Source: Bdellovibrio sp.
Lineage (GTDB): Bacteria > Bdellovibrionota > Bdellovibrionia > Bdellovibrionales > Bdellovibrionaceae
DNA: 64,000 bases
NCBI GenBank assembly: GCA_014376435.1
Contig: JACMRL010000042.1
Location: 1 to 64,000, forward strand
Reading direction: 5' to 3'
The translations under genes were made by a program, and so were the position numbers. Each line of letters begins with the position of its first letter. Position 1 is the first letter of the stretch. Below, piece after piece: positions 1 to 64,000 of this stretch. Under the pieces are notes generated by a model. It had not been told where the DNA came from, did not search any database, and worked only from the letters and a program-made list of their open reading frames with translations.

Positions 1-272
1 CCTTGGTGAGCCATTACCTCACCAACTAGCTAATCCCACATGGGCTCATCCTCAAGCGAAAAACCTTTAACCCCTAGAGCCTCAGCTCCTGTGGTCTTAT
101 CCGGTATTAGCAAATCTTTCGACTTGTTATCCCAAACTTGAGGGCAGATTACCCATGTATTCCTCACCCGTGCGCCACTAGTACTCACCCGAAAGCTTTC
201 CTCGTTCGACTTGCATGTATTAGGCACGCCGCCAGCGTTTGTTCTGAGCCAGAATCAAACTCTCCAGTTAAA
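1..272 (-). rRNA. rrs: 16S ribosomal RNA, 5' part (runs off the left edge)
   Basis: On the minus strand the sequence holds the universal 16S 5' motif GAGAGTTTGATTCTGGCTCAG near 245-266, followed by the conserved GCGGCGTGCCTAATACATGC stretch and the variable V1/V2 region. Only about the first 270 nt are present; the rest lies left of the window. The exact 5' end is set a few bases upstream of the GAGAGTTTGAT motif, so it is uncertain by several bases. The small open frame overlapping it is an rRNA shadow. Confidence 0.97.
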
Positions 273-394
273 AACTGTATAATTTAATAATTGCTTATTT
301 AATGTAGATTTTGAGAAAACCTACGAAAACATTTTAAAGTCTTGCTAATCCGAAGACTAGCGACTGTATAAGTCCAAAATCTTTATAACTATTT

Positions 395-410
395 AGTTTT
401 CAAAGAACCA
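395..410 (-). promoter_or_regulatory. boxA antitermination element in the rRNA leader
   Basis: Minus strand reads GGTTCTTTGAAAACT, a close match to the boxA consensus (TGYTCTTTGAAAA) found in rRNA leaders, where Nus factors bind to prevent Rho termination. It sits about 120 nt upstream of the 16S 5' end and downstream of tRNA-Ala, as expected for a transcript running tRNA-Ala then 16S. The rest of the leader (273-494) holds no gene. Confidence 0.75.
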
Positions 411-454
411 AAGCAGAGTCAACTGTTCTAATTGAGCCCAATCTTTCGGTCAAC

Positions 455-482
455 ATCTTTTTTTAAATAATTAAAAAAAGAT
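455..482 (-). repeat. Perfect AT-rich inverted repeat between tRNA-Ala and 16S
   Basis: Two perfect 12-bp arms (455-466 and 471-482) flank a 4-nt loop. Further out, CTTTCG-type bases on the left meet CGAAAG on the right, so a longer imperfect stem is possible. In an rRNA leader such a stem could be an RNase III processing site. It could also act as a weak terminator, because a U-rich arm follows the loop on either strand. Confidence 0.5.
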
Positions 483-494
483 TCGACGAAAGTT

Positions 495-570
<76 letters not shown>

Positions 571-673
571 AAAGACAGTTGTGAGAGGTTTTTTCTCTTT
601 TTTGTCTTTTCCGGTCAATGCTTTTCTTTTTTAATTCTAGTTTGGCTTAATAATAGATCAGAGACGCTGGAAA

Positions 674-1192
674 TTATGCTACAGCTGCCGAATGGTTGAG
701 CAAAATGCTGTTTAACCAGGTCTTTTCTGCTTGCATTTTAAACCCTATATTTTCAGCACCATATAGAATACTTTGATATACTTTTTTCAAAACCTCTAAT
801 TCAGCCATCGATTCGGCTGTTTCTTCAGAATCGAATAAATCTTCAATCGCTTTTGATACGCTTAATAGATCGATTGTCGTTACCACGCGAGGGATTCGAG
901 ATAAATCGAAGCCAATTAAGTCGGTTGGTTTAAATCCTACGAGCGCTTTGGTAATTAAAACTTTCGATCCGCCACTGAAATTCACCTGCAGAAAACGTGA
1001 ACCATCTAAGTCTTGGCGGTCGAGAACTTTTTCGACTCTCTTGAAGTCGATTATCATTTTTTTTGAATCTTCTTTTTGAGTGACCTCAAGAATATCACCA
1101 CTAATTTTAAAATTAAATTGGGCTTGAATCTCAAGATAATTGATCACTTCGTTCATATATTGAGAATCAGGTTGCGAGCTCATTTTTTTCAA
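674..1192 (-). CDS. Conserved-looking protein of unknown function
   Basis: I do not recognise this 172-residue protein. It is mixed alpha/beta in composition, has no signal peptide or membrane segment, and ends in a helical tail. The TTG at 1192 is chosen as start because a GGAGG lies 5 nt upstream. The open frame continues to a GTG at 1204, and an ATG lies at 1183. It is the last gene before the rRNA region and is divergent from the cupin gene at 1279. Confidence 0.6.
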   Translation of the reverse strand: MKKMSSQPDSQYMNEVINYLEIQAQFNFKISGDILEVTQKEDSKKMIIDFKRVEKVLDRQDLDGSRFLQVNFSGGSKVLITKALVGFKPTDLIGFDLSRIPRVVTTIDLLSVSKAIEDLFDSEETAESMAELEVLKKVYQSILYGAENIGFKMQAEKTWLNSILLNHSAAVA

Positions 1193-1278
1193 GGTGGCCT
1201 CCACGTATTTTTCTATCGACGATTTGATGTTTCACCTTTAAAATATTTTTGTACCAAATTAAGATTTAAGGAAAATAA

Positions 1279-1581
1279 ATGAAAATAACTCGATGGACTG
1301 CACAAATAGGACCTAAAAAAGAAATTATTCTCCAGTTGATCCAAGCTGAAGGACTTGATTACACCGAAGTGGAAGTGGCGTCTGGTTCGAAAATGTCGAA
1401 CTTACGTACAAATATGAAAGAAACTATTCAACTGATGGAAGGCGAACTTATTTTTAATTTATCGGGAACCCAGTTTGTTTTGCGGGCTGGTGATAAGTTA
1501 GAACTCCCTTCAAATACTTTATATTCTTACAGCAACATGCGACCGGATCATTGCATGTTTTTGAGTGCTAAAACGATTTAG
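1279..1581 (+). CDS. Small cupin-domain protein
   Basis: The 100-residue protein has the pattern of a single small cupin barrel. A METIQLMEGELIF-type strand pair is followed by LRAGDKLELPSNT, resembling the second cupin motif. The usual metal-binding histidines of the first motif are not obvious, so catalysis or metal binding cannot be claimed. The ATG has AAGGAAA 4-5 nt upstream. It is monocistronic, divergent from the gene at 674-1192, and closed by the hairpin at 1607-1636. Confidence 0.7.
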   Translation: MKITRWTAQIGPKKEIILQLIQAEGLDYTEVEVASGSKMSNLRTNMKETIQLMEGELIFNLSGTQFVLRAGDKLELPSNTLYSYSNMRPDHCMFLSAKTI

Positions 1582-1606
1582 TTTTTAAATTGCGATAGCT
1601 GGAAAT

Positions 1607-1636
1607 AAAAAAGGATCACTTTGCGGCTCCTTTTTT
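1607..1636. terminator. Bidirectional intrinsic terminator
   Basis: AAAAAAGGA (1607-1615) pairs perfectly with TCCTTTTTT (1628-1636) around a 12-nt loop. T-runs on both strands let it serve the cupin gene (plus) and the convergent pilQ (minus). Confidence 0.8.
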
Positions 1637-1690
1637 ATGATTTGCATTAAATTGATCTAGCAATCTGAGTGCTTAGTAATAATTTTTAGA

Positions 1691-3808
1691 TTAATCCATC
1701 GTCGATGTTCTTTTATCACCGACGATTGGCTGAAGAATTCTTGGTGTTACGAAGATGACTAGTTCGTTTTTATCTTTTTGCTGAACTTGGCCTTTAAATA
1801 AATAACCTAGAATTGGAATGTCTCTTAAACCTGGCACACCCGATGTTCCGTCAATGGTCGTGGTTTCAAAAATTCCACCGATAACGGCTGTCTGACCGCT
1901 TTTTACGATAACTTTGGTTTTTGCGTTACGGCGGTCTGGAACTGTTGAGTCAAACTGGGCTTTGAAGGATCGCTCGATATCCATATCTAACGTTACTGTG
2001 CCTTCGTTTGAAACCTGTGGTGTTACTTTTAACACCACCCCCACTTGTACAACCTCATTTGTTTTTGTCACAATATTCCCACCCGTTGTGGGCGTCGACG
2101 TTTCAACTTTAGGCACAAGTAGACCTGAAGTTTGTGAAATGTTGGCCGTCTGACTTGATAAAACTGTAATTCGTGGAGACGAAAGAATTCTTACTTTATC
2201 TTCTCGCTCTCCAAGTTGTAACTGCGCCGTTAAATCTCCTAAAATATCAAGCTGCCCCCAAGTTAAAGATGAACTTAAAATGGCTCCGGTTGAGCCTAAT
2301 CCTGGAGAAATACTTAATAAACCACGGTTAATCGTATTGGCCGTAGTTGGATTATTATTCCAAGTTACGCCTACCTGGCGAGTGAAACCTTCACGGGCTT
2401 CGATCACTTTACCCTCGATTAAAACTTGTTGTGGCTGAGTATCCAAAGCCGCAATTAGTTTCTCGACCTTCAGCATGTTTGATTCAGTGTCGGTCACGAT
2501 AATTGAACTAGTTCTTACATCGGAAATTACTTTTGCGCGGCTGCTAGCTCGGTTTGCATCGGCTCCTGGAACAGCCACCCCCATTGTCGTTACTGCCGTT
2601 GAAAAAAGGAATTCTTTAATTTTTACTTCTAGATCTTTAATGTCTGCATAGCCGACGAAAAATCTTTTCACGATGAGCGGATCTGTATTTGATTTTGCTT
2701 CTTTAAGGCGAATTCCTTCGGCTTCTTCTTTTTGAATATCTTCAATTTTTGCGATTCGAAGTACGTTGCCTTGGCGCTTATAGCCTAATTTTTTTGATTT
2801 TAATAATAATATTAAAGCCTGATCCCAAGGGACTTGTCTTAATTTAACCGATACTTTTCCATCGAGACCCTCATCCATAATCATATTTACGCCACTCTCT
2901 TCGGCGATAAATTTGATGGCGTCTTTTACGTCTAAATTATTGGTTTCGATCGAAATCTTTTTACCGTAAAAACGATTGTTACTCATCATGAAGTCTTCAA
3001 GACTTTGCGAACTCATGATTCCTTCTGAAGTTAAATCGGGATTTACCTCTTGTGAAAAGGAGTCGCTTGGCGCAGATGCGCCAGATGAATTGGAACTAAC
3101 CGCATACTGTGGATTGGCTCCACCAACAATCAATAAAGAGTTTCCCTCCGGCTGCACGAGAGGCTCAGGTGAACCTGGGCGTAACTGCACCACAAAGCGT
3201 GACACTTTTGAATTTGCTTTTTGATAAATATCTACTGAACCAATCGATGAAGCCATATCTTTCGTGTTCAAAGAACGTTTTAACTTTGTCGGGATAACTG
3301 AATTTTGCACTTCGACGACTAACTGATTGGTCGACGAGTTTATTCGCGTGGTAAACTGCATTGGCTGGTCAGCTTTAATCAGAATCGTTCCGCCACTCGC
3401 ATTTGATTTGTAATCAACCGAATTAATTTGGCTAACAATCTCCGGTGAAGAGACGACTTCGGGAGTTACAACCGGTGGTTGCTCGACGGCGGGCGCCGGT
3501 TGTTCTGCGACAACTTCAGGTGGTGGAACGGGAATATTACCCACATTATTTAATTCGTTTTCAAGAGCTAAATCATTATCGGCAGACTGAGCAGACTCCG
3601 TTGGAGACTGATCGAAATCGGCAAATTCATCTTTAGATCCCGACTTTGTTTCGTCGTCTAAACTGAGTTCATCACCTGAACTTGAATTTGTCGCTGATGC
3701 GGCTCCGTCTGTAGCGAAGTCGTCGTCAGACTGAATTCTTTTCTGACTTGCGCACGAGGCGATAACCACCATCATCGTTGCTACGAGATAGATTCTTAAT
3801 TTTTTCAC
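1691..3808 (-). CDS. pilQ: Type IV pilus secretin PilQ
   Basis: Outer-membrane secretin through which the type IV pilus passes. In order: an N-terminal signal with a lipobox-like IASC, an acidic Ser/Asp/Gln-rich linker, an AMIN-type beta domain (about 135-230), STN/N0 and N1 domains (about 290-465), and the C-terminal secretin core. The core carries the motif GVPGLRDIPILGYLFKG and ends with ELVIFVTPRIL. The frame runs on to a GTG at 3835 that overlaps the pilP stop. The GTG at 3808 is preferred because AAGGAGG lies just upstream and it places the signal peptide at the N-terminus. Last gene of pilMNOPQ; its length (705 aa) is normal for PilQ. The lipobox suggests a lipidated secretin, which is an inference. 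Confidence 0.97.
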   Translation of the reverse strand: MKKLRIYLVATMMVVIASCASQKRIQSDDDFATDGAASATNSSSGDELSLDDETKSGSKDEFADFDQSPTESAQSADNDLALENELNNVGNIPVPPPEVVAEQPAPAVEQPPVVTPEVVSSPEIVSQINSVDYKSNASGGTILIKADQPMQFTTRINSSTNQLVVEVQNSVIPTKLKRSLNTKDMASSIGSVDIYQKANSKVSRFVVQLRPGSPEPLVQPEGNSLLIVGGANPQYAVSSNSSGASAPSDSFSQEVNPDLTSEGIMSSQSLEDFMMSNNRFYGKKISIETNNLDVKDAIKFIAEESGVNMIMDEGLDGKVSVKLRQVPWDQALILLLKSKKLGYKRQGNVLRIAKIEDIQKEEAEGIRLKEAKSNTDPLIVKRFFVGYADIKDLEVKIKEFLFSTAVTTMGVAVPGADANRASSRAKVISDVRTSSIIVTDTESNMLKVEKLIAALDTQPQQVLIEGKVIEAREGFTRQVGVTWNNNPTTANTINRGLLSISPGLGSTGAILSSSLTWGQLDILGDLTAQLQLGEREDKVRILSSPRITVLSSQTANISQTSGLLVPKVETSTPTTGGNIVTKTNEVVQVGVVLKVTPQVSNEGTVTLDMDIERSFKAQFDSTVPDRRNAKTKVIVKSGQTAVIGGIFETTTIDGTSGVPGLRDIPILGYLFKGQVQQKDKNELVIFVTPRILQPIVGDKRTSTMD

Positions 3809-3831
3809 CAATCCTCCTTGACTAGCTACAC

Positions 3832-4245
3832 TCACTTTTTCAACTTTAACTTAAGTGGGGTTTTATTTTCAATAACCACCACTTCACCACTGTTAATTTC
3901 ACTAATAACACCGCCACCGCTACCCAAACGTTCTTTCGTATGCAGCATATGTATTCCGTTCTGCTTATCTAAAAACATGGCTTTAGGCCGTTTTACGTCA
4001 GAAATAATTCCTACCAACTGATAAGCCGACAATGGCCAACGGCGTACCGGGTCAACACTGTCATCAATGCCGATTGCTTCAACTTTACTAACCATTGCTT
4101 TTTCTTTAATTTTTAAAATTAAATACTGCGGCAGGCGAAACGGATCACGCTGTGATAAGCCGTCCGTGCTTTCGATGGCACTAGCCTTGAAAGAAAATAT
4201 TAAAATGACCACAGATAAAGAAAACTTCACTTGGTTCATACTCAT
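3832..4245 (-). CDS. pilP: Type IV pilus pilotin-like protein PilP
   Basis: 137-residue exported protein. A hydrophobic N-terminal segment is followed by the QRDPFRLP motif typical of PilP and a small beta domain (about 70-125) with the ERLGSGGGVISEI pattern of the PilP HR domain. PilP is usually an inner-membrane lipoprotein that links PilNO to the PilQ secretin. No clear lipobox cysteine is present here, so it may be held by an uncleaved signal anchor. It overlaps pilO by 4 nt (ATGA). Confidence 0.92.
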   Translation of the reverse strand: MSMNQVKFSLSVVILIFSFKASAIESTDGLSQRDPFRLPQYLILKIKEKAMVSKVEAIGIDDSVDPVRRWPLSAYQLVGIISDVKRPKAMFLDKQNGIHMLHTKERLGSGGGVISEINSGEVVVIENKTPLKLKLKK

Positions 4246-4862
4246 TTACGAACCTCATCCGGTTTAGCTGGTGCCACCATTGCCACTTGCTTATAACCAA
4301 CGATTTCGCCTTTAAATTTGATCGTGGCGTCGTCTACATTAGACGAATTTTTTTCAATCGAAAAATTTCTTGTTCTGATAACTTTTTCTTCTTTCGAAAG
4401 AAGTTCAACAAAATGAATTAGCTGCGTGAATGTACCCACAGCGCTAATATCAAATACGATTTCATCGATGAGCTCTGCGCCCGTTCCCATTTTTTTGACG
4501 GTATTGGTCTGAGATCCGCGCGATAAAACAATAATTCTAACATCGGCACTTTGTGAGGCCTGATTGACGATAGTCGACATTTCTGTTTCTTTAAAATCGT
4601 TAGGAATTTTAGATTTTAAAACTTCTAAATTGCGCGCTAATTGTAGAACATTCCCGCGCATCTCTTCTTCTTTTTTCATGGTTTTTTCGATATCCGTGCG
4701 CCGGGCTTGCTCAGCCCCGATTTGGCCTTTTACTGCGTTTACCTGCTCAATGATTGTCGAACCATTATTGAATGACATAAAATAATAAGCGACGGTGATC
4801 AGCAAAGCAAAAATTGATAAGCGACCGATGGATAAAGTGCTAAAAAGTTTAATGAACTTCAT
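4242..4862 (-). CDS. pilO: Type IV pilus inner-membrane platform protein PilO
   Basis: 206 residues with a single membrane segment near 15-32, a coiled-coil stretch (about 35-75) and a C-terminal ferredoxin-like periplasmic domain, the standard PilO layout. PilO pairs with PilN to form the alignment complex of the pilus machine. It overlaps pilN by 4 nt and pilP by 4 nt, consistent with coupled translation. Normal length for the family. Confidence 0.93.
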   Translation of the reverse strand: MKFIKLFSTLSIGRLSIFALLITVAYYFMSFNNGSTIIEQVNAVKGQIGAEQARRTDIEKTMKKEEEMRGNVLQLARNLEVLKSKIPNDFKETEMSTIVNQASQSADVRIIVLSRGSQTNTVKKMGTGAELIDEIVFDISAVGTFTQLIHFVELLSKEEKVIRTRNFSIEKNSSNVDDATIKFKGEIVGYKQVAMVAPAKPDEVRK

Positions 4863-5470
4863 TGCAGACTTCCTACATTATTAAACTGAGCCTTAATTGT
4901 AAAAGTTGTCGTAGAAATTCCTAATCCAAAAGCATCTGCGCGAACATCTTGATTTGTAGGGCTTACGTTAATTAAAAATTCGGCGCTGCCGAGTCTTTCT
5001 AAAAACTTAGAAATGTCCGCGGGAACGTCAGTTTCTGACGATATAGAAAGCTCTGCGCCTTTAAATTCAAGGCGATTAACCCAAATTGTCTCGGGCGTAA
5101 CTCTTTGCAAATGTTGAAACAGTTTAAACTCGTTCAATTTATCTTTCGAAACTTGATCGATAAAACTCATCTGCAAATTAATCTTGGTTTGCTCTTGCTC
5201 GTATTTTTTAATTTCGTCGGCTAAGCCTTTTTTGCTTTCATTAAATTGTCGAGTTTCGCTTAATTGCTGCTCAACGGTCTGTAGCTGCTGTTGCATTTCC
5301 GGAATTGTTTGATTTTCGTAAATATACAGAGCGAGGGGGCCGATTAATACGACCGCGATTCGTTTAGCGAAGTTAAAGTATATCTTTTTTCTTTCTTCAT
5401 CTGAAGAAAAGTAAGAATCACTAACGCCGCCTGCGGTGTTAAATGCCTTAAGAAGATTAATCTTAATCAT
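4859..5470 (-). CDS. pilN: Type IV pilus inner-membrane platform protein PilN
   Basis: 203 residues. It begins with MIKINLLKA, matching the INLLP-like cytoplasmic N-terminus that binds PilM. A membrane segment (about 33-50), a Gln/Glu-rich coiled coil (55-100) and a periplasmic alpha/beta domain follow. The motif is slightly altered (INLLKA, not INLLPW). It overlaps both pilM and pilO by 4 nt. Confidence 0.94.
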   Translation of the reverse strand: MIKINLLKAFNTAGGVSDSYFSSDEERKKIYFNFAKRIAVVLIGPLALYIYENQTIPEMQQQLQTVEQQLSETRQFNESKKGLADEIKKYEQEQTKINLQMSFIDQVSKDKLNEFKLFQHLQRVTPETIWVNRLEFKGAELSISSETDVPADISKFLERLGSAEFLINVSPTNQDVRADAFGLGISTTTFTIKAQFNNVGSLQ

Positions 5471-6510
5471 TTTTCAACCTGTCGAATTCCTAAACCGCAA
5501 GCTACGGCCACAAACGGCGCAATTTGTTGTAAGTAATGAGGAGTTAGCTTTTTGTTATTTGTTTTAATGACCTGGTAAGGATTTAAAACTTCAAAAGGTA
5601 ATTTTAAATTATCTTGAAGATGGTCAATGAGCCCCGCCGTTAAACTAGCTCCGCCGGTAAAGTAAGCTTTACTTAGAGTTAAGCCGTTTGCAGTTGCCGT
5701 GTAAAAATCGATACTGTTACGAATTTCTTCCATCACGTATTCAAGAGCAATATTCATGAAAGTACGCGTCTCTTCCGGAACTTCTTGCTGATGACTTTGT
5801 GAAATCTTCAAGGTCTCGGCCTCGTCAAACGTAACGCCCATATTTTTGCTGATTTCATTTGTGAAATGGAATCCACCAACGGGAATATCGCGCGAAAAAA
5901 TAACCTCACCCTGAAATAAAACCAAAAAATTTGTGATGTTGGATCCAAAGTTAAATAAGGCGACCGGCTCGGTCGTTTTTCCATAGTTCAGTTCGAAAAT
6001 ATTAGCTAGCGCTAGGCTACTTACATCTAGTATCGAACACTTTAAACCGGCTTGCCCAACGGACTGTAAATAACTAAGAATAAATTCATTTTGTGCCGCC
6101 ACAATAAGTAAATCCATGTTATCGGCATTTTGCGAGAATGGTAAAACGTGGTGATCCAATGTTACTTGGCTAATGTCAAAAGGTAAGTACTGAGCCGCTT
6201 CGTAACGAACTTGCTCGGCTATATTTTTGGGATCTACTCTTGGAATACTGATTTTCTTGATAATCACTGCAGTACCTGACAGGCCCACGCAAGTATTACG
6301 GTTACGAAATGAATTTTCTTTGAAAGCAGACTTAATTGATTCAGCGATTAAAACTGTATCGGTAATTTCACCATTATTAACGGCTTGAGGAGGCGATGGA
6401 ATCACCGCAAAGTTATCCAACACGGCGCCATTACTATTCACCGTGAGTTCTGCAATTTTAATAGAACTTGACCCAATATCGAGTCCAATAATCTTTTTTG
6501 ATGAAAACAT
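5467..6510 (-). CDS. pilM: Type IV pilus actin-like assembly protein PilM
   Basis: 347-residue cytoplasmic actin-fold ATPase. The first phosphate loop reads GLDIGSSSIKIAEL (residues 9-22). A second phosphate motif (FNFGSNITNFLV) and a GGASL adenosine-type motif follow in the C-terminal half. PilM binds the PilN N-terminal tail and forms the cytoplasmic ring of the pilus alignment complex. It is the first gene of the pil operon; a GGGGAG ribosome-binding site precedes the ATG and a promoter lies at 6536-6565. Confidence 0.96.
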   Translation of the reverse strand: MFSSKKIIGLDIGSSSIKIAELTVNSNGAVLDNFAVIPSPPQAVNNGEITDTVLIAESIKSAFKENSFRNRNTCVGLSGTAVIIKKISIPRVDPKNIAEQVRYEAAQYLPFDISQVTLDHHVLPFSQNADNMDLLIVAAQNEFILSYLQSVGQAGLKCSILDVSSLALANIFELNYGKTTEPVALFNFGSNITNFLVLFQGEVIFSRDIPVGGFHFTNEISKNMGVTFDEAETLKISQSHQQEVPEETRTFMNIALEYVMEEIRNSIDFYTATANGLTLSKAYFTGGASLTAGLIDHLQDNLKLPFEVLNPYQVIKTNNKKLTPHYLQQIAPFVAVACGLGIRQVEK

Positions 6511-6535
6511 TCTGAGATCAACTCCCCTATACTAG

Positions 6536-6565
6536 ATTATTGATTCTCAGTCGAAGGTCTGTCAA
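6536..6565 (-). promoter_or_regulatory. Sigma-70-type promoter for pilMNOPQ
   Basis: Minus strand has TTGACA (6560-6565), an 18-nt spacer and AATAAT (6536-6541), 25 nt upstream of the pilM start. The perfect -35 box and position make it the likely operon promoter. Confidence 0.65.
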
Positions 6566-6601
6566 AGAATGAGGGGCTAGGCTAGTCCAGAAAGCTTGCG
6601 C

Positions 6602-7393
6602 TTACTGAGTCAAGACTGGGAAAAATAAATCAACATACCAGATACCTACAGACTTAAGTCCGAACAGATATAAGATGGCCCCAAATGCTAAGAATGGACC
6701 AAATGGAATCATGGTTTTTAAACCTTCTTCGTTTTTTCTAGAGAGTAAAAGACCAATCACACTGCCCAATACAGAAGAAGATAGGATGATAAAAGGAATA
6801 GCCTTCCATCCGAGTAAAGCCCCTAACCAAGCCAGAAGTTTTATATCTCCGCCGCCCAAACCTTCGCGTCCGGTGAAAATAAAATAGACGTAGGCAACTA
6901 ACCACAAAATACCGCCGCCAAATAATACGCCCAGAATTGCGTCTAAGAAATCACGCTGCGGATTTAAATAAGCGCCGATTAGACCGATGACTAATCCTCC
7001 GAGGGTAATCTCATCGGGTAGGATCATATGATCCAAATCGATAAAACTAGCCGTGATTAGACCCCAAACGAGAATAAGGTATTCGGCTGTTAACCAAGTT
7101 ACGTCGTAGAAATAAACAGTCATGGCAAAAACTACGGCCATGATAAATTCAACCGTCGGGTAGCGTAATGAAAACTTTTCGGCACAAAATTTACAACGGC
7201 CTTTTAAGATAAAATATGAAAACATTGGAATATTATGATACCAGGAAACTGGTTTTTGACATTTTGTACAGCGGCTACGGCCCCACAAAGAAAGATTTTG
7301 TGGTAAGCGATAAATAACGACATTCGAAAAGCTGCCGAAGCAGGCGCCGAATAAAAATGCGAAAAAAACTTCAAAAAATTTTAAATCAGACAA
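6602..7393 (-). CDS. pilD: Prepilin peptidase / N-methyltransferase PilD
   Basis: Inner-membrane aspartic protease that cleaves and N-methylates type IV prepilins. The start FFAFLFGACFGSFSNVVIYR is typical. Two CxxC pairs (CTKC and CKFC, 21 residues apart) mark the zinc-binding methyltransferase domain. One catalytic Asp lies in SFIDLDHMILPD and the other in the GGGDIK (GxGD) motif. The start is taken as TTG at 7393 because AGGAG lies 8 nt upstream; the frame remains open to 7480. It overlaps the ABC permease stop by 8 nt, so it is translated with that operon, upstream of pilM. Confidence 0.95.
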   Translation of the reverse strand: MSDLKFFEVFFAFLFGACFGSFSNVVIYRLPQNLSLWGRSRCTKCQKPVSWYHNIPMFSYFILKGRCKFCAEKFSLRYPTVEFIMAVVFAMTVYFYDVTWLTAEYLILVWGLITASFIDLDHMILPDEITLGGLVIGLIGAYLNPQRDFLDAILGVLFGGGILWLVAYVYFIFTGREGLGGGDIKLLAWLGALLGWKAIPFIILSSSVLGSVIGLLLSRKNEEGLKTMIPFGPFLAFGAILYLFGLKSVGIWYVDLFFPVLTQ

Positions 7394-8156
7394 TTTCTTT
7401 TCTCCTGAAGAAGTACGAAGCAGCAAAGAGCCAAAATAAAATCCAAGCAAAGCTGTGCAAGATTGCCCAGATATATTCATTAAACGTAGGATTATTCATA
7501 ACGCTGTAATAATTTTTCCAATTAAATAAATAAAATTTTGGTATGATTTCGTTTACGGCATCAACCAGTTTTATCAAAAAACTGTCATTCGTTTTTTGTA
7601 CAAAGAATTTAATATCTGGTAATGAGTAACAAAAAATCCAATAACAAATTGCCATACCCAGAGCTAAAATGGGTCTAACCATAACTCCGATGGCTAAGGC
7701 AAAACTTGAAATAACCAAAGCTTTTAGCAGACTGCTGCCCGCCGCCAATAAAAAACCTGGCAATAACTTAAGGGAACCAGTGCTTACCACAAATGCCAAC
7801 GTGAAGCCGAAAGTAAAAACCAGATTTAAAATAAGTAATGAACCCCAAGCTCCCATTACAATATGCCAACGCGGTATGGGGCGGGCCAGAATAACCAACA
7901 ATGTTTTACGATCAATCTCGCGTTGAATTGCATGGGTGCCAATCAAACTTGAAATAAGAACTAATCCGATTTCAAGCCCGGCCAATCCAAAATCAAATAA
8001 TAACCTTTCTTGTACAGCAAAAGAGAGTGAGCTGAGTAGATGGCTAAAGCCAATAAATAAAATGGAGACAAAAATAATCAGATAAAAAAACTTTAGACGC
8101 ATCCATTCACTGGCACCTAGGACAGAAAGTATGCGGATTGATTTAAATTGGCTCAC
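7386..8156 (-). CDS. ABC-2 type transporter permease
   Basis: About 256-residue integral membrane protein with roughly six hydrophobic segments and the ABC-2 / NosY-like layout. A QREIDRKTLLVILARPIPRW stretch after the second segment is typical of this export-type permease family. The GTG at 8156 is preferred because it overlaps the ATPase stop by 4 nt (GTGA). The frame runs to 8177. It pairs with the ATPase at 8153; the substrate is unknown. Confidence 0.85.
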   Translation of the reverse strand: MSQFKSIRILSVLGASEWMRLKFFYLIIFVSILFIGFSHLLSSLSFAVQERLLFDFGLAGLEIGLVLISSLIGTHAIQREIDRKTLLVILARPIPRWHIVMGAWGSLLILNLVFTFGFTLAFVVSTGSLKLLPGFLLAAGSSLLKALVISSFALAIGVMVRPILALGMAICYWIFCYSLPDIKFFVQKTNDSFLIKLVDAVNEIIPKFYLFNWKNYYSVMNNPTFNEYIWAILHSFAWILFWLFAASYFFRRKEIV

Positions 8157-8899
8157 GCGTTTAGCCCGTCTGACCACTCAATTTTAAATTGGCGGTAAGC
8201 TTCTTCTAGATTTTTAAAATCTTTTTTAAATTCTTGTAATGGACCCGAGTACTTCATTTGCCCGGCATGAACGATGACTAATTGATCACATAGCTCTTCG
8301 AGGTCTTCAAGCAAATGACTACTCATCAATACCGTAAGATTTTTTTGTTTCAGATTTTTTAAAATTTGTTTAATTAGAATACGCCCGTCTGGATCTAGTC
8401 CTGACATAGGCTCATCTAAAATTAAAAACTGTGGTTCAGTTAGTAAAGCTTGCGCAATACCGATCCTTTGCAACATTCCTTTTGAATAGTTTTTTAATTT
8501 TTTATCTTTGGCATGCGTTAGTTTAACTAATTCGAAAACGACTTTAGCACGCTCTAAAAAACCAACGCCTGAGTCTTTAGATAAATCCCAGTGTAGTTTT
8601 AAAAATTCAGTGCCGGTTAAAAACTCTTGAAAGAATGGTCTTTCGGGTAAAAAACCAATTTTTTTGCGATGCTCAAGTTTATATTTTTCACCAAAAAATA
8701 AAATTTGACCTGAATCTGGAAAAATAAAATCTAATAAACATTTAATCGTAGTTGTTTTACCCGCCCCGTTTGGCCCGATAAATCCGACGAATTGACCTTG
8801 CTCAACCGAAAAAGAAATATTATTCAGAACGGTCTGAGCTTTTTTATAGAAGTCAGTCTTAAATGTTTTTTTAAGATTGATCACTTCTAATATTTTCAT
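8153..8899 (-). CDS. ABC transporter ATP-binding protein
   Basis: 248 residues. Walker A is GPNGAGKTT, the signature loop is YSKGMLQRIGIAQ, Walker B is FLILDEPMSGLDPDG and the switch His lies in SSHLLEDL. The short form with a C-terminal regulatory tail matches ATPases that work with ABC-2 permeases (NosF/CcmA-like). It overlaps the binding protein gene by 4 nt and the permease by 4 nt. The transported substrate cannot be told from sequence. Confidence 0.92.
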   Translation of the reverse strand: MKILEVINLKKTFKTDFYKKAQTVLNNISFSVEQGQFVGFIGPNGAGKTTTIKCLLDFIFPDSGQILFFGEKYKLEHRKKIGFLPERPFFQEFLTGTEFLKLHWDLSKDSGVGFLERAKVVFELVKLTHAKDKKLKNYSKGMLQRIGIAQALLTEPQFLILDEPMSGLDPDGRILIKQILKNLKQKNLTVLMSSHLLEDLEELCDQLVIVHAGQMKYSGPLQEFKKDFKNLEEAYRQFKIEWSDGLNA

Positions 8900-9771
8900 A
8901 ATTTAAGCTGCTTTTCGAATACGGAAACCATTTCGCGAACTGGGTCATATTGTTTTTGCGTTGCCGGCATCAAGCTTCCGTGGCCGAGAATTTCTTGCAA
9001 AGAAGACTGTTCCATAGCCTCATTTTGCACTTCGATCATATCGTACATAACTTCGTGAGTAAGTTTACCATTACGTTCATAAAAATCTTGCCGAACAACG
9101 ATGGGGTCATTCGGAATCGGTTCACTGATCCAGATTGTGCGGTATTTAACGGATTTATTTTTAGCGAAGCGATTCCATGCTCCACCTTCTGATTTTTCAT
9201 CGTCCGCGAAAACGGCGGCGACATCAGCTTTACGATTCTCCATCGCATCGATTGAGGCGGCATGGTTGCCGGAAAATTTAACCGATTTAAAACTGGCATC
9301 CGTTAGCTTATTTTTTCGTAGGTAGATTTGTGGGTACAAATATCCCGAAGTTGATTTTTCATCGACAAAAAGAATATTTTTATTTTTTAAATCTTTAATT
9401 GATTTAATTTTAGACTCTTTACGAACGATCAAAGCCGAGAAATAAAAGGGCCCGTCCCAAGTTTTTTTCAATAAAACTTTTAGCGGCGTTTGTTTTTCAG
9501 CAATAACGTATGTTAGAGCTGAGAATATTGCAAAATCAACTTTTTTAGCTTTAATTGCCTCAACTAAACCGTCGTAATTTTTAGAAATAAAAATTTGCAC
9601 GGGTTTGCCTAGTTTTGCTTGCAACTTTTCTGCGAATACGAAAGATTGTTTTTCGATTTCTTTGGGATCGCCGCCGGGTAATAAACCAATGGTCAGCGGA
9701 GTTGAATCCGCTGACGCGTGAACTGCTTGAAAAATAAATAAAACGATAATCGCTAAACTTTTGAGTCCCAT
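8896..9771 (-). CDS. PhnD-like periplasmic substrate-binding protein
   Basis: 291 residues with a Sec signal peptide ending near AVHASA and a PhnD/SsuA-type two-lobed binding fold. Recognisable motifs are GLLPGGDP at the first strand, VDFAIFSALTY, and STSGYLYP at the ligand-binding helix. Such proteins bind phosphonate, phosphite or other oxyanions and usually feed importer-type permeases. Here the neighbours are an ABC-2 permease and its ATPase, an unusual pairing. It follows carB after 5 nt. Confidence 0.87.
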   Translation of the reverse strand: MGLKSLAIIVLFIFQAVHASADSTPLTIGLLPGGDPKEIEKQSFVFAEKLQAKLGKPVQIFISKNYDGLVEAIKAKKVDFAIFSALTYVIAEKQTPLKVLLKKTWDGPFYFSALIVRKESKIKSIKDLKNKNILFVDEKSTSGYLYPQIYLRKNKLTDASFKSVKFSGNHAASIDAMENRKADVAAVFADDEKSEGGAWNRFAKNKSVKYRTIWISEPIPNDPIVVRQDFYERNGKLTHEVMYDMIEVQNEAMEQSSLQEILGHGSLMPATQKQYDPVREMVSVFEKQLKL

Positions 9772-9776
9772 GCGAT

Positions 9777-12700
9777 TTATGTTATGTGAGAGACCTCGAT
9801 ACGTCCAGTCTTAGATTTTTCTAAAGCCATGACGAAAGCTTCGGCCGCATCGCTTTCGGTTAAGCAAGGAATACTATAATCCGTGCAGGCGCGACGAATA
9901 TCAAAACTTGCCTCTAAAGATTGTCGACCCGAAGTTGTATTGATCACAAAGTTAACTTGACCCGAGCGAATGCGATCGACGCAATTAGGCCGACCTTCGT
10001 GAACTTTATTAAGCGCTAAACACTCAACTCCGTTTTGCCCTAAATAATCGGCCGTTCCACGCGTGGCGGAAAACTTATAGCCCATATTTTGCAAATTTTT
10101 AAATAATGGTAACAAAGGGGTTTTATCTTTATCGCGCAAAGATAGAAAAACTTCTCCATGGGCTGGTAAATTTAATGAACTGGAAACAAAAGCTTTTACT
10201 AAAGCCTCCGAGTAAGTTGTAGCCCGTCCCATGGTTTCACCGGTGGATTTCATCTCGGGACCCAAGATCGAATCGCTTTCGGCGAATTTTTTAAATGGAA
10301 ATACGACACCTTTTACGCAGATTTGTTTAAGATCGGCCCAGCGGTATGAAGCAACTTGCTCTGGTGAAAGTTGAATCGACATCTGCGCGGCAATTCCTAA
10401 ATCGACTAAGGGAATTGAAGTTGCCTTCGCTAAAAATGGTACCGATCGAGAACTTCGCGGGTTGGCTTCTAGAACAAATATTTCATCGTCTTTAATCGCT
10501 AACTGTAAATTTAGATGACCTAAAATATTCATTTTTTCGGCCAATTCTTGGCTCATCTTTTCAATTTTCTGTAAAGTATCAAATTTGAGACGCTGTGGTG
10601 GAACGACTCCCATACTATCACCCGAATGCACGCCCGCCGCTTCAATATGTTCGACGATTCCGCCCATGACAATCCAACCCGGACCGCGAACTAAGTCGAC
10701 GTCGCACTCTAAGGCGCCAGATAAAAACTGATCCATCATACAAGGATTCTGCGCGCTGATAAAATCGTAATGTCTTTCAAAGTACGAATGAAGCTCGGCC
10801 TGGTTTTCGATGACTTCCATTCGGCGACCACCGATGACGTAACTGGGGCGGCAAATCATTGGGTAACCAACGAGCTGTTCGTTTTTCAAAGCGTCTTCGA
10901 TTGAGCCGGCCATGGCAGATTGCGGAATACGTAGATTCAGCTTGCGACAAATTTTAGAGAATTGATTTCGATCTTCTGCTTGGTCTAAAGAATCTAATGA
11001 GGATCCTAATAAGTTGTAGCCTTTTTTAACTAATCCCGCGGCTAAGCTGATTGGTGTCTGGCCGCCTAATTGAGCGATGAAACCAACGGGTTTAATTTGT
11101 TCAAAAATTTCGACAATACTTTCTTCCGTCAAAGGTTCGAAAAATAAAAAGTCGGAAGTATCATAATCAGTTGATACGGTCTCAGGATTAGAATTGATCA
11201 TGGCCACTTGGTAGCCCAGCTTTTGTAAGGCTTTTACTCCACGTACACAGCTGTAATCAAATTCGATACCTTGCCCGATACGATTTGGTCCGCTACCGAT
11301 AACGGCCACGATTTTTTTAGTTGGCGGCTGGAAGTCAGAAGCACTCCAGTAAGTCGAATAAAAATAAGGAGTTGAGGAAAGAAATTCAGCCGCGCAGGTA
11401 TCTACTTGCAAGTAAGAAGGCTTGATTTTCCATTCGTTACGTAAATTTGCGATCGCTAGCGGAGTTTTATTTTTTAACTTCGCGATACGAGCATCCGTAA
11501 AACCGTATTTTTTAGCTTGTCGTAAATTTTGATCAGTTAAGTCATTTTTTTTAATCTGCGCTTCGAAGGCCACTAAAGAATGAATCTGCTCTAAAAACCA
11601 GTGATGAATTTTAGTCAGATCATGAATTTGATCAATCGATAACCCGTGGCGGAAAGCTTGGAATATATGCCAAATGCGCTGACTATTAGGATAAGAAATT
11701 TTTTCTAGACTAAAATGAATATCGGGAATGGCTTCGGAGCTCATCTCTAATGCGGCTAAGGCCTTCATCAGGGATTCTTGGAAAGTACGACCCATCGACA
11801 TCACTTCACCAACGCTTTTCATTTGCGTCGTCAATAAATCTTTAGATCCCTGAAACTTTTCAAATGCGAAGCGTGGAATTTTTACGACCACGTAATCTAA
11901 AGCGGGCTCGTAACAAGTGGGCGTTACTTTTGTGATATCATTTTTTAATTCGTCTAAGTTGTAACCCACCGCTAAAAGGGCAGCGATTTTAGCAATCGGA
12001 AAGCCGGTTGCTTTACTGGCTAGAGCAGAGGAACGAGATACGCGTGGATTCATTTCGATCACGACACGCTCGCCCGTTGTCGGGTGAACCGCAAACTGAA
12101 TATTGGCTCCGCCCGTTTGAATGCCGACTTTGTTAATAATCTTGCACGCTTCGTCGCGCATCGCTTGATATTGTTCGTCGGTTAAAGTTTGTTGCGGAGC
12201 GACCGTGATACTATCACCGGTATGAACACCGCAGGGATCAAAGTTTTCAATCGAACATACGACTACGAAAGTGCCGGCTTGGTCGCGCATCACTTCTAAT
12301 TCGAATTCTTTCCAACCTAAAATACTTTCTTCAACTAAGACTTCTGAAGTAGGGCTTTCATGCAAAGCTTGCACAAGCATTGTTTTGTATTCTTCCGGGG
12401 TGTATGCGATTCCGCCGCCACCGCCGCCTAAGGTATAGTTTGGCCGTAAGATTAAAGGGTAACCTAAGATATCCGCGGCTTTTAAGCCTTGCTCAAAATT
12501 TTTAACCATTTCGCTTTTTGGATACTTTGCACTGAGTTCATCTAAGATTGATCGAAACTTTTCGCGATCTTCGGCGGCTTCGATAATTGTGGGAGTTGCG
12601 CCCAGCATTTGAACGTTATTTTCTTTTAGTACGCCTTTTTTATCTAATTCCAGCGCTAGATTGAGTGCGGTCTGACCACCTAAAGTAGGAATGAGTGCAT

Positions 12701-12950
12701 CGGGTTTTTCTAGTTCGATGATTTTTTTCAAATAATCAAATTTAAGAGGCTCAATATAAGTACGTGTCGCAATTTCGGGATCCGTCATGATGGTGGCTGG
12801 GTTTGAATTAACCAGAATGACTTCGTAACCTTCACTCATCAGGGCTTTACACGCTTGCGTGCCCGAGTAATCAAATTCGCAGGCCTGACCGATTTGGATC
12901 GGGCCGCTACCGATAATGAGGATTCTCTTTAAATTTAAAAGTTTGGGCAT
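9777..12950 (-). CDS. carB: Carbamoyl-phosphate synthase large subunit
   Basis: 1057 residues, normal for CarB (about 1070). It makes carbamoyl phosphate from bicarbonate, ammonia and two ATP for pyrimidine and arginine synthesis. Two homologous ATP-grasp halves are visible. The first starts at [18 protein letters not shown] and has the glycine loop GGGGGGIAY. The second starts at [19 protein letters not shown]-terminal MGS-like regulatory domain (about 930-1057) contains ATRGTADYL and NTTSG. It lies downstream of pyrB, carA and an unknown gene in one operon. Confidence 0.98.
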
Positions 12951-12951
12951 A

Positions 12952-13605
12952 TTAAAGTCCTAACTTGTTTTCGTTTGTGTAGATCATCTCTGGCTTAACG
13001 TGTTTATATTGCTCGAACTTGTAACGCATTTTATTTAGACGTAGCAAAAGCTCTTCAATATTTAAATCTGGATTTTTTTGATGCTCTTTTATTTGCGATA
13101 AAATAAATTTTTGCGCCGACTCTGGGTGAAAACAAAAACTTTTTAAAAAACAATACTGTCCATTCATCGTTATAATTCGCGCCTGAAAATATTCTTTTTG
13201 GTCAAAGCCAAAAACCAACTCAGACTGATGAACTTCAAGTTTTTTATTCGTCACTAAATCTTTTACTAAAATAAATTCTTTTTTTGATTTGATAAACTCA
13301 AAGAAGGAGTGGTGTTGGGTTTTTAAAATTTCAATCGCCTGCATATCTTCGTCAGTTAAGCGTAGATCGCGGTGTAATTCACAAACTACCAACGGCGTTT
13401 TCATATAATTACGTAATGGACGAGTCAAAAAGTACCATTCATAGAACTGAAACATGCGTAAATTAAAATGGGATTTATTTTCATCTAATGAACCTGTGTT
13501 ATCAAAAAATTCTTTTTTGGCATGAATCAGTTCATCTTTAAATTCGGGGGTTGTATAATGCCCGATTAGTTTTTGGATGCTGGCTTGCAAAGATTCATAG
13601 TTCAT
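12952..13605 (-). CDS. Unknown protein encoded between carA and carB
   Basis: A 217-residue soluble protein with no signal or membrane segment, rich in aromatic and charged residues; I do not recognise the family. The ATG at 13605 is chosen because it overlaps the carA stop by 11 nt, which suggests translational coupling. Upstream in-frame starts lie deep inside carA. It ends one base before the carB start region. Its position between the two subunits of carbamoyl-phosphate synthase suggests a role linked to that enzyme or to pyrimidine supply, but this is inference only. Confidence 0.75.
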
Positions 13606-14710
13606 AAGATTTATTACCTTTAGTAGTAGCAGGGTGCATTTCGTTAATAAAGAAATCAAAAAGTTGCGTTGCTTCGTGCGGACCAGGACGACTTTCGGGA
13701 TGATACTGGATGCCTAAGCAATTTAATTTTTTAGAATAAAAGCCCGCGACCGTTTGATCATTTAGATTGCGCTGAGTAACTAACACATCTACGGGTAGGG
13801 TTTCGGCCTGAACGGCGTAGCCATGATTTTGACTAGACATATAAATTTTATTCAGCAATTCATCGCGAATCGGATGATTAGCCCCGCGGTGACCAAATTT
13901 CATTTTATAAGTTTTAGCTCCCAAGGCTAAAGATAAAACTTGGTGACCCATGCAAATTCCAAATACCGGAATGCGGCCTAGTAACTGACGAATCGTATCG
14001 GGAGCAATTTTAACCGCGGCCGGATCACCGGGACCATTTGTTAACATAATTGAGTCTGGCTTCCAGTCTTCGATCACTTTTACATCCGTGCGTGCTGGAA
14101 AGATACGAATCGCCGAAGTTCTTAAAACTAATTCACGCAAAATATTTTCTTTTGCCCCGAAATCTAAAACGGCTACTCGTGGACCGTTCGGTTTTAAACC
14201 TTTACGGTCTTCGATTTTAGAACGCGAACAAAGATGAACCCAGTCGTTATCCAACTTTTTCTGTTCAGCAATTAAACCCACCGCTTTTTGCTTAGCTGTT
14301 TCGGCATTTTCAGCCGCGACAATCGCTCCCCAAGGAGTACCTTGTGAGCGAAGAGTAATAACGAGTCTACGTGTATCAACTTCGGTTAAAATCGGAACTT
14401 TATTTTCAATTAATAACTGCGACCAGGTGTTTTCACGTTTTGTGTTCTGCATTTGCACGCAGACAAAACCTTGAATCCACATTTTTTCAGACTCCCAAAC
14501 TTTTGCATCAACTCCGTAGTTACCCTGCATCGGCGCCGTCATCACGATAATTTGTGAAAAGTAAGAGGGATCGGTCGCGATCTCTTCGTAGCCCGAATGC
14601 GAAGTATTAAATACAACCTCGCCGGCTTTTTCGGGAAAATGACTTTGTTCAGAAAGAGTAATGCCTTCAAAGACATCGCCGCTTTCTAGTACTAGAAAAC
14701 CTTTTTTCAT
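13595..14710 (-). CDS. carA: Carbamoyl-phosphate synthase small subunit (glutaminase)
   Basis: 371 residues. The N-terminal CPSase domain starts with LVLESGDVFEG, and the C-terminal class I glutamine amidotransferase domain has the nucleophile Cys in FGICMGHQ and the His/Glu pair in QYHPESRPGP. It hydrolyses glutamine and channels ammonia to CarB. Met replaces the more usual Leu in GICLGHQ, a mild change. It overlaps pyrB by 4 nt upstream and the unknown gene by 11 nt downstream. Confidence 0.97.
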   Translation of the reverse strand: MKKGFLVLESGDVFEGITLSEQSHFPEKAGEVVFNTSHSGYEEIATDPSYFSQIIVMTAPMQGNYGVDAKVWESEKMWIQGFVCVQMQNTKRENTWSQLLIENKVPILTEVDTRRLVITLRSQGTPWGAIVAAENAETAKQKAVGLIAEQKKLDNDWVHLCSRSKIEDRKGLKPNGPRVAVLDFGAKENILRELVLRTSAIRIFPARTDVKVIEDWKPDSIMLTNGPGDPAAVKIAPDTIRQLLGRIPVFGICMGHQVLSLALGAKTYKMKFGHRGANHPIRDELLNKIYMSSQNHGYAVQAETLPVDVLVTQRNLNDQTVAGFYSKKLNCLGIQYHPESRPGPHEATQLFDFFINEMHPATTKGNKSYEL

Positions 14711-15639
14711 AAATCCCCATCAAATAAATTTCGAATCAAAGCTTCCCGTAAGAAAACTCCATTTTCGACTTGTTTTAAAATCACGCAACGTGGATCCGTT
14801 AAAATTTCAGATTCAATCTCAACCCCGTAATTAATTGGCCCCGGATGCATCAGTAAAGAATCAGGATTTAATTTTTGTACTCGATCCAAATTAATACCAA
14901 AATTTTTACGATAATCTTCCACTGAAAACCACGCATCAACCCCGTGACGTTCTTTTTGTACGCGCAAAGCCATAATGACCGTAGCCCAATCTAAAGCTTC
15001 TTCTAATTTACGAAATACTTTTACTCCGCTGGTAATTTGCTCGGGCAAAAAGTTTTCTGGAGCGCAGAAGGCTAACGGTGACCCCGTTGTCGCCGCTAAT
15101 TCAATATGCGAAGAGACAACGCGCGAATGCTTGATGTCGCCAATAAATAAAATATTTTGCTTAGCTAAATCGCCGCGCTTTTCAAAAATAGTTACGGCAT
15201 CCAGCAAAGCTTGCGTCGGGTGACCGCGCTTACCCCAACCCGCATTGATAATCGGAACCGAAATTTTTTCAACCATTTGCTGCATATCGAATTGATCATC
15301 GCTGCGAATGACAAAAAAAAGAGGCCTCATAGCCTCGATATTAAATATCGTATCTTCGATGGTTTCGCCTTTTTCTAGGCTAGTCCCCGCGATGCCATCT
15401 AAAATTAATGGATGATAACCCGCCCGGCTACAAGCCGCTTCAAAACTGAATCTTGTCCGAGTACTTGGCTCTAAGAACAAAAGAGCTGCAGTTCCCTTGT
15501 AACCAGAATGATAAACGCCCGCCGATCGCTGATATTGATTGAAATTTTTCTTCAATTCTAGAGTTTTAGAAAAAAGGGAACCAACAGTTTTTACAGAGAG
15601 ATTTTTAAGATTTATCAGAGAGCTTTTGCTCGGAGGCAT
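14707..15639 (-). CDS. pyrB: Aspartate carbamoyltransferase catalytic subunit
   Basis: 310 residues. The carbamoyl-phosphate loop is EPSTRTRFSFE, followed by GHPTQALLD and MHPGPINYG, all ATCase hallmarks. It joins carbamoyl phosphate and aspartate in pyrimidine synthesis. No pyrI subunit is nearby. It is first in the pyrB-carA-unknown-carB operon. There is no Shine-Dalgarno sequence before the ATG, and the predicted -10 box is only 8 nt upstream, so the message may be leaderless. Confidence 0.97.
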   Translation of the reverse strand: MPPSKSSLINLKNLSVKTVGSLFSKTLELKKNFNQYQRSAGVYHSGYKGTAALLFLEPSTRTRFSFEAACSRAGYHPLILDGIAGTSLEKGETIEDTIFNIEAMRPLFFVIRSDDQFDMQQMVEKISVPIINAGWGKRGHPTQALLDAVTIFEKRGDLAKQNILFIGDIKHSRVVSSHIELAATTGSPLAFCAPENFLPEQITSGVKVFRKLEEALDWATVIMALRVQKERHGVDAWFSVEDYRKNFGINLDRVQKLNPDSLLMHPGPINYGVEIESEILTDPRCVILKQVENGVFLREALIRNLFDGDL

Positions 15640-15647
15640 TGAAAATT

Positions 15648-15676
15648 AGGTTAAAGGCCACTAGCTACTTTGTCAA
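15648..15676 (-). promoter_or_regulatory. Promoter of the pyrB-car operon
   Basis: Minus strand TTGACA (15671-15676), a 17-nt spacer and TAACCT (15648-15653). Only 8 nt separate the -10 box from the pyrB ATG, so transcription should start at or next to the start codon. No pyrimidine attenuator can fit in such a short leader. Confidence 0.65.
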
Positions 15677-15731
15677 AATTCGAATTGGCTTTTTATCTAT
15701 GAAATCTTGCGTTAAAGTCTGTTTTGCAAAC

Positions 15732-16220
15732 CTACGGAGCGCTAAAAATGCGCTTCCAGCGAATGCCTGACTCTTTAGACGACGAAAACCAAATAAACTT
15801 AGCTTGGCTATCCACATCGCGGATTGAGGCTAAGCCTGATTGATTTGCATCTTTGATCTCGTGATTATCATTTTCGACAAATATTTCACCAGGAGGAACC
15901 ACTTGCTGAGCACCATCGGCCGTCGTCACCGTTTCACCGGCCACCGCACTAACCCGCTTGATAAAAGTAATTCCTGGCTTACCCTTAAATTTAAAAATAA
16001 CTAGATCACCTTTTTTGGGTGAAGTTTCAAACCAAGATTCTTCGCTCCACGGAAACTGTAAGCCGTATGCAATTTTTGAAGCGAAAATAAAATCACCCGG
16101 TAAAAATGTGGGTTCCATCGAATTCGTCGGAATTTTATAAACGGAAACGATAAAGGTACGGAAAAAAAGTGCGGCCAATAAGGCAAAGATAATTACGGGA
16201 TAATTAGAACGCTTTTTCAT
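15732..16220 (-). CDS. Signal peptidase I, short paralogue
   Basis: 162 residues with one N-terminal membrane segment, the catalytic Ser in IPTNSMEPT (Ser34) and the general-base Lys in FIKRVSAVAGE (Lys88). The C-terminal box E (GDNRxxSxDSR) of normal LepB is missing; the corresponding region reads ENDNHEIKDANQSG. It is the third of three tandem signal peptidase genes and overlaps the second by 1 nt (TAATG). The Ser/Lys dyad suggests it is active, but perhaps on special substrates. Confidence 0.88.
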   Translation of the reverse strand: MKKRSNYPVIIFALLAALFFRTFIVSVYKIPTNSMEPTFLPGDFIFASKIAYGLQFPWSEESWFETSPKKGDLVIFKFKGKPGITFIKRVSAVAGETVTTADGAQQVVPPGEIFVENDNHEIKDANQSGLASIRDVDSQAKFIWFSSSKESGIRWKRIFSAP

Positions 16221-16951
16221 TACTCTATGGTCTTAAAAAATCGTTCCGCGCGCAAGCGTAAAGGGTCGCAAATGAAAGGGGCTGAGGCTAAGGTCTCAGA
16301 GCAACTCATCCAAATCAGTGAAGCCTTACCGACGAGGTACTCTTCTGGAATATAGCCCCAGAAACGAGAGTCGTGTGATTCGTCGCGGTTATCACCCATT
16401 CCGAAGTAAGAATGTTCCGGCACGATAAATTCTTTTTCTAAAGTATCGATATGATCAGCGTTAGAAAAAAGTCGGATGGTATGATTTTTTTTATCTTTGC
16501 GAGGTGGGTTGATATATTCGGTGTAATAGTTAAATTCTTCCAAATCTTGAAAAGATTCATCCACCGCCGGTTCGATCGCCCAAGGTATTCCGTTGACCGA
16601 AATTTGCCCGTTCTGCACCGTGATCTTATCTCCGGGTAAACCGATGAGGCGTTTAATAAAAAACACATCGCGATTTTCTGGATATCGAAAAACAATGATA
16701 TCGCCGCGCTCAGGTTCACGAAATTTAAATAACCAACCGTCGCCGATGGGCGGTTTTAAGCCGTAAGAAAATTTTTTAACGATGATATGATCGTGAATTA
16801 ATAAATTCGGAACCATACTTTCGGAAGGAATCACGAAGGGTTCGAATAAAAACCAACGAACTGCAAAAATAAAAAAAATGGGAAGGTAAAAAAGCGACAA
16901 AGCTTGGGGCCATGTAGCTTGTAAACCAATTTTTTGACGAGGAAAGTTCAC
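16220..16951 (-). CDS. lepB: Signal peptidase I, second paralogue
   Basis: 243 residues with GTG start. It has a membrane anchor (about 20-38), the catalytic Ser45 in IPSESMVPN and Lys100 in FFIKRLIGLPGD. Box E is complete (GMGDNRDESHDSRFWG). It cleaves signal peptides of Sec and Tat substrates at the outer face of the inner membrane. It sits between two other signal peptidase genes and is separated from the first by about 30 nt. Confidence 0.94.
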   Translation of the reverse strand: MNFPRQKIGLQATWPQALSLFYLPIFFIFAVRWFLFEPFVIPSESMVPNLLIHDHIIVKKFSYGLKPPIGDGWLFKFREPERGDIIVFRYPENRDVFFIKRLIGLPGDKITVQNGQISVNGIPWAIEPAVDESFQDLEEFNYYTEYINPPRKDKKNHTIRLFSNADHIDTLEKEFIVPEHSYFGMGDNRDESHDSRFWGYIPEEYLVGKASLIWMSCSETLASAPFICDPLRLRAERFFKTIE

Positions 16952-16982
16952 TCTTGGCCCACTCTCTTAATCGTCTAATAAT

Positions 16983-17810
16983 TTAATCGTGAATAAAATG
17001 GAAAAATCGAGTTCCGCGAACCGTTAATGGATTACAAATTACTGAAATCACCGGAATCATTTCTTCACAACTTAACCAGACGAATCCCGCTTTACCCAAA
17101 ATATTTTTTTGTGGAACAAATCCCCAAAAACGTGAATCGTGAGAGTTATAACGGTTATCGCCCATCACAAATAACGAGTCTTCCGGAACGATCCATTCAC
17201 CGTCGCCGCTGAAGCCCATTAGTTCGCCTTTTTTCATCAAGATGCTATGTGGAACCACGACGTGTTTGTCGCCGATACCGCCATCCAGCATTTCCGTGAA
17301 GTGAACGTAATTTGATTTTGTATCCTGGTTTCCGCCCTCGCTTTTAAAATCTTCTTCGCGAAGATAATCAAAATCGACAGAAGACTTCGGAACCATTTTT
17401 TCTTGCGGCTTGTCGTTGATGTACAAGATTCCGTTTTCGAATTTAATTTTATCTCCCGGAGTACCGATGATGCGTTTAATGAAAAACGTGCCCATCTCTT
17501 TCGGGTATTTAAAAACAATCACTTCACCGCGCTCAGGTTCACGAAATTTAACCATCCAGTTTTCGCTGAATGGAAAACGAATCCCGTAAGTTAATTTATT
17601 TACGAAGATGTGGTCATTTTTAAGTAATGACGGAAACATTGATCCCGAAGGAATTACGTAAGCTTCTAATAAAAGCCAACGAATGGTTAAAGCCGCCAAA
17701 ATGGCCAAAGCCATCGAGCCCCAGCCCTCAGTCCAAAATAACTTATTTTTAAGATCCCAACCATTGTACTTGGGTTTTTTCGTTTCTTTTGCTTTTGATG
17801 ATCCAAACAT
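16983..17810 (-). CDS. lepB: Signal peptidase I, first paralogue
   Basis: 275 residues from the ATG at 17810, which has GGAGG upstream and follows the lepA stop directly; the frame remains open inside lepA. The catalytic Ser57 lies in IPSGSMFPS, Lys112 in FIKRIIGTPGD, and box E is MGDNRYNSHDSRFWG. A charged cytoplasmic head precedes one membrane segment. The lepA-lepB order is widespread in Proteobacteria; the two extra copies downstream are the unusual part. Confidence 0.95.
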   Translation of the reverse strand: MFGSSKAKETKKPKYNGWDLKNKLFWTEGWGSMALAILAALTIRWLLLEAYVIPSGSMFPSLLKNDHIFVNKLTYGIRFPFSENWMVKFREPERGEVIVFKYPKEMGTFFIKRIIGTPGDKIKFENGILYINDKPQEKMVPKSSVDFDYLREEDFKSEGGNQDTKSNYVHFTEMLDGGIGDKHVVVPHSILMKKGELMGFSGDGEWIVPEDSLFVMGDNRYNSHDSRFWGFVPQKNILGKAGFVWLSCEEMIPVISVICNPLTVRGTRFFHFIHD

Positions 17811-17814
17811 GGGA

Positions 17815-19617
17815 TTAATCCTCCACTTTGAGAATAGCCAAGAAAGCTTCTTGCGGAACGTCAACCGAACCGATTTGCTTCATGCGCTTTTTACCTTCTT
17901 TTTGTTTCTCAAGAAGTTTTCTCTTTCGGGATATGTCACCACCATAACATTTAGCCGTCACGTCTTTTCTAATAGCCCCTTGAGTTTCGCGGGCGATGAT
18001 CTTGGCGCCGATAGCAGCTTGGATATTTACTTGGTATTGTTGGCGCGGGATCAATTCTTTCATCTTTTCAGTTAAAGAACGACCACGGGCTTGTGCTTTT
18101 GAACGGTGAAGAATCAATGAAAGCGCATCAACGGGCTCGTCATTGATCAGAATGTCCATCTTTACAAGGTCAGCCTCTTCGAAATCCATGAATTCATACT
18201 CTAAAGACGCATAGCCTTTCGTAATCGATTTCAAGCGGTCATAGAAATCCATAACCATTTCATTCATGGGAAGTTTGTATTCGATAATAACTTTTTTTTC
18301 GTTGATATAGTCCATACGAAGCTGGATGCCGCGTTTATCTTCGCAAAGCTTTAATAGCCCGCCAATGTATTCAGTCGGCGTGTGCAGAGTTACTTTAACG
18401 TAGGGCTCTTCCATTAACTTAATTTGCGTTTCGTTGGGCATGCCCGAGGGATTTTCTAACATTAAAACAGTGCCGTCGTGTTTAGTAATACGGTACACCA
18501 CCGTCGGAGCCGTCGTGATTAAGTTTAAATTAAATTCGCGCTCAAGACGTTCTTGCACGATTTCCATATGAAGTAATCCTAAGAAACCACAGCGGTAGCC
18601 AAAGCCCAGGGCTAAAGATTTTTCTTTTTCAAAAGTTAAAGAGGAATCGTTTAAGCAAAGTTTATCTAGGGCATCTTTTAAATTTTCATATTCAGAAGCT
18701 ACGACCGGAAAAATTCCGGCGAAGACCATTGGTTTTACTTTTTGAAAACCTGGTAAAGGCTCAAGAGCTGGCTTTTTCGCAGAGGTGACCGTATCGCCAA
18801 CTTTTACGTCACGAATATCTTTAATCCCGCAAATAATAAAGCCCACTTCACCTGAATCTAATGCTTCAACGGGTAATGGAAACGGAGTGTATTTACCCAT
18901 GCGCAGAACTTCGTAGTCACGATCGGTCGCCATGAATTTGATCCGATCACCTTTTTTGATGATTCCATCCATCATACGAACTAAGATGACGACGCCTTGA
19001 TACGCATCGAACCAAGAATCGAAAATCAAACCTCGCGGAATCATATCGCGATTGGCCTTGGGCGGCGGAACGCGCTTGATCACCGCTTCTAAAATTTCAC
19101 CGATACCAATTTTTTCCTTGGCTGAAGCGTGAATGATGCCCGTGCAATCAAGACCAACGGCGTCTTCGATTTGTTTCGTTACACCTTCAGGATCCGCATT
19201 TGGTAAATCGATTTTATTTAAAACGGGAATGATTTCTAAATTATTTTCTAAAGCTAAGTAAACATTCGCTAGGGTTTGAGCTTCCACACCTTGAGCAGCA
19301 TCAACCACTAAGATAGCACCTTCACATGCGGCTAACGAGCGAGAAACTTCGTACGAAAAATCGACGTGCCCCGGTGTATCGATCAAATTGATTTGGTAAG
19401 TTTCGCCATCCACGACCGACTTATAAGTTAAACAAACGGTTTGCGCCTTGATCGTGATTCCACGCTCGCGCTCGAGCTCCATATTATCCAAAAATTGCGC
19501 TTTTTTCTCGCGGTCCTCAAGGGCGCCGGCATGCGATAGTAAACCATCGGCTAAAGTGGATTTGCCGTGATCGATATGCGCGATGATCGAGAAATTACGT
19601 ATAAACTTTGGATCCAA
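17815..19617 (-). CDS. lepA: Elongation factor 4 (LepA)
   Basis: 600 residues, the usual length. The GTPase domain has [15 protein letters not shown] (G1), [16 protein letters not shown] (G3) and NKIDLP (G4). The LepA-specific C-terminus ends with [20 protein letters not shown]. LepA is a ribosomal GTPase that back-translocates stalled ribosomes and helps 30S assembly. It lies directly upstream of the three lepB genes and downstream of metK. Confidence 0.98.
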
Positions 19618-19638
19618 GAAACTACCCCGTTCGTTTTT

Positions 19639-20805
19639 TTATTTAATCGCTTCTTTAAGCTGTTCAATTTTATTTGCTTTTTCCCAGCTAAAAAAACCTT
19701 CGTTCAATCTTTCTTCACGACCAAAGTGGCCGTAAGCCGCCGTCGGAGAATAAATTGGTTTTAATAAATCAAATTCTTTTACAATACGTGAAGGGCGCAG
19801 ATCCCAAACTTTACGAACCGCGGTCTCTAACTGCTCAGAAGTGTATTTACTTGTGCCGTAATCGTTGACGGAAATACTAACTGGTTCTGCAACCCCGATC
19901 GCGTAAGCAACTTGCACTAGACATTTTTCTGATAATCCCGCGGCTACGATATTTTTAGCCACGTGACGAGCAGCGTACGCTGCCGAGCGATCTACTTTTG
20001 AAGGATCTTTTCCTGAGAATGCGCCGCCCCCGTGTGCGCCGTGACCGCCATAAGTATCCACGATGATTTTACGACCAGTTAAGCCGGCATCACCCATTGG
20101 ACCACCCGTTACGAAACGGCCCGTTGGATTAATATGAAATTTTGTGTTTTTATCGATCCACTGAGTAGGAATTGATTTTTTGATCAACTCTTCCATGATG
20201 AATTCTTGAATTTGTTTCAATGTTACGTCGTCCGCATGCTGGGTTGATACAACAATCGTGTCAATGCGTTTTGCTTTTCCGTTTTCGTATTGAACTGAAA
20301 CTTGCGACTTTGCATCCGGACGTAGCCAATTTACTTTATTTGTTTTTCTTAAAGTTGCTAGATCACGAACTAATTTGTGTGATAACGAAAGTGTTAATGG
20401 CATTAGTTCTGGCGTTTCGTTGGTTGCGTAACCGAACATGAGACCTTGATCGCCCGCACCCTGATCATCTGCGCCCGTTTCCTTTACGCCGACGGCGATA
20501 TCGGGAGATTGTTGGCCAACCGCAATCATTACCGCACAGGTTTTGTAATCAAAACCTTTATCTGAATGATCATAACCGATTTTTTTTACGGTATCGCGAA
20601 CAACATCGGTAAAATTAAATTTTGCCGTCGTAGAAATTTCTCCGCCCACAACAACTAAACCCGTCGTTAAAAGAGTTTCGCAAGCTACGCGACCTTTTGG
20701 ATCTTGTGCTAGAATTGCATCTAGTACGGCGTCACTAATTTGATCTGCCATTTTATCTGGATGACCTTCGGATACGGATTCACTGGTAAAAATGAAATTT
20801 TTCAA
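19639..20805 (-). CDS. metK: S-adenosylmethionine synthetase
   Basis: 388 residues. Signature motifs include [51 protein letters not shown] and DLRPSRIV. It makes SAM from methionine and ATP. The start is TTG at 20805 with GAGG about 9 nt upstream. The leader from the predicted promoter is about 35 nt, too short for a SAM riboswitch. Confidence 0.98.
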
Positions 20806-20846
20806 TTCTTCTGACCTCGTTTGAGTGTTTATGTTTCGGACAAAAA

Positions 20847-20875
20847 AAAGTAACTCACGGGGCGTTTAGGGTCAA
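20847..20875 (-). promoter_or_regulatory. Promoter of metK
   Basis: Minus strand TTGACC (20870-20875), 17-nt spacer and TACTTT (20847-20852), about 42 nt upstream of the TTG start of metK. Confidence 0.6.
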
Positions 20876-20949
20876 TGAACAACGCCTTTGCTTTTGCATC
20901 TTGCACGCTTCGTTAGCACCATCTAATCTCAGCATATGAGGAGTATTTT

Positions 20950-21465
20950 ATGAAAACTATTTTAGGTCTACTTTTTCTAGCGTTTTTGTCAGCCTGTTCA
21001 ACGTCAATCAAGTCTTACGAAGGCCAGAAACCGCCCTTATTGCTTGAGAGCTACTTTAACGGAAAGATGAAAGCCCACGGTTTGGTCATGAACCGCGCGG
21101 ACGAAGTCACGCGCCGCTTTGTCGTTTCACTAGATACCAGCTGGAAAAATAATGTGGGCACGCTTCGCGAAGACTTTGAATGGTCTGATGGTGAAAAAAC
21201 TCAGCGTATTTGGACAATTAAAAAGATCGCGGACGGCAAATATGAAGGCACGGCTTCCGATATCGATGGAATCGCCATTGGTGAATCGGCGGGTAATGCT
21301 TTTCATTGGACCTACAAAATGGATTTGAAAACAAAAGACTCTAGCTTTTATGTGAAGTTTCAAGACTGGATGTACTTAGTCGATGAAAAAACTTTGATCA
21401 ATGAAGCAAAAATTTATTGGTACGGAATATACGGTGGTAAGGTTCTAATCTCTTTTCAGAAATAA
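20950..21465 (+). CDS. DUF3833 family lipoprotein
   Basis: 171 residues. A lipobox LSAC at residues 13-16 marks a lipoprotein. The rest matches DUF3833: ESYFNGKMKAHG at the start, LREDFEWSDGEKTQRIW, GTASDIDGIAIGESAGNA, and DWMYLVDEKTLINEA near the end. The family has a lipocalin-like beta fold and no assigned function. GAGGAG lies 8 nt before the ATG. It is divergent from metK and convergent with hpf. Confidence 0.88.
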   Translation: MKTILGLLFLAFLSACSTSIKSYEGQKPPLLLESYFNGKMKAHGLVMNRADEVTRRFVVSLDTSWKNNVGTLREDFEWSDGEKTQRIWTIKKIADGKYEGTASDIDGIAIGESAGNAFHWTYKMDLKTKDSSFYVKFQDWMYLVDEKTLINEAKIYWYGIYGGKVLISFQK

Positions 21466-21484
21466 GAACCTTCAATAAAAAAGA

Positions 21485-21856
21485 TTAAACAGCTTTTTTT
21501 AATTTCGGCTGGTATTCAAACTGACTATTGATCTCTTTAAATTTTGACTCTTTGGTCAAATCTGATTTTTTGTGATTTTGGTAGATCTCTTTTACTTTTA
21601 AAAACTGTTTCTCTAACTTATCAGCCATTAAATCAACGGCGACGTATGGATCACTGGCCGAAGCCGTGGCTTTAAAAAATTTCTGTTTGGTATTCATCGA
21701 AACTTCAACCACATATTCATGATGGCTTTTTGAATAATACACCGTGCTACGCCCGTCTTTCAGTAAGAAATGTCCGATCTCGTTAAGTTTTTCATCTGTG
21801 TAGTTAACAAGTGATTCTGAATAATCCAGATGTTTGAATGTGTAGTTAGACTTCAT
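21485..21856 (-). CDS. hpf: Ribosome hibernation promoting factor (HPF/RaiA family)
   Basis: 123 residues of the S30AE / sigma-54 modulation family. It starts with a short first strand (NYTFKHLDYSESL) and has VEVSMNTKQKFFKATASASDPYVAVDLMADKLEKQ, the conserved second half that binds the 30S decoding centre. The length is that of the short form. Its presence a few genes from rpoN echoes the rpoN-hpf neighbourhood of other Proteobacteria. AAGGAG precedes the ATG by 7 nt, and a small 6-bp hairpin (21873-21888) sits just upstream of that site. Confidence 0.92.
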   Translation of the reverse strand: MKSNYTFKHLDYSESLVNYTDEKLNEIGHFLLKDGRSTVYYSKSHHEYVVEVSMNTKQKFFKATASASDPYVAVDLMADKLEKQFLKVKEIYQNHKKSDLTKESKFKEINSQFEYQPKLKKAV

Positions 21857-21872
21857 GAGTCTGCTCCTTCGG

Positions 21873-21888
21873 CTGACGCTAACGTCAG
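21873..21888 (-). other. Small hairpin next to the hpf ribosome-binding site
   Basis: CTGACG (21873-21878) and CGTCAG (21883-21888) form a perfect 6-bp stem with a CTAA loop, 3 nt upstream of the AAGGAG of hpf on the minus strand. It could modulate translation or mRNA stability. The surrounding gap (21857-22104) also holds the fecR upstream region, where I see no convincing promoter. Confidence 0.35.
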
Positions 21889-22104
21889 GTTTTTCATGCT
21901 CTTGATTGAGCTGAGGTGTGCTAAGTATATCGGGACGACCTAGACCAAAAATTAGGTTTGAACGAAAATTTATATTCTCAGATTGAGCTGCCGATTTATC
22001 AAATTTCTTGCAATGAAACGAATCCTTCTGAGACGAAAAAAATTTTGCCTAAACTCTTTATTTAAAAGCCATAAACGCCGATACGTATAAATCAAGGAGA
22101 CAAC

Positions 22105-23280
22105 ATGAAATCACTATTTTTTGTCTTATTATTAATTCCACTCTTAGCTACCGCGGCACCCGGTTTTGGCGTGGTCACTTTAGTTAAGGGTACAGTCGAA
22201 GCAGTTAGTGCGGCCGGACAAAAGCGAACTTTAAAAACGGGTGATAAAGTTTTTGAATCTGAAACAATTATCACACAGAAAATGTCGGCGGCTCGCCTAG
22301 CCATGATGGATACCAACGTCATTGAAATTTATCCGAATTCGAATATGAAGATTCAACAATATCTTTATAATCCGAAAGAAGATCAAAAAAATGTTAGCTT
22401 AGAAGTGACTCAAGGCCGTATCAAATCGACCGTAAAACAAAAATACGACAATGATAAAAACAAATACAACGTAAAAACACCCGTCATCGTTGCCGGAGTT
22501 CGCGGTACTACCTTTAGTACCGAGCACGAAAAATCTACCGGCAGTCGCGTGGTCACTTTCGAAGGTAACGTATTAGTTGGTAAACGCGGCGCAGATGATA
22601 CGGTAAAAGAATTCTTTGCGGTAAAAGCAAATCAATCTGTTAGCATCGATACGAAATCAGATGCTAAGCCGGAAGTAAAAGAAGTTCCACGCATTGAGCA
22701 AGAAAAAATTAAACAAGACGATAAAAAAGAGGGTTTTGAAAAACCGGTTGCCGTTGCGCCTTTAGAGCGCGAAAAAGTGGCTGGAGCCCCGGAAAAGCCT
22801 GCACCTGCGGCAGTTAATAATACCGGCACGAGCGGGGAGGTTAAATCAACTCCAGGGACTAATCTTAATTCAGAGAAAAAAACACCGGTTAACGATTCAG
22901 AGAAAAGACCATCGGTTAACGATTCAGAAAAAAGACCATCGATTAACGACTCAGAAAAAAGACCATCGATTAACGACTCAGAAAAAAGACCATCAATTAA
23001 CGACTCAGAAAAAAGACCATCGATTAACGACTCAGAAAAAAGACCATCGATTATTGACCAGGATAGACCGCCTGCATTGATTAATGCAGATGAAGAACGC
23101 CGCCGTCACTTAGAAGAGAAAAAAGCGCACGAGGCTGAAGAAGCGCGTATTCGTAATACGCCGATTATTGTGCCGGACAAAACTCCCGCGGGGACCATTG
23201 GTGGAACTTGTCCATCTGGATACACAGGAGTATCCCCAAACTGCACGAGACTTAATCCTGATACTAGTTCCGGCCATTAG
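22105..23280 (+). CDS. Exported FecR-domain protein with a tandem-repeat region
   Basis: 391 residues. A Sec signal peptide (about 1-18) is followed by a FecR domain (about 20-155) with GFGVVTLVKGTVEAVS, LKTGDKVFESETI and TPVIVAGVRGTTFST. A Lys/Glu/Pro-rich linker leads to six perfect-to-near-perfect copies of NDSEKRPSI (about 263-316). The C-terminus has two cysteines in CPSGYTGVSPNC. It is not a sigma-factor regulator type, since there is no membrane segment after the signal. AAGGAG precedes the ATG. The next gene is a TPR/beta-barrel protein 22 nt downstream, so the two probably work together at the cell surface. Confidence 0.85.
   Translation: MKSLFFVLLLIPLLATAAPGFGVVTLVKGTVEAVSAAGQKRTLKTGDKVFESETIITQKMSAARLAMMDTNVIEIYPNSNMKIQQYLYNPKEDQKNVSLEVTQGRIKSTVKQKYDNDKNKYNVKTPVIVAGVRGTTFSTEHEKSTGSRVVTFEGNVLVGKRGADDTVKEFFAVKANQSVSIDTKSDAKPEVKEVPRIEQEKIKQDDKKEGFEKPVAVAPLEREKVAGAPEKPAPAAVNNTGTSGEVKSTPGTNLNSEKKTPVNDSEKRPSVNDSEKRPSINDSEKRPSINDSEKRPSINDSEKRPSINDSEKRPSIIDQDRPPALINADEERRRHLEEKKAHEAEEARIRNTPIIVPDKTPAGTIGGTCPSGYTGVSPNCTRLNPDTSSGH
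22891..23052 (+). repeat. Six tandem 27-bp repeats in the FecR-domain gene
   Basis: Six 27-bp units encode NDSEKRPS(V/I). A degenerate 24-bp unit precedes them. Units differ at a few third-codon positions (gat/gac, gag/gaa, tcg/tca, gtt/att). The in-frame length and near-identity suggest copy number can change by slippage or recombination without a frameshift. Confidence 0.95.
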
Positions 23281-23302
23281 TTTTTAATGGCGAAAGGTTT
23301 TT

Positions 23303-24859
23303 TTGTTACGGCAACTTAGAATTTTCAACATAAGCTTTTTATTGATCGGCCTTTTACTGAGTTTCAAGGTGAAGGCCGATGATTATGAATTGGCTAAAAA
23401 TTTTATCGAACAAAAAGATTGTCAAAATGCTTTACCAATTTTGATAAGCACTTTCAAAACCCAGCCGCGAAGCAAACAAAAAGAAATTTTATTAAGCATA
23501 AGTCTCTGCGCCGAAGAAACTTCAGATCTAGTTTTGAAGAAAAAAGCTGAACAGGCGCTACTAAAAATTGAGCCCAACAACGTCGTTTTACAACTGCGTT
23601 ATTTAGAGACTTTATTTTACCTTTCATCTTACCGAGAAATTTTAAACTTTGCGAAAAAGAAAAAAGAAATGCGCTCTACACCTGATTTTTGGCTTTCGAT
23701 TGGACGAACTTATTTTGAGCTTAGCTCTTATGAGCGATCTTTAAATGCGCTCAATAAATATTTAAATTTAACGGATACAAATAAGTCAGAAGCCTACTAC
23801 TGGATCGCAAAGAATTACATGGAGCAAGAAGAGTATTCGAAAGCCATTGATCATTTCAATATGGCACTGAGTCCTCAGTTTGCGGTTCGTTCGTGGGTCA
23901 AACAAAACGCGACCGAATTAATTGAAGTAGCTAAAAATAAAAATAAATCCTACAAAGCTCGTCTTAAATTAAGTTATGGCTATGATACCAATATTGCGCG
24001 CGATAATGAAAAATCGAACGACAGCTTAAGTTCAATTGATATCTATCAAGATTATTACTTGGTTCGTAAAAAAAAATTACAGCTTAATTTAGGTTTTGAC
24101 CTTAGCTATCAGGGATACGCAATCAATAAAGACTACAAAAATTCTTCCGCCAATTTGCGAATCGATTACTTTCAAGTTTTAAAAGATGATTTAAGCCACG
24201 GATTTAGTATTTCAGGTGGAAAGATTCAAAGTAATTTTAAAGCAGACCAAAATTATACTTTTTCTTCTTACTTTCTGACTTACGGAGTTTCCAAATCAAT
24301 CGAACTTCAGCCGTCTATCGTTTACTTTGCAAATTTGAACAACACTCCCATCCAGCAAATGAGCTACTCGCTATCGACATATTACTATCTTGATGCTGAC
24401 TATATGTGGGTTACGCCATTCTATCGTAAAAGTTTTTCGCCCGACCCTGTTTTTGCAGTTTCTGGTACGAATCCTTACATTGCAGAGTTTTCAACTACGG
24501 GTAACTACGGACAAACGGGTTTAATTTTAGGTTATCAAAAAACTTTATCCGACGTAATCGGCGCGACTTTTCAATATAGTTATGCCGTGACCCAGTTCGA
24601 CCAGTATTCTTTATCCGCTTACCCCGCCGCATCGGTTAAAGATGCTGAAGCCCGAAAAGATATTCAACAATCTTTAAAAGTCGCTTTACAATACCGACAA
24701 ACTCCGACGGTTCGTTGGACATTTTCAACTAGTAGCATTTTTAATACTTCAAAAGGTTTTCAAGGTTTCGCTAGTACAACACCCGGATCTGCACCTGATG
24801 CAAATGCAAATTACGATCAGAACTTAACCTCATTGGGAGTCACGTTAGATTGGCCGTAA
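23303..24859 (+). CDS. TPR protein with C-terminal outer-membrane beta-barrel
   Basis: 518 residues. A signal peptide (about 1-25) is followed by TPR-like helical repeats (about 28-205), for example YERSLNALNKYLNLT and YSKAIDHFNMAL. The remaining 300 residues alternate polar and aromatic residues, as in a beta-barrel (RLKLSYGYDTNIARD onward). The C-terminus is GVTLDWP, not the canonical terminal Phe. The start is TTG at 23303 with GAAAGG 5 nt upstream. TPR-barrel proteins of this kind act as outer-membrane exporters or assembly modifiers in other systems. The link with the FecR-domain protein upstream is an inference. Confidence 0.78.
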   Translation: MLRQLRIFNISFLLIGLLLSFKVKADDYELAKNFIEQKDCQNALPILISTFKTQPRSKQKEILLSISLCAEETSDLVLKKKAEQALLKIEPNNVVLQLRYLETLFYLSSYREILNFAKKKKEMRSTPDFWLSIGRTYFELSSYERSLNALNKYLNLTDTNKSEAYYWIAKNYMEQEEYSKAIDHFNMALSPQFAVRSWVKQNATELIEVAKNKNKSYKARLKLSYGYDTNIARDNEKSNDSLSSIDIYQDYYLVRKKKLQLNLGFDLSYQGYAINKDYKNSSANLRIDYFQVLKDDLSHGFSISGGKIQSNFKADQNYTFSSYFLTYGVSKSIELQPSIVYFANLNNTPIQQMSYSLSTYYYLDADYMWVTPFYRKSFSPDPVFAVSGTNPYIAEFSTTGNYGQTGLILGYQKTLSDVIGATFQYSYAVTQFDQYSLSAYPAASVKDAEARKDIQQSLKVALQYRQTPTVRWTFSTSSIFNTSKGFQGFASTTPGSAPDANANYDQNLTSLGVTLDWP

Positions 24860-24870
24860 TTTTTTAAAAT

Positions 24871-25377
24871 CTAATATTGAATCAAAGATTTGATTTTTTG
24901 GTCTTTAAAAGTCATCTGGTTCAAAAATGTCAGATCAATTAAAACGAGTACATCTTCGACTTCGTAGCCCGCTTTTTTACAAAGGGAAATCGCCGCCTTC
25001 AGCGTACCACCCGTCGCGAGTACATCGTCACAGACCACGACGCGTTTTTTCTTTTCTTCAGTCGGAGCAATTTCTAAAGTGGCTTTACCGTATTCAAGAG
25101 AGTAAGACTCTTGCAAAACCGGTGGCGGAAGTTTACCTGCTTTACGTAGCGGTAAAAAACCTTTATCGAATTTAGCGGCTAACATGGCGGCAAAAATAAA
25201 TCCGCGCGATTCGATTCCCACAAATAAATCAACTTTTGAAAGATCAATTTGTTTGGCGAAATCGTGCGCGACCGCACTAAATGCCTCGGGGCTTTGTAAT
25301 AACGGACTGACGTCGCGAAAAAGTACGCCCGGGATTGGAAAGTCCGCTACATCACGAATAAGATTTTTGTAATTCAT
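24871..25377 (-). CDS. apt: Adenine phosphoribosyltransferase
   Basis: 168 residues. The PRPP-binding motif VVVCDDVLATGGTLKAA and the start IRDVADFPIPGVLFRDVSPLL are diagnostic. It salvages adenine to AMP, useful for a predator taking up host nucleobases (inference). It lies 5 nt downstream of rpoN. Normal length. Confidence 0.97.
   Translation of the reverse strand: MNYKNLIRDVADFPIPGVLFRDVSPLLQSPEAFSAVAHDFAKQIDLSKVDLFVGIESRGFIFAAMLAAKFDKGFLPLRKAGKLPPPVLQESYSLEYGKATLEIAPTEEKKKRVVVCDDVLATGGTLKAAISLCKKAGYEVEDVLVLIDLTFLNQMTFKDQKIKSLIQY
24880..24899 (+). terminator. Intrinsic terminator inside the 3' end of apt
   Basis: AATCAA (24880-24885), loop AGAT, TTGATT (24890-24895), then TTTT on the plus strand. 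It would end the FecR/TPR-barrel transcript while also coding the C-terminus of the convergent apt. Confidence 0.55.
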
Positions 25378-25382
25378 AGACC

Positions 25383-26840
25383 TTAGAAATACTTCTTACG
25401 TTGACTTGATGGAAGGATTTTTAAGACATCACGGTATTTTGCTACGGTACGACGTGCGATCTCGATACCCTCTTTGCGTAAAAGCTCGACAAGCTTTTGA
25501 TCTGAAAGCGGTTTTTTAGGATCTTCTTTAGAAACGATCTCTTTTAATTTCAATTTAACGGATTCTGATGCTAAGTCTTCCCCGCCATCAGAAGAACTGA
25601 TGCCCGAATTGAAGAAGTATTTTAGTTCGTAGATTCCCTGTGGAGTATGCACGTATTTCGACGTGGTTACACGACTGACTGTTGATTCATGCATGCCGAT
25701 GTCATTCGCTATATCGCGCAACACCATCGGTTTTAAGTGCCCCGCGCCTTTTTCAAAAAATTCTTTTTGGTGTTTGACGATACTGTCGGTCACCTTGAAA
25801 ATTGTACGCTGTCTTTGGTGAATTGATTTAATTAACCAAACCGCTGATTTTAATTTCTCTTGAATGTATTCCGAAGCTTTTTGATCACCCGTTGGGTTAG
25901 CTCCGCCTTTTAGCATATTCTTATAAAAATTTGAGATTTTTAATTTTGGCAAACCGTCTTCGTTCAAAGATACAACGTAATCGTCGCCCACTTTGTAAAC
26001 GTAAACGTCAGGTGTCACATAGTGAGTATCGTTACCCGCATAACCGCGACCTGGTTTTGGTTCCATCGCGTAGATAATTTTACAGATTTCAATCACTTCT
26101 TCCATGGAGCGGTTAAGGCCCTTTGCAATGGCTTCGTAATTCTTTTTTTCTAAATCTTTTAAGTGATTATTAATCAACATCACTAAATCATTTGTATCTT
26201 CTTCTAAAAGCTTAGCTTGGATCAATAAACATTCTTTTAAATCGCGACAGCCCACGCCCGGTGGATCAAATTCGTGAATGAGGCTCAAAGCGTCTTCTAA
26301 ATCGTCGATGTCTAATTTTTCTTCTTCCGCAATTTGCGTCAGCGCTACTTTTAAATAACCATCATCATCAATGTGCGCGATGATTGCATCGGCGGCTTTC
26401 GACTCTTGCTCAGAAAAACCCGTCATTTTTACTTGCCAGTAAATGTGCTCATGTAAAGTTTGGGTTGAAGAAATAATATTTTCATAATTCATGATCTCTT
26501 CGTTACCCGAAGAGGCTTCACGCGGAGCTTTGTGCTGGGTTTCTAAATAAGATTCCCATTCGAACTCATCTTGTTTTTGTGGATCTTGAACACTTTCAGA
26601 CGAGGCTGCATCAACGGCGACTTCGGCATTATCCGAAGTTTGTGCGTCGGCTTCTTTGGTTCTTTGAAAGTCTTCTTCTTTTAAAACTTCGGCTTCTTCT
26701 AAGATGGGATTTTCTTCAAGCTCACTGCGCACTTGGGTTTCAAGCTCTAAACGTGACATCTGCAAAAGTTTGATCGCCTGCTGCAACTGCGGCGTAATGA
26801 CCAAATTTTGACTGAGATTCATCGTCTGTCTTAATGCCAT
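25383..26840 (-). CDS. rpoN: RNA polymerase sigma-54 factor
   Basis: 485 residues. The Gln/Leu-rich region I (MNLSQNLVITPQLQQAIKLL) binds activators, an acidic linker follows, then the core-binding domain. The HTH is IANDIGMHESTVSRVTTSKY, and the RpoN box is ARRTVAKYR near residues 462-470. It needs AAA+ activators such as the one at 44931-46184. Its place next to lptB matches the common lptB-rpoN order. Confidence 0.98.
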   Translation of the reverse strand: MALRQTMNLSQNLVITPQLQQAIKLLQMSRLELETQVRSELEENPILEEAEVLKEEDFQRTKEADAQTSDNAEVAVDAASSESVQDPQKQDEFEWESYLETQHKAPREASSGNEEIMNYENIISSTQTLHEHIYWQVKMTGFSEQESKAADAIIAHIDDDGYLKVALTQIAEEEKLDIDDLEDALSLIHEFDPPGVGCRDLKECLLIQAKLLEEDTNDLVMLINNHLKDLEKKNYEAIAKGLNRSMEEVIEICKIIYAMEPKPGRGYAGNDTHYVTPDVYVYKVGDDYVVSLNEDGLPKLKISNFYKNMLKGGANPTGDQKASEYIQEKLKSAVWLIKSIHQRQRTIFKVTDSIVKHQKEFFEKGAGHLKPMVLRDIANDIGMHESTVSRVTTSKYVHTPQGIYELKYFFNSGISSSDGGEDLASESVKLKLKEIVSKEDPKKPLSDQKLVELLRKEGIEIARRTVAKYRDVLKILPSSQRKKYF

Positions 26841-26883
26841 TCTACTTTATCCCCATTTAAAATACGTTTAACAACCAGTTTTT

Positions 26884-27636
26884 CTACAAGCGGAAATTTT
26901 CCCCTAAATAAAACTTACGAGCTAATTCAGAATTAGCGACTTCATGTGAAGTACCCTGCACCTGAATTTGCCCTTCCTTCAAGATATAAGCATAGTCGCA
27001 AATACCTAAAGTCTCACGCACGTTATGATCCGTGATTAAAACTCCTATACCTTTGGCCTTAAGATCACGAATAATATTTTGAATATCACCCACCGCAATC
27101 GGATCAATCCCGGCAAAAGGCTCATCTAGTAATAAAAAATGCGGTGAGCCCGCTAAGGCGCGCGCAATTTCCACACGACGACGCTCACCACCCGACAAGG
27201 CGTAACCGTAGGATTCGCGTAAATGAATCACGCGAAAATCTTGCAGCAATGATTCAAGTTTTTCGCGGCGCTCTTGTGAACTGTATCCATGAGCTTCTAA
27301 TGCGACTAAAATATTTTCTTCTACCGTTAAACGTCGGAAGATACTAGGCTCTTGCGCTAGATAACTAAGGCCGGCACGGGCGCGCTTATACATCGGGAAA
27401 TCTGTGATATTTAATTCGTTAAGAAAAATATTTCCTTCGTCAGGTTTAACTAATCCCACCACCATATAAAATGATGTTGTTTTACCAGCACCGTTTGGGC
27501 CAAGCAAGCCAACCACTTGGCCTGAAGCCACTTCAAAAGTAGCTTCTTGAACGACTTTACGTCCTTTAAACTGCTTCGAAATTTTTGAAATTTTTAATGT
27601 ACTTTTTAGACCATTGGTTACTTCAGTTGTTTTCAT
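26884..27636 (-). CDS. lptB: LPS export ABC transporter ATPase LptB
   Basis: 250 residues. Walker A is [13 protein letters not shown], the Q-loop is [13 protein letters not shown], the signature is [15 protein letters not shown], Walker B is [13 protein letters not shown] and the switch His lies in [10 protein letters not shown]. These are LptB-specific forms. It powers LPS extraction with LptFG, which are not in this window. It overlaps lptC-lptA by 4 nt. Confidence 0.97.
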
Positions 27637-28622
27637 TTGGGCGGCTTTCCTTTGATGTTCACCTGATTAATCTTAACTTTTTTACCACCGTCAAGAAAGA
27701 CGATTTCTTGCCCACGAATCTCATCACTACCCTGTTGGACTCTGGGCTGACCGCGCAATGTCATTTTATCTTCGACTAAGTCGATTTCAAGCTCATCGCA
27801 GGTGGCGCGCTTATCATTCTCTGCTAGCTTAACGCCTTTATTTAGCACGATGGTTTGTAATAATTTAGTTTGTTGTGAGTATTTAAAAAATGCTTTCGGA
27901 GCTTCCACATAACTAGGCCCCAAATTCATTTTTACATTTCCACTAAATAACGCTTCATGATTACGATTTGAAAATTCTGCGGTACTTGATTTTAAATCAA
28001 AATTCTTTTTATCAATTACTTTATGTGCTTCGACATTATTTAAAATATTCATTTTATTTTGATCAACTAAAACCAACAAACCTAAACCAGTTAATTTTAT
28101 GCCCGTACCTTTTTGATCAGGCGGACCTTTCATTTCGACGCTATCCGAACTGCTCATTTGTTTTAATTTAGAATCATATCTAAGCGAATCGGTTTTGAAT
28201 GAATAACCATTTGAACTGGTGGTGATAACATTTCCGCGCACGATCATGTCGCGGGAAGCTCCGTCAATTTCACCCACGTCACCAGTCACAGTAAAACTTG
28301 AATTATCTTTTGAGAAAAATTGAACTTTAACTTTTTTAAGCACCCACTGTGAATCAGAAGTTCCGGAAGCTTCATTTGCAAAAAGCTCCCAGCCTTTTTC
28401 AGTTTCGCTGTTCTCAACCAAGTGAATACCTGACATTTTTTGTTCAACAGAATCTTTTTTTTTGGATTGCGCCATCGCCTGAATTTTTTCGTATTCAAGG
28501 TGTTCATCCGTAGGCTTTTCTAAAACAGTTGGAGATATAATTAATACCTCCAAAAATATGAAGACGATAACAAAGAAGAATAGCAGCGAGTACTTACTTA
28601 GTTTTGGTATCCGTATTCGCAT
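27633..28622 (-). CDS. LptC-LptA fusion for LPS transport
   Basis: About 329 residues. A membrane anchor ([20 protein letters not shown]) is followed by an LptC-like domain with the [21 protein letters not shown] pattern and beta strands. From about residue 200 an OstA/LptA-like jellyroll begins ([40 protein letters not shown]). One chain thus seems to span LptC and LptA. The ATG at 28622 overlaps the upstream exbD by 29 nt; the frame stays open to 28676. No separate lptA follows. Confidence 0.8.
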
Positions 28623-29199
28623 CTTTTTCAAAATCCTTTGCGACCGCGAAATTAATAGGGCCACCGCCTGCTTCATAGATTGAATACATTATTTTTTTAA
28701 GGGTCAGGTAGTCAATCGCTTTATCTGCTTGAATAGTGACCTTTCTCCAAGCATTCGGATCTGACTCATCTTTTCCCAGAGTTTTATCCACGATATTCTT
28801 TAGTTTATTCTGGAATTTTGCATCTTGATCGGATTTTGCTTTTTCTAATATCACACGCGCTTGATCTCTTAAATTCGGAATAACCCAGTCAGTCGCAGCC
28901 TTGACTTCGTCAAACGTAGCTACAACCGTTCGGTCGATCAGAACTTCTTTTGATGAAACAGTCACTACCAACGAAGGCTTTAAATCACTAACGCGATTGG
29001 CTTTCGGTAAAGTAACTTCTTTTGGAATATAAAGAATTTCGCCCGTGGTATTATAATTCTGCAATAAGAAAATAACCAGTACAGTAAACATATCCACCAT
29101 CGCCGTTAACGATAACATTGCCGTTACGCCACGTTTACTGGATCTGCGTTTTAAAATATTATGATAACGATGTCTTTGACCGGGTCTAAAAATTGCCAT
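28594..29199 (-). CDS. ExbD/TolR-family stator protein (second copy)
   Basis: 201 residues with a short basic cytoplasmic N-terminus and one membrane helix (SLTAMVDMFTVLVIFLLQNY) that contains the proton-path Asp. A periplasmic domain follows, longer than usual for TolR (about 140), with a Lys/Asp-rich insert in the middle. It overlaps the other exbD gene by 1 nt. With the ExbB protein at 29755 it should form a proton-driven stator, as AglR/AglQ/AglS do in Myxococcus gliding. Substrate partner inferred from context: the FHA/TonB-like protein upstream. Confidence 0.87.
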   Translation of the reverse strand: MAIFRPGQRHRYHNILKRRSSKRGVTAMLSLTAMVDMFTVLVIFLLQNYNTTGEILYIPKEVTLPKANRVSDLKPSLVVTVSSKEVLIDRTVVATFDEVKAATDWVIPNLRDQARVILEKAKSDQDAKFQNKLKNIVDKTLGKDESDPNAWRKVTIQADKAIDYLTLKKIMYSIYEAGGGPINFAVAKDFEKDANTDTKTK

Positions 29200-29672
29200 T
29201 AGTTCGGCCCTCCGGTTAATAACTCAGGAGAAAATCCAGCTTTCAAACCGATATCCATTGCGGCTACCACGTGTTCATACTGAATCTCGTCTGAGATTGC
29301 CATTTTCACTCCGCCTTTATCTGGATACATTTGCTTCACTTTTGAAAGGTCAGCTAACAAAGATTCTTTGTCGTATGTTCCATTGATCATCGGTAAAGTT
29401 CTAACTTCTTTACCGATGTAAAGGATGTAACCATTGGCTCGAATGTCTAGTCGTAAAACTAAATCTTCGAGCGGTGGTGGTTTAAGTTCTTTTTGCTCAA
29501 GGTCGCGTGGTGACGCAAACGAAGCGCCTAACTGAATCATCGATACCTGCGTCCAAACCGCTGATATAAGGAGGAACGTAATCAGCACGGACATCAAGTC
29601 GATGACTGGAACTAAATTCAGTTCTACGTTAGGATCTCGTCCTCTACCACCACCACTACTTATTTGAGCCAT
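29199..29672 (-). CDS. ExbD/TolR-family stator protein (first copy)
   Basis: 157 residues. NVELNLVPVIDLMSVLITFLL is the typical ExbD/TolR start, with the essential Asp in the helix. The periplasmic part ends with IQYEHVVAAMDIGLKAGF, matching the TolR C-terminal domain. A Gly/Arg-rich N-terminus (SSGGGRGRDPN) faces the cytoplasm. Two different ExbD proteins with one ExbB is the layout of Agl motors and of some Tol systems. Confidence 0.9.
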   Translation of the reverse strand: MAQISSGGGRGRDPNVELNLVPVIDLMSVLITFLLISAVWTQVSMIQLGASFASPRDLEQKELKPPPLEDLVLRLDIRANGYILYIGKEVRTLPMINGTYDKESLLADLSKVKQMYPDKGGVKMAISDEIQYEHVVAAMDIGLKAGFSPELLTGGPN

Positions 29673-29732
29673 AAATCACTCTCCGAGATAAATAAACTTT
29701 TAAAAAACTTCAAACAAAAAACTAAAATTAAT

Positions 29733-29774
29733 TAATCTTTCATCTTGTCGCAGACTAATCTTTCATCTTGTCGC
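29733..29774 (-). repeat. Direct repeat duplicating the 3' tail of the ExbB gene
   Basis: A 19-bp sequence occurs at 29733-29751 and again at 29756-29774 (period 23). The right copy encodes the last residues (DKMKD) and most of the stop codon of the ExbB gene. The left copy lies just past the stop. This looks like a small tandem duplication that left the gene intact. Confidence 0.85.
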
Positions 29775-30429
29775 GATTAGCAGTTACTAAATTCATTAGT
29801 GACATGCTTGTTTCGATCATTTCGTTTTCTGCTTTTTGAATCATATGCTGAAACAATCCGTAGAATACGATTGCCACGATTGCGGTGATTAGACCGAAAC
29901 CAGTACAATTTAACGCGTGCGAAATACCCGCTGATAACAATTCAGCTTTTTTAGCTGGATCGGCATCGGCTACGGCACGGAATGAACCGATCATACCAAT
30001 GATCGTTCCTAATAAACCCGCAAGTACGGCAATATTACCGAACACGGCTAAGAAAGCTGTCCAACCTTCAAGGCGCGGCATTTCTCTTAATACGCTTGCG
30101 TCCATGGCAACTTGCACTTCTTCATCTGGGCGCTTGTTCAACGCTTGTACTAATCCGGCCTTAACCGTATTTGCAAGTGGTGTTGGTTTCGCATCACAAA
30201 AAGAAATTGCTTGGCGTAAATCACCCGCAACGATCATACGGAAAACTTGATCCGTAAATTCTTTTTTATCCACGCGTAAAGATTTTAAAGTCATGAATCT
30301 TTCGACCACTAACACGAGTGTTAGTACCGCAAAAATCAAGATCACATACATGACCGCTCCACCTTCGGTGAAAGCTCTTAAAACCGGGTTCATATTTTCT
30401 GCTGCTGCTGCTGTAACGACTGGGTCCAC
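29755..30429 (-). CDS. ExbB/TolQ/MotA-family proton channel protein
   Basis: 224 residues with three membrane helices: VMYVILIFAVLTLVLVVERF, then the pair around NIAVLAGLLGTIIGMIGSF and TGFGLITAIVAIVFYGLF. The LLGTIIGM motif is the family hallmark and lines the proton path. A cytoplasmic loop lies between helices 1 and 2. It should form a pentamer with ExbD dimers inside. Followed by two exbD genes and preceded by the FHA/TonB-like gene, which matches the Agl motor setting more than iron uptake. Confidence 0.93.
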   Translation of the reverse strand: MDPVVTAAAAENMNPVLRAFTEGGAVMYVILIFAVLTLVLVVERFMTLKSLRVDKKEFTDQVFRMIVAGDLRQAISFCDAKPTPLANTVKAGLVQALNKRPDEEVQVAMDASVLREMPRLEGWTAFLAVFGNIAVLAGLLGTIIGMIGSFRAVADADPAKKAELLSAGISHALNCTGFGLITAIVAIVFYGLFQHMIQKAENEMIETSMSLMNLVTANRDKMKD

Positions 30430-30446
30430 GATAATCCTCCTGTAAA

Positions 30447-32471
30447 TTATTTTTGACCTTGAAACAAAAATGGATAAGTAACTTCGGCAAAGCTACCCGC
30501 GGGTGGCTCTGGAAATCTTAAAGATAACATTCGCGAACGAACGCACTCTTCAACTGCTGAATTGCCGATTGTCGATTTGCTGTGAACCACTTGAGCATTT
30601 TTAGCAACGCCCTTTTCGTGAATTTCCCAGCTAATCACAACCTTACCTTCAAGCTTGGTATCTTTTTTAAATTCGCGATCGTAACAAGATTTGAACGCCG
30701 ACAAGGCCGAACGAACCACGCGACGAACCGCTTCTCTATCAATCGAACCACTAAATTCTTCTTCGGCACCACCGGCCTGAATCGCCACTTGGTCTTTACT
30801 TCCAAAACCAGTTCCGCTTCCGTAAGCGCTCATGCCGGTTCCGCGACCTTTTGTTCCGATGCCGGCGATACCTTGCGTGGCCGTACCTTTTCCGCCGGCG
30901 CCCGTATCTTTAAATTTAGAACCTAAATCATCGCCCGCGCGATTTTCATTGTAACCCGAAGCGCCCGTTGCTTTTTCACCGGCACCAAGTAATTCACCTG
31001 ACCCGCTGTAAGCTTTATCTAATTTGGAACGCGCTCCGCCCGATCCAAAAGCTGCTAGTAAGCCTGAATTTGTTGGATCTGGTTCTTTGCTTTGCGCATT
31101 TGCCGCAGATTTATCGCCCGTCTTTACTGCTCCGCCTTGCTTGGTTGAAGTGAACATCTTCGCTTTTAATTTCGAATCTTTTGGTTTTACTTCATTCGCG
31201 CGACCCGCACTTTGTGCTGCCTGAGATTTTTGTTCAGGTTTATTTGGATCACCCTTAGTTTTGTTTTCTTTTTGCTTATCTGAATCCGTAATTTTTTTCG
31301 GCTCTGGCGGAGGAGTTGGTTTTTTCTCAACTTGCTCTTTCGGATTTTGTACAGGCGCTGGCGGAGTCGGTGGTTTTATATCGACCGGCGGTTTATTAAA
31401 AATAACCTGCGCCACACGTTGAATTTCTTCTTCTTTAACCGCTTGTTTTGGTACCGTCACCGATACGATCAAACTAGCTAAAGCCGCAATAATTAATGCC
31501 GCTAAAATACCTGTCAACTCAGAAGAAGTTAAAATCAGTGGAGATTCAAATGGCACGGCCGGAGCAATCGGCGCGTAACGCACAATTAATTGCATACCGT
31601 TGATCAAAGTTACGAAGACTGCTTCGTTTTGTTGAAGCTTGTAATTTTGATCGCCTGATTTTTTGATATCACCATCTTTTTGAATTTCCACAACCATTTC
31701 GGCCGTAGTACGAACCGTAACCCCATTGGTTAAATCTAAAAATGACCAATCTTTTGGCGATGAACCTTCAGGTACTTGAATTTCATGACGGCTACCCAAT
31801 TTTTTAATTCCCGTCGGAACAAAATGGTATGTATTCAGAATTCGCTCTTTCCAAGAAACGATCACTTCAACCAATTGGCCTTTGCCCGGCTTAATAAAAT
31901 CTCTTAAATCTCTATTCTCGCTTGGCGGAGCAAAAGTTTTTTTATTTTTTCCACCTTTTTTGCTAAATACATTTCCACGTAGAGTATTACTTTTTGAAGC
32001 CACTAGCGGAGATTGAATGAATGGTTTCGCGGTTTCGACTGAAGCTTTAGAAGATGTCGGCATTGCTGCTGCTATCACCGTCGCGGCTACGGCTGCTTGC
32101 ACGGCTGCTCTCGGAGCCGTTGGTTCGATCACAATTTCAGATCCGGTTTTTGGTGAGTGCACTGGTTTCGGTGCGCCAACAAAAAATGCAATTTTAAACG
32201 GTCCAACCGTAAACTCGTCGCCCGATTGAATTGCCTCATCTAAAACACCTTGGCCATTTTTAAAAGTTCCTTGAGTTGAACCCAAGTCGCATAAATAAAA
32301 TTGGTTGCCACGTTTTTCGATCAAACAATGAATTGAAGAAACTTCGCTTGAATCCAAGTCGACGTCTACCTCGGCATTGTGTCCGAATAAAACCTGATCT
32401 TTATCGACGAATTGCTTCACAACTTGAATCTGGTCATTCTTAAAAACTCTAAATATCAATGGTGATTTCAA
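30447..32471 (-). CDS. FHA-domain protein with TonB-like (AgmX-type) C-terminus, GltG-like
   Basis: 674 residues. An N-terminal FHA domain (about 1-100, GSTQGTFKNGQ) should bind phosphothreonine in the cytoplasm. A second beta-rich domain (about 195-305) and one membrane helix (about 335-358) follow. Next come a Pro/Lys-rich stretch, a long Gly/Ala/Lys-rich periplasmic linker, and a C-terminal AgmX/PglI-type domain (SIDREAVRRVVRSALSAFKSCY to FPFLFQG-like end). This is the build of Myxococcus GltG, which couples the stator to the outer membrane. Start is TTG, overlapping the upstream stop by 4 nt. The function in gliding is inferred. Confidence 0.83.
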   Translation of the reverse strand: MKSPLIFRVFKNDQIQVVKQFVDKDQVLFGHNAEVDVDLDSSEVSSIHCLIEKRGNQFYLCDLGSTQGTFKNGQGVLDEAIQSGDEFTVGPFKIAFFVGAPKPVHSPKTGSEIVIEPTAPRAAVQAAVAATVIAAAMPTSSKASVETAKPFIQSPLVASKSNTLRGNVFSKKGGKNKKTFAPPSENRDLRDFIKPGKGQLVEVIVSWKERILNTYHFVPTGIKKLGSRHEIQVPEGSSPKDWSFLDLTNGVTVRTTAEMVVEIQKDGDIKKSGDQNYKLQQNEAVFVTLINGMQLIVRYAPIAPAVPFESPLILTSSELTGILAALIIAALASLIVSVTVPKQAVKEEEIQRVAQVIFNKPPVDIKPPTPPAPVQNPKEQVEKKPTPPPEPKKITDSDKQKENKTKGDPNKPEQKSQAAQSAGRANEVKPKDSKLKAKMFTSTKQGGAVKTGDKSAANAQSKEPDPTNSGLLAAFGSGGARSKLDKAYSGSGELLGAGEKATGASGYNENRAGDDLGSKFKDTGAGGKGTATQGIAGIGTKGRGTGMSAYGSGTGFGSKDQVAIQAGGAEEEFSGSIDREAVRRVVRSALSAFKSCYDREFKKDTKLEGKVVISWEIHEKGVAKNAQVVHSKSTIGNSAVEECVRSRMLSLRFPEPPAGSFAEVTYPFLFQGQK

Positions 32472-32779
32472 CGTCCACCCCGTAATCGCTGTATGTCTTC
32501 GGTTGTTCTTCTCATCTCGGGCAGAAAATTCTCTCTTAATTTAATTAAACGCTTATAATTGAAATTCTTTTTTTGAAATAAATAAAATAGTTCCGGTTTT
32601 TGTGCCGAGCCCTCTACTAATTCATCTTCGAAATTCAAAGTTTGCTTACGATCTGTTTTCGATTTAATCACGTTATTTTTATCTAACGGAATATTTGGAT
32701 TGTTTTGCGCAATCGCAAAATGCGCGCCGAAAAATAACAGTAAGGTTGTAAAGCAGCAAATTCTAAGAAGATTCATCAT
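32468..32779 (-). CDS. Small exported protein of the gliding-like cluster
   Basis: 103 residues. A signal peptide ends near HFAIAQ. The mature part has FEDELVEGS, a short aromatic region and LIKLRENFLPEM, followed by a basic tail (RLRGGR). I recall similar short periplasmic proteins in Myxococcus gliding clusters but cannot verify identity. It overlaps the FHA gene by 4 nt and follows the TPR lipoprotein by about 10 nt, so it is probably a structural part of the same machine. Confidence 0.7.
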   Translation of the reverse strand: MMNLLRICCFTTLLLFFGAHFAIAQNNPNIPLDKNNVIKSKTDRKQTLNFEDELVEGSAQKPELFYLFQKKNFNYKRLIKLRENFLPEMRRTTEDIQRLRGGR

Positions 32780-32789
32780 AACCCCATTC

Positions 32790-33620
32790 CTATTGTAAAC
32801 CAGCTTTTGCCTTAATTTCCAATTCCTTTATCACTTGACGAGACTCCGACGGCGGACCCACAAACTTTAGTCTATTCAAAAGGTCTAGCCCTTGTTTGTA
32901 CTTTTTTAGTTCATCAATTTGTAAAATTGCAAAATTTAGCATGACTTCTTTGTTCGCCGGATTTTCTTTAAGAATTTTTTCGTAAATTTCTGCTGCTTCC
33001 TTCGGACGGGCTTTCGCCACTAAAGAAATCGCGTAATTGTTTAGTACTTTTTGATCTTTCATTCCTTTTCGTACCGGAATTTCTAACGCCAACAAAGCTT
33101 TGTTGTAATCTTTTTCTTGAACGTAGATTGCACCAAGGTTAGCTCCTACCAAGCTATCATCCGGATTAATTTCTAAGGCTTTACGAAACATTTTAACGGC
33201 CTCGCGACGGTCGCCCTTCGCTAGCATCACTGTACCTAAGTTACCGTAAACTTCTGAAGATTTTGGATTTGCCGACAAAGCTTTATTCAGTAAATACTGA
33301 GCCGCTTCAAAGCGTCCACGTTTATAATAAACTAACGCTAATGAATTCAAAGCACGTAAATCTTTTGGATTTTGAGTTAAAATCTCTCCACTGGCTTTTT
33401 GAATTTGCTCGTCATTTTGTTGCTTAATGGATTCGTTTAAAGCGGCATACATTGACGACGCGATCGGCGCATCTTTTTTGATTTCTACGTCATCTTGACC
33501 AACCGGCTTCGTATCCGTTACAGCCGTATCTTCGGCTTCTGCACTTTCAACTTCTTTTTTACTAGATGTTGAGCAAGCCGATAAATAGATTAGGGCTGTC
33601 AGAAATAATAGTTTTCTCAT
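32790..33620 (-). CDS. TPR lipoprotein (GltE-like)
   Basis: 276 residues. The lipobox LSAC lies at residues 13-16 and is followed by an acidic linker. About six TPR units cover 55-270, including FEAAQYLLNKALSANPKSSEVYGNLG and REAVKMFRKALEINPDDSLVGANLG patterns. Lipid-anchored TPR proteins act as scaffolds for outer-membrane parts in the Glt machine. It overlaps the large TPR gene by 4 nt. Confidence 0.85.
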   Translation of the reverse strand: MRKLLFLTALIYLSACSTSSKKEVESAEAEDTAVTDTKPVGQDDVEIKKDAPIASSMYAALNESIKQQNDEQIQKASGEILTQNPKDLRALNSLALVYYKRGRFEAAQYLLNKALSANPKSSEVYGNLGTVMLAKGDRREAVKMFRKALEINPDDSLVGANLGAIYVQEKDYNKALLALEIPVRKGMKDQKVLNNYAISLVAKARPKEAAEIYEKILKENPANKEVMLNFAILQIDELKKYKQGLDLLNRLKFVGPPSESRQVIKELEIKAKAGLQ

Positions 33621-36600
33621 TTTTCACCCATCCAGTTTATGTAACGACTGTCTGATCCAATTTCACCTTGGTTGTAATAAAATTTTGAATTACGTGAATT
33701 CATTTTATGTAAAGAATTTTTGTACGCCGTATTGTAAACTTCTAAATCCCATGCGCGGTCTACGGCTACCTTATAACTTTCTTCTGCTTTTTGCGAGAAT
33801 GGCCCAGTGATCTTATCGATCCCTGCTTTATAAAGTTTCTTTTGTTCTTCATTTAAATTCGACGGTAATGGTGTCGCTTGAATTGCCGCCACTAAGTGGT
33901 CATTGGCTTCACCAATTAAATTAAGTGAGCTAACGATTTCGTCCGGCGAATTCAATTTGATCACTTCGGACAACTCTTGATTTAAACGATTCATCACCTC
34001 TAACTTATGATCCACTGCTTTTTTCTGTTTAGCTGGGTCAGCCGGAATATTGATTCGTTTCAATTCAGCAAAAGTTGCCTCAGCTTGACGAAACTTAATT
34101 GGCGCCACATACGAGTTGGCCGCAGTTCGGCGATCCCCCGGTAAACGACGGTGTAAAGCTAGAATATTTTGTTCGGCTTCTTCGGTATCTTTACGGCGAT
34201 TTTGTTTACGTGAAAGTTCGGCAATCCAATGCTCGGCTTCGATCTTTTTATCAAGCGTTGCTTGCGGAAGCTCAACGTACTCTTTATAACTACGAACCGC
34301 TGCGGTCGAAGAGTTCGATTTACGCTGCAACTGTGCCAAAGTAAATAATGTCGCCGCATTTTCAGATTGACGTTTATTGACTTTAATAAACTCGCTGTAT
34401 GCGTTCGCCGCCTCATTTGTTTTACCTAAGGCTTCGTACATAACTGCTGAGTTATAAATGTAATTTGGCACCAATGGGTCTTGTGGATTTTCTTTAGCTA
34501 ACTGTTTGAATAATAGAGCCGATTCTTCAAAGAAACCTGAATCTTGATAAAGCTTAGCTAATAATTTCTGCGCCTTCGGTTTTAATGAAGCGGCAGACTT
34601 ATCCGTTGAGTTAACAACTTTTTTGTAACTTTGAATCGCTTCCATATTACGACCCGAACGTTCAAAATTTACGCCGGCATTGAACATCGCCATGGTTACC
34701 AGTTCAGATTTAGGATTTTGCGCTGCAAATGTTTGGTATTGCTTAGCGGCATCTGAATACTTTTTCTCAACTTCTAGATCTTGTGCTTTTTTGAAATTTG
34801 CTTTTTCTAGAACGTTACGAATGTCACCACCCGCTTTAGACCTAGCGATTGAATCGTTGGCTAAGAGCTCGGTTCCCATTTTTTCCAGGCCCGCATAATC
34901 TTTTTTCAAATTGTAAATATCTAAAAGTAAATTAGCTGAGTATTCAGCATATTTAGTTTTAGGATGCTTTTGCACAATTTCTTTAAAAAGTTTTTCGGCT
35001 GGTCCGAAGTTATTCGTTTGATAATATAAACGACCCATACGAAATTTAATTTCCGCATCTTTATCCGATTTTGGAAACTTTTGTGTATACCAAGCGGCGG
35101 ATTTGATGAATTTTTCTACGCGTGGATCCATTGGGATTGGTTCGATTGAATCACCAACTCGTTTTTGTAATTCTTCATCACGCGGTAATGCTTTTTCAAT
35201 CGATAGAAGTAAATTCTGAGAAGCTTTTGGACCAAATTTGCTATCAGATGCATTTTCCGCTACCCATGCATATTCAGTCGAAGCTTCACTGTATTTACCC
35301 ATATCATAAAGTAATTCCCCGAAAAAGAAGTGCATGTCCGCCACTTGCGGAGAGTCTGAAAACTGCTCGAAGTATAATTTATAACCTTCGCTGGCTGATT
35401 GCCGAGAAAAAGCCGCACGTGAATTCTGTGCCGTTTGATGCTGTTGTAAAATATAATTTCTTAAAGTTTGCTCACGTAATTTATACGAGTTCTGTGCGAA
35501 GGCTTCATCCGAAGAATTCGCCGCGTACCAAGCAGACTTACGATCAAAATCAGTAATCCAACGATATAACTCTTCTTTAAATTGCGGAGAATTTTTCGCA
35601 TAGAAGTAATTCTGTACGATTTGATATTGGTATTCGAAAGCTTTTTTAGAAGTTGGATCTTGAGAAATTAACATTCTGAATACATCTTTCGATGCATCAC
35701 GATTACCTTTATCCGCAAAGAAATAAGCCAACTTTTCAATATTTGCTTTAGCTTCTTTGGTATTGATCGCTTGGAAGTAAGCAACTGCACGTTTTACATC
35801 GCCCGTGTCCGCGAAGAAGATTACTAAATCCCGTAATGCTTCATTTTCTAATTTCGACGTATTTAGTTTACGGCCGCCAACTAGCTGACCACTGGCTTCA
35901 GACTTAGCTCCTTTAACAATGTAATCTAAGTATTTGATTGCCTCATCCGTACGCCCTAAACGGTAAAGACACCAGCCGCCTTTATAGAGTGCAAAAGTGT
36001 TTAAGCGATGTTTTTGGTCTTTAATAATTTTAGAATACTCTTTGTAAGCATCAGCCCACTTTTCATTTTCAAAGTAGTATTCGCCCAAGGCAAAATGCGC
36101 TTCGCCAACGAATGGGCTATTCGGAAATTGTTTTGTTAACCGATCATAATAAAGTGCGCCTTTTTTAGAATCGCCGATTTCAAAATAATTATAACCTAGA
36201 AAGAAAAGTGCTTGGCTAACTTTTTGATCTTTTGGATAGTCATTTAAAAACCATTCATATAATTGAATTGCTTTTTTGTTATATTCACGGGCTTCAGCCA
36301 GATCAAGTTTAGGCTTTATTTTCGATTTTCCATCTTGATATTCTTTCAATTTTTGATCGTAAGTATCTTGTTTACGCGAATCAACTAAAGCCGATTTTTC
36401 GACATAAAGTTCTGCTAAACGTAGCCAAAGTTCACCGCGATTTTGGCTATCTTTAAACTTTTGCGTTAGTTTGTATAATTCTTGAATCTGTAAATCTAAA
36501 GTCTTCTCATAAGCCGCTTGGTCATTATTTTCTGTTCTTAGAAGCTCAGACGACTTAGGTGGTTTAACCCGACTTAAATTGACCGACTGGCGCTCTTGAA

Positions 36601-36835
36601 ACGAAATTTGTGATTCAGGTAAATTTGTATTCGCTTTTTGAATTTCTTTAATCTTTGCTCCGCGACTGTCTTCTTTTACTTTACTTAAAAGTTGACCCAC
36701 GGTTTGTTTTTTCTTCGTGGTCTTCGTCGTTATGGTCTTGGTCGTTTTTTTAGTAGCGGCTAACGCCGCGCTAGAAAACGCCATGCTGAAAGCTAATGCG
36801 GCTGATACAATTTTAAAGCTTATTTTTTTATTCAT
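33617..36835 (-). CDS. Large exported TPR protein (GltI/AgmK-like)
   Basis: 1072 residues. A signal peptide (to about AALAA) is followed by a Thr/Lys-rich stretch (TKKTTKTITTKTTKKK) and then more than ten TPR-like repeats, such as KKGALYYDRLTKQFPNSPFV and AEKLFKEIVQKHPKTKYAEY. Large TPR proteins of this sort (AgmK/GltI) lie in the periplasm of the Myxococcus gliding machine. The ATG at 36835 is preferred; the frame reaches a TTG at 36847 inside the upstream gene. The role is inferred from size, repeats and neighbours. Confidence 0.85.
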   Translation of the reverse strand: MNKKISFKIVSAALAFSMAFSSAALAATKKTTKTITTKTTKKKQTVGQLLSKVKEDSRGAKIKEIQKANTNLPESQISFQERQSVNLSRVKPPKSSELLRTENNDQAAYEKTLDLQIQELYKLTQKFKDSQNRGELWLRLAELYVEKSALVDSRKQDTYDQKLKEYQDGKSKIKPKLDLAEAREYNKKAIQLYEWFLNDYPKDQKVSQALFFLGYNYFEIGDSKKGALYYDRLTKQFPNSPFVGEAHFALGEYYFENEKWADAYKEYSKIIKDQKHRLNTFALYKGGWCLYRLGRTDEAIKYLDYIVKGAKSEASGQLVGGRKLNTSKLENEALRDLVIFFADTGDVKRAVAYFQAINTKEAKANIEKLAYFFADKGNRDASKDVFRMLISQDPTSKKAFEYQYQIVQNYFYAKNSPQFKEELYRWITDFDRKSAWYAANSSDEAFAQNSYKLREQTLRNYILQQHQTAQNSRAAFSRQSASEGYKLYFEQFSDSPQVADMHFFFGELLYDMGKYSEASTEYAWVAENASDSKFGPKASQNLLLSIEKALPRDEELQKRVGDSIEPIPMDPRVEKFIKSAAWYTQKFPKSDKDAEIKFRMGRLYYQTNNFGPAEKLFKEIVQKHPKTKYAEYSANLLLDIYNLKKDYAGLEKMGTELLANDSIARSKAGGDIRNVLEKANFKKAQDLEVEKKYSDAAKQYQTFAAQNPKSELVTMAMFNAGVNFERSGRNMEAIQSYKKVVNSTDKSAASLKPKAQKLLAKLYQDSGFFEESALLFKQLAKENPQDPLVPNYIYNSAVMYEALGKTNEAANAYSEFIKVNKRQSENAATLFTLAQLQRKSNSSTAAVRSYKEYVELPQATLDKKIEAEHWIAELSRKQNRRKDTEEAEQNILALHRRLPGDRRTAANSYVAPIKFRQAEATFAELKRINIPADPAKQKKAVDHKLEVMNRLNQELSEVIKLNSPDEIVSSLNLIGEANDHLVAAIQATPLPSNLNEEQKKLYKAGIDKITGPFSQKAEESYKVAVDRAWDLEVYNTAYKNSLHKMNSRNSKFYYNQGEIGSDSRYINWMGEK

Positions 36836-36837
36836 AT

Positions 36838-38463
36838 TTACTCGCAACTTTGTTTTCCGAGGTAGTGATAATTACCAATTTCATCCAACCAATATTCACC
36901 CTGAAACGGGTAATATTCGTAGCCATTTTGAATGTAGAATGAACGATCTTGATTTTGACTATTGCCATCTTCAGCTAAGTCTTTGCCGGTGATACGTTTT
37001 TTTAAAGATTCTTTTTTACCGTTAATCATTTCGTAACGGATGAAGCTTGCTTGCTCATTCAAATCACGAAGTTCGGCACGCATATTTAGTAAGTTGGCTT
37101 TAACCATATCACCAATTACGCTGCGGGCACTTTTTAAACGATTGTTCACGATCCGAGTTGCATAAGCACCCACCGGAGTTGATTTTAAGTTCGGATTTTC
37201 TTCGATAATTTTTCGCTCATCACTTAATTTTTTTAAGTAAGCGTAAGTACGACGAACATCGCCTTCTTCCGCGATATGTTTAATCGCATTATAAGGAATA
37301 CTAAAAGATTTTTTAGATTCAGGATCTTTTTTAGTAATGTAGGCTTTATTCACTTCTTGGAAGTAAGCTTCCGAAGAATGATTTTGGCTTAAATACTGAT
37401 TCATCTTAGCGTAGATAGGTCCATACTGAGTTTCAAATAACCCAACTGTTTTTTCCATCTCGTCATATTTACAGATGTATAAATAAACGATCGATCTCAA
37501 AAGTAAAGTCTCTGGAATATAAGCATCTTCATAAAATGTTGAATGCAGAGTTTGAAAGTTACTTAACGTAGATCTAAAACGGGCGGCACGTAACATCGCC
37601 CAAGTTTTTTCAAACAAAGCTTCATGCCACATCACGCTATCACGCGGAATAGAAGAGTAAGCTTCGATTGATTTTTCCCAACTACCTTTTTGATAATAAG
37701 TGCGGGCAATCGATAACTGTGCGGCCACACGATTTGTATCAGTTACTTTAGCCGTTGAACGAGTATCTAATAATTTTTTAAAACTTTGCAAAGCTAAATC
37801 AGGTTGCTTTGCTTCGGCTTGCGCTAAACCACGTCCGTAAAGTGCACTGAAGTAAAACCGACTTTGTTCGCCGACTTTATTGTAAAGTTGCACGGCTTCT
37901 TGATGTAGACCGGCCTTATGTTTAATTTCACCTAAGCGAAAGTAAAGCATATCGCGGTACTGGGTTGGCACTTGGTTAACGTCAATTCTTTGAATTGCGT
38001 AGTTAAGTAAAGTTTCATCACCTAAACGATCGGTTACAATTAATAAATTTTCAATCGCTTGACGTGTCCAGCGCTGATCCCCATTTTTGATCACGTCTAC
38101 GAATTGAAACGCGGCGGCTTGATTCAAGTTCATTTCCATTAAACTTAAACCTAAGTAATATTTAATCTGCGAACGCTCACTGGCCAAATCGCCTCTTTTT
38201 GAAAGGCTTAAAAATGCATTAGCGGCCTGTGGATACTGGGCTGACTTCATCAGTCCCAATGCACTGGAAAGCTGACTGCGAGTCGTAATTGTTTTACTAG
38301 CCGTGTAAATTTTCGGGCTTGGCGCCGCTTTGCGAGTCGTCGTAATTTTTTTGGTGGTTACAACGTTTTTAGCGGGAGCAGCTTTTGCTAGCGGCGTCCA
38401 ACCTAACAATGAAACCAAAGCACAGATATGTATTAAGAATATTTTAACAATGTTTTTTTTCAT
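36838..38463 (-). CDS. Exported TPR protein (GltD-like position)
   Basis: 541 residues. A signal peptide ends near PLAKAA and a Thr/Lys-rich stretch (VVTTKKITTTRKAAP) follows, echoing the one in the next gene. TPR-like helices run from about 70 to 330. The C-terminal third is helical with no clear repeats and ends with GNYHYLGKQSCE. It overlaps the barrel gene upstream by 4 nt. Probably a periplasmic scaffold of the gliding-like machine. Confidence 0.8.
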   Translation of the reverse strand: MKKNIVKIFLIHICALVSLLGWTPLAKAAPAKNVVTTKKITTTRKAAPSPKIYTASKTITTRSQLSSALGLMKSAQYPQAANAFLSLSKRGDLASERSQIKYYLGLSLMEMNLNQAAAFQFVDVIKNGDQRWTRQAIENLLIVTDRLGDETLLNYAIQRIDVNQVPTQYRDMLYFRLGEIKHKAGLHQEAVQLYNKVGEQSRFYFSALYGRGLAQAEAKQPDLALQSFKKLLDTRSTAKVTDTNRVAAQLSIARTYYQKGSWEKSIEAYSSIPRDSVMWHEALFEKTWAMLRAARFRSTLSNFQTLHSTFYEDAYIPETLLLRSIVYLYICKYDEMEKTVGLFETQYGPIYAKMNQYLSQNHSSEAYFQEVNKAYITKKDPESKKSFSIPYNAIKHIAEEGDVRRTYAYLKKLSDERKIIEENPNLKSTPVGAYATRIVNNRLKSARSVIGDMVKANLLNMRAELRDLNEQASFIRYEMINGKKESLKKRITGKDLAEDGNSQNQDRSFYIQNGYEYYPFQGEYWLDEIGNYHYLGKQSCE

Positions 38464-39365
38464 CGGTATTTTGCCTCCGGAAAGAAGAAACTAAATCCTG
38501 CGGTCAGAATTAAATCATCATAATCGTTTTTAGCTCCGGCTACGCCCGTTGAACTTTTTGTTGAAGTCGCAGAAAAGTGAGTCCAGCTGTAATCCCAGCG
38601 AAAAGCCATCGATTTTGACATCGCAAAAATTTGCCCAACTCCGCCGTGCAGTGTCGCTACATTATTTTCTACAGAATTTGTACTTGAAGTACCGCCGCCT
38701 ACAGTAAAATACATATCAAACGGAACAATGCGATCATTTAAGAATGAAATTTTACCATAAATCGGCGCCCAAAAAAAATCGGCGCCCACGTAGTTCTTGG
38801 TGTTAACAAATTTTTCAGGCTCTAAACCATTTTTATCTCTGATCTCTTTCGCGACTTCACGCTCAGAGTTTGATAAAAACAGACCAGATAATTCAAGCCC
38901 GAATGATTCTGTAAAATGATAGGCCAAATTAACTTTTAAGCCTAAGTTTAGAAACCACGGAGAATTCGTTGCCATGCCAGGCGCTACGTAAAGTTGAAAA
39001 CGTTCGGTCTTTGGTAAATATTTTTTCTGAATCACTGAAACTTCACGAAAAGGCGCTAAGCGATTTAAATCCGTTAAGCTTTCAACTTTTTCTTCTTTAG
39101 CTGACTGATTGACTGGCTGATTGACTGGCTGATTAATTGGCTGATTCACAACTTTCTTTTCAATCACTTCAGATGACGCTTCCGAATCATTATTCATTGA
39201 GGCAACCGCCGCCTCGGCCGGGGTTTCTTTTTTTACCGGAGTTGGTTTACTTTTATAAAGACCTTCAATATCAACGACCTCTTGGTCATCCAAAGTTTGT
39301 GCTTGAGCCCACACATGGCTTCCCAGTGCTAGAGTCGCTAAAAAAGAAATGAGTATTCGTTTCAT
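38460..39365 (-). CDS. Outer-membrane beta-barrel protein with a Gln-Pro repeat linker
   Basis: 301 residues. A signal peptide ends near HVWAQA. A linker contains repeated QPINQPVNQPVNQ, encoded by 12-bp tandem repeats around 39103-39150. From about residue 110 a barrel begins (ERFQLYVAPGMAT, NLGLKVNLAYHFTESFGLELSG) and ends in LILTAGFSFFFPEAKYR. The Glt machine has several outer-membrane barrels (GltA, GltB, GltH); which one this resembles most cannot be told by eye. Confidence 0.78.
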   Translation of the reverse strand: MKRILISFLATLALGSHVWAQAQTLDDQEVVDIEGLYKSKPTPVKKETPAEAAVASMNNDSEASSEVIEKKVVNQPINQPVNQPVNQSAKEEKVESLTDLNRLAPFREVSVIQKKYLPKTERFQLYVAPGMATNSPWFLNLGLKVNLAYHFTESFGLELSGLFLSNSEREVAKEIRDKNGLEPEKFVNTKNYVGADFFWAPIYGKISFLNDRIVPFDMYFTVGGGTSSTNSVENNVATLHGGVGQIFAMSKSMAFRWDYSWTHFSATSTKSSTGVAGAKNDYDDLILTAGFSFFFPEAKYR

Positions 39366-39380
39366 ACGTGCTGAGTCCCC

Positions 39381-40118
39381 TTAAAATAAGTAGTTCAGAC
39401 CAAGTTCTAAATTGGTCGTATAAGTTAAACGTTCTTCAAAACTGTCATACGAAGGCAACGGGTCTACCGGAGTTCCATTTGTTCCGTTGCGAAGCGCGCC
39501 AGATTTAAATGGAATCGGTGCCGTATGAGCATAAAGTCTTAAATCTAATTTCAAAGATAATTTATTCGTAAAATAAAACCGCTCACCGATACCAATAGCT
39601 AAAGCCGGATAAGATTTGTGAACATACGTAACCATTCCACCAGATAAAGAACCATAGATCGTCGTATTAATAACACCATTACTAGTTAAGCTTAATTTTC
39701 CGTAGAAAGCCTTGTAGTTGTAATCAACCATTAAAGAGTAATCCTGTTTAGGCGCGCGGTTGAAATCAAGCCCGAACTGATCTTTCAAACCTTGCGCATC
39801 TTTTGATAAGCCCGCACTCGTTTTCGCAAAGAAAACTCCCACCGAGTGAAAATAATTAATGTGATAATTAATATCCGCGCCTACTTTTGTAGTGCTTGAA
39901 ATGGGCTCAGTTAAAGCTAACCCGCCGAACACGCCGATATCTAAAGCTCCCGCGTCTTGAACGTTACGATTTTTAACGCTGACTGGATTATCAAAAACCG
40001 GATAAACCGTTTCTTGCGTTAATTCATCTTTAGGAACATCAACGTTATCTGCATGAGCGATCACTCCACTCACTAGAACAGTTGCGGATAACAAAAATTT
40101 TAATACTTTTTTCGTCAC
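39381..40118 (-). CDS. Outer-membrane beta-barrel protein
   Basis: About 245 residues from the GTG at 40118, which has GAGG 5 nt upstream and gives a clean signal peptide ending at VIAHA. The frame is open to 40139. Amphipathic strands alternate (GADINYHINYFHSVGVFFAK, YKAFYGKLSLTSNG) and the chain ends in LELGLNYLF, the terminal Phe preferred by the BAM machinery. It is the first gene of the gliding-like set, 8 nt after the kdsC stop. Confidence 0.82.
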   Translation of the reverse strand: MTKKVLKFLLSATVLVSGVIAHADNVDVPKDELTQETVYPVFDNPVSVKNRNVQDAGALDIGVFGGLALTEPISSTTKVGADINYHINYFHSVGVFFAKTSAGLSKDAQGLKDQFGLDFNRAPKQDYSLMVDYNYKAFYGKLSLTSNGVINTTIYGSLSGGMVTYVHKSYPALAIGIGERFYFTNKLSLKLDLRLYAHTAPIPFKSGALRNGTNGTPVDPLPSYDSFEERLTYTTNLELGLNYLF

Positions 40119-40125
40119 AAACACC

Positions 40126-40659
40126 TCAGTTTTTTGCATAATGGCCGTACTTTAAAATAAAATTACAGATTTCACGAACGGCTCCATTGCCACCCGGGCG
40201 TTTAGTTACGTAAGAAGCCACAGCTAAAACTTCATCCACCGCTTCAGGAACCGTGGCGCCAAAACCCACTTCTTCAATCAATGGAATATCAAAAATATCG
40301 TCGCCCACGTAAGCCATTTCATTCGGCGAAATTCCAGAATCTTTTTGTAGTTGTTCGAATGAAGGCCATTTATCCATCGCACCTTCGTAAAAATAATGAA
40401 CGCCTAGCACTTTTGCACGGGCGCGCACGTCCGTGGCTGTCGTCCCGGTGATAATTGCTAATTTGTATCCAGCTTCAACTAAAGCCTTGATTCCGACACC
40501 GTCGCGAATGGAGTAAAATCTTTTCCACTCGCCGTTTGCGTCCATCCATAACCGACAATCGGTCAGAACTCCGTCAACGTCTAAAACCAACATTTTAATT
40601 GGGCGTAATTTATTTATATCTATACCCACGATTTTATTGTGGAAAATATAATTCGACAC
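40126..40659 (-). CDS. kdsC: KDO-8-phosphate phosphatase
   Basis: 177 residues of the HAD C0 group. The nucleophile motif is LVLDVDGVLTD (Asp27, Asp29), and IRDGVGIKALVEAGYKLAIITG and YVGDDIFDIPLIEEVGF complete the fold. It releases KDO from KDO-8-P for LPS core synthesis. The start is GTG at 40659; a GTG at 40629 is also possible because no clear ribosome-binding site marks either. The kdsA gene is not in the window. Confidence 0.95.
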   Translation of the reverse strand: MSNYIFHNKIVGIDINKLRPIKMLVLDVDGVLTDCRLWMDANGEWKRFYSIRDGVGIKALVEAGYKLAIITGTTATDVRARAKVLGVHYFYEGAMDKWPSFEQLQKDSGISPNEMAYVGDDIFDIPLIEEVGFGATVPEAVDEVLAVASYVTKRPGGNGAVREICNFILKYGHYAKN

Positions 40660-40765
40660 GGCAAGGAATGTACGTCAGGTACGAGGACGAAGGTCTGTAT
40701 GTATTGATAAAAGAAGTCGTAAGCAAGACTTTAGTCTATAGAAAACAGAATGCAAATCGGTTTAG

Positions 40766-41743
40766 TTATCGCACTTTAGCACTTAGCAGGTCTTGGTAAA
40801 TTAACATTCCGGCGGGTTTCATCGGCGTATTAGAAGTTTGATCTAGCACAATTAACATTTGAATACGAAATTGCTCCATTAAAAATAAAGCTTTCTCTGC
40901 CAATTCGCCCGAATCGATCGTGCGCGGGGAATGTGACATCAGATCTTTTGCGGTTTTTGAAAATGGATCTTGGTTTTTTTCTAAGAAACGGCGGATATCA
41001 CCATCCGTAATAACTCCGACTAGCTGACCTTGATCATCTAATACGCCCGTCGCGCCACGCACACTTTGATGAGTCATCACGGTTAGAATTTCTTTCATCG
41101 AAGTTTCTTTTTTTACGAATGGTAAAGCCGCACCCGTCTGCATCATATCTTTTACGCGCATTAATTTTGCGCCCAATGATCCTGCCGGATGAAGTTCTGC
41201 AAAATTTTCTGATTTAAACCCACGCTTATCTAAAATAGCCATCGCTAAAGCATCACCCATCGCTAAAGTTGCCGTACTTGAAGAGGTCGGCGCTAATTTT
41301 AACGGACAAGCTTCGCGCTCGACCGAAACATCTAACACCACGACTGCGGCTTGCGCTAAAGTGCTGCTGGTTTTACCCGTGAACGCAATCAACGGAATAC
41401 CATTTCTAGAGATGAAATTAATAATCGCATTGATTTCATTGGCTTCGCCCCCGTAAGAAAGCGCGATCACTAAATCTGTTTTACTAATTACACCTAAATC
41501 ACCGTGACTGCTTTCGGCCGGATGTAAATACAATGCCGGCGTACCCGTACTAGCAAATGTACTAGCCAGCTTCCGCGCGATAAGACCAGACTTACCCATG
41601 CCCGTTAAAATAACTTTACCTTTGCAGTTTAAAATCAAATCAACCGCTTTTTCAAATTGCGGGCCCAGGCGTGAAATCAAGTTTAAAATACTTTCGGCTT
41701 CAATACGTAAAGTTTGTTCTGCAATTTTTAAAACCTGATTCAT
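40766..41743 (-). CDS. kdsD: Arabinose-5-phosphate isomerase
   Basis: 325 residues. A SIS domain (TGMGKSGLIARKLASTFASTG, PAESSHGDLGVI) is followed by two CBS domains (about 200-325), the KpsF/KdsD layout. It makes arabinose-5-phosphate for KDO synthesis. It follows pyrG by 5 nt. About 106 nt separate it from kdsC; I see only weak promoter-like hexamers there. Confidence 0.95.
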   Translation of the reverse strand: MNQVLKIAEQTLRIEAESILNLISRLGPQFEKAVDLILNCKGKVILTGMGKSGLIARKLASTFASTGTPALYLHPAESSHGDLGVISKTDLVIALSYGGEANEINAIINFISRNGIPLIAFTGKTSSTLAQAAVVVLDVSVEREACPLKLAPTSSSTATLAMGDALAMAILDKRGFKSENFAELHPAGSLGAKLMRVKDMMQTGAALPFVKKETSMKEILTVMTHQSVRGATGVLDDQGQLVGVITDGDIRRFLEKNQDPFSKTAKDLMSHSPRTIDSGELAEKALFLMEQFRIQMLIVLDQTSNTPMKPAGMLIYQDLLSAKVR

Positions 41744-41748
41744 AATAT

Positions 41749-43434
41749 CTACCTTTGTCCTGAAGATGCTTTAACAAATTCTGCAAATAATGGATGCGGA
41801 CTTAACGGCTTCGATTTAAATTCCGGATGAAATTGAACGCCGATAAACCAAGGGTGTCTAACGTTTTCTAAAATTTCTACTAGATTACGTTCTTCGTTTA
41901 CGCCTGTTGCTCGCAAGCCATTTTTTTCAAACAGATCTTTATATTTATTATTAAATTCAAACCGATGACGATGACGTTCTGAAATCACATTCTTTTTATA
42001 AACTTTTAAAGCCAAACTATGAGGCGCCAGTTTACAGCTGTAAGCCCCTAGGCGCATCGTTCCACCCTTATCGACCACTCCGCGTTGTTCGACCATCGAA
42101 TCGATGACGATATTACCGCCGCGCTTATCGCCGACAAATTCACGCGAAGTCGCATCGCGAATTCCGCAAACATTACGCGCAAATTCAATCGCCGCTAACT
42201 GCATACCAAAACAAATTCCTAAGAATGGAATTTTATTCTCACGCGCGTATTGAATTGCCGCAATTTTCCCGTCAACCCCGCGGGTACCAAAACCACCCGG
42301 GACTAAAATACCCTTCGCTTCACTTAAAAGTTTTTTAGCATTTTTTTGATTCAACTGCTCTGAATCAACGTAAAGAATATCTAACTTTACTTGATTAGCA
42401 AAACCACCGTGAACTAAAGATTCATTTAAAGATTTGTAAGATTCTTTTAAATCGACATATTTTCCAACGATCGCAATTTTAACTGTCGCACGGGGAGAAT
42501 TTTGAATTTTAGCAATTTTCTGCCAGCCCGCGATACTGTATTTAGTTTTTTTCAAATTCAAACATTCAACCACTAAGGCATCTAGGTGTTCGCCGTGTAA
42601 TGCTAATGGTACATCGTAAATACTTTTAGAATCCTTCGCCGAGATAACGTGTTCTTTTTTGATCGAACAAAATAAACCGATCTTAGCTTTCAAATTATCA
42701 TCGATGGTTTTTTCACTGCGACAAACTAAGAAATCAGGTTGTAAACCGATCTCGCGCAACTCTTTAACCGAGTGCTGAGTGGGTTTACTTTTTAACTCGC
42801 CCGCCACCGCAATATACGGAACGTAAGTCACATGCACCAATGCCGTATTCGTAAGCCCTAAATCTAAGCGCATCTGTCTGATGGCTTCAAAGAATGGTTG
42901 CGCTTCGATATCGCCCACGGTTCCGCCGATTTCTACAATCGCAATTTCACTGCCCTGTGCTGCTTCGTAAACGCGAGATTTAATTTCATCCGTAATGTGT
43001 GGAATGACTTGCACCGTTCCACCTAAGTAATCGCCGCGACGCTCGCGCGAAATAACCGTATCGTAAACTTGTCCGGCACTGACCGAATTTGAACGAAGTA
43101 AAGTTGCATTAGTGAAACGCTCATAGTGACCTAAATCTAAATCAGTCTCGGCACCGTCATTTGTTACGTAAACTTCACCGTGCTGAAGTGGCGACATCGT
43201 ACCCGGGTCCACATTAAGATACGGATCAAATTTCATAATCGTCACTTTGAATCCACGCGCTTCAAGTAATGATCCAAGGCTAGCCGCGGTTAATCCTTTT
43301 CCGATTGAAGAAACCACGCCACCCGTGACAAAAATAAATTTTTGCTTCAGGCGATTTTTAGATAATGCTTTAGCCGTTGGTTTTGCCAATGACTTAATTG
43401 GTGCCGCAAATTTTTTAACTTTTGAAATTGCCAT
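41749..43434 (-). CDS. pyrG: CTP synthase
   Basis: 561 residues. The synthetase domain starts with [22 protein letters not shown]. The glutaminase domain has the nucleophile Cys in LGICFGMQ and the His/Glu in [11 protein letters not shown] basic N-terminal extension of about 30 residues precedes the usual start. It supplies CTP, which KdsB needs to make CMP-KDO, so pyrG-kdsB adjacency is functional as well as common. Confidence 0.97.
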
Positions 43435-43452
43435 ATGCGGACACTGTATCAG

Positions 43453-44175
43453 CTACTTAAGTGCCGCTTCAAGCTTTTGCAAATCTTCAGGCGTATCAAC
43501 ACCATATGTCGGTTTTTCCACTCGCAAAACTTTGATTTTGGCTCCTAAGTAAAGGGCGCGTAATTGCTCTAAACTCTCAGATTTTTCGATCTCAGACTGC
43601 GGGCTTGAGCAAAACTTCTGCAAGAAGGCTTTTGAAAACGCATAAAGGCCAATATGCTTCATTGCGGGGCCATTAAAGGCAAACTTTTCGCGAGAATAAG
43701 GGATCGCAAAACGGCTAAAATAGATGGCCTCATTATTTACATTAGTGATTACTTTAACAGCATTTTTGTTATCAATGTCTTCAGCGGCCAAAGGATGCGC
43801 CAAAGTAGCCATGTCTAACTGCGGATTTTGCAAAAATGCTTGAACCAAAGGATCAATGTATTCGTGATTAATTAAAGGCTCATCACTTTGAATATTTAAA
43901 GCCACATCAAAATCTAAATTTTGCGTCGCTTCAAATAAACGATCCGTTCCGGTCGGACAATCTGAGCGAGTCATCAAACAATCTACATTTATTTTTTTAC
44001 ATAATTCTTGAATGCGCGCATCGTCGGTCGCCACATAAATTTTTTGAATCAAGGAACTGGTGCGAGTTCCTTCAACCACCCATTGTAGTAATGGTTTACC
44101 TTTTAAATTAACTAAGGGTTTTCCCGGAAAACGGGTTGAACCGTACCTAGCAGGAATAACCGCAATTATTTTCAT
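43453..44175 (-). CDS. kdsB: CMP-KDO synthetase
   Basis: 240 residues. The nucleotide-binding start is IPARYGSTRFPGKPL. NIQSDEPLI holds the metal-binding Asp, and YGVDTPEDL is near the C-terminus. It activates KDO with CTP. It overlaps engB by 4 nt and precedes pyrG. Confidence 0.97.
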   Translation of the reverse strand: MKIIAVIPARYGSTRFPGKPLVNLKGKPLLQWVVEGTRTSSLIQKIYVATDDARIQELCKKINVDCLMTRSDCPTGTDRLFEATQNLDFDVALNIQSDEPLINHEYIDPLVQAFLQNPQLDMATLAHPLAAEDIDNKNAVKVITNVNNEAIYFSRFAIPYSREKFAFNGPAMKHIGLYAFSKAFLQKFCSSPQSEIEKSESLEQLRALYLGAKIKVLRVEKPTYGVDTPEDLQKLEAALK

Positions 44176-44744
44176 TTCTTAATCCAATTACGATAAATAA
44201 ATTCTTCAAACTCTGCGCAACCCGCGCGTGTCTGTGCCGAAATTGGAAATACTTCGTCTAATCTAGACTGATTTTTGATTCGCGCAATCGCTTTCGCAAT
44301 ATCAGCTTTAGAAAATTTATCTGATTTAGTTAAACCAATCGCAATAGGAAAATCTTGTTTCATCGCAAACTGTGCTAGTAGTTCTTCATCATCCGACCAA
44401 TCGCGCGCCATATCCATTAATAAAACTAAACCTGCAAGTTGTTCACGCGAGGTTAAATAATTTTGAATCATTTTTTTCCACGTGGCTGTTTCCTCGTTAC
44501 CACGCGAAGCAAATCCGTAGCCGGGCATATCGACAATAATATAACTAGTGCCCATGGCGAAAAAATTTAATAACCGAGTTTTACCCGGGGACTGACTAAC
44601 CTTCGCAATTTTTTCGTTGGCCCAAATATTAATAAGTGAAGACTTGCCCGCATTCGAACGGCCCGCAAATGCGATCTCTTTCATTTTACTTTCAGGAAAA
44701 TCTCTGGTTTTCACGGCGCTCTTAATAAAGGTCATTTTAGCCAT
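44172..44744 (-). CDS. engB: Ribosome biogenesis GTPase EngB/YsxC
   Basis: About 190 residues from the ATG at 44744; the frame is open to 44807. G1 is AFAGRSNAGKSSLIN, G3 is VDMPGYGFA and G4 is GLTKSDKF. It helps assemble the 50S subunit. AGGA lies about 11 nt before the chosen start, and a GTG at 44753 is also possible. First gene of the engB-kdsB-pyrG-kdsD group. Confidence 0.95.
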   Translation of the reverse strand: MAKMTFIKSAVKTRDFPESKMKEIAFAGRSNAGKSSLINIWANEKIAKVSQSPGKTRLLNFFAMGTSYIIVDMPGYGFASRGNEETATWKKMIQNYLTSREQLAGLVLLMDMARDWSDDEELLAQFAMKQDFPIAIGLTKSDKFSKADIAKAIARIKNQSRLDEVFPISAQTRAGCAEFEEFIYRNWIKK

Positions 44745-44930
44745 ATCGGACACTATCCTAGGAAGATTGTTTACGGTTAATTTAATCTGTTTACGTAAAA
44801 TTCTCAATTCTTAGATTAAATCTTTTATTTAGGAAAATTCACTGTCAGATCAAATTTAAGGCTTACCCAGCTAAAAAAAGCAGGCTCTAATCTTGAAATA
44901 CCATTCCGACATGATGTCCTGGGAGGGAAT

Positions 44931-46184
44931 ATGTCACAATATCAAATCGAAATTTTAGATAACACAAAACAAACTTGGGAGATTAACGAATACAGCAATA
45001 TCGGCAGCGATTCGACCTGCATGATTCAATCAATGAATACCGATGTTGAACCGCGCCACGCGCGCCTAGAAGCTAAAGAAAAACAATTACTCATAAAAGA
45101 CTTACGTTCAACCGGCGGAACTTATGTAAACGGCGCGCAGGTTTTAGAAGCCGTATTAAAAGATGGAGATTTAATTTCGATCGGCACCGCAGACTTTGTA
45201 GTTCATGATAAATCAAAAATTGTTAAAGAGTTTCCGCTATCCAGTAAGTGTGAATACTGGGATCAACAACTAAAGAGTTTAAGTTCAGTGGCGGCGACAA
45301 AATATCCAGTTTTACTTTTAGGCCCTTCGGGCGCAGGTAAAGATATCGTGGCCCAGTCACTACACGCGGCTTCGCCTTTTTCTAAAGCGCCATTCGTTAG
45401 CGTAAACTGCTCGGCCTTAACGGAAACATTAGTGGAGAGTGAATTATTCGGTCACATCAAAGGAAGCTTCACGGGTGCCGTCGCAGATCGCAAAGGAGCT
45501 TTCGAATCTGCCCGCGGTGGAACTTTATTTTTAGACGAAATCGGTGATTTGCCTTATGGCCTACAAGCTAAACTTTTACGCGCTTTAGAAAATAATGAAA
45601 TTCGTCCGGTTGGTAGTGACCAATCAGTTAAAACAAATGTTCGTATTATTGCCGCTACTCACCAAAATCTTTACCAAAAAATTCGTGAAGGAGCATTTAG
45701 ATCTGATTTATTTTTTCGTTTAAACGTTATCACGATTGAAGCACCCGCTTTGAAAGAACGCCTAGAAGATTTTGACGAATTACTTTATTCCTTCGCTCGC
45801 CAGATGAAAGTTCGCTTTTCTTATAACGCAATCCAGATGTTAAAAAAACACGACTGGCCCGGAAATATCCGTGAATTACGCAATGTGGTCGCGCGTGCTT
45901 CTGCTTTATACCCGAAACAATATATCGAAGAAAAACATATCGATCTTTTACTAAACCGCAAAGAAAGAATGGCTCACGCACAGACGGGCGTTAACTATTC
46001 AACTACAACGGATGCTAGTCAGATGTCGGTGATTAAAGAGATCGAAAAACAAATGATTCTAAAACGTTTAGCGGCAAATAACGGGAATCAAAAAAGAACT
46101 GCGATTGATCTAGGAATGCCAAAATCAACGTTGCATGACCGTATTCGCGCTTACGAAATTAACTTAGATGAATTTAAAGTTTAG
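44931..46184 (+). CDS. FHA-domain sigma-54-dependent activator
   Basis: 417 residues. An N-terminal FHA domain (about 20-95; GSDSTC, PRHARL, STGGTYVNG) should read Thr phosphorylation. The AAA+ domain has Walker A GPSGAGKD (131-138), the sigma-54 contact loop GSFTGA (178-183, with Ser for the usual first Ala) and Walker B TLFLDE. A Fis-type HTH closes the protein (NQKRTAIDLGMPKSTLHDRI). It has no receiver domain. A strong GGGAGGG precedes the ATG. It probably activates RpoN promoters in response to a Ser/Thr kinase. Confidence 0.93.
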   Translation: MSQYQIEILDNTKQTWEINEYSNIGSDSTCMIQSMNTDVEPRHARLEAKEKQLLIKDLRSTGGTYVNGAQVLEAVLKDGDLISIGTADFVVHDKSKIVKEFPLSSKCEYWDQQLKSLSSVAATKYPVLLLGPSGAGKDIVAQSLHAASPFSKAPFVSVNCSALTETLVESELFGHIKGSFTGAVADRKGAFESARGGTLFLDEIGDLPYGLQAKLLRALENNEIRPVGSDQSVKTNVRIIAATHQNLYQKIREGAFRSDLFFRLNVITIEAPALKERLEDFDELLYSFARQMKVRFSYNAIQMLKKHDWPGNIRELRNVVARASALYPKQYIEEKHIDLLLNRKERMAHAQTGVNYSTTTDASQMSVIKEIEKQMILKRLAANNGNQKRTAIDLGMPKSTLHDRIRAYEINLDEFKV

Positions 46185-46215
46185 CTTTTAAGTTTGGCTT
46201 TTAAGTTTGGCTTAA
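46177..46215. repeat. Three 13-bp tandem repeats over the stop codon of the activator gene
   Basis: AAGTTTRGCTTTT occurs at 46177-46189, 46190-46202 and (with the last two bases changed) 46203-46215. The first copy contains the TAG stop. The repeats fill most of the gap to the convergent FliL-like gene. No clear terminator is visible there. Confidence 0.85.
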
Positions 46216-46223
46216 AATTTAAT

Positions 46224-47018
46224 TTACGGTTTTATAATAAAAGATTTTAATAGAACTCTTCGCACTTGGCCCTGGGTCAAGTGCGAATTAATAATAATTC
46301 TAAATTGGTCACACAAATTTTTTTTCCCCTCAGTAGTAGTCAATTCATCGTAAGTTTGGTCTTCTACAAAACGTAATAGCAAATCTTTAAATTCTGCTTC
46401 GCGATCTTTAATTTCAATAATCGCGTCCGCCGAAATACCTTCAACATTTACTTCTAGCGCTAACATTGGAGTCGTGCCTGAATTTTCTGAAGACTTTACG
46501 TTGATAAACATTTTTGAAAGCGTCATCAAATTTTTAGAAAAACGTGGGTTATCGTAGAAAGCTTCAGTTTCACTTAGTGGATTGTAATCTTGAACTGAAT
46601 GATTCCAGGTTGCGTAAGAATTTAGAAATAAATTTTCTTCAAATAGATTTTTATTGGCATTCCACACAAAAAGCACGGCCCCGGTAATCACTACAACTAC
46701 CAGCCAAAAAGAAATAACTACTTTTGGATTTTTTTTAATATTAAATATTTTTTTAATTTGTTGAAAAACGGAAGCTTTGTATGGCTTCTCAGCTAGCTCA
46801 CCATCCAATACCGAAAGACTTACTCCCGGTGGAATTTTAATATCAGAAAGTTGTTTTAAAAATTGCGGATCTTCCTCGCCAAGGATGTTATCGATATCGG
46901 CTAAATCTTGTTCAGGATTTGCCTCTAATTGCTCAGATAGCTCTTCTGTACTAGACGCGACTGCCTCAGCGTCTTCAGCTTTAGATTTATCTCGATTTTG
47001 GTCCTTATTTTCACTCAT
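46224..47018 (-). CDS. FliL-like membrane protein outside a flagellar cluster
   Basis: 264 residues. A long acidic cytoplasmic N-terminus (about 110) and one membrane helix (VVISFWLVVVVITGAVLFVW) are followed by a periplasmic domain. Its last 60 residues match the FliL pattern (EFKDLLLRFVEDQTYDEL, GKKNLCDQFRIIINSHL, RRVLLKSFIIKP). FliL supports stator function in flagella. No flagellar gene is nearby, so it may serve another motor. No Shine-Dalgarno sequence; the -10-like box is 6 nt from the ATG. Confidence 0.75.
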   Translation of the reverse strand: MSENKDQNRDKSKAEDAEAVASSTEELSEQLEANPEQDLADIDNILGEEDPQFLKQLSDIKIPPGVSLSVLDGELAEKPYKASVFQQIKKIFNIKKNPKVVISFWLVVVVITGAVLFVWNANKNLFEENLFLNSYATWNHSVQDYNPLSETEAFYDNPRFSKNLMTLSKMFINVKSSENSGTTPMLALEVNVEGISADAIIEIKDREAEFKDLLLRFVEDQTYDELTTTEGKKNLCDQFRIIINSHLTQGQVRRVLLKSFIIKP

Positions 47019-47024
47019 CAAAAA

Positions 47025-47060
47025 ATTTTAATCACAGAATGATGGCTTTTGCACTAAAAT
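47025..47060. promoter_or_regulatory. Divergent promoter region with two -10 boxes next to the starts
   Basis: A TAAAAT is present on each strand: 47025-47030 (minus, 6 nt from the ATG at 47018) and 47055-47060 (plus, 7 nt from the ATG at 47068). The -35 matches are weak (ATCACA at 18-nt spacing on plus, TGCAAA at 17 on minus). Neither gene has a Shine-Dalgarno sequence, which fits leaderless transcripts. Confidence 0.45.
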
Positions 47061-47067
47061 TGTAATT

Positions 47068-47772
47068 ATGAAGACATCTTACGTTTTTTTCCTGACATTT
47101 ATCAGTACTTGCATGTTTTTAAGTTGCTCTCAAGTGCCAATAAAAACTGTGCCGCATGAAGAAACGAAAGTCTCTGACTCAACTAAGAAAAAAGACAAAT
47201 CAAGTACGGCGGCAAATGATGCGGGTTCAGAAAAATTACCTTCGCAAAATACCACTCCTGTTCAGCTAACGAAGGAAGAACTTGAAAAATACGCTTACGA
47301 AATTGGTTTAGATCCGCGCAAAGAATTAACTGAAGAAGAAAAACAGCAAGTTGAAAAACGAAAAAGAGTTAGGACTTTAGAGCGCGCCCTGGATTCACAA
47401 AAAGAACGCTTACAATATTCAAAAGTTTTACCTTGGTTAAAAGATGATTCAGAAAAATTAGATTATTTAACGATCCCATCAATCGAAGGTCGCCAGGCTT
47501 GGGTAAATCGTAATAAAATTTGGAGTCGCGCCAAAGATTTAAAGGGTTACGTTGAAGTTATGGAATCACAGGACATCGCTGTGGGAATGCCCGCTGATTA
47601 CGTTAGAAAATCTTGGGGCGAACCTAGTAACATCGAAGCCAGCGGTAATCCCATTTATAAAAATGAACGTTGGAAATATTTGAAACAAGTTTCCACCCCC
47701 CAGGGATACCGCCAAGAAAAACGCCTAGTTTACTTCGAAGGCGGCCGCGTGGTCGGTTGGGAAACTGAATAG
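47068..47772 (+). CDS. Lipoprotein with BamE/SmpA-like C-terminus
   Basis: 234 residues. The lipobox LSC is at about residues 18-20 and is followed by a Ser/Lys/Thr-rich linker and a charged helix (about 65-115). The last 65 residues (VGMPADYVRKSWGEPSNIE, then alternating strands KNERWKYL, KRLVYFEGGRVVGWE) resemble the SmpA/BamE fold. That likeness is by eye and unproven. It may be an envelope assembly factor. Convergent with polA. Confidence 0.7.
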   Translation: MKTSYVFFLTFISTCMFLSCSQVPIKTVPHEETKVSDSTKKKDKSSTAANDAGSEKLPSQNTTPVQLTKEELEKYAYEIGLDPRKELTEEEKQQVEKRKRVRTLERALDSQKERLQYSKVLPWLKDDSEKLDYLTIPSIEGRQAWVNRNKIWSRAKDLKGYVEVMESQDIAVGMPADYVRKSWGEPSNIEASGNPIYKNERWKYLKQVSTPQGYRQEKRLVYFEGGRVVGWETE

Positions 47773-47785
47773 TTTTGAATTAGGA

Positions 47786-47801
47786 TCGGCCGGTCGGCCG
47801 A
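47786..47801. terminator. GC-rich hairpin between convergent genes
   Basis: TCGGCC, loop GGTC, GGCCGA: a perfect 6-bp stem between the lipoprotein gene and polA. There is no T-run on either side, so termination would be weak or factor-assisted. Confidence 0.4.
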
Positions 47802-47809
47802 CGAACAAA

Positions 47810-50386
47810 TCAGTGTGCTTCGTCCCAATTGTTACCGATTGAATAATTAACTTTCAACGGAACTTTAAGCTGCGCCACTGATTCCATCGCTTGCACGATT
47901 GATTTCACCTGACGGTTAATCTCCTCTTCGGTTCCTTCGAAAATTAATTCATCGTGTACTTGTAAAAGCATATCTACTTTTTTTAATACACTTGATACTT
48001 CAATCATCGCCATTTTAACCAAATCACTGGCCGTTCCTTGAATCGGAGCATTGATAGCGGCGCGTTCACCGAATTTTTTAATCATTCCGTTTGAGCTATC
48101 TAATTCAGGAATATAACGACGACGACCGAATAAAGTTTCTACATACTTTTGTTCGTGGGCTTTTTGAATTGTGCTTTCGATATAATCTTTGATTCCTTTG
48201 AACTGTGTAAAGTAACTGTCGATAATCTCCATTGATTCTTTACGTGAGATTCCCAGTACATCGGCTAAACCGTAAGCGCCTTGCCCGTAAGCTAAGCCGA
48301 AGTTAACGGCCTTAGCGATGCGACGCTGATCTTTAGTTACTTTATCCAATGGCACCGAAAATACCGAAGCAGCGGTGGCCGTGTGAATATCCAGATCATC
48401 TTTAAAGGCGCGAATTAAGCCTGGATCTTCAGAAATATGCGCTAGAACTCTTAATTCAATTTGCGAATAATCCACGGATAAAAGTTTTTTACCAGGAGCT
48501 GCCACGAAAGCTTTTCTAACTTTTTGGCCTTTCTCCGTGCGGATTGGAATATTTTGTAAATTTGGATTTGTGCTTGAGAAGCGACCCGTAGCTGTTAGGG
48601 CTTGGTTAAAGCTTGTATGCACGCGGTGGGCGGCGTCGGCCAATACCGGTAGCGCATCAACGTAAGTTGATTTTAACTTCGCCACTTCACGGTAGTGAAT
48701 TACTTCTTTACCGATCGGGTGTTTTAATTTTTCTAACACGTCATTATCAGTTGAATAGCCCGTTTTCGTTTTTTTCTGTGCTTCCAGACCTAGTTTTTCA
48801 AATAAAATGACGCCTAACTGTTTAGGCGAACCGATATTAAATTTTTCTTTCGCAAGTTCATAAATTTTTGTTTCTTGCGAAGATAATTCTCCGGCTAATT
48901 CTAAGGAAAAATCTTTTAGAAATTTCAGATCAAGCGCAATTCCCTTTTTTTCCATTTTGTATAAAATTGGAATGATGGGTTTTTCTAATTTATCGTAAAT
49001 AATTCTTAATTCTTTTTCATCTAGTTCTTTTTGCACAACTTGATTTAATTGTAACAAAGTCTCGTATATTTCTTTGAATTTATCTGCTTCCGGAGTTAGC
49101 TCATTCTCTTCCATTTCTTTTTTTAAGAAATATTTTGCGATTTTTGAAATTTCAGAGCTATCCGCGGCGCGAAGTACGTAAGCACCTAACATTAGATCCC
49201 AGCCTACTTTTAAAGATAGATCAGGGTTCATGCCGATTTCACTCCACACTCTTTTTAAATCGAAACCGTTCCAAGTGATGTTAGCGAAATTAATTTTGCA
49301 GCTTGATAGATCGGTTAAATAAAGATCTTTGTTGAAACCTAATGCTAACTTTGACATTTCAACGAATGCGAAAGGTTCTTCGCCCGCGCCCATGCGTTTT
49401 TGAATTTCTTCAGTATTCCATTCTTTTACTGCAATATTCATCGCTGTTAAAGACGCCGCAGCTTCTTCAACCACTACAACTCTTTCGGTTGTTGGAATAT
49501 GACTTGGGCTACCAGTCATTTTGTGGGTTACTTCGCCTGAATCTAATAATGATTTTTCGAAAGATTTAAAGTTCAAGTCTTGTAGAAATGCACGCAGCTC
49601 ATCACGTTTTAGTGGCTGCAATTTAAAATCATCCATTGTTTTTTGAATCGGAACGTCACAAATAATCGTAGCTAATTTTTTAGATAAGAATGCGTTCACT
49701 TTTGAGGTTTCTAATTTTGTCTTAATAGAAGCGCTAGAAACTTTATCAATATTTTTGTAGATACCTTCTAAGTCCCCGAACTCTTCGATTAACTTCTGCG
49801 CGCCCTTTGGACCTAGTCCCGCAATTCCCGGAATATTATCTGAGCTATCACCGACGATCGCTAAAAAATCGATAAACTGCGCAGGTGTTACGCCGTGTTT
49901 TTCTTTTACTAAGACTTCATCAAAGACGACGTCTTTCATGGTGTCATATAAAAATACTTTGGGCCCGACTAGCTGGCAAAAATCTTTATCTCCACTGACG
50001 ATATATGATTCGTAATTTTCTTGTCTGGCTAGGCAAGCGATCGTTCCGATTAAATCATCAGCTTCGTAGCTGGGAACTTCTAAATCGCAAATACCAAATA
50101 GCGATGCAACTTTTTTTAAGTACGGCATTTGTACTTGCATGTCGTCAGGCATATCGGTGCGATTGGCTTTGTATTCGGTGTAAAGATCTTTTCTAAACGA
50201 AGCTTCTTTGCGGTCGTAACAAAATACGATGTGATCTGGATTTTTATCTTTCATCAATTTAACGATCATCGAGATAAAACCGTAGACGGCATTCACCGGT
50301 ACTCCGGTTGAAGAAGTTAACGGACGAATCGCGTAGTACGCCCGAAAAAACATCGAGCTAACGTCAACAATGTAGATTTTTTTCAT
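47810..50386 (-). CDS. polA: DNA polymerase I
   Basis: 858 residues. The 5'-nuclease domain (1-290) has DVSSMFFRAYYA and GDSSDNIPGIAGLGPKGA. The polymerase domain has motif A LSVDYSQIELR, motif B RRIAKAVNFGLAYGQ and motif C LLQVHDELIFEG. In the middle domain the DxE exonuclease motif is absent (VEMSKLALGF occupies its place), so proofreading is probably lost, as in Taq and Bacillus enzymes. It fills gaps in replication and repair. Confidence 0.97.
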   Translation of the reverse strand: MKKIYIVDVSSMFFRAYYAIRPLTSSTGVPVNAVYGFISMIVKLMKDKNPDHIVFCYDRKEASFRKDLYTEYKANRTDMPDDMQVQMPYLKKVASLFGICDLEVPSYEADDLIGTIACLARQENYESYIVSGDKDFCQLVGPKVFLYDTMKDVVFDEVLVKEKHGVTPAQFIDFLAIVGDSSDNIPGIAGLGPKGAQKLIEEFGDLEGIYKNIDKVSSASIKTKLETSKVNAFLSKKLATIICDVPIQKTMDDFKLQPLKRDELRAFLQDLNFKSFEKSLLDSGEVTHKMTGSPSHIPTTERVVVVEEAAASLTAMNIAVKEWNTEEIQKRMGAGEEPFAFVEMSKLALGFNKDLYLTDLSSCKINFANITWNGFDLKRVWSEIGMNPDLSLKVGWDLMLGAYVLRAADSSEISKIAKYFLKKEMEENELTPEADKFKEIYETLLQLNQVVQKELDEKELRIIYDKLEKPIIPILYKMEKKGIALDLKFLKDFSLELAGELSSQETKIYELAKEKFNIGSPKQLGVILFEKLGLEAQKKTKTGYSTDNDVLEKLKHPIGKEVIHYREVAKLKSTYVDALPVLADAAHRVHTSFNQALTATGRFSSTNPNLQNIPIRTEKGQKVRKAFVAAPGKKLLSVDYSQIELRVLAHISEDPGLIRAFKDDLDIHTATAASVFSVPLDKVTKDQRRIAKAVNFGLAYGQGAYGLADVLGISRKESMEIIDSYFTQFKGIKDYIESTIQKAHEQKYVETLFGRRRYIPELDSSNGMIKKFGERAAINAPIQGTASDLVKMAMIEVSSVLKKVDMLLQVHDELIFEGTEEEINRQVKSIVQAMESVAQLKVPLKVNYSIGNNWDEAH

Positions 50387-50398
50387 ATGCTCGCGAGA

Positions 50399-50614
50399 TT
50401 ACTCGCTAGCGGTATATTTGTCGACTTGCTCGAGCGATTGCATTTGGATCCATTTTTCGCACATGGCTTCAAGCTTCACTTCTTGAGCATTCTGATCTAA
50501 CTGCGCATTTAATAACTGCGGATTGATCTGTCCAAGTGCCATACGACGGGCAAGCTCTTGGCGAGTAAGGCCTAAATACAAATGAGCATACGGAGATAGT
50601 TTTTCTGATGACAT
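50399..50614 (-). CDS. Small protein of unknown function upstream of polA
   Basis: 71 residues, acidic and helical, with no signal or membrane segment. It contains LTRQELARRMALGQINPQ. It ends 12 nt before polA and probably shares its message. I do not recognise it. Confidence 0.6.
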   Translation of the reverse strand: MSSEKLSPYAHLYLGLTRQELARRMALGQINPQLLNAQLDQNAQEVKLEAMCEKWIQMQSLEQVDKYTASE

Positions 50615-50700
50615 AGTCTGACGATTAGAGCTTTTACTCTATGTAGTGTCGAGTCTTAACGCTGTGCTTAAAATGTAATCTTAGGTCAATTCTAGACCAG

Positions 50701-51006
50701 CTACTCGGGGAAAACGAAGATAAGGTCATGTTCGCCGACTAGATCTAATTTATCGCGGGCTTGGCGCTCGATAAAGACTGGATCTTTGGCTTGTTTGATT
50801 TGTACATCTAAAATAGTCGACTGTTTTTGGGCCGCATTAATCTGCTCTTGGATGGTTCCCAGATCGCGCCTCAATCCCCAAACTCTCCAAAGTGCGCCGT
50901 TAATAAATAACGAGATCACAAAAATAAATAAGCAAACCACCAATACTTTGTGGGGTTTATTTAAAAATTTTCGAAGGCGAATGCCAAACTCATGAAAGTC
51001 GTTCAT
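50701..51006 (-). CDS. ftsB: FtsB/DivIC-family septum protein
   Basis: 101 residues. One membrane helix (VLVVCLFIFVISLFINGALW) is followed by a coiled coil (about 45-75) and a short C-terminal stretch with FIERQARDKLDLVGEHDLIFVFP, the family hallmark. It links FtsL and FtsQ in the divisome. In many bacteria ftsB follows eno; here about 1.7 kb of other genes separates them. Confidence 0.9.
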   Translation of the reverse strand: MNDFHEFGIRLRKFLNKPHKVLVVCLFIFVISLFINGALWRVWGLRRDLGTIQEQINAAQKQSTILDVQIKQAKDPVFIERQARDKLDLVGEHDLIFVFPE

Positions 51007-51059
51007 AGCACTATTTCAACACAGGAGATAGAGGCAGGCAATGTTACGCTAATTGCTTT

Positions 51060-51365
51060 TTACTTCCAACCCTTAGTCGAGCCATCAATTCGCTGGCGAC
51101 TGCATTTAAAACGCCCTTCAACAAAGGGTCTTTGCGCTTCATGCTTAAGATGACCTTTGTTTGAAGCACGTTCACGCCAGCGACGATAGGCTTTTTCATC
51201 CAGTTGCGTGCGCATAAATTTAATTGTTTCATTCGGAGTTAATCCGAACTGTTCTTTTATGGATTCGAAGGCCGTCCGGTCTTCCCAGGCCATACGCACG
51301 ATACGATCTTTTTCGTCGACCGAGAATTCATTCCATTTTTTTCGGCTACTAGTTGAAATTGACAT
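51060..51365 (-). CDS. TIGR03643 / DUF2805 family protein
   Basis: 101 residues. IVRMAWEDRTAFESIKEQFGL and FMRTQLDEKAYRRWRER match this small basic family, which looks like a helix-turn-helix fold of unknown role. The C-terminus is strongly basic. AAGGA precedes the ATG. It overlaps the membrane gene upstream by 17 nt. Confidence 0.82.
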   Translation of the reverse strand: MSISTSSRKKWNEFSVDEKDRIVRMAWEDRTAFESIKEQFGLTPNETIKFMRTQLDEKAYRRWRERASNKGHLKHEAQRPFVEGRFKCSRQRIDGSTKGWK

Positions 51366-51792
51366 AACTTCCTTGGTGAAGAAAAAAATAAATACTTAAA
51401 CATAGCAAGCGCAAACTCCAAAGCGAAGTTCGAACCCAATTTGTTTTTACTAAACGATGAATTTTTTGAATATCTTGTTTTTTAGAAAGCTCGTTATGAA
51501 TAGGTACACTTAACAAAGCAGTCGCGGACCACAGCGCAATGATCATCAGCAGATTTCCCAGGAAAAAAATATTTTTCAGGTCACTACGAATTAATAAAAC
51601 TGCCGTCGCTAGTTCTAAAAGCATTACTGGAACAACGATAAAAGTAATTCGGTTAGAGTGTTTGGAATGAAACCCGCAAAATTTATCTTCATGCACATCG
51701 GCAAAAGCTGGATAGTGCAAAATTTGAATAACCCAAATCAAACCCACCATGACGGCACAGCTTATGATTTGCAAAAAAAATACTAGCCCCAC
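51349..51792 (-). CDS. Four-helix membrane protein of unknown function
   Basis: 147 residues with GTG start and about four hydrophobic segments. Conserved-looking polar residues occur in ILHYPAF after helix 1 and FHSKHSNRIT before helix 2, with His residues that could bind metal or heme. It overlaps the regulator gene by 10 nt and is probably in its operon. No function is assigned. Confidence 0.7.
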   Translation of the reverse strand: MGLVFFLQIISCAVMVGLIWVIQILHYPAFADVHEDKFCGFHSKHSNRITFIVVPVMLLELATAVLLIRSDLKNIFFLGNLLMIIALWSATALLSVPIHNELSKKQDIQKIHRLVKTNWVRTSLWSLRLLCLSIYFFLHQGSYVNFN

Positions 51793-52256
51793 ATTTCATC
51801 CGAATTCGCTAATAGCTGTAACATTAATTGTGCTCGCTCAATCATGCCGCCCAATTTTTGCTGACGATCTAGATTGATAGGAGTACCAATTTTTGCATCC
51901 TTGGCTAGCTGATCGAAGCTTACTTTTATTTTTGCCAGCATTGGTTTTTCGCGGCGATTTAACACTTGTTTAATCACGTTGGAAACATCTTCCTGTGCGA
52001 TGTAACGTTTGGTTTTTGAATTTTCACTTTTGGTTTCTAAAATAAGCCCCTCGGCCTCAAGCTCTTTTAATGCAGGACTAACGAGGGCTTTGGAGACGTC
52101 CAATAAAAGCACAATTTCTGCGCCGGACAACGCATTCTCCGCTAGGTAAATAGCGGTCCAAATTTCGCCGTGGATCTTTCTAAATCCCCAATACCTAATA
52201 AAATCGCCCACCAGATCAGCTAGGTTAGCTAGCTTTGAATTTGATTGCTTATTCAT
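51783..52256 (-). CDS. MarR/GbsR-like transcriptional regulator
   Basis: About 157 residues from the ATG at 52256. A winged-helix DNA-binding domain (about 20-90) has LSGAEIVLLLDVSKALVSPALKELEAEGLI, the pattern of GbsR-type MarR relatives. A helical C-terminal half probably dimerises. The frame is open to 52292, but earlier starts would lie in the promoter and the palindrome at 52254-52283. It probably represses itself and osmC. Confidence 0.82.
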   Translation of the reverse strand: MNKQSNSKLANLADLVGDFIRYWGFRKIHGEIWTAIYLAENALSGAEIVLLLDVSKALVSPALKELEAEGLILETKSENSKTKRYIAQEDVSNVIKQVLNRREKPMLAKIKVSFDQLAKDAKIGTPINLDRQQKLGGMIERAQLMLQLLANSDEMWG

Positions 52257-52283
52257 ATGGTTCATACTACTATGAACCATATG
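52254..52283. promoter_or_regulatory. Operator palindrome within overlapping divergent promoters
   Basis: Perfect 13-bp arms (CATATGGTTCATA at 52254-52266, TATGAACCATATG at 52271-52283) flank CTAC. Minus promoter: TTGACG (52287-52292), 17 nt, TAGTAT (52264-52269). Plus promoter: TTGCTT (52245-52250), 17 nt, TACTAT (52268-52273). Both -10 boxes lie inside the palindrome, so one bound dimer would block both genes. The regulator ATG lies at the palindrome edge, so its mRNA is probably leaderless. Confidence 0.75.
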
Positions 52284-52294
52284 GAACGTCAATT

Positions 52295-52723
52295 ATGATT
52301 CAATACCCTACCTCGTTTTTTGCAGCTTCTGAAGCCACCAGCGGAATTCAAACTGACTGGTTTTTTGAAAGCCAAAATCAACAAATTAGATGCTCGGTAC
52401 CAACCGAATTTGAAGGCCCTGGCGGAGCACTTTCTCCCGAGGATCTGTTTGCCCAAGCGCTTACGAATTGTTTTGTGGCAACCTTCAAAGTTTACGCAGA
52501 AAAATCTCGGTTAAATTTTAAATCTTTGACCGCAAAATCTGAATTAATTGTAGATCTAAATGAAGAGAAGAAGCCAATCATGAAGCGATTGGTTTTAAAT
52601 GTAGATATTTTCGGAGCCGAAAATCCAGACCGAATTAAGTTTATTGCCCAAAAAGCATTTGAATCTGGATTCATTCTTAATTCGGTTAAGACTGAAGTTA
52701 CGTTTAATTTAAACCTTATCTAA
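52295..52723 (+). CDS. OsmC/Ohr-family peroxide-reducing protein
   Basis: 142 residues from the ATG at 52295, with GGAAC upstream. An OsmC fold with the helix [23 protein letters not shown] carries one of the two reactive cysteines. A second conserved Cys is not evident in the usual place; Cys at about residue 33 (IRCSVP) is the other one present. Peroxidase activity is thus uncertain. It is divergent from the regulator, whose palindrome it shares. Its 3' end overlaps the end of eno by 8 bp. Confidence 0.85.
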
Positions 52724-53984
52724 AGCCCGCTTTATCCCAGTACACGCCCATTCCGCCCAGATCTTCTTCGATTCTGAGTAGCTGGTTATATTTTGCGGTA
52801 CGTTCGCCACGGCAAAGGCTGCCCGTTTTTATTTGGTGACAATTTAATGCCACCGCCAGGTCGGCGATCGTTACGTCTTCAGTTTCACCACTACGGTGAG
52901 ACATGATGGTTTTCATTTTATTTCGCTGCGCTAAACTAACCGCTTCAAAAGTTTCAGTTAGGGTTCCGATTTGATTTACTTTTACTAATAATGCATTCGC
53001 CGCTTTTTTCTCTAAACCTTGGCGAAGACGTTTTGGGTTCGTCACGAATAAATCATCGCCTACTAATTGCATCGATGAGCCCATCGCGGCCGTAGCAGAA
53101 ACCCAAGAAGACCAGTCGTCTTCAGAGAATCCATCTTCGATACTGACGAGCGGATATTTACCGGCCCACTTTTGGTAGATGCCTTGTAATTCTAAACCCG
53201 TGATTGCATTTTTTTCCCATGTGTATTTATCGTTTTTATATAATTCAGTCGCCGCTACATCTAGCGCTAAGAATACATTTTGGCCCGCTTCGTAACCCGC
53301 TTCAAGAATAGCTTCCATTAATAATTCTAAAGCTTCTTCGTTTGATTTTAATACCGGAGCAAATCCGCCCTCGTCACCCACGGCCGTCGACATGCCTTTT
53401 TTAGCTAAGATTTTTTTCAACGTGTGAAAAATTTCTGTTCCCGCTCGAAGTGATTCCGCGAAAGAATTATTCACCGTTGGTACGATCATAAATTCTTGCA
53501 CATCAAGTCCGTTATTCGCATGGGCGCCGCCGTTTAACACGTTCATCAAGGGCACTGGCAATCTGCAAGCTTGTGATCCACCGACGTAGCGGTAAAGCGG
53601 AAGACCCGCATCTTTAGCGGCCGCGTGCGCGCAGGCTAATGAAACACCTAAAATCGCATTCGCACCTAAGTTTGATTTATTTTCCGTTCCATCGATGTCG
53701 CGTAAAACTTTATCGATGTAAACTTGTTCGTAAACATTTAACCCCACAACTTCAGGGGCGATTTTTTCTCTGACGTTATCTACGGCTTTGAAAACGCCTT
53801 TACCTAAATATCTTTTTTTATCACCATCACGTAATTCGAAAGCTTCGTGGGCTCCGGTGCTGGCGCCCGATGGAACAGCAGCGCGACCCATATTCCCGGC
53901 GGCCGTTTTTACTTCTACTTCAATCGTTGGATTTCCACGGCTATCTAGAATTTCGCGACCCACAACACTGATGATTTCAGACAT
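52716..53984 (-). CDS. eno: Enolase
   Basis: 422 residues. [26 protein letters not shown], the metal-binding Asp/Glu in [18 protein letters not shown] and GDDLFVTN, and the substrate loop SHRSGETED are all present. It converts 2-phosphoglycerate to phosphoenolpyruvate. Upstream it overlaps the unknown gene by 8 nt, and downstream it overlaps osmC tail to tail. Confidence 0.98.
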
Positions 53985-54948
53985 CTAAGCCCTCTTTTTT
54001 CTTTTCTGGATTATTTAATTTTTTTAAAGTGTCTAAGCTTTCTAAAATAATTTGTGGGTATTGATGTTTCACAATCTCCCAGTCAACCCGGCGAAACGCT
54101 TCTTTAATTCCGGGAGTTTGTTTTTGCCCCGCCGTTAACAAAGTCACTAGCTGGTGCGCGCGCACCATGTAATCGTGTAAGCGCGATAAATTTTGCGCCA
54201 CTTGATGAACGGGGCGTTTCATAAATTCGAATTCTGAGAAATCTTGTTGGATCACTTCACGTATTTCACCGTCGGCCGGCGTTGCGGACTGAGCTAAGCG
54301 CTGTAATTCTTCGTTACGTCTTTGTAGTTCGCGATTTTTCTCTTCCAGGTCTTTACTGCTTTCTTGAAGTTGACGAATCACATCTTGCATCAACTGCGGA
54401 GAGATCTGACGGTTTGATTCTTCGGCCATGATACTTTGCTGCGCCGACGGCCAATCAATCTTCATACGGATATCTGTCCACTCGCACTGGGCCGCGGACT
54501 GTCCTACGTACAGTGGTAAAGATTCAAACGCGGCTTTTAAGTAAGTTGTCACTAACGGATACTGTTCGGCCGGTAACGGGATATCAAAAGATAACCCCGA
54601 TGATAAACGAGTTAAGTTTTCAATCGGTGGCTCTGGAGAAATAAAATATCCTAAAAATTTTGCCGGCTGCATGAAAATTTCTTGCGGCTGCGGCATCATG
54701 CGCAGCACGCTATCTAAAACTCCCCACACGCGGTTTTTTGGCGTGCGGTGGCCAGCGGTGATGATCGTTGCGGTATTTAAATTTAAACGTTCAAGAAAAG
54801 CTTCCATGTCGGGCGCGCGCATCCAGTACGATGAATCGCGCAGAAGTTCCCACGGAATATCGGATTCAGAAAAGTAATTTGATAAATCAACTTTTTCTGA
54901 TTCAAGATGGGTTAAAATAGCATGAGTAATTTTACAGCTAAAATGCAC
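53977..54948 (-). CDS. Unknown protein with central coiled coil, coupled to eno
   Basis: 323 residues, GTG start. An N-terminal alpha/beta domain (about 1-170) contains [21 protein letters not shown] Glu/Arg/Gln-rich coiled coil (about 195-225) and a helical C-terminus follow. There is no signal peptide, membrane segment or HTH. I do not recognise the family; the N-terminal part could be a sensory domain, which is a guess. It overlaps the eno start by 8 nt. Confidence 0.7.
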
Positions 54949-55030
54949 GGACCCAAGTCTATTAGAGCGAATAGGTTGAAATCAATCATTTTAGGAATGT
55001 GGCGGTTAGCTAAACCCTTGAAATGCTTAG

Positions 55031-56167
55031 CTATGCTGCTTTAATTGCTTTTTGGAACTTTGCTGCTGGAAAATTAATCTTATTGTCTAAGATTTCTTGG
55101 TAAAAAGACGGAAGATTTCCGGTCGGCTCGATGCCGCCCTCAAGCTTACCATCGTTTCGGCGCACTAACTTATCGATCGCAAATATAGGTACCACGATGT
55201 ATTTACCATCGGGCCCAACTCCGCGAATTTCTGAAATGGCGCCAATTTTTCTTGAACCATCCGAGTATCGAGAAATTTGTACGATAATTTCAATGGCTGA
55301 AGCGACTTGCGACACTAATGCTTTTTCAGAAATTTTTGCGTCACCCCCGGCAGCCAATGCTTCTAAACGAATGATCGCGTCTTCCGGAGAATTCGCATGC
55401 ACCGTTCCCATACTTCCTTTGTGACCCGTATTCATCGCGTTGATTAGTTCTAATGCTTCGGCCGAACGAACCTCACCCACGATAATGCGGTCGGGTCTTA
55501 AACGAAGGGCGCTTCTTAAAAGATCCTTAATCGTCACTTCACCTTTACCCATAATATCGGCTTGGCGAGTTTCGAAGCGAACTAAATGTTCGTAATCAAT
55601 TTGTAATTCGGATGAATCTTCAATTACCAAAAGGCGTTGGCCTTTGGGAATACGTGAACTTAATAAACTAAGTAAAGTTGTTTTACCTGATCCCGTACCA
55701 CCACTGGCGATTAAATTTTTTCCTAAGAACATGCACAGATCTAAAAACTGCCATGCATCGGGAGTGATTGTTCCATATTTAATATATTCGGCCGGAGTAA
55801 TTTTACTGGCCGTGAATTTGCGAATACTGATAACCGTACCTTGACGAGAAATAGGCGGAAGAACCGCGGCAATACGTGAACCACTCGCCGGAGAGCCCTC
55901 AATAATTGGTAAACGTGCATCTAATCTGGGTTCATCTTTATTGATCCGTCGGCCAACCGATTGCGCGATTGTATTAATGGCGGCTTGCAAAGTATCTTCA
56001 TCGGGAAATTTTGCGGTGGTTAATTCTAACTTGCCACCACGCTCGACAAAAATTTGATTGGGACCATTAATTAAAACTTCTGAGACACCGGGATCATTCA
56101 AATACTCATTCACGGGCCCTAGGGCTCGTGCGATGACTTCTTTAAAATTAGCCTGATCATCTGACAT
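55031..56167 (-). CDS. CpaF/TadA-type secretion ATPase (orphan)
   Basis: 378 residues. The N-terminal domain ([27 protein letters not shown]) and the ATPase core are both present. The core has Walker [10 protein letters not shown], the Asp box IEDSSEL, Walker B RIIVGEVR and the His box [12 protein letters not shown]. This family powers Tad pili and related type II/IV systems. No tadB/tadC, prepilin or secretin gene is adjacent. It lies 5 nt after a cupredoxin-like gene. Confidence 0.93.
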
Positions 56168-56172
56168 AGTGA

Positions 56173-56691
56173 CTACTCTTCTGAAGAAGCTGTTTTACGA
56201 GAACTTACTTCGGGAACAACGACCATTTGACCTTGAATACCTGTCTCAGGACATTGATAAGAAAATATACCTTCCACTTGCGGTTCGATATTAAATGACT
56301 TACGCACGCCAAAAATTGTGTTGTGAGATTGCGTGAAAGAATCCATTAAAAAGCTAACGTTCTTTTCTTTCATATTCAAATTTACGATATGAACTTTATA
56401 CGCTTCACCTTTTTTGACGCGAACTTTGTCCGGAATAAAGCCACTTTCCGTATTTAAAATCACGATCTCTTTAGTGGGCTCGGTTGGTTGAACCGCTTTT
56501 TTAATCGCTTGTAAAATCTCTTCGTCGGCTGACTGCTTTGCCGCCATTTGCGCTGGCTTATCAGTAAGTGTTTTAGGAGCTTCCGCCGCGCTTAGGCCGG
56601 CCGCATGAATTTTTACTTGTGCAAAGTAAAAAAACGCGAACAAGAAACCTCTAGTGAAGTTCTTTACGGTCTTGAAATTCACTGAATTCAC
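56173..56691 (-). CDS. Exported cupredoxin-like protein
   Basis: About 172 residues from a GTG at 56691 with GGAGG 6 nt upstream; the frame is open to 56712. A signal-like segment (GFLFAFFYFAQVKIHAAG) and an Ala/Lys/Glu linker precede a cupredoxin-type beta domain (about 75-160) with SGFIPDKVRVKKGEAYKV and IFSYQCPETGIQGQMVVV. Cys and one Met of a copper site are visible, but the paired His after the Cys is missing, so copper binding is doubtful. In an operon with cpaF-like. Confidence 0.72.
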   Translation of the reverse strand: MNSVNFKTVKNFTRGFLFAFFYFAQVKIHAAGLSAAEAPKTLTDKPAQMAAKQSADEEILQAIKKAVQPTEPTKEIVILNTESGFIPDKVRVKKGEAYKVHIVNLNMKEKNVSFLMDSFTQSHNTIFGVRKSFNIEPQVEGIFSYQCPETGIQGQMVVVPEVSSRKTASSEE

Positions 56692-56929
56692 GAGCAACCT
56701 CCAACGCAACAAAGTTTAATAATTTCGGATCAAATCCGTTTAATGTTTGAACTAATAATGTTTGATTTCCGCGGCATGCATTGATTGAATCACATGCACT
56801 ACTAACTAAGTGTGGATTTTTATCCATCTCTGAATTAATTTTTTCCCAATCCATACCTAATACAGGGTCAATTGCACCGATACTATATAAAGCATCAAAT
56901 ACGGCTTGTAGATCACCTTGAATAAACAT
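56651..56929 (-). CDS. Small protein of unknown function ahead of the cupredoxin/CpaF pair
   Basis: 92 residues with a strong AGGAGG upstream of the ATG, which supports it as real. It is acidic, with two Cys in SSACDSINACRGNQ, and no signal peptide. Its 3' end overlaps the cupredoxin gene by about 40 nt. First gene of the three-gene operon. Not recognised. Confidence 0.68.
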   Translation of the reverse strand: MFIQGDLQAVFDALYSIGAIDPVLGMDWEKINSEMDKNPHLVSSACDSINACRGNQTLLVQTLNGFDPKLLNFVALEVAREFSEFQDRKELH

Positions 56930-57079
56930 GTTTACCTCCTGTTGTGGAAAGCTTTCATCCTGAAAACTTCATTAACTGCTTGCTAACTTCTCGGAGGTTT
57001 TTAAAAAATACTTGAGTCAGATTGAGACAATATGAGACGAATTTTTATTTCTGGAGTTTGGTCTAGTGATGGCCAATGA

Positions 57080-57229
57080 GACCTATATTTCGAACCGGCC
57101 GCCGAAAGTAGTGCAGAAGATTATTGCGTGAAAGAAATGGGCTTACTTGCTCCCGAGAAACAAGAGGAAGAGCCGCAAGGTAAACTGACCCCCCGCTCAG
57201 AATCGTCTTCAAATGAAGGAGACGAGTAG
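57080..57229 (+). pseudogene. Possible 3' remnant of a lost gene in a 397-bp gap
   Basis: The gap 56930-57326 has no intact gene. One plus frame (57080-57229) is open for 49 codons without a good start and reads as an acidic, Glu/Ser-rich tail (APEKQEEEPQGKL ... SSSNEGDE). It could be the end of a degraded gene or chance. The left part of the gap holds the leader of the 92-aa gene. Confidence 0.25.
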
Positions 57230-57256
57230 AATTTAATAGAAATAAGTCGATATTTT

Positions 57257-57287
57257 AATTTGACAAAAGTAACCTAATAGTCAAATT
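57257..57287. repeat. Inverted repeat with TTTGAC/GTCAAA half-sites
   Basis: AATTTGAC (57257-57264) and GTCAAATT (57280-57287) are perfect 8-bp arms with a 15-nt spacer. It lies just upstream of a second inverted repeat with the same TTGAC core. Confidence 0.6.
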
Positions 57288-57291
57288 TGTC

Positions 57292-57325
57292 TTGACAATA
57301 TTAACTTTGCATGCAATATTGTCAA
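57292..57325 (+). promoter_or_regulatory. Promoter/operator of the DUF4143 ATPase gene
   Basis: TTGACAATATT (57292-57302) and AATATTGTCAA (57315-57325) are perfect 11-bp arms with a 12-nt spacer. The arms contain a perfect -35 TTGACA and, after 17 nt, a -10-like AATATT (57315-57320). The ATG is 6 nt further on, with no Shine-Dalgarno sequence. A repressor bound here would cover the whole promoter. Confidence 0.65.
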
Positions 57326-57326
57326 T

Positions 57327-58463
57327 ATGCGATATTTAGAAAAATTTATTCAAAGTGACCTCAATAAGAAAATGGTTTTTGTTAGTGGACCTAGACAATG
57401 CGGCAAAACGACGCTGGCTGAAAATATTTTGAATACTAAAAAGAATGGAATTTATTTAAACTGGGATTCTTCTAAAGATAAAAAAATAATTCTGAATGGT
57501 GGCTGGGATGAAAATGCTGATCTAATTGTATTTGATGAGATTCACAAATACTCGCGCTGGAAAAACTTAATTAAAGGCTTTTACGATACTTTAAAAAAAA
57601 AGCATCAGTTTCTAATTACTGGTAGCGCCTTACTGAATGTATACAAAAAGGGGCAGGATTCGATGCTGGGCAGGTACCATCATTGGCGATTGCATCCATT
57701 TTGCCTGGCAGAAAATCCACTCAAAATGGACTCTGCGATGACGATGAACCAACTGCTCGAGTTGGGTGGATTTCCAGAACCTTTATTAAGTGGCTCAAAA
57801 ATAGAAGCGCTACGCTGGTCCAAAGAACATATGAACTTGATTATTAAGCAGGACTTAAGAGATTTAACTATGGTTAGAGATCTTGATTTATTATCTTTAT
57901 TTTATGACCAACTTAGATCACGAGTTGGATCAACGGTTTCACTAAATAATATAGCTGGTGATTTAGGAATTCCTTCAAAAACTTTAAAACAGTGGCTCGC
58001 TATTCTTGAAAGTGTTTATTTAGTTTTTAGTATTAAACCTTATTCTGGTAAGCTAAACAGAACCCTTCAAAAACAGCCCAAAATTTATGTTTTTAATAAT
58101 CCGGAAGTAGACGGAGACGTCGGTGCAGTCTTTGAAAACCTAGTGGCTACACACCTAATTAAAAGACTCCATTTCTACGAAGATTCAATGGGCGAAGACT
58201 ATGAACTTCGCTATATCAGAGACCGTGAACATCACGAAGTTGATTTCGTTATTTTAAAAAATAAGAAGCCTATTTGCTTAATAGAAGTAAAATGGGACGA
58301 CAGCAACCCGTCGAAAAACTTAAATTATTTTGGAGAAAAGTTAAAAATAGAAAAACGAATTCAACTCGTAGGCAAATTAAGTAAATCTAAAAAAATAAAT
58401 AATATTGAAATTTACCCAGCGGCCGAATGGTTGAGCCAAAGTCTTTTTGAGGAAGTATTTTAA
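57327..58463 (+). CDS. DUF4143-family AAA ATPase, probably acquired
   Basis: 378 residues. Walker A is GPRQCGKTT (21-29), Walker B is LIVFDEIHKY and sensor 1 is FLITGSALL. The C-terminal DUF4143 part has a winged-helix stretch (LNNIAGDLGIPSKTLKQWLAIL) and a PD-(D/E)xK-like core (HHEVDFVI, LIEVKWDD). The family is spread widely and patchily in bacteria and archaea; its function is unknown. It is a plus-strand single gene in a low-density region with its own operator, which suggests horizontal gain. Confidence 0.88.
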   Translation: MRYLEKFIQSDLNKKMVFVSGPRQCGKTTLAENILNTKKNGIYLNWDSSKDKKIILNGGWDENADLIVFDEIHKYSRWKNLIKGFYDTLKKKHQFLITGSALLNVYKKGQDSMLGRYHHWRLHPFCLAENPLKMDSAMTMNQLLELGGFPEPLLSGSKIEALRWSKEHMNLIIKQDLRDLTMVRDLDLLSLFYDQLRSRVGSTVSLNNIAGDLGIPSKTLKQWLAILESVYLVFSIKPYSGKLNRTLQKQPKIYVFNNPEVDGDVGAVFENLVATHLIKRLHFYEDSMGEDYELRYIRDREHHEVDFVILKNKKPICLIEVKWDDSNPSKNLNYFGEKLKIEKRIQLVGKLSKSKKINNIEIYPAAEWLSQSLFEEVF

Positions 58464-58486
58464 CATTTGATAGCAAAAATTACTTC
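58452..58486. terminator. Hairpin spanning the convergent gene ends
   Basis: GAAGTATTTT (58452-58461) pairs with AAAA-T-TACTTC (58476-58486) with one bulged base and a 14-nt loop. It covers the stop codons of the ATPase and the lipoprotein gene. There is no strong T-run, so this is a weak call. Confidence 0.35.
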
Positions 58487-59088
58487 TTCAAAGCGGATTC
58501 GCGGCGGTCAATCAGACGCTGCGCAAACAGTGACGGAGATAAATTGCCCTTCATAAAATTTAACTTTCTTTCCGCCGCCGCGGCTCTGGAGAATTCAATC
58601 TCAGAATTTGCGATTTTTTCGATAATTCGAGATTCAAACCCTGGGCTTTTGTATTGCTTTACAAAATCTGGCTTAAATTGCGCGATGATATTTTCTAAGA
58701 CAACTCCGTAAGTAACTTGGTCAGCCGCACTGACCGTATCTTCTTTAATCGCCGCGATGCTTTTATCCACAAGTTCTTCCACAGATGGCTCCCATAAATC
58801 ATGGTCTTCCATGGGGGTGCGGATTGTGCTTAAAACTTTTTCTAAAACCGAATCTTCATCCGGTCTGCCAAAGGCGATGACTAAACCGTCTTTTAAGGCT
58901 TGTGGATTATCTGTTTTTTTAAATTCTCGGGATTTTGCTAGCATCAAATCAGAAATTTCATCTAGATCCATGACTTTCAAACGACCCGCCGTGTAAGACA
59001 ATTCCGAAGTTTGCACGGCGACGGGTGCCGATTTGCAACTAATTAGAACACACGAAAAAGCCACCAAAGCTAAAAAATATTTTTTCAT
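58480..59088 (-). CDS. Lipoprotein of unknown function
   Basis: 202 residues. A lipobox ISC lies near residues 16-18 (VLISCKSAP). The mature part is helical and charged with no known motif. There is no Shine-Dalgarno sequence before the ATG; TAGTAT lies 8 nt upstream. The region to 59299 is a divergent upstream region with no gene. Confidence 0.7.
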   Translation of the reverse strand: MKKYFLALVAFSCVLISCKSAPVAVQTSELSYTAGRLKVMDLDEISDLMLAKSREFKKTDNPQALKDGLVIAFGRPDEDSVLEKVLSTIRTPMEDHDLWEPSVEELVDKSIAAIKEDTVSAADQVTYGVVLENIIAQFKPDFVKQYKSPGFESRIIEKIANSEIEFSRAAAAERKLNFMKGNLSPSLFAQRLIDRRESALKK

Positions 59089-59299
59089 ATTGCTTTATAC
59101 TAACCGATGATTTGCCACACGTTGAGGCCCGAATTTTATTAACTCGACTTCTGACGGGGCAAAGATGGGGCGTCAAGGGTGGATAACCTAAAAAAAGATT
59201 CTCGTTTCAGTTTCTATGTGACAAACTATTCAGGCTTAACAAAAAGCTATGTAATAACCGATCGCTGGCGTAGTTCAGTGACCACACGGAGGATGTATT

Positions 59300-60091
59300 T
59301 TGAAAACAACAAGTATTTTATCAACACTGGTTTCGGCAATGGCCGCTTTGACGTTAGCGTCTTGCGCCCCTTCTGCAAAACAACTGAAAGAAGCGATCGA
59401 AAAAGATCCATCGATCGTGTTTGCCGCAATCCAAAAAGATCCAGTTAAATTTATTGAAGTGGTCAACAAAGCCGCTCAAGATGCACAACAAGGTCAGGCA
59501 GCCCGTGCCCAAGATGACGAAAAAAAATCTCGAGAAGAAGAATTTAAAAATCCGCTTCAACCCGAAGTTCAAGCTGGTCGAGTTATTTTTGGTAAAGCAG
59601 ATGCTCCGATCACGATCGTAGAATATTCTGATTTTCAGTGTCCGTATTGCTCACGTGGTTACCAGACGGTTAAAGAAGTAGAAAAAGAATACGGCGATAA
59701 AGTACGCATTATTTTCAAGCATTTGCCATTAGATTTCCATCCCCTGGCAATGCCTGCTGCTAAGTACTTCGAAGCAATTGCAAAGCAAGATCATGCTAAA
59801 GCTGAAAAATTTCATGATATGGTTTTTGAAAACCAAGGCATGTTAAAAGATAAAGGCGAGGCTTATTTTAAAGAAGTTGCCAAAAAAGTTGGCGCTGACA
59901 TGAAAAAAGTTGAAGTTGATCTTAAAGATGAAAGTATCGCAAAAAGAATCGAAGCTGATATGGCCGAAGCAAAGAAGTTTAACATGAGCGGAACTCCTGG
60001 TTTCATCATCAACGGAGTTTCTTTACGTGGCGCTTATCCACTTCCCGCTTTCAAAGATATTATTGACCAACATTTATCTGTTAAAAAATAA
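59300..60091 (+). CDS. DsbA-family thiol-disulfide lipoprotein
   Basis: 263 residues. The lipobox LASC has Cys22. A helical, charged linker (to about 90) leads to a thioredoxin fold with the active site CPYC (114-117) in EYSDFQCPYCSRG and the cis-Pro in SGTPGFIING. This is the DsbA/BdbD-like form that oxidises or isomerises exported proteins. The start is TTG with GGAGG 8 nt upstream; the intervening ATG is out of frame. Convergent with sfsA; the stop codons are adjacent. Confidence 0.92.
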   Translation: MKTTSILSTLVSAMAALTLASCAPSAKQLKEAIEKDPSIVFAAIQKDPVKFIEVVNKAAQDAQQGQAARAQDDEKKSREEEFKNPLQPEVQAGRVIFGKADAPITIVEYSDFQCPYCSRGYQTVKEVEKEYGDKVRIIFKHLPLDFHPLAMPAAKYFEAIAKQDHAKAEKFHDMVFENQGMLKDKGEAYFKEVAKKVGADMKKVEVDLKDESIAKRIEADMAEAKKFNMSGTPGFIINGVSLRGAYPLPAFKDIIDQHLSVKK

Positions 60092-60109
60092 TTAGTTTAT
60101 TTTTAACAG
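60078..60109. terminator. Hairpin over the dsbA-like and sfsA stop codons
   Basis: CTGTTAAAAA (60078-60087) pairs perfectly with TTTTTAACAG (60100-60109). A/T runs inside the arms on both strands fit a bidirectional element. Confidence 0.55.
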
Positions 60110-60853
60110 TTTCTGAGTCAGTCGAACCTCGATTTGACTGATATCAACCAAAACGGGAGTAATGATTACTCCCGTTTTTATTGCTAGATCAAAAAGTTTT
60201 TTGTAAGTCGGATCAATATCTTCCGCAATCGAAAATTCTGTCACATCATCCCGTTGAATCGTAAAAATTAACTCGGCCTTATGACCCGCTTTGACTAAAG
60301 CCGTTAATTCTTGCAGATGCTTCTGACCACGCTCGGTCACCGCATCAGGAAATTGCGCGTGCTTTTTACCATTCACTAATTTCATCAAGGTGGTGTTTTT
60401 AATTTCAATATAATGTTTTTTAGATTTTTCATTCAACAAATCTGCTTCGGTTAAACAGAATACTCCATCTAAACGAGTTTCTTTTGAAATCTTATGTTCT
60501 GATTTATAAAAACTGTAAAGCGACCAGTGCGGAAAAAAAGCTTTATTGTCCGCAATCGCTTCTTGCACAATTCGATTTGGGTGAGATGTATTTACCCCAA
60601 CCCATACGCCATCGATTGTTTGCACGGCCTGTAGTGTACCTTTTAGTTTACGCTTTGGATCATCATTCAGCGAAAACCAACAATTTTGAAGTTGTGGTGG
60701 TTTTTCAATAATCGATTTCATACTGCCCGTATTCGGAACATGAATCGTCAGTTTAATTTTTTTGTTATTCTCATCCATGTATTCAACATCAGCAAAAAAG
60801 CGTTTGTATCTTTGAAGAAGGTTTCCCTCGATTAATTTTTTTTCAAATTTCAT
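60092..60853 (-). CDS. sfsA: SfsA family DNA/RNA nuclease-like protein
   Basis: About 253 residues from the ATG at 60853 (AAGG 5 nt upstream; the frame starts at a GTG at 60859). RYKRFFADVEYMDE and HVPNTGSMKSIIE at the N-terminus, GVNTSHPNRIVQEAI, and FCLTEADLLNEKSKKHYIEIKNTT are SfsA features. The last of these is a restriction-endonuclease-like core. The family was named for sugar fermentation stimulation and binds DNA. The exact role is unclear. Confidence 0.93.
   Translation of the reverse strand: MKFEKKLIEGNLLQRYKRFFADVEYMDENNKKIKLTIHVPNTGSMKSIIEKPPQLQNCWFSLNDDPKRKLKGTLQAVQTIDGVWVGVNTSHPNRIVQEAIADNKAFFPHWSLYSFYKSEHKISKETRLDGVFCLTEADLLNEKSKKHYIEIKNTTLMKLVNGKKHAQFPDAVTERGQKHLQELTALVKAGHKAELIFTIQRDDVTEFSIAEDIDPTYKKLFDLAIKTGVIITPVLVDISQIEVRLTQKLLKIN
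60150..60181 (+). terminator. Strong terminator inside the sfsA coding region
   Basis: Perfect 14-bp arms (60150-60163 and 60165-60178, core ACGGGAGTAAT) meet around one base and are followed by TTTTTATT on the plus strand. It should end the dsbA-like transcript about 60-90 nt after its stop. On the minus strand it codes for the TGVIITPVL segment of SfsA. Confidence 0.75.
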
Positions 60854-60924
60854 ATTCACCTTGTACTGAAAACATATTTACATTTTAATAACTAAAACAT
60901 CAACTAACTCTAAAAGGAGTGATT

Positions 60925-61368
60925 ATGAAATCATTTTTACCAGCGGTTCTTTTATCTTTCGTATTTGTGGCTTGTGCTTCAAAAAGCAAAACTGAAGCTC
61001 CGGTCGTCGCTACAGCACCTGTACAAACAGCTGCTCCAGCAAAACCAATGACAAAAGCAGAGGCTAAAAAAGCTAAAGCTCAGGCAGCCAAAGAAGCGAA
61101 GGCCGTTAAAGCCGCTTCCAAATCTGAATCTTCAGTGACAACGGCGGCTTCTGCAACTTCAGATTCTGCTACTTCGGTAACTTGCAAAGCGGGTTCTGAT
61201 GAGCGCGTTTTAGCAATCGTAACTAAAGACACTGGTTGTGAATTACATTACACAAAAGCTGGCAAAGCTTCGACCATCGCTTCGCAAGTCGTAGGCAACG
61301 CAAAATGTGAAACCGTGATGACTTCAGTAAAAGAAAAATTGATCGCTTCTGGTTTTAGCTGCCAGTAA
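60925..61368 (+). CDS. Ala/Lys-rich lipoprotein with a small Cys-containing C-terminal domain
   Basis: 147 residues from the ATG at 60925 with AAAAGGAG upstream. The lipobox VAC has its Cys near residue 17. A long Ala/Lys linker (about 20-75) could reach through peptidoglycan. The C-terminal domain has four Cys (TCKAGSDERVL, GCELHY, KCETVM, FSCQ) that may form two disulfides. This looks like a small surface or periplasmic anchor. Not recognised. Confidence 0.75.
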   Translation: MKSFLPAVLLSFVFVACASKSKTEAPVVATAPVQTAAPAKPMTKAEAKKAKAQAAKEAKAVKAASKSESSVTTAASATSDSATSVTCKAGSDERVLAIVTKDTGCELHYTKAGKASTIASQVVGNAKCETVMTSVKEKLIASGFSCQ

Positions 61369-61983
61369 TTATTTAGATTCCACTGTTGTAATGGCTTTGT
61401 CATGCCAACGGGCAAGAATTAAAGCCATTACTGCGCCCAACAGGGCTATCGCCATATCTTTTTGCGTATCCCATACATCGCCCTGTGTTCCCAAAAATGC
61501 ATCACTCGCTTGGTTAAGAATCATTGCAACGGCAAATTCAATTAATTCGTAGAAAGCACTAAAGCCCAAGCAAATTGAAATAACAATAAACTTTAGCCAC
61601 AGATCGTTTTTTAAAATCTTATTTCTAAGTAGAATCTCGCGCGCTAGAAAAGCCGGAACAAATCCTTGAGCAAAATGTCCTAAGCGGTCCCAGTGGTTTC
61701 GCTGTAAACCGAATAAATCTTGCACCCACTTACCCGCTGGCACTAAAGCGTATGTATATTTACCGCCGACAAATAAAATCCAACAATGTACGCAGATCAA
61801 AATCAAAAGAAAATTTGATAGCCGCATTCTGTTCCAGTAGTAAGCTATTAAAGCAAAGCCGATCACTCCCGGAAAAACCTCTAGTATCCAGGTTAAATAC
61901 TCAAACGGCTGAATTCCGCTCCAAATAAAAATTATTAGCGTAAGGGCAAACATAATTTTAATCAGCAGCGAAGTTTTTTTCAT
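61369..61983 (-). CDS. DUF2238 (YjdF-like) membrane protein
   Basis: 204 residues with about six membrane helices. NHWDRLGHFAQGFVPAFLAREILLR, FYELIEFAVA and LGTQGDVWDTQKDMA are DUF2238 hallmarks. The conserved His, Asp and Glu within helices suggest a metal site, but no function is established. The start overlaps the argS stop by 1 nt (TAATG). Confidence 0.88.
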   Translation of the reverse strand: MKKTSLLIKIMFALTLIIFIWSGIQPFEYLTWILEVFPGVIGFALIAYYWNRMRLSNFLLILICVHCWILFVGGKYTYALVPAGKWVQDLFGLQRNHWDRLGHFAQGFVPAFLAREILLRNKILKNDLWLKFIVISICLGFSAFYELIEFAVAMILNQASDAFLGTQGDVWDTQKDMAIALLGAVMALILARWHDKAITTVESK

Positions 61984-63761
61984 TACATTCTTTCTGGAAC
62001 GGGAATACCTAGTAAAGCTAAGCCATTTTTAAGAATGAAACCCGTTGCGGCACTTAATGCTAAACGCGCTTTACGAATTTCAGCATCTTCAGCCGTACCA
62101 ATCGGACAGTCATGGTAAAAAACATTAAATTTTTTCGCCGTATCGTAAAGAAAAGTACAAAGTGTTGCCGGTTTATAATTTTCGGTACTTGATAAAACAA
62201 TGGTGTTAAAGTTCATTAGATGTTGCATCAATTTTAGCTCTGAAGGATGGGTTAATAACGAACCGTTAAATCCTGAAGTATCTGAACCAAACTTTTTCAA
62301 TAATGAATTAATTCGCGATGAGGAATACTGAATAAATGGACCCGACTCGCCGTCTAACTTAAGCCACTCATTCATATCAAAAACGATTTTTTTATTTGTA
62401 TCTTGGCGAACCATTCCGTACTTGATGGCACCTTTAGCTACGATATCAGCCGTGGTTTCAACTTCTTCCGCTGACCATTCGCCCGCGTATCTAGATAAGT
62501 ACTCAGACTTTACATGTGCGCGCATTTTTTCAACCAGTACCATTAACGAAATGATATTACCTTTTCGAGAACTCATTGCACCGTCCGGAAGTTCGACGAA
62601 ATTGTATTGTAAGTGAAAGCAATACTTCGATTGCTCAAAACCCAGAACTTCTAAAGTTTTAAAAACTTGCTTGAAATGCAAAGCTTGTCGCATATCAACC
62701 ACGTAAATCGATTTTTCGATTTTGTAATCTTCAAATTTACGCCGCGCTAACTCAACATCTTTTGTCGCATACAAACCCGTGCCATCGGTTTTCAATAACA
62801 TGCAAAAGCCCAAATTTTCATCCGAAAAATCTAAGCCGATCGTACCTTGGGATTCTTGTAATTTACCTTCGGCAAAATATTTTTTGATCGTTTTAACTGA
62901 ATCTGCATCGACGTCAGATTCCCAGTACCATTTATCAAATTCAACGCCCGCCCATTTATAAACTTTCTGCATCAGTTCGATTGACCACTGACGAGTTTCT
63001 TTCCACAGCTCGTAGAATTCACCTTTGCCGGCTTCAAGTTGTTTTAAAATTACAGTTAATTGCGCTTTATTTTTTTCATAAAGCTCGACAGTTTTTTCTT
63101 CGTCTTCTAATTTAATATTAGCCGTCGAATACATTTGTCCTAGCCACTCGCCGCGCATGGGATCAGTTCGCTTTTGCGCTAATACATCAAGACCAACGTA
63201 ATTTTTAATATACCAAAGGCATTTCGCGACATGTGTTCCCACGTCTCCAGGAAATGTCGAACTAATAATTTTTTCGTCGCCGTATGTTCTTCTTAGTAGC
63301 CGAATTAACGAGTCTCCTAAACAAAGATTTCGCATGTGACCCACGTGAATCTCTTTGTGCGTGTTCGGCTGCGAATACTCGATCATTGTTTTCGGCGCAT
63401 CTTCAGTCAGCGGGCGCTTAAACATTTCGTTCGATAAAACTGCGCCAACCGTTGCCCAGGCTAATTTTTCCGAATTGAATTTAATATTAATGTAAGGGCC
63501 TGCGGCTTCGATCGATGCGACCCCGGCAACAGATGCTAAAGCAGCTTTTAGTTCATTGGCAACTGACGCTGGAGATTTTTTCAAAGTTTTTGCGGCGATA
63601 AAACAACCAAATGCTAAATGACCCATCTCTGCATTAGGAGGTTCTACCAAGGCGTTGTAAATTTCTTCAGAAGTAAGGGTTACACCAAGACCAGTTAATG
63701 CTTTCGCTAATGGCTCGGTTAAACTAACGCGTAATGGTTCGTGCATGAGAGTTTTAAACAT
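61983..63761 (-). CDS. argS: Arginyl-tRNA synthetase
   Basis: 592 residues, class I. The HIGH-like motif is HVGHMRN in SQPNTHKEIHVGHMRNLCLG, and the KMSKS region reads MSSRKGNI. The N-terminal Add1 domain (about 1-110) and a C-terminal DALR anticodon-binding domain (from about 470, SGPFIQYSSSRINSLL) are present. No clear Shine-Dalgarno sequence precedes the ATG. The upstream stretch to 63890 holds no gene. Confidence 0.97.
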   Translation of the reverse strand: MFKTLMHEPLRVSLTEPLAKALTGLGVTLTSEEIYNALVEPPNAEMGHLAFGCFIAAKTLKKSPASVANELKAALASVAGVASIEAAGPYINIKFNSEKLAWATVGAVLSNEMFKRPLTEDAPKTMIEYSQPNTHKEIHVGHMRNLCLGDSLIRLLRRTYGDEKIISSTFPGDVGTHVAKCLWYIKNYVGLDVLAQKRTDPMRGEWLGQMYSTANIKLEDEEKTVELYEKNKAQLTVILKQLEAGKGEFYELWKETRQWSIELMQKVYKWAGVEFDKWYWESDVDADSVKTIKKYFAEGKLQESQGTIGLDFSDENLGFCMLLKTDGTGLYATKDVELARRKFEDYKIEKSIYVVDMRQALHFKQVFKTLEVLGFEQSKYCFHLQYNFVELPDGAMSSRKGNIISLMVLVEKMRAHVKSEYLSRYAGEWSAEEVETTADIVAKGAIKYGMVRQDTNKKIVFDMNEWLKLDGESGPFIQYSSSRINSLLKKFGSDTSGFNGSLLTHPSELKLMQHLMNFNTIVLSSTENYKPATLCTFLYDTAKKFNVFYHDCPIGTAEDAEIRKARLALSAATGFILKNGLALLGIPVPERM

Positions 63762-63890
63762 GGATTTTTTGTCTCATGTTTTAGAAAAAGACTCAAACGC
63801 CATCTGTTTTTTATGACAGACGGTTTACGGGACCTTCGTCTAAAGTTGTTACCCTTGCGGGCCGCTTGTACACGTTGAAGCAACCTTAGA

Positions 63891-64000
63891 TTAAGTCTAA
63901 AAACCGACGAATCGCTTGCAGGATCATCAACAAAATAACCAAAATCATTTTAGTTATTCTATAAACTTTCCGATATCTTCTGTATCTGTCAGAAGTATCC
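63891..64000 (-). CDS. Possible partial gene running off the right edge
   Basis: One minus frame is open from the right edge to a TAA at 63891-63893, about 36 codons. It reads as a basic stretch (DTSDRYRRYRKVYRITK) followed by a hydrophobic helix (MILVILLMILQAIRRFLDLI). It could be the C-terminal tail of a membrane-linked protein. Too short to be sure. Confidence 0.35.

Follow-up and report, generated by a model that had tools for sequence, protein, structure and literature searches.

The regulator described here has its closest characterized relatives in the GbsR family (GbsR, OpcR, OpuAR, CydE; Mj223). All four family members studied by 2018 are repressors, and a survey of that year sorted the family into osmolyte, cytochrome bd and other-transporter classes and left the remainder mostly unassigned (PMC6207618). 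OpcR has been reported to block access of RNA polymerase sterically, and GbsR of B. subtilis to form a roadblock 3ʹ of the start site (PMC7396694). Family members can thus differ in how they act. None of the known GbsR classes (glycine betaine genes, Opu transporters, cytochrome bd) is tied to photolyases. Genes for photolyase, SDR, FAD oxidoreductase, cryptochrome and FolE are light-inducible in P. mendocina and P. putida (PMC9758184). In Corynebacterium glutamicum, carotenoid genes are controlled by CrtR, a light-dependent, autoregulated repressor of the MarR type that lies divergent to its target operon; crtR homologues in actinobacteria are found near photolyase and lipocalin genes (PMC5401885). 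Lastly, the divergent starts of E. coli bidirectional promoters are commonly about 10, 18 or 23 bp apart (PMC12825309).

We analyzed a 64,000-nucleotide stretch of a Bdellovibrio sp. genome (contig JACMRL010000042.1; “the window”) that contains a palindrome, predicted to be an operator, at positions 52254-52283. Its 30 bp read CATATGGTTCATA-CTAC-TATGAACCATATG, with two perfect 13-bp arms (52254-52266 and 52271-52283) separated by a 4-bp spacer (52267-52270). An earlier note on this DNA had described a perfect 13-bp palindrome at this place, spanning the -10 boxes of two predicted divergent promoters and touching the start codon of a MarR/GbsR-like regulator that is likely co-transcribed with a membrane protein and a DUF2805 gene. 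The palindrome is exactly as described, and the other parts of that description are supported by the evidence set out below. The window has two inverted repeats with perfect arms of at least 13 bp and a spacer of at most 10 (at 52254 and 60150); 40 windows simulated with a first-order Markov model have none. The pattern GGTTCATA-N4-TATGAACC matches once in the window, and the weight-matrix score of the palindrome is 48.0, as compared with 0.9 for the next-best place. The earlier note had also suggested a search for the motif elsewhere in the genome. The 30-mer itself, with up to 3 mismatches, has a single match in the genome and recurs nowhere else, but its core is found exactly at a second site, C21:16569-16598, where it lies in the promoter-like arrangement TTGACG-17-TAATAT. 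With one mismatch allowed, the core matches 24 times in this genome and the reversed control 18 times, so there are no credible sites beyond the two exact ones.

The second perfect inverted repeat in the window, at 60150-60178 (AAAACGGGAGTAATGATTACTCCCGTTTT), has a T-tail and lies 3ʹ of a plus-strand thioredoxin-like gene (end 60091), within the 3ʹ end of a convergent sfsA-like gene. It is probably an intrinsic terminator that overlaps coding sequence.

Is the palindrome conserved? It is also found at the 5ʹ ends of regulator orthologues in related genomes. Using CATATNGTTCATNNNNNNATGAACNATATG with up to 3 mismatches, we found matches in 27 of the 141 genomes of the order, and none with the reversed pattern. 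The core pattern, CATAT-N-GTTCAT-N6-ATGAAC-N-ATATG with at most 2 mismatches, is present in 21 of these 141 genomes (reversed control, 0); on the scale of the phylum it is present in 22 of 369, 21 of which are within the order. With a weight matrix applied to 78 loci, which were mostly picked for the site or the regulator, 76 windows score above 6, and none does in reversed sequence. These observations bear on the possibility that the palindrome arose by chance or is a mobile repeat. That there are just two copies in this genome could be taken in favor of such an origin, but conservation at promoters in several families of the order, with zero matches in reversed controls, already refutes it, and its probability is negligible. 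A mobile repeat was rejected in its own right, as there are only two copies in the genome and both are at promoters. We conclude from the sequences that the palindrome is a genuine regulatory site that Bdellovibrio-group bacteria have conserved and that holds two predicted back-to-back promoters.

The site is associated with one subclade of regulators. Close relatives of the regulator (E up to about 1e-29) are encoded by 30 of the 141 genomes of the order. Core sites are found in 21 of these 30 genomes and in 0 of the 111 others (p=2.6e-18), and among 54 regulators, an operator accompanies 33/33 that have Ser-Pro-Ala in the recognition helix, as compared with 3/21 of those that do not (p=1.4e-11); both counts treat kindred genomes as independent, and both p-values are optimistic because related genomes are not independent and because the E-value and score cut-offs were set after inspection of the data. 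The corresponding segment of the regulator here, SKALVSPALKEL, is encoded at 52059-52094 on the minus strand. Eight of the other 9 subclade genomes have weaker sites with weight-matrix scores of at least 15.9, and the ninth (G067) has one at 10.4. A different, unlinked regulator might bind the palindrome and control photoprotection genes, with the GbsR-like gene as merely one of its targets. Binding by the GbsR-like protein is a prediction, and some sites are far from the regulator gene, as such an arrangement would allow. However, no site with up to 2 mismatches occurs in the order without the regulator subclade, and presence of the operator tracks the recognition helix, which makes an unlinked regulator quite unlikely.

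Several relatives differ from the window in ways that deserve mention. In one genome (G032), a shortened second copy of the regulator gene (L099; G032:C12:11458-11619; an 80-aa open frame) has kept a near-perfect operator beside an adjoining DUF2805 gene. In the same genome, an OsmC-like gene with an internal TGA (L050; G032:C5:48010-48354) retains its upstream site and is probably a decaying target. Two loci (L132 and L160; CALQIT020000003.1 and CALQIT020000012.1) are titled Streptomyces griseus yet match G032, which is of the same family as the window; these records probably represent a mislabelled MAG.

The palindrome encompasses overlapping, symmetric -10 elements, as the earlier note had claimed. 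For the regulator, the predicted -10 box TAGTAT (52264-52269, minus strand; read 52269-52264) lies 17 bp from a -35 box TTGACG (52287-52292, minus strand). For the OsmC-like gene, the predicted -10 box TACTAT (52268-52273, plus strand) has 2 bp, 52268-52269, in common with the opposite box and lies 17 bp from a -35-like box, TTGCTT (52245-52250, plus strand), whose position is kept in relatives. The latter box is weak (3/6 consensus), as is the plus-strand promoter as a whole (TTGCTT/TACTAT, 7/12), and it sits in codons 3-4 of the regulator gene, such that the CAA of Gln4 is, on the other strand, the TTG of the box. This layout is conserved. Across 83 gene-bearing strands of 48 distinct sites, TAnnnT is found at the -10 position on 77, the position of the -35 box is fixed, and the match to a TTGACA-like -35 element peaks only at 17-bp spacing from TAnnnT, with a mean of 3.23/6 as compared with 1.52 at other offsets (z=6.5); removal of near-duplicates gives 3.03 and 1.53, respectively. 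Promoter-like sequence is present on both strands at 26 of the 48 sites and on one strand at 18. Thus, as judged from sequence and spacing, the palindrome is a mirror-symmetric bidirectional sigma70 promoter, with both predicted -10 boxes inside and both -35 boxes flanking. Starts predicted 7 bp 3ʹ of the -10 boxes, at 52257 and 52280, are 23 bp apart. The common -10 region is like that of E. coli bidirectional promoters, and the 23-bp spacing of the predicted starts would be one of those common there; unlike in E. coli, the symmetric promoter here is itself a perfect operator palindrome, and often includes both start codons.

In-frame ATG codons lie inside the palindrome on 51 of the 83 gene-bearing strands, which fits leaderless mRNAs; a Shine-Dalgarno-like sequence is present instead in about half of the other targets. 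Many site-headed genes therefore appear, from their predicted starts, to be leaderless. The first residues that recur among the proteins of relatives (M-x-K-Q or M-K-S-K) coincide with the -35 boxes of the opposite strand.

An inverted repeat could also act at the RNA level, be it as a hairpin, a terminator or a riboswitch. The long perfect arms, which reach 26 bp in one relative, would suit such a role. On the other side, there is no Rfam match and no T-tract after the arms, and the arms carry promoter boxes on both strands; moreover, since the predicted starts are inside the repeat, neither transcript would hold both arms. We rejected an RNA element on the grounds that Rfam gave no match and each transcript would have one arm only, and consider it highly improbable. 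The longest arms, of 26 and 24 bp (L112 in G043 and L105 in G008, respectively), are perfect and far above what a dimer operator needs; their length is partly due to mirrored -35 boxes and first codons that match each other. One arm of the G043 palindrome does not fall within a long gene, a hint that template switching may have corrected the palindrome.

The regulator gene (51783-52256, minus strand) encodes 157 aa. A profile of 19 relatives matches Mj223 (1KU9), which serves as structural template for the GbsR family, with E=1.2e-15 over profile positions 23-151 of 166 and 1KU9 residues 20-147. This match runs nearly end to end, includes the C-terminal part, and identifies a winged-helix MarR DNA-binding domain; it thus supports the earlier assignment to a MarR/GbsR-like group. 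As a single sequence, the regulator matches MarR_2 in Pfam with E=5.6e-5, and none of its Pfam MarR matches reaches the curated cut-off. The likely start codon of the regulator, ATG 52256-52254, forms the end of the palindrome, a contact that had also been noted. The start is uncertain because an in-frame upstream ATG is also inside the palindrome, but the regulator probably starts at the palindrome edge, and its mRNA may be leaderless. Next in the operon are a small membrane protein (51349-51792, minus strand), which has no Pfam or NCBIfam match, and a DUF2805/TIGR03643 protein (51060-51365, minus strand; PF10985 E=9.8e-27, TIGR03643 above cut-off). The regulator and membrane protein genes overlap by 10 bp, and those of the membrane and DUF2805 proteins by 17 bp, as expected of an operon; both genes are 3ʹ of the regulator in several relatives. 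Hence, the co-transcription that had been proposed is likely.

Which genes does the site precede? The second site in this genome, on C21, precedes an operon for the photolyase-related DPRP (PF04244), an FAD-oxidoreductase and a DNA photolyase. In relatives, site-headed operons include genes for DCC (21 loci), DUF2805 (12), the membrane protein family (12), UbiB-like proteins (11), DPRP (9), FAD oxidoreductase (9) and OsmC (12, in two groups), as well as SDR, photolyase, lipocalin, SOUL and FolE. Some of the sites are far from the regulator gene. One genome (G060) has two sites, near 859,855 and 861,189. This gene content, together with the second site on a DPRP/photolyase operon, makes a photo-damage regulon probable, rather than osmotic or peroxide control of osmC. 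The overlap with published light-inducible gene sets and with crtR neighborhoods likewise points to photo-damage as the most likely theme, by association. We therefore regard photo-damage as probably the theme of the regulon, although this is guilt by association, since the recurring SDR, UbiB and OsmC proteins have other roles. Most likely, one GbsR-family repressor switches UV/light-damage repair genes (photolyases and their companions) via the palindrome, as predicted from the sites and their neighbors. A sister subclade of GbsR-like regulators (L012-L030), with SLS or SIS in the recognition helix, lacks the operator; its members often have photolyase, SDR, UbiB-like, methyltransferase or DPRP genes as neighbors. 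Photoprotection may be governed by the regulator family as a whole in this order, with the sister subclade acting via a different operator.

The earlier note had implied an osmotic or peroxide role, which the evidence does not support. Such a role would accept the palindrome as the operator of this regulator but have the regulator answer osmotic or peroxide stress through OsmC, by analogy with OhrR/Ohr. As in OhrR/Ohr pairs, an OsmC-family gene lies directly divergent to that of a MarR-superfamily regulator (the superfamily to which OhrR belongs), both in the window and in several relatives. The OsmC-like protein (52295-52723, plus strand; 142 aa) has an OsmC domain (PF02566, E=6.7e-14, 52.6 bits, cut-off 27.5). 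In contrast to OhrR/Ohr pairs, however, the regulator has no cysteine at all among its 157 aa, and hence none for OhrR-type sensing. The OsmC-like protein is below all Ohr/OsmC subfamily cut-offs (TIGR03561/03562/03563), scoring 31.5 bits for TIGR03561 (cut-off 88.85) and 22.5 bits for TIGR03562 (cut-off 85.8). It has one conserved cysteine, Cys58, and alignment places Gly at the resolving position, where the solved relative VCA0330 has the second Cys of two-cysteine Ohr/OsmC peroxidases; the protein could still be a peroxidase. The regulator scores 14.8 bits against the model of the choline regulator CudC, for which the cut-off is 218. Furthermore, DCC is a commoner partner of sites than OsmC, a photolyase operon carries the second site, and in relatives the subclade and its sites are associated with genes for photolyase, DPRP, DCC, UbiB-like proteins, SDR, lipocalin and FAD oxidoreductase. 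Osmotic or OhrR-type control of OsmC is thus not supported by the sequences, and we consider it unlikely. A short reading frame, MNHMERQL (52272-52298, plus strand), has a TGA stop that overlaps the OsmC ATG (ATGA); it is a possible leaderless upstream ORF. That it is a DCC remnant stays speculation, given that the only DCC-family protein of the genome is encoded elsewhere (C35), at a locus without a site.

How might the site work? The palindrome is probably both a bidirectional promoter and the operator of the adjacent GbsR-family repressor, which would repress its own operon, osmC and the photolyase operon until a photo-damage signal arrives. Because the operator covers both -10 boxes and the spacers, the simplest model is steric repression in both directions, that of the regulator included. 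A repressor dimer lying across these elements would block RNA polymerase both ways and shut the operon for the regulator, membrane protein and DUF2805 protein together with osmC. Through the second site, it would also shut the operon for the photolyase-related protein, FAD-oxidoreductase and photolyase elsewhere in the genome. A signal tied to light or photo-damage would then release the repressor.

This proposed mechanism resembles that of OpcR in blocking polymerase access, and the operator is, like that of B. subtilis GbsR, compared here by description, an A/T-rich inverted repeat with a 4-bp spacer; the divergent promoter layout differs from those of known GbsR systems. CrtR, also compared by description, shares autoregulation and an arrangement divergent to the target, but binds in dependence on TTAA, a short motif within a footprint of 52 bp that has no clear inverted repeat, and controls carotenoid genes. 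LitR/CarH and class II LitR regulons are similar in their light-inducible photolyase, SDR, FAD oxidoreductase, cryptochrome and FolE genes. In contrast, their regulators are MerR-family proteins that bind B12 or are coupled to LOV, and the regulator here has no match to MerR or B12-binding domains in Pfam or NCBIfam. Our literature search yielded neither a description of this operator or regulon nor a paper on control of photoprotection in the Bdellovibrio group.

On the basis of these comparisons, we rate the predicted operator and regulon as a functionally new branch within the known family of GbsR repressors. More tentatively, Bdellovibrionota may possess a GbsR branch responsive to light or photo-damage, in which a mirror-symmetric, often leaderless bidirectional promoter is merged with the operator and the first codons of each divergent gene encode the -35 box of the other; we regard this fuller picture as possible rather than probable. 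The prediction amounts to a complete small regulon for the Bdellovibrio group, with regulator, operator consensus and targets. It offers a clean natural case in which 30 bp are predicted to accommodate two promoters and two start codons as well as an operator. The regulon would also tie poorly known families (DUF2805, DCC and a Pfam-less membrane protein) to photolyases, and would suggest what some GbsR-family members with no assigned role do.
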